In this document: positions 1 to 5,474 of the stretch, piece by piece
How positions within the stretch are numbered: position 1 is the first letter of the stretch
Layout of the letters: each line of letters opens with the position of its first letter
DNA from: a bacterium
Lineage (GTDB): Bacteria > UBP18 > UBA7526
Length of the DNA stretch: 5,474 nt
Assembly: GCA_030619985.1 (NCBI GenBank)
Contig: JAUXAI010000069.1
Coordinates: 1 to 5,474, forward strand
Direction: 5' to 3'
Position numbers and translations under genes: made by a program
Notes under the pieces: model-generated
What the model was told of the DNA's origin: nothing
The model's input: the letters and a program-made list of their open reading frames with translations, nothing else
Databases searched by the model: none

Positions 1-690
1 GCCCCTATTAGGGGATATGACAATATCCCCCTGACAAGTTATCTTCTCCTCAAAGGAAGATGCAGAGACTGCGGGAAAAGGATATCGCCACGCTACTTCA
101 TAGTTGAACTTTTAACCGGGGCTATCTTCGCCCTTTTCTACTTCAACTATTATTCTCATCCAGGAAATTTATTCATCTATCTCCTCTTGGCTTCGGCATT
201 GGTTGCCATTACTTTCATAGACTTTGAGCATAAGTTAATCCCGGACAGGATCACCTATCCCGGCATAGTAGTTGGCCTCTTAGCAAGCCTCATAGTCCAG
301 CACCAGGCTCCTTTGCTCTTCTCTCATATCCCGAAACTTAATTCCCTTATCGACGCTCTCTTAGGAATATTGGCAGGAGGGGGAATCCTGTGGGCCATCG
401 CTATCTTGAGCAAAGGAGGGATGGGAGGAGGAGATATAAAGTTGGGGGCCATGATTGGTGCCTTCTTGGGCTGGCAACCTACCTTGTTGACACTATTGTT
501 GGCCTTCTTTGTGGGCGCTGTGGTAGGCATTATTCTCATGCTTTTGAAATTATTTACCACTAAGAGCTTCAAGGCCGCCTGGAAGAAGAGGAAGGAATTC
601 ATTCCCTTTGGGCCCTATCTCGCCCTGGCTACCCTGGTGACCATTCTTAAGGGGCGAATAATACTGGATTGGTACCTGAAAGTATTCTAA
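1..690 (+). CDS. pilD: Prepilin peptidase (type IV leader peptidase), 5'-truncated
   Basis: Inner-membrane aspartic protease of the GxGD class. It cleaves the leader of type IV prepilins or type II secretion pseudopilins and often also N-methylates the new N-terminus. The frame is open from base 1, so the start lies upstream and 229 codons are visible. Codons 3-24 match the cytoplasmic N-terminal domain: [19 protein letters not shown], then a second Cys as CRDC (codons 21-24). The first CxxC pair of the usual zinc-type site should lie just outside the window. The first catalytic Asp is codon 74 in [10 protein letters not shown], and the second is codon 145 in [10 protein letters not shown]. 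The C-terminal FGPYLALA stretch is also typical. Hydrophobic segments cover most of codons 35-135 and 150-229. aroC follows 13 bp after the stop, so the two are probably co-transcribed. Membership of pilus versus secretion machinery cannot be decided here. Confidence 0.93.
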
Positions 691-691
691 T

Positions 692-697
692 AGGAGG
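692..697 (+). promoter_or_regulatory. Ribosome binding site of aroC
   Basis: Perfect AGGAGG Shine-Dalgarno core, 6 nt before the ATG at 704. It lies wholly in the short gap after the pilD stop and fixes the aroC start. It is the strongest-looking site in the window. Confidence 0.85.
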
Positions 698-703
698 AAA
701 GAG

Positions 704-1852
704 ATGCTGAGATATTTGACCGCTGGTGAATCGCATGGGAAGACTTTAGTTGCTATTCTAGAAGGTATGCTTTCTGGCTTAAGAGTAAATCCAGCTAAAA
801 TCGATAAAGAACTTAAGAGAAGACAGGCAGGCTATGGAAGAGGGAAGAGGATGGAGATCGAAAAGGATAGGGTTCAAATACTATCCGGAATGAGGGGAGG
901 AAAAACCCTGGGAAGCCCCATTGCTCTTTCCATCCCTAATCGAGACTGGAAGAACTGGAAATCGGTTATGGATCCCGTCAGACCAAGCAAAGAAGGAAAG
1001 GTGACCAGGCCACGACCGGGCCATGCAGACCTGGTAGGAGTCCTGAAGTATGATCAGGATGATATAAGAAATGTTCTGGAAAGGGCTTCTGCCCGGGAGA
1101 CAGCAGCCAGGGTAGCGATAGGTGCTATAACCAAGATCCTTCTCTCTGAATTTGGAATCTCAATCATTAGTCAGGTTATCCAGATCGGTCGTGTAAAGGC
1201 GAAAGTGGAAGGTCTAAAGATTGGCGAGATTAAAAGAAAGGCAGATGATTCTAAAGTCTCTTGCCCAGATAGAGAAGCAGATAGACTCATGGCAGAAGAG
1301 ATCGATAGAGCAAGGAGAAAGGGGGATACCTTAGGAGGGGTCTTTGAAATCATTGCCACTGGTCTGCCTATAGGCTTGGGAAGTTATGTCCATCCTGATC
1401 GGAGGCTGGATGGTAGATTGGCTCAGGCCTTAATGAGTATCCCGGCAGCTAAAGGAGTCGAGATCGGACTAGGATTTAGGGCGAGTGAACTTCTCGGCTC
1501 AGAGGTCCAGGATGAGATATTCTATGAGAAGAGAAAAGGCTTCTATCGTAAGACAAATAATGCTGGAGGATTAGAAGGAGGAGTAACCAATGGAGAACCC
1601 TTAAGGATAAAAGTAGCTATGAAGCCCCTCTCCACCCTCCAGAAACCTCTCTCCTCAGTAGATCTAATTACCAAGAGAAAAGTTAAGGCAACTGTTGAAA
1701 GATCGGATGTCTGTGTAGTTCCAGCAGCAGCAGTTATTGGAGAGTCAGTGGCATCTTTTGAGTTAGCTAATGCCATGCTGGAGAAGTTTGGGGGAGATAG
1801 CCTTTCTGAGATGAAAAGAAACTACGCAGGTTACCTGAAGTACCTTAAATAA
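704..1852 (+). CDS. aroC: Chorismate synthase
   Basis: Last step of the shikimate pathway: removes phosphate from 5-enolpyruvylshikimate-3-phosphate to give chorismate, using reduced FMN, in the cytoplasm as a tetramer. The 382 aa length is within the usual bacterial range. Visible family motifs: AGESHG (residues 7-12, with the conserved His11), GYGRGKRM (43-50), RPGHADL (104-110, second conserved His107), [16 protein letters not shown] (126-141), [12 protein letters not shown] (288-299), AMKPLSTL (305-312) and [10 protein letters not shown] (333-342). The start is set by a perfect RBS and by the standard N-terminus [12 protein letters not shown]. One oddity: residue 23, in EGMLSG, is Leu (CTT) where the first chorismate synthase signature normally ends in Pro. 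A single C-to-T change would explain it. The gene sits between pilD and aroK, with aroK 2 bp downstream. Confidence 0.97.
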
Positions 1853-1854
1853 AG

Positions 1855-2388
1855 ATGAAGAATGTTGTTCTGACTGGTTTTATGGGAGCAGGAAAGAACG
1901 CTATTGGGAAAAGGCTGGCTCAAGAACTAAATCTTGAGTTTGCAAATACTGATGATATTATCGAGAAGGAAGAAGGAATTACCATTACCCAGATCTTCAA
2001 GAAGTTCGGAGAGAAGTATTTTAGGAAACTTGAGAAAGAGGTGGTAAAGAAGGTTGCCCAGGGGAAGGATCAGGTCATCTCCACAGGTGGGGGAGTAGTC
2101 CTGGATCGAGAAAATATTTCTAATTTAAAAAGAAATGGAGTCATTATCTGCCTCTGGGCTTCTCCAGAGGTAATCAGGGAAAGGACAGAGAAGGAAACCT
2201 ATCGTCCTCTCTTAGAGAATGTAAATAGAGAAAAGAGAATCAAAAAACTATTAGATTATAGAAAACCATTCTATGAGAAGAGTGCAGACTATATCATCGA
2301 TACTTCACATTTAACTGTGAAGGAAGTGGTAGAAAAAATCTTAAAGTACCTAAGACTCAGACAGATTATAGCAGATGTAAACAGATAA
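1855..2388 (+). CDS. aroK: Shikimate kinase with two unusual Asn substitutions
   Basis: Cytoplasmic nucleoside monophosphate kinase-fold enzyme that phosphorylates shikimate with ATP to shikimate-3-phosphate. The 177 aa length is normal. P-loop: GFMGAGKN (residues 8-15). Shikimate-binding elements: Asp33 in NTDDIIE, Arg57 in YFRKLE and the triple Gly in STGGGVV (76-82). Lid: YRPLL with Arg117. Late Arg136 lies in YRKPFY. Two normally conserved polar positions differ. The Ser/Thr after the P-loop Lys is Asn15 (AAC, 1897-1899), and the first Asp of the usual DxD is Asn31 (AAT, 1945-1947). In well-studied family members these positions help hold Mg2+. The rest is intact, so the frame is a real gene, but activity is less certain than for its neighbours. 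The start lies 2 bp after the aroC stop with only a weak Shine-Dalgarno, suggesting translational coupling. Confidence 0.93.
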   Translation: MKNVVLTGFMGAGKNAIGKRLAQELNLEFANTDDIIEKEEGITITQIFKKFGEKYFRKLEKEVVKKVAQGKDQVISTGGGVVLDRENISNLKRNGVIICLWASPEVIRERTEKETYRPLLENVNREKRIKKLLDYRKPFYEKSADYIIDTSHLTVKEVVEKILKYLRLRQIIADVNR

Positions 2389-2430
2389 TGCAGAAAGAGG
2401 TTAATATCGGTTAACAACTGTTATCAACGG

Positions 2431-2476
2431 TCCTTCATTTCATTCAGGATCGCCTAGTCCCGAGTGAAAACGAGGG
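2431..2476. repeat. Imperfect hairpin, 8-nt loop, in the aroK-aroB gap
   Basis: Arms 2433-2449 and 2458-2474 pair around loop 2450-2457, with 12 Watson-Crick pairs, 2 G-U pairs and 3 mismatches; one further C-G and one U-G pair extend the base. The arm sequences (ttcatttcattcagga / tcccgagtgaaaacgag) differ from the TTAAC-type units on both sides, so this looks like a separate element lying inside the decamer array. No T-run follows it, so it is not a standard intrinsic terminator. Confidence 0.5.
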
Positions 2477-2478
2477 GC

Positions 2479-2520
2479 GGTTAAAATCGGTTGCATGAAA
2501 AACTGCAACTGATATTAACT
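2479..2520. repeat. 17-bp-stem hairpin, 8-nt loop, formed by opposed decamers
   Basis: Arms 2479-2495 and 2504-2520 pair with one mismatch and two G-U pairs around the loop tgaaaaac (2496-2503). The inner ten pairs include the perfect GTTGCA/TGCAAC core. The stem arises where inverted array units meet plus-oriented ones. The following bases are aatattaacc rather than a T-run, so a Rho-independent terminator is unlikely. A role in attenuation, mRNA protection, or simply repeat-element structure is possible. Confidence 0.55.
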
Positions 2521-2534
2521 AATATTAACCGCTA

Positions 2535-2563
2535 TTAACTGTTATTAACTGAAACATGATAAT
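2535..2563 (+). promoter_or_regulatory. Candidate sigma70-type promoter for aroB
   Basis: TTAACT (2535-2540, 4/6 to TTGACA), a 17-bp spacer, then GATAAT (2558-2563, 5/6 to TATAAT). Transcription would begin near 2570, about 20 nt before the aroB ATG at 2590. The -35 box is itself part of a repeat decamer, so anything binding the array would compete with polymerase. The prediction rests on consensus match and position only. Confidence 0.42.
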
Positions 2564-2580
2564 CTGTGTCCAAACAGAGT

Positions 2581-2586
2581 GAGGAG
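2581..2586 (+). promoter_or_regulatory. Ribosome binding site deciding the aroB start
   Basis: GAGGAG ends 3 nt before the ATG at 2590. The spacing is short, but this is the only purine-rich anti-16S match nearby. The in-frame GTG at 2566 has no such site upstream and would lie at or before the predicted transcription start. Confidence 0.6.
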
Positions 2587-2589
2587 AAA

Positions 2590-3678
2590 ATGGAGGAGAT
2601 AAGAGTAGATCTTGGTGAGAGAAGTTATAAGATCTTGGTTGATAGCAGGAATCTGAAGGACATTGGAAAAATCTTATCAAAATATGACATGGGAAAGAAG
2701 GCAACTATCATTACCAATCCTCTTGTGGGAGATCTCTATCAGGATACGGTAAAAGATAGTTTAGCGAAGGAAGGCTTCGAAGTGGCCATTGCTCGGATTC
2801 CTGATGGTGAGGAGTATAAGTCTTTAGAATGGGCCTCTAAATTATACGATGAACTCTTAGAGCATAAGAGGGATAGGTATTCCTTCATCCTCGCCTTAGG
2901 GGGAGGAGTAATCGGAGACTTAGCAGGCTTCGTTGCCTCTACCTATATGAGAGGGATCCCCTTCATCCAGGTTCCCACCTCCCTACTTGCCCAAGTGGAC
3001 GCCTCTATCGGAGGGAAGGTGGCAGTGAATCATCCTCTGGGGAAGAACCTCATCGGCTCCTTCTATCAGCCGAAACTGGTCTATACCGATCTTGCGGTAT
3101 TAAAGACCTTGGCCCATAGAGAACTTATCGCTGCTTTAGCAGAGGTCATTAAGTATGGGATAATTAAGGATAGGGAATTCTTTGGTTATCTGGAAGAGAA
3201 GATAGATAGAATAAAGGCATTCGATCTGAATGTCTTGACGAGAGTAGTTACCACCTGCTCTAGGATTAAGGCGGAGTTAGTCTCCCTTGACGAGAGGGAG
3301 GAGAAGGGGATAAGGTCTATGATAAATTATGGCCATACCATTGGTCATGCCTTAGAGGTATTAACAAAATATAAAATCTATCGCCATGGGGAGGCGGTCT
3401 CTATTGGGATGGTAGCAGCAGCCAAGATTGCCCATCGGATGGGAATTCTGAATAAAGAAGGGGAAAGGCGCCAGATAGAACTCTTGGAAAGAGCAGGGCT
3501 TCCCACGAAAGTAAAGGATGTTGATCCCCTAAAGATTATAAAGGCTTTAAGTAGAGATAAGAAGGTAAAAGAGGGGAGGATAAGGTTTATCTTAGCGACC
3601 GAGATAGGCAAAGTAGAGATAAGGGATGATGTTCCGCCAGAAGCAATAAAAGAAGTCCTGCAAGAAATAACTATTTAA
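2590..3678 (+). CDS. aroB: 3-dehydroquinate synthase
   Basis: Cytoplasmic NAD+- and divalent-metal-dependent enzyme that cyclises DAHP to 3-dehydroquinate, the second step of the shikimate pathway. Started at ATG 2590 it is 362 aa, normal for the family, and begins MEEIRVDLGERSYKILV as homologues do. N-terminal Rossmann-like half: PDGEEYKSLE (71-80), the NAD-binding glycine run LALGGGVIGDLAGFVAS (101-117), then VPTSLLAQVDASIGGKVAVN (128-147) with Lys143. Metal ligands by family position: Glu185 in ALAEVIKYG, His249 in NYGHTIGHALE and His266 in YRHGEAVSIGM. The C-terminal DKK...GRIRFIL element is present. A GTG at 2566 would add eight residues but lacks an RBS. The gene is separated from aroK by the repeat-rich gap and probably has its own promoter. 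aroQ follows 54 bp downstream. Confidence 0.97.
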   Translation: MEEIRVDLGERSYKILVDSRNLKDIGKILSKYDMGKKATIITNPLVGDLYQDTVKDSLAKEGFEVAIARIPDGEEYKSLEWASKLYDELLEHKRDRYSFILALGGGVIGDLAGFVASTYMRGIPFIQVPTSLLAQVDASIGGKVAVNHPLGKNLIGSFYQPKLVYTDLAVLKTLAHRELIAALAEVIKYGIIKDREFFGYLEEKIDRIKAFDLNVLTRVVTTCSRIKAELVSLDEREEKGIRSMINYGHTIGHALEVLTKYKIYRHGEAVSIGMVAAAKIAHRMGILNKEGERRQIELLERAGLPTKVKDVDPLKIIKALSRDKKVKEGRIRFILATEIGKVEIRDDVPPEAIKEVLQEITI

Positions 3679-3706
3679 TTTTGCGTCTTTAAGTTGAATT
3701 TTGCGT
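3677..3706. repeat. Two identical AATTTTGCGT decamers spaced 20 bp apart
   Basis: AATTTTGCGT occurs at 3677-3686 and again at 3697-3706, exactly 20 bp apart. A weaker third TTTTTGCGGT-like copy lies at 3706-3715. The first copy begins in the aroB stop codon. The array fills most of the 54-bp aroB-aroQ gap. It could be a dimer-type regulator site (two helical turns) or degenerate intergenic repeat sequence. No promoter with good -35/-10 boxes is evident here. Confidence 0.5.
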
Positions 3707-3718
3707 TTTTGCGGTTGC

Positions 3719-3725
3719 AGGGGGG
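3719..3725 (+). promoter_or_regulatory. Ribosome binding site deciding the aroQ start
   Basis: AGGGGGG ends 7 nt before the ATG at 3733. It supports that start over the upstream in-frame TTG at 3694, which would give a non-family N-terminal extension translated from the repeat region. Confidence 0.6.
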
Positions 3726-3732
3726 TAACGGA

Positions 3733-4164
3733 ATGAAGATATTAGTAATTCATGGGCCAAACTTGGACCTCTTGGGCACCAGGGAGCCGGAGGTCTACGG
3801 TAAGACTACCTTGGCTGAGATCGATAAAAGGATTCAAAACTTGGCAAAAGAGAAAGGGGTAGAGGTCAGGACCATTCAATCCAACCATGAAGGAGAGATT
3901 GTGGAGGAGATAAGTAATTCCAGAGAAGATGTCTTAGTCATCAACCCTGCTGCCTATACCCATACCAGTGTGGCCATAAGAGATGCCATTGTCGCTAGAA
4001 AGATACCGACGGTAGAGGTTCACCTCTCCAATATCTATGCCCGGGAAGAGTTCCGCCATAAATCTCTGATTGCTCCTGTAGCAGTAGGTCAGATCTCTGG
4101 CTTCGGAGTGGATAGCTATCTCTTAGGATTAAAGGCAGCAATTTCTTACCTTAAGAAGAAATGA
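3733..4164 (+). CDS. aroQ: 3-dehydroquinate dehydratase, type II
   Basis: Catalyses reversible anti-elimination of water from 3-dehydroquinate to 3-dehydroshikimate. It is the small dodecameric, heat-stable type II enzyme, unrelated to type I AroD. From ATG 3733 it is 143 aa, standard length. The N-terminal signature [20 protein letters not shown], then VYG, contains conserved Asn10, Arg17 and catalytic-loop Tyr22. Next come [12 protein letters not shown] (49-60), [10 protein letters not shown] (70-79, with His77), VEVHLSN (94-100, with catalytic-type Glu96 and His98), REEFRHKS (104-111) and [11 protein letters not shown] (123-133). All expected active-site residues are visible. It uses the product of the adjacent aroB. 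The stop codon overlaps the start of the next gene as ATGA. Confidence 0.97.
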
Positions 4165-5474
4165 TTTTTGAGCGGCTCATTACTTTGGGCTTGGTGGCCA
4201 TTATTCTCTTCAGCCCCCTCTTCAGAGCCGCCCTCCCCATCTGGGCTATAACTTCCGTTTACTTAATACTCTTAATTACTTTAGCCATCTGGCTGATCAG
4301 GATAAAAGAGGATAGGGAATTCAGTTTTACCCCGCTCCTGTGCACAGGGGCGGGGTTTACCAGAACCCCACTGGATCTCCCCATCCTCTTTTTTATTCTC
4401 TTCGCTTCTCTCTCACTGATAAAATCAATCAATATCCATCACAGTATAAGCGCTCTCTATCGCCTCATCTCTTATGCCCTGATATACTTTCTGCTAGTCA
4501 ATAATATCAAAAGTAAAATAGAAGTTAAAAAACTAATCTTGAGCGTATGGGGAGTAAGTGTCTTTGTCGCCCTATATGGCCTCATAGAATTCTTTATCCA
4601 CAATTTCAGCCCACCCTTTTCTACTTTCCCCAATCTAAATATCTTTGCCAGCTTTCTACTTATTCCTTTTTCCTTAGCCTCAGGGATATTACTATTCGGC
4701 GAGAGAGAGGGAAGGGGTAAAAGAATAGTTCTGAGAATAATGCTCGTCCTTTTTCTCTTTGCCATCATAACTACCAGGTCTCGGGGGACCTTCCTGAGCT
4801 TAGCCTTGATCGTTATATTCCTTGGGGCCTTAAAAAGTAAGCGCTATGCCCTAATAGCATTGGGCTTGCTCATTCTTATTTTCAGCCTTCTTCCCACCCC
4901 AACTAATTCACCATTAGTTCGCCTGATAACTGTAGGAGGAAAGGATCCTTATGCCTATATCAGGATTTCTATCTGGAAAACCGCCCTTTCCATATTTAAG
5001 GACCATCCTCTCTTGGGCACGGGCCTGGGAACTTTTAAGGATGCCTTTTCCGGATATAGCTTTCCAGTAGAAGGGGTCTTTGCCCGCTTCGGGAAGAAGG
5101 CTTCCTTTGCTCACAATGAATACTTGCAGCTTGCTTCTGAGGCGGGAATATTTGCTCTGGGAATATTCATCTGGCTCCTATTTGCTTTCTTCAGAAAAGC
5201 AAAAGAACTATTAAAGAGCCTTCAGGGCAAAAAAGAGTATGGCTTAGTTATCGGTCTGATAGCAGGAATAATGGGAGTCTTGATCCATAGCCTGGTAGAC
5301 TTTCCCCTCCATGCTCCAGCTATTCCTATCATCCTCTTTATAAATGCAGGCATAGTAATGGGCTTGGGTAGTTCAAAGTCCCCCGAAGGACAAGCCTACG
5401 GGGCAGGCAAGGTCCAAAGTCCAAAGTCTAAGATTATATTTTTGCAGAGCAAGAGGTATTATCTCTACTTAGTC
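4161..5474 (+). CDS. O-antigen ligase/polymerase-family (Wzy_C) membrane protein, 3'-truncated
   Basis: The frame starts at ATG 4161, overlapping the aroQ stop, and stays open for 438 codons to the window edge, so the C-terminus is missing. Roughly twelve hydrophobic segments are visible (about residues 5-23, 25-45, 70-85, 93-109, 119-137, 150-168, 190-204, 210-222, 228-243, 322-345, 362-380, 386-402). The order fits the family. [11 protein letters not shown] (204-214) ends a membrane segment. The large extracytoplasmic loop (about 244-320) carries [23 protein letters not shown] in two adjoining parts, then [12 protein letters not shown] from His318. [11 protein letters not shown] begins at His376. 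Such proteins join or polymerise lipid-linked sugar chains at the outer face of the inner membrane; ligase versus polymerase versus protein O-glycosyltransferase cannot be decided. Many relatives carry a C-terminal TPR region, which would be out of view. Start coupling with aroQ is likely because no good RBS precedes it. Two in-frame palindromic insertions lie at residues 58-67 and about 408-423. Confidence 0.88.
4326..4361. mobile_element. Miniature palindromic insertion with 6-bp direct repeats, in frame in the O-antigen ligase gene
   Basis: TTTACC at 4326-4331 recurs at 4356-4361, exactly 30 bp later. Between and partly over them lies a 28-bp palindrome: arm ACCCCGCTCCTGTG (4329-4342) against CACAGGGGCGGGGT (4343-4356), 13 of 14 bases complementary, the odd one a U-G pair in RNA. 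Deleting one 30-bp period removes exactly ten residues ([10 protein letters not shown]) and rejoins FSFT to RTPLDLPI, which reads like an ordinary family sequence. The arrangement looks like an element insertion with target duplication, at the loop before the third membrane segment. Chance palindrome or slippage remains possible. No transposase is encoded here. Confidence 0.6.
5374..5428. repeat. CAAAGTC heptamers flanking a small palindrome, in frame near the 3' edge
   Basis: CAAAGTC occurs at 5374-5380, 5415-5421 and 5422-5428, the last two in tandem. Between the first and second lies a palindrome: CCCCGAAGG (5381-5389), loop ACAAG, CCTACGGGG (5395-5403), 8 of 9 bases paired. From first to third heptamer is 48 bp. 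Removing it leaves SSK joined to SKIIFLQ and keeps the frame (16 codons lost). The encoded stretch, rich in Gly, Ser, Pro, Lys and Gln, follows the last visible membrane segment, a plausible tolerant linker. Confidence 0.55.

Follow-up and report, generated by a model that had tools for sequence, protein, structure and literature searches.

Between two genes of the bacterial DNA analysed here (the window, 5,474 nucleotides) lies an inverted array of short tandem repeats, and the question it raises is whether such an array serves its neighbouring genes or is one copy of an element that spreads on its own account. The upstream gene is a putative aroK (shikimate kinase; 1855-2388, forward strand), named from its sequence alone, and the downstream gene is aroB (3-dehydroquinate synthase; 2590-3678, forward strand), whose ATG at 2590 is also the start in its relatives. 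A preliminary description of this DNA had offered two readings of the array: a site through which a cooperative regulator or a nucleoid protein controls aroB, and a dispersed repeat. What we found suggests selfish intergenic elements of a widespread kind that has been little described, and not a control site for aroB. We consider it probable that the array is such an element in MITE-like form, an S23/IVP cassette copy without the gene, with the cassette explanation set out below taken as a whole.

The element has a simple plan, in which decamers of consensus RGTTAAYANY lead into a GGTTGC-loop-G(T/C)AACC centre and then continue inverted. Its outer left arm (2399-2428, forward orientation) consists of the units GGTTAATATC at 2399, GGTTAACAAC at 2409 and a degenerate TGTTATCAAC at 2419, and is followed by a nested imperfect hairpin of 50 bp (2429-2478; GGTCCTTCATTTCATTC ... 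GAGTGAAAACGAGGGGC), which is a dispersed repeat in its own right. The inner left arm (2479-2495, forward) comprises GGTTAAAATC at 2479 and the left half of the centre, GGTTGCA, the unit at 2489 (GGTTGCATGA) having retained only GGTTGC of the decamer. Beyond the centre loop (2496-2503), which marks about the place where full-length relatives carry an S23/IVP gene, the right half of the centre, TGCAACT (2504-2510, reverse), pairs with 2489-2495, and the whole centre reads GGTTGCA-TGAAAAAC-TGCAACT. The right arm (2511-2550, reverse) holds four inverted decamers at 2511-2520, 2521-2530, 2531-2540 and 2541-2550, whose reverse complements are AGTTAATATC, GGTTAATATT, AGTTAATAGC and AGTTAATAAC, and a degenerate inverted unit with TGCAAC inside it occupies 2501-2510. 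The window copy has inverted ends and no coding capacity.

That the repeat is not random AT-rich sequence, as had been argued from its appearance, is borne out by our counts: the phased pair GTTAAYA-10-GTTAAYA, with up to two mismatches allowed, occurs six times in the window against 0.10 expected, and none of 200 shuffles reached six. The array strand has a predicted fold of -61.8 kcal/mol (z -7.0 against shuffles), and on these two results together the array is beyond chance. Several details of its geometry needed correction. The repeats said to make up ten decamer units are present, but only seven are good and three are partial; the single 10-bp register is constant inside each arm, but differs between the arms (2399 against 2501, 2 bases modulo 10); the 80-bp spacing joins blocks of equal orientation, at 2399 and 2479, and not the inverted blocks; and the TTAA dyads of the two arms are offset by 4 bases, contrary to the proposal that every TTAAC would face the same side of the DNA. 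An Rfam search of the window returned no relevant family. We also considered whether the loop TTGCATGAAAAACT could be the scar of an S23 gene start (TTGCAGAACGCGCCTTATGAAAAACT in L067) and set this aside, as only short A-rich matches lay behind the idea. Two other stretches of the window contain repeats. The aroB-aroQ gap (3676-3720) has two copies of AATTTTGCGT, ends in GCGGTTGCAG and is possibly a decayed array, while 5369-5430 holds a heptamer run CCAAAGTCCAAAGTCTAAG and a hairpin-like CCCCCGAAGGACAAGCCTACGGGG that may belong to an arm of a further short-tandem palindrome; this stretch falls within an open ORF whose extent may have been called too long.

The reading as a dispersed repeat was confirmed when the genome was scanned for phased arrays. 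The genome of origin (G000) is a MAG of 1.25 Mb that is 84% complete, and the family genomes (G000-G005) are MAGs that are 53-93% complete, with copies counted by pattern and similarity searches. About nine copies of the palindromic element are present in G000: a similarity search with the element gave nine matches, and the phased pattern with at most one mismatch gave 27 matches on nine contigs against one for a reversed control pattern. The copies sit, in both orientations, in the gaps aroK-aroB, polA-coaE, rnfA-rnfB, mcsB-clpC, rnfC-bmc, kdsA-kdsD and an atp gap. The polA-coaE copy is 91% identical to that in the window across 157 bp, nested hairpin included, and its flanks are unrelated. 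Exact two-unit matches number 4 in G001, 29 in G002 and 42 in G004 (controls 0), against at most two in each of 35 genomes from outside the family. The nested hairpin (2429-2478; TCCTTCATTTCATTC..GAGTGAAAACGAGG) matches twice in G000, five times in G002, four in G003, seven in G004 and three in G005; other nested palindromes (CCCGATAGCTATCGGG, TGCCTGCCGGCAGGCAGG) occupy comparable places in other hosts. Neighbours of the classified family arrays are codirectional in 21 of 23 cases, and background gene pairs in 108 of 121, so there is no promoter bias. The pattern that the preliminary description had named as speaking against regulation was arrays found equally inside genes or between convergent genes, with no conservation at orthologous loci. 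At the aroK-aroB gap orthologous conservation is indeed missing, but none of the family arrays lies inside a gene, and the one pair scored as 'convergent' probably owes this to a spurious gene call.

Orthologous gaps, which were located by a single search, its query a chimera of the flanking protein ends, and then compared in sequence, show turnover, with occupied and empty sites side by side in the family. The array would have been expected to persist in syntenic aroK-aroB gaps had it been kept for aroB, and it does not: the element is common to G000 and G002 only, and since those contigs are 99% identical over 2.8 kb, this sharing says nothing for conservation. G001, the sister species, whose aroK is 86% identical, has the two genes abutting (...GAAAATTTGATGGAGG...) with nothing between them; G004 has 254 bp of other sequence, and G003 a run of N. 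In the polA-coaE gap G000 has a GTTAA-type array; G001, G002 and G004 have the GTTAC type together with nested hairpins; G005 has yet another array, and G003 has 56 bp without any. Between rnfA and rnfB, G000 and G002 have the GTTAA type, G001 a 2-bp gap and G004 a different palindrome. Between mcsB and clpC, G000 and G004 have the GTTAA type, G002 has an array of GGTTTAC heptamers, G001 one of CCCGTTTAA type, and G003 a 10-bp gap. Between gpm and a glycosyltransferase gene, G000, G002 and G005 each have an S23 gene of their own, differing in arm type as well, and G001 has no insertion. Filled and empty sites were compared by eye for a target-site duplication, but their edges are too diverged to define one, and for this reason we infer movement of the element rather than observe it.

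A candidate partner for the arms emerged when genome_contigs were scanned for three phased units. Such arrays were found in Ratteibacteria, Omnitrophota, Brocadiaceae and another planctomycete, a Bacteroidetes MAG and Ignavibacteriales, often with the GGTTGC/GTAACC centre as well; scattered single matches elsewhere may be chance or simple repeats. At two planctomycete loci a PF05635 gene, encoding the 23S rRNA IVP or S23 four-helix-bundle protein, adjoins the arrays. With the planctomycete S23 protein as query, nine of 15 array-bearing genomes gave a match (E below 1e-30, 51-99% identity), and a close member of the subfamily was absent from the other six of these genomes, all chosen for their arrays. 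In eight of the nine, spanning several phyla, the gene lies beside or between decamer-type arrays, although it is degraded in some. It stands between left and reversed right arrays in Omnitrophota (L156, GTTAC type) and Ratteibacteria (L158), and between arms but with stops inside the gene in the Bacteroidetes MAG (L162); in Ignavibacteriales (L159) it has a left array, and in the two planctomycetes it is flanked by two complete palindromes. Within the family, GTTAC arms bracket an S23 gene with one stop in G002, of the same genus as the window (L157), and GTTAA arms bracket a frameshifted S23 gene in G004 (L102), these being full-length partners of GTTAA/GTTAC type that are each broken. Tritonobacter, the ninth, lacks arrays where its best match lies and shows only a weak left one, alongside a gene fragment (L161, L166). 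The S23 stop codon of several cassettes falls within the first right-arm unit (AAAAAGTAACC). Among 41 genomes not selected for the S23 gene, strong subfamily matches were confined to G000 (51% identity), G002 and G004, all of them array-rich (Fisher 4e-4, in a small, one-family sample that is not phylogenetically independent). The closest S23 gene in G000 has different arms, of 9-base units, and the assembled G000 is thus without a matching full-length partner. We also considered carriage by viruses and set it aside: only four viral contigs have three-unit arrays, the typical centre being absent from the stretches inspected, and no subfamily member was found in viral contigs or phages.

Inverted tandem arms are not peculiar to this subfamily. 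Across 34 PF05635 loci from the family and from other bacteria, of which three were chosen for their decamers (the picture stands without those), the mean local score for flank complementarity was 30.6 compared with 16.8 for mismatched flank pairs, and the flanks exceeded 99% of shuffles at 22 of the 34 PF05635 genes against none of 22 control genes at the same loci (p 2e-6). The arm period is mostly 7 (or 14) or 8, and is 10 in the GTTAA/GTTAC family. Units of about one helical turn hold within an arm, but as a principle the helical turn, which the preliminary description had emphasised, is weakened by sister families of like architecture whose units have 7 or 8 bases. Plasmids of cultured cyanobacteria carry inverted arms at six of eight S23 genes, mostly as heptamers such as GGGAGTA or GGGAACA, which makes a MAG artefact unlikely, and on three closed cyanobacterial plasmids the S23 gene ranks first for flanking arms among 24, 27 and 32 CDS. 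On the Pseudanabaena galeata plasmid pPg_01 an S23 gene (L291, 19992-20351) with long heptamer arrays on either side is situated in a type I-D CRISPR operon, between cas6 and cas4. Contig C42 of G000 (L241 and L273) carries, within 2 kb, a pair of S23 genes from different subfamilies, whose arm units have 8 and 9 bases. A further genome, G013, has 19 partial PF05635 matches, many of them in opposite-strand pairs about 200 bp apart (for example C7:104028-104554 and C2:122174-122711), which have the appearance of a paired or palindromic arrangement of fragments.

Judged from the coding sequences, the S23 protein is under purifying selection, with pN of 0.12-0.20 and pS of 0.75-0.93 between lineages, and its silent sites are near saturation. 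Since the non-coding GTTAA unit has nevertheless persisted, the protein is suggested to recognise its own arms, and we infer a functional match between the two, for which binding would be the simplest basis. Five members of the S23 subfamily are 71-81% identical between lineages, compared with 38-52% for AroB between the family and other phyla. Strong constraint would account for this difference, and so would transfer between phyla, which is not thereby proved; a recent transfer is spoken against by the near-saturated silent sites. The solved relative of the protein is PDB 2GSC (XCC0516, E 7e-7), and the S23p of Xanthomonas campestris is a homopentamer of four-helix bundles (PMC4990558). A PADLOC search for defence systems gave no credible match. 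To our knowledge, the S23 protein is not among the known recombinases. The RNA of a full cassette is predicted to fold arm to arm, with an overall stability that is not unusual (z -1.2), and a strand test for RNA pairing counted 51 G-U against 35 A-C mismatches, a difference short of significance (p 0.1).

How, then, should the window copy be explained? Phasing at about one helical turn within each arm and an intergenic position would be in keeping with decamers that bind a cooperative regulator or nucleoid protein controlling aroB and other genes. We regard this as very unlikely, given that copies occur in unrelated intercistronic gaps in either orientation and with no bias towards divergent or promoter-bearing gaps, that aroK and aroB have no gap between them in G001, that the dyads of one arm do not share the phase of those in the other, and that sister families have units of 7 or 8 bases. 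Orthologous gaps that hold different palindromes in different species, together with the very stable fold, could instead point to an intercistronic stem-loop that the host keeps to stabilise or process polycistronic mRNA, its sequence drifting while its folding is maintained. The empty orthologous gaps of the close relatives G001 and G003, and the specific S23 gene found inside the arms elsewhere, make such a hairpin unlikely, if less so than a regulatory site.

It is also conceivable that local slippage and hairpin-templated copying make the arrays and that S23 genes merely land in them, with no partnership between the two. Arms do vary between loci while left matches right at each, and one gap can hold different unit families, as this would predict; against it, one S23 subfamily pairs with one decamer in several phyla despite near-saturated silent sites, the S23 gene comes first of all genes on three plasmids, and its stop codon lies in the first right-arm unit of several cassettes. 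On balance we find this origin improbable. A REP/REPIN-type palindrome mobilised by a RAYT (Y1) transposase would likewise be intergenic, and a planctomycete Y1/RAYT-like gene (L107, 1533-2099, reverse strand) does lie between decamer arrays. That gene, however, has its own, different flanking palindromic repeats (GTCTAAAGACTTAA), and the Y1 transposase (PF01797) had no match in the six family genomes, subject to their completeness as MAGs of 53-93%, so that of the explanations considered this one seems to us extremely improbable.

We therefore return to the S23/IVP cassette. That the window feature is a gene-less member of the S23-associated element family is very probable. A full cassette runs from a left arm of tandem units through a PF05635 gene to a right arm of reversed units, and its transcript can fold into a single long hairpin whose loop contains the gene. 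This architecture, its dispersal, the tie to one PF05635 subfamily across phyla, the filled and vacant orthologous gaps and the purifying selection on the protein are shown by the data above; the further steps go beyond them. The S23 protein would recognise the arm units as its cognate site. In 23S rRNA, intervening sequences that carry an S23 ORF end in complementary stretches, RNase III cuts them, and they have been suggested to derive from mobile DNA (PMC4990558); by analogy, an intercistronic hairpin may be tolerated because the mRNA folds, and is perhaps cut, at that place. Gene-less copies would spread in trans by way of host or other enzymes. Taken jointly, arm recognition, tolerance or cutting of the hairpin in mRNA and spread in trans are a serious possibility, but one to which we give somewhat less than even weight.

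The closest known systems share parts of this picture. The 23S rRNA intervening sequences of Leptospira and Coxiella (PMC4990558) likewise combine a PF05635 protein with complementary, stem-forming ends, are patchily distributed and have been proposed to be selfish or mobile, but they sit in a helix of 23S rRNA, whereas the cassettes described here sit between protein genes, have arms of short tandem repeats and exist in many gene-less copies. The window copy has the complementary ends (z -7.0), but lies outside 23S rRNA and lacks the S23p/IVP ORF. Bacterial MITEs are also short, non-autonomous, intergenic elements with inverted ends and kinship to longer, gene-bearing elements. Here the dispersed short non-coding copies have inverted ends in common with gene-bearing elements (G004 L102, G002 L157 and those of other phyla), but the partner gene is PF05635 and no known transposase. 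The window element is thus neither an intervening sequence (it is outside rRNA and has no ORF) nor a classical MITE (it has no transposase partner), although it works like both. REP/REPIN sequences with RAYT are comparable as dispersed intergenic palindromes, but the family genomes have no RAYT. The Avd proteins of diversity-generating retroelements are distant relatives of S23/IVP proteins, and L127 matched an Avd-type NCBIfam model weakly (E 3e-4, below cut-off), but reverse transcriptase (PF00078, RVT_1) had no match in G000-G005 (MAGs 53-93% complete).

Cyanobacterial STRRs are heptamer repeats, and we know of no mechanism for repeats of the STRR or TAACTGA type. Together with the TAACTGA repeats of Beggiatoaceae (PMC4679880), they resemble the present arrays in being short, tandem, intergenic and patchy across phyla, but they are described as direct repeats, whereas our unit has 10 bases and the array is inverted. 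A further likeness is that S23 genes on cyanobacterial plasmids stand between heptamer arrays. No S23 gene is mentioned in the description of the TAACTGA repeats (PMC4679880), and in the open-access literature, most subscription papers being beyond our scope, we found no link between S23 genes and inverted short tandem arms.

Two old puzzles, the function of the S23/IVP protein and the short intergenic tandem arrays of bacteria, may be one. Our broader proposal is tentative, and we would hold it with some reserve: S23/IVP genes may define a large group of mobile elements that bear no relation to known transposons, the protein recognising arms of 7-10-base units, with one unit family for each protein subfamily, and gene-less copies spreading in trans, so that many unexplained intergenic tandem repeats would be their arms or remnants. 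Should S23 genes as a rule stand between inverted tandem arms and give rise to gene-less hairpins, the role of the protein would become directly testable with matched protein-arm pairs, with recognition of the arms, movement and protection of RNA as the candidates. Were this true, the cyanobacterial heptamers and like repeats would be arms or remnants of S23 cassettes, and many intergenic repeats could be annotated as such and not taken for regulatory sites.

Follow-up and report, generated by a model that had tools for sequence, protein, structure and literature searches.

A 26-bp palindromic element inserted in frame in a bacterial O-antigen ligase gene and its relatives in Omnitrophota

Palindromic elements that lie within protein-coding sequence have, to our knowledge, so far been regarded as peculiar to Rickettsia and Wolbachia, and we know of no established mechanism for their insertion. 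The Rickettsia palindromic elements (RPEs; Ogata 2000, as reviewed) measure 105–150 bp and are confined to the Rickettsiales (PMC2229807, PMC10969869), with their target duplication being listed as unknown in review (PMC2229807), and the known miniature elements of the MITE type in bacteria are of approximately 70–300 bp (PMC3733652). REP elements are short palindromes of 20–40 bp. The cyanobacterial SDR elements, which Elhai reportedly described in 2008 as dispersed units of 21–27 nt that are perhaps the smallest mobile elements, are said to lie mostly outside coding frames.

The element described here is located in a window of 5,474 nucleotides (the whole stretch of DNA that was analysed; contig JAUXAI010000069.1), within a gene at positions 4161–5474 of the + strand which runs off the contig end and encodes an O-antigen ligase family protein (Wzy_C; E 1e-21). 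An initial annotation of this DNA had pointed to a palindrome between TTTACC repeats 30 bp apart, and this arrangement was confirmed by position and by shuffling: the two repeats occupy 4326–4331 and 4356–4361 at a spacing of 30 bp, the sequence ACCCCGCTCCTGTGCACAGGGGCGGGGT at 4329–4356 is palindromic with one mismatched pair, and 26-bp palindromes with at most one mismatched pair did not occur in any of 200 dinucleotide shuffles of the window. When folded as single-stranded DNA the palindrome forms a hairpin with a z-score of −3.0, and the ligase reading frame continues uninterrupted across it. Other repeats were also observed in the window. Close to the ligase frame's 3′ end (5379–5403) a further short inverted repeat, CCCCGAAGGACAAGCCTACGGGG, adjoins AAAGTCC tandem repeats; a 4-bp duplication was not seen at this site and the repeat may be a member of a different repeat family. 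The intergenic region between aroK and aroB (2396–2560) contains long inverted and direct repeats of the GGTTAATATCGGTTAAC type.

Orthologous ligases from genomes G002, G001, G004 and G003, which share 81–84% identity with the window's gene, allowed the insertion to be delimited. Exactly ten codons are missing in all four of them, which bears out the in-frame gain of exactly ten codons that had been proposed for the window; the suggested comparison of orthologues for presence or absence of these residues thus came out in favour of the initial interpretation. The empty site of G002 reads GAATTCAGT-TTTACCAAAACC, as against GAATTCAGT-TTTACCCCGCTCCTGTGCACAGGGGCGGGG-TTTACCAGAACC for the filled site of the window, and the sister-species empty site is CAGT-TTTACC. 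A single TTTA is present at three of the four empty sites (G002, G001 and G004), the site in the G003 ligase being diverged and without TTTA. Because three empty sites hold this single TTTA, the insertion is seen to consist of a 26-bp element, CCCCGCTCCTGTGCACAGGGGCGGGG (4330–4355), formed by two 13-bp inverted repeats that abut and contain one T-G mismatch pair, together with a 4-bp target-site duplication whose left and right TTTA copies occupy 4326–4329 and 4356–4359, respectively. The net insertion is therefore 30 bp (4326–4355), equal to ten codons in the + strand frame of the ligase. The initial description of a near-perfect palindrome thus holds, whereas its length of 28 bp is corrected to 26 bp by the empty-site comparison. 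In the same manner the flanking duplication is real, although it comprises 4 bp and not 6 bp: the TTTACC repeat is partly a coincidence, since the element starts with CC and the target sequence that follows TTTA also reads CC. As the insertion is absent from all four relatives, which represent three genera, it is most simply regarded as derived in the window's lineage.

Further copies, as the initial annotation had anticipated, were found both in the same genome and in relatives. In the genome of origin one copy lies in frame inside lipA (residues NPAPARRSGV) and others are intergenic; each of the six genomes from the window's family carried the element, whereas it was lacking from the 54 other genomes sampled. 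A scan of one genome per species, covering 84,980 species, yielded 44 stretches matching the palindrome. Copies from the window's family, from Omnitrophota MAGs and from a single Thermodesulfovibrionales MAG mostly have matched 4-bp flanks that vary between copies (TTTA, TAAA, TTAA, TGAA, TTCA and TCAA), the targets being short, A/T-rich and typically TNNA; the expectation of flanking duplications of varying sequence is therefore upheld, at a length of 4 bp in place of the predicted 6 bp. Variants of the arms carry compensated changes (CCCAGC..GCTGGG, CCCCGCYCTTG..CAAGRGCGGGG and TCCCGC..GCGGGA), and G002, G001 and G004 share their elements and flanks, letter for letter, with the MAGs CSMAG_2709, CSMAG_2684 and KR13_S3.mb.88. 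No 4-bp duplication accompanies the matches in Streptomyces, Cupriavidus, Methylobacterium, Maricaulis and others, which were treated as chance palindromes or terminators, as was a match without duplication in the viral contig L271.

Most copies at the fetched loci lie inside long open frames, to which they add ten codons. Exact ten-residue gaps at the position of the insert were observed in comparison with the solved structures of LipA (4u0o), UvrA (9gxk) and formate-tetrahydrofolate ligase (FTHFS; 4ioj), and other host genes identified through Pfam encode an MTHFR C-terminal domain, an aminotransferase, a Kdo transferase, CstA, a heptosyltransferase, ApbE and an AcrB-type transporter. The multiple copies, the empty sites and the many in-frame copies sustain the earlier proposal of a small mobile palindrome that spreads into coding sequence. 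The parallel drawn with RPEs, which are longer, was also well founded, the same in-frame behaviour being seen here with a shorter unit. Like RPEs, these are dispersed palindromic repeats with inverted ends, located in frame in conserved protein genes and with no known mobilising enzyme; unlike RPEs as described, they measure 26 bp, display a clear 4-bp duplication and occur in several phyla, with copies in Omnitrophota as well as the window's family.

The palindrome is one member of a broader group of short CCCC..GGGG elements. When palindromes with repeated flanks were sought in an unbiased scan, sister elements came to light which have CCCC..GGGG ends and 4-bp duplications and differ in their arms and lengths, and ends of this group were found in 13 of 386 sampled genomes. 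Hosts of the longer sister elements, again identified through Pfam, include DNA polymerase I, RACo and RecG. A census was performed on 1.08 Mb of G061 (an Omnitrophica UBA1562 MAG), which represents part of that genome, using innermost CCCC..GGGG inverted-repeat pairs of 18–120 bp as the unit (n = 143). An exact 4-bp flank repeat accompanied 102 of the 143 pairs and an exact 5-bp repeat only one, and a shifted control gave no four-of-four match. The G061 duplications are mostly TAAA, TTTA, TGAA and TTCA, with CACG/CGTG among the rarer ones. For the 59 elements in a coding context, defined as both flanks being open on one strand over 60 codons or more, the frame was kept without a stop in 44, kept with a stop in three and not kept in 12, some of which may lie between genes.

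Several features of individual members of the CCCC..GGGG group were observed. Elements are nested within elements of the same group at L017 107, L251 12374 and L242 7307, which shows that insertion took place in repeated rounds. A 62-bp subclass, which sits in frame in some genes, has two internal hairpins between CCCCGTTAGA ends (three-way junction; L236 8015, L220 12182, L186 4249 and L245 4478), and a CCCCGTTAGA element at L129 1505–1585 overlaps a nitroreductase/SagB-like frame at its start and may supply the start codon. Three viral contigs carry ends of this group with matched duplications (L272 2682, L273 5498 and L274 305), and a 29-bp viral-contig element is identical to a G061 copy (L195, L167), the viral duplication being TTCA/TGAA and that of G061 a different one; these viral-contig copies hint at movement with phages. 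No paper naming the ends CCCCGTTAGA or TCTAACGGGG, or such Omnitrophota palindromes, was found in the open-licence literature, and priority is not certain. By structure the elements are extreme MITEs, sharing inverted-repeat ends, a target-site duplication and a lack of coding capacity with Correia/NEMIS, RUP, ERIC and other such elements. They differ from MITEs with an interior in that the window's element consists of ends only; its sister elements possess interiors. No parent transposon was found in the DNA scanned.

The lengths of these elements fall into distinct classes. Pooled over G061, G065, G063 and G060, there are 34 elements of 25–36 bp, one of 37–45 bp, 93 of 46–57 bp, 15 of 58–76 bp and 20 of 77–160 bp, the lengths for G065, G063 and G060 having been computed from match positions with duplications not individually checked. 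In G061 the end types GTTAGA, GCYC and GCACCT each occur in both main size classes, with none between 31 and 45 bp. The internal eliminated sequences of Paramecium (IESs) are no shorter than 26 bp, and their lengths peak first at 26–28 bp; a second peak is nearly forbidden and the next lies at 45–46 bp. The authors' model invokes a complex of transposase type, assembled on two 13-bp ends, for which a loop is either unneeded or of about 45 bp, and excision is proposed to proceed via a domesticated piggyBac transposase (PMC3464196). The bacterial elements resemble IESs in their minimum of about 26 bp, in the near-empty class below 45 bp, in the next class from 45–46 bp and in their location inside genes. 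Paramecium IESs are, however, flanked by TA and cut from the DNA, whereas their bacterial counterparts are retained, seem to be translated and bring about a 4-bp duplication. The Paramecium-like size pattern may be regarded as the best hint of the mechanism, although a small number of founder sequences could also yield such classes.

Judged from these sequence comparisons, the element is very probably a minimal, non-autonomous, transposon-like unit that is mobilised in trans and kept in genes when the frame is preserved. Two terminal inverted repeats of approximately 13 bp abut to give the 26-bp palindrome, and this inserts at short A/T-rich targets with duplication of 4 bp, a DDE-type transposase supplied in trans presumably making a 4-bp staggered cut in the target before joining the ends. 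The size classes suggest that the synaptic complex of two ~13-bp ends would be either loop-free or accompanied by a DNA loop of at least ~46 bp. Insertions within genes would survive mainly when the element length plus four is divisible by three and the frame meets no stop; since it is frame-preserving, stop-free insertions that survive, the ten extra residues are proposed to be translated.

The trans-acting transposase is something that we infer, and none was found. Models for IS1380 (PF13701, NF033539), Y1 and DDE_Tnp_1 gave no match in the window's family (G000–G005), no long copy bounded by element ends was present in the DNA scanned, which derives from incomplete genomes, and no multicopy transposase ORF was obvious in the 1.08 Mb of G061. 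Since the MAGs are not complete and the assembly of multicopy transposons is poor, the missing transposase constitutes weak evidence. IS1380, suggested as mobiliser by the TTAA-like duplications and the CCC ends, was rejected on the lack of a match in the window's family and because the fragments in G060 and G065 are without such ends; DDE_Tnp_1 is likewise lacking in the family, and the two G061 genes of this type were without CCCC..GGGG ends in the scans. End pairs separated by 300–6000 bp, considered as a possible autonomous copy, proved to be two independent short elements or chance occurrences.

It is very unlikely that a REP-like hairpin is moved here as single-stranded DNA by a Y1 (RAYT) or IS200/IS605-type enzyme, with the flanking tetranucleotides as cleavage sites. 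The hairpin indeed matches REP elements in size, many copies are flanked by a conserved tetranucleotide, and Y1 genes are present in G061, G063 and G065, but RAYT/Y1 was rejected as mobiliser, no match being obtained in any of the window's six family genomes. Moreover, the flanking four bases match within each copy and vary between copies, and mismatch-bearing arms occur in either orientation relative to TTTA (G004:C72, G001:C11). The elements are not REP elements: they lack a GTAG/CGTC tag, having flanks such as TTTA, TAAA, TGAA and similar, and possess a target duplication.

Removal of the insert ahead of protein synthesis or in the course of it, whether through IES-like excision of DNA or through translational bypassing between matching codons, would accord with the stable hairpin, with the IES-like size pattern and with the matching codons which the duplication often creates on both sides; bypassing of hairpins has been proposed for the byp elements of yeast mitochondria. 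This is nevertheless highly improbable, as coding-context elements are overwhelmingly frame-kept and stop-free, which would be unneeded if they were removed, and the element is still present in the assembled DNA. We attach similarly little probability to copies being made without a dedicated enzyme, by replication slippage, by template switching at the hairpin or from an RNA copy. Perfect hairpins are prone to slippage and template switching, and Elhai (in 2008) reportedly suggested RNA intermediates for the cyanobacterial SDR elements, which are likewise short (21–27 nt) dispersed repeats, albeit from a different lineage; yet a dedicated step of cutting and joining is indicated by the 4-bp duplication, which is constant and accompanied by exact ends, and by the recurrence of identical sequences in distant lineages. 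The chance that this is an immobile ordinary hairpin (a terminator or chance palindrome) and an old part of the gene is practically nil, for although GC-rich hairpins occur in many genomes and matches without the 4-bp duplication exist in Streptomyces, Cupriavidus and others, the notion is refuted by the empty sites and opposed by the multiple copies, the duplications and the mid-gene positions.

Beyond the preferred reading of a minimal transposon-like element mobilised in trans, a broader proposal may be advanced tentatively, and with more doubt than confidence: these elements could constitute an undescribed bacterial transposon group, reduced to two abutting 13-bp ends and moved by a piggyBac-like transposase that has escaped recognition and is probably encoded by the host; their lengths would be set by an IES-type rule (about 26 bp when loop-free or at least 45 bp when looped), and they would supply insertions of 10–19 residues to core proteins in several phyla. 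Few mobile DNA units as small as the window's element have been seen, and its size is close to the minimum that a transposase could still hold by two ends. Since a clear insertion signature (the 4-bp duplication and the exact empty sites) is here combined with a near-minimal unit, the mechanism is testable. Through elements of this kind, core enzymes including LipA, UvrA, FTHFS and DNA polymerase I have repeatedly gained short insertions in frame.
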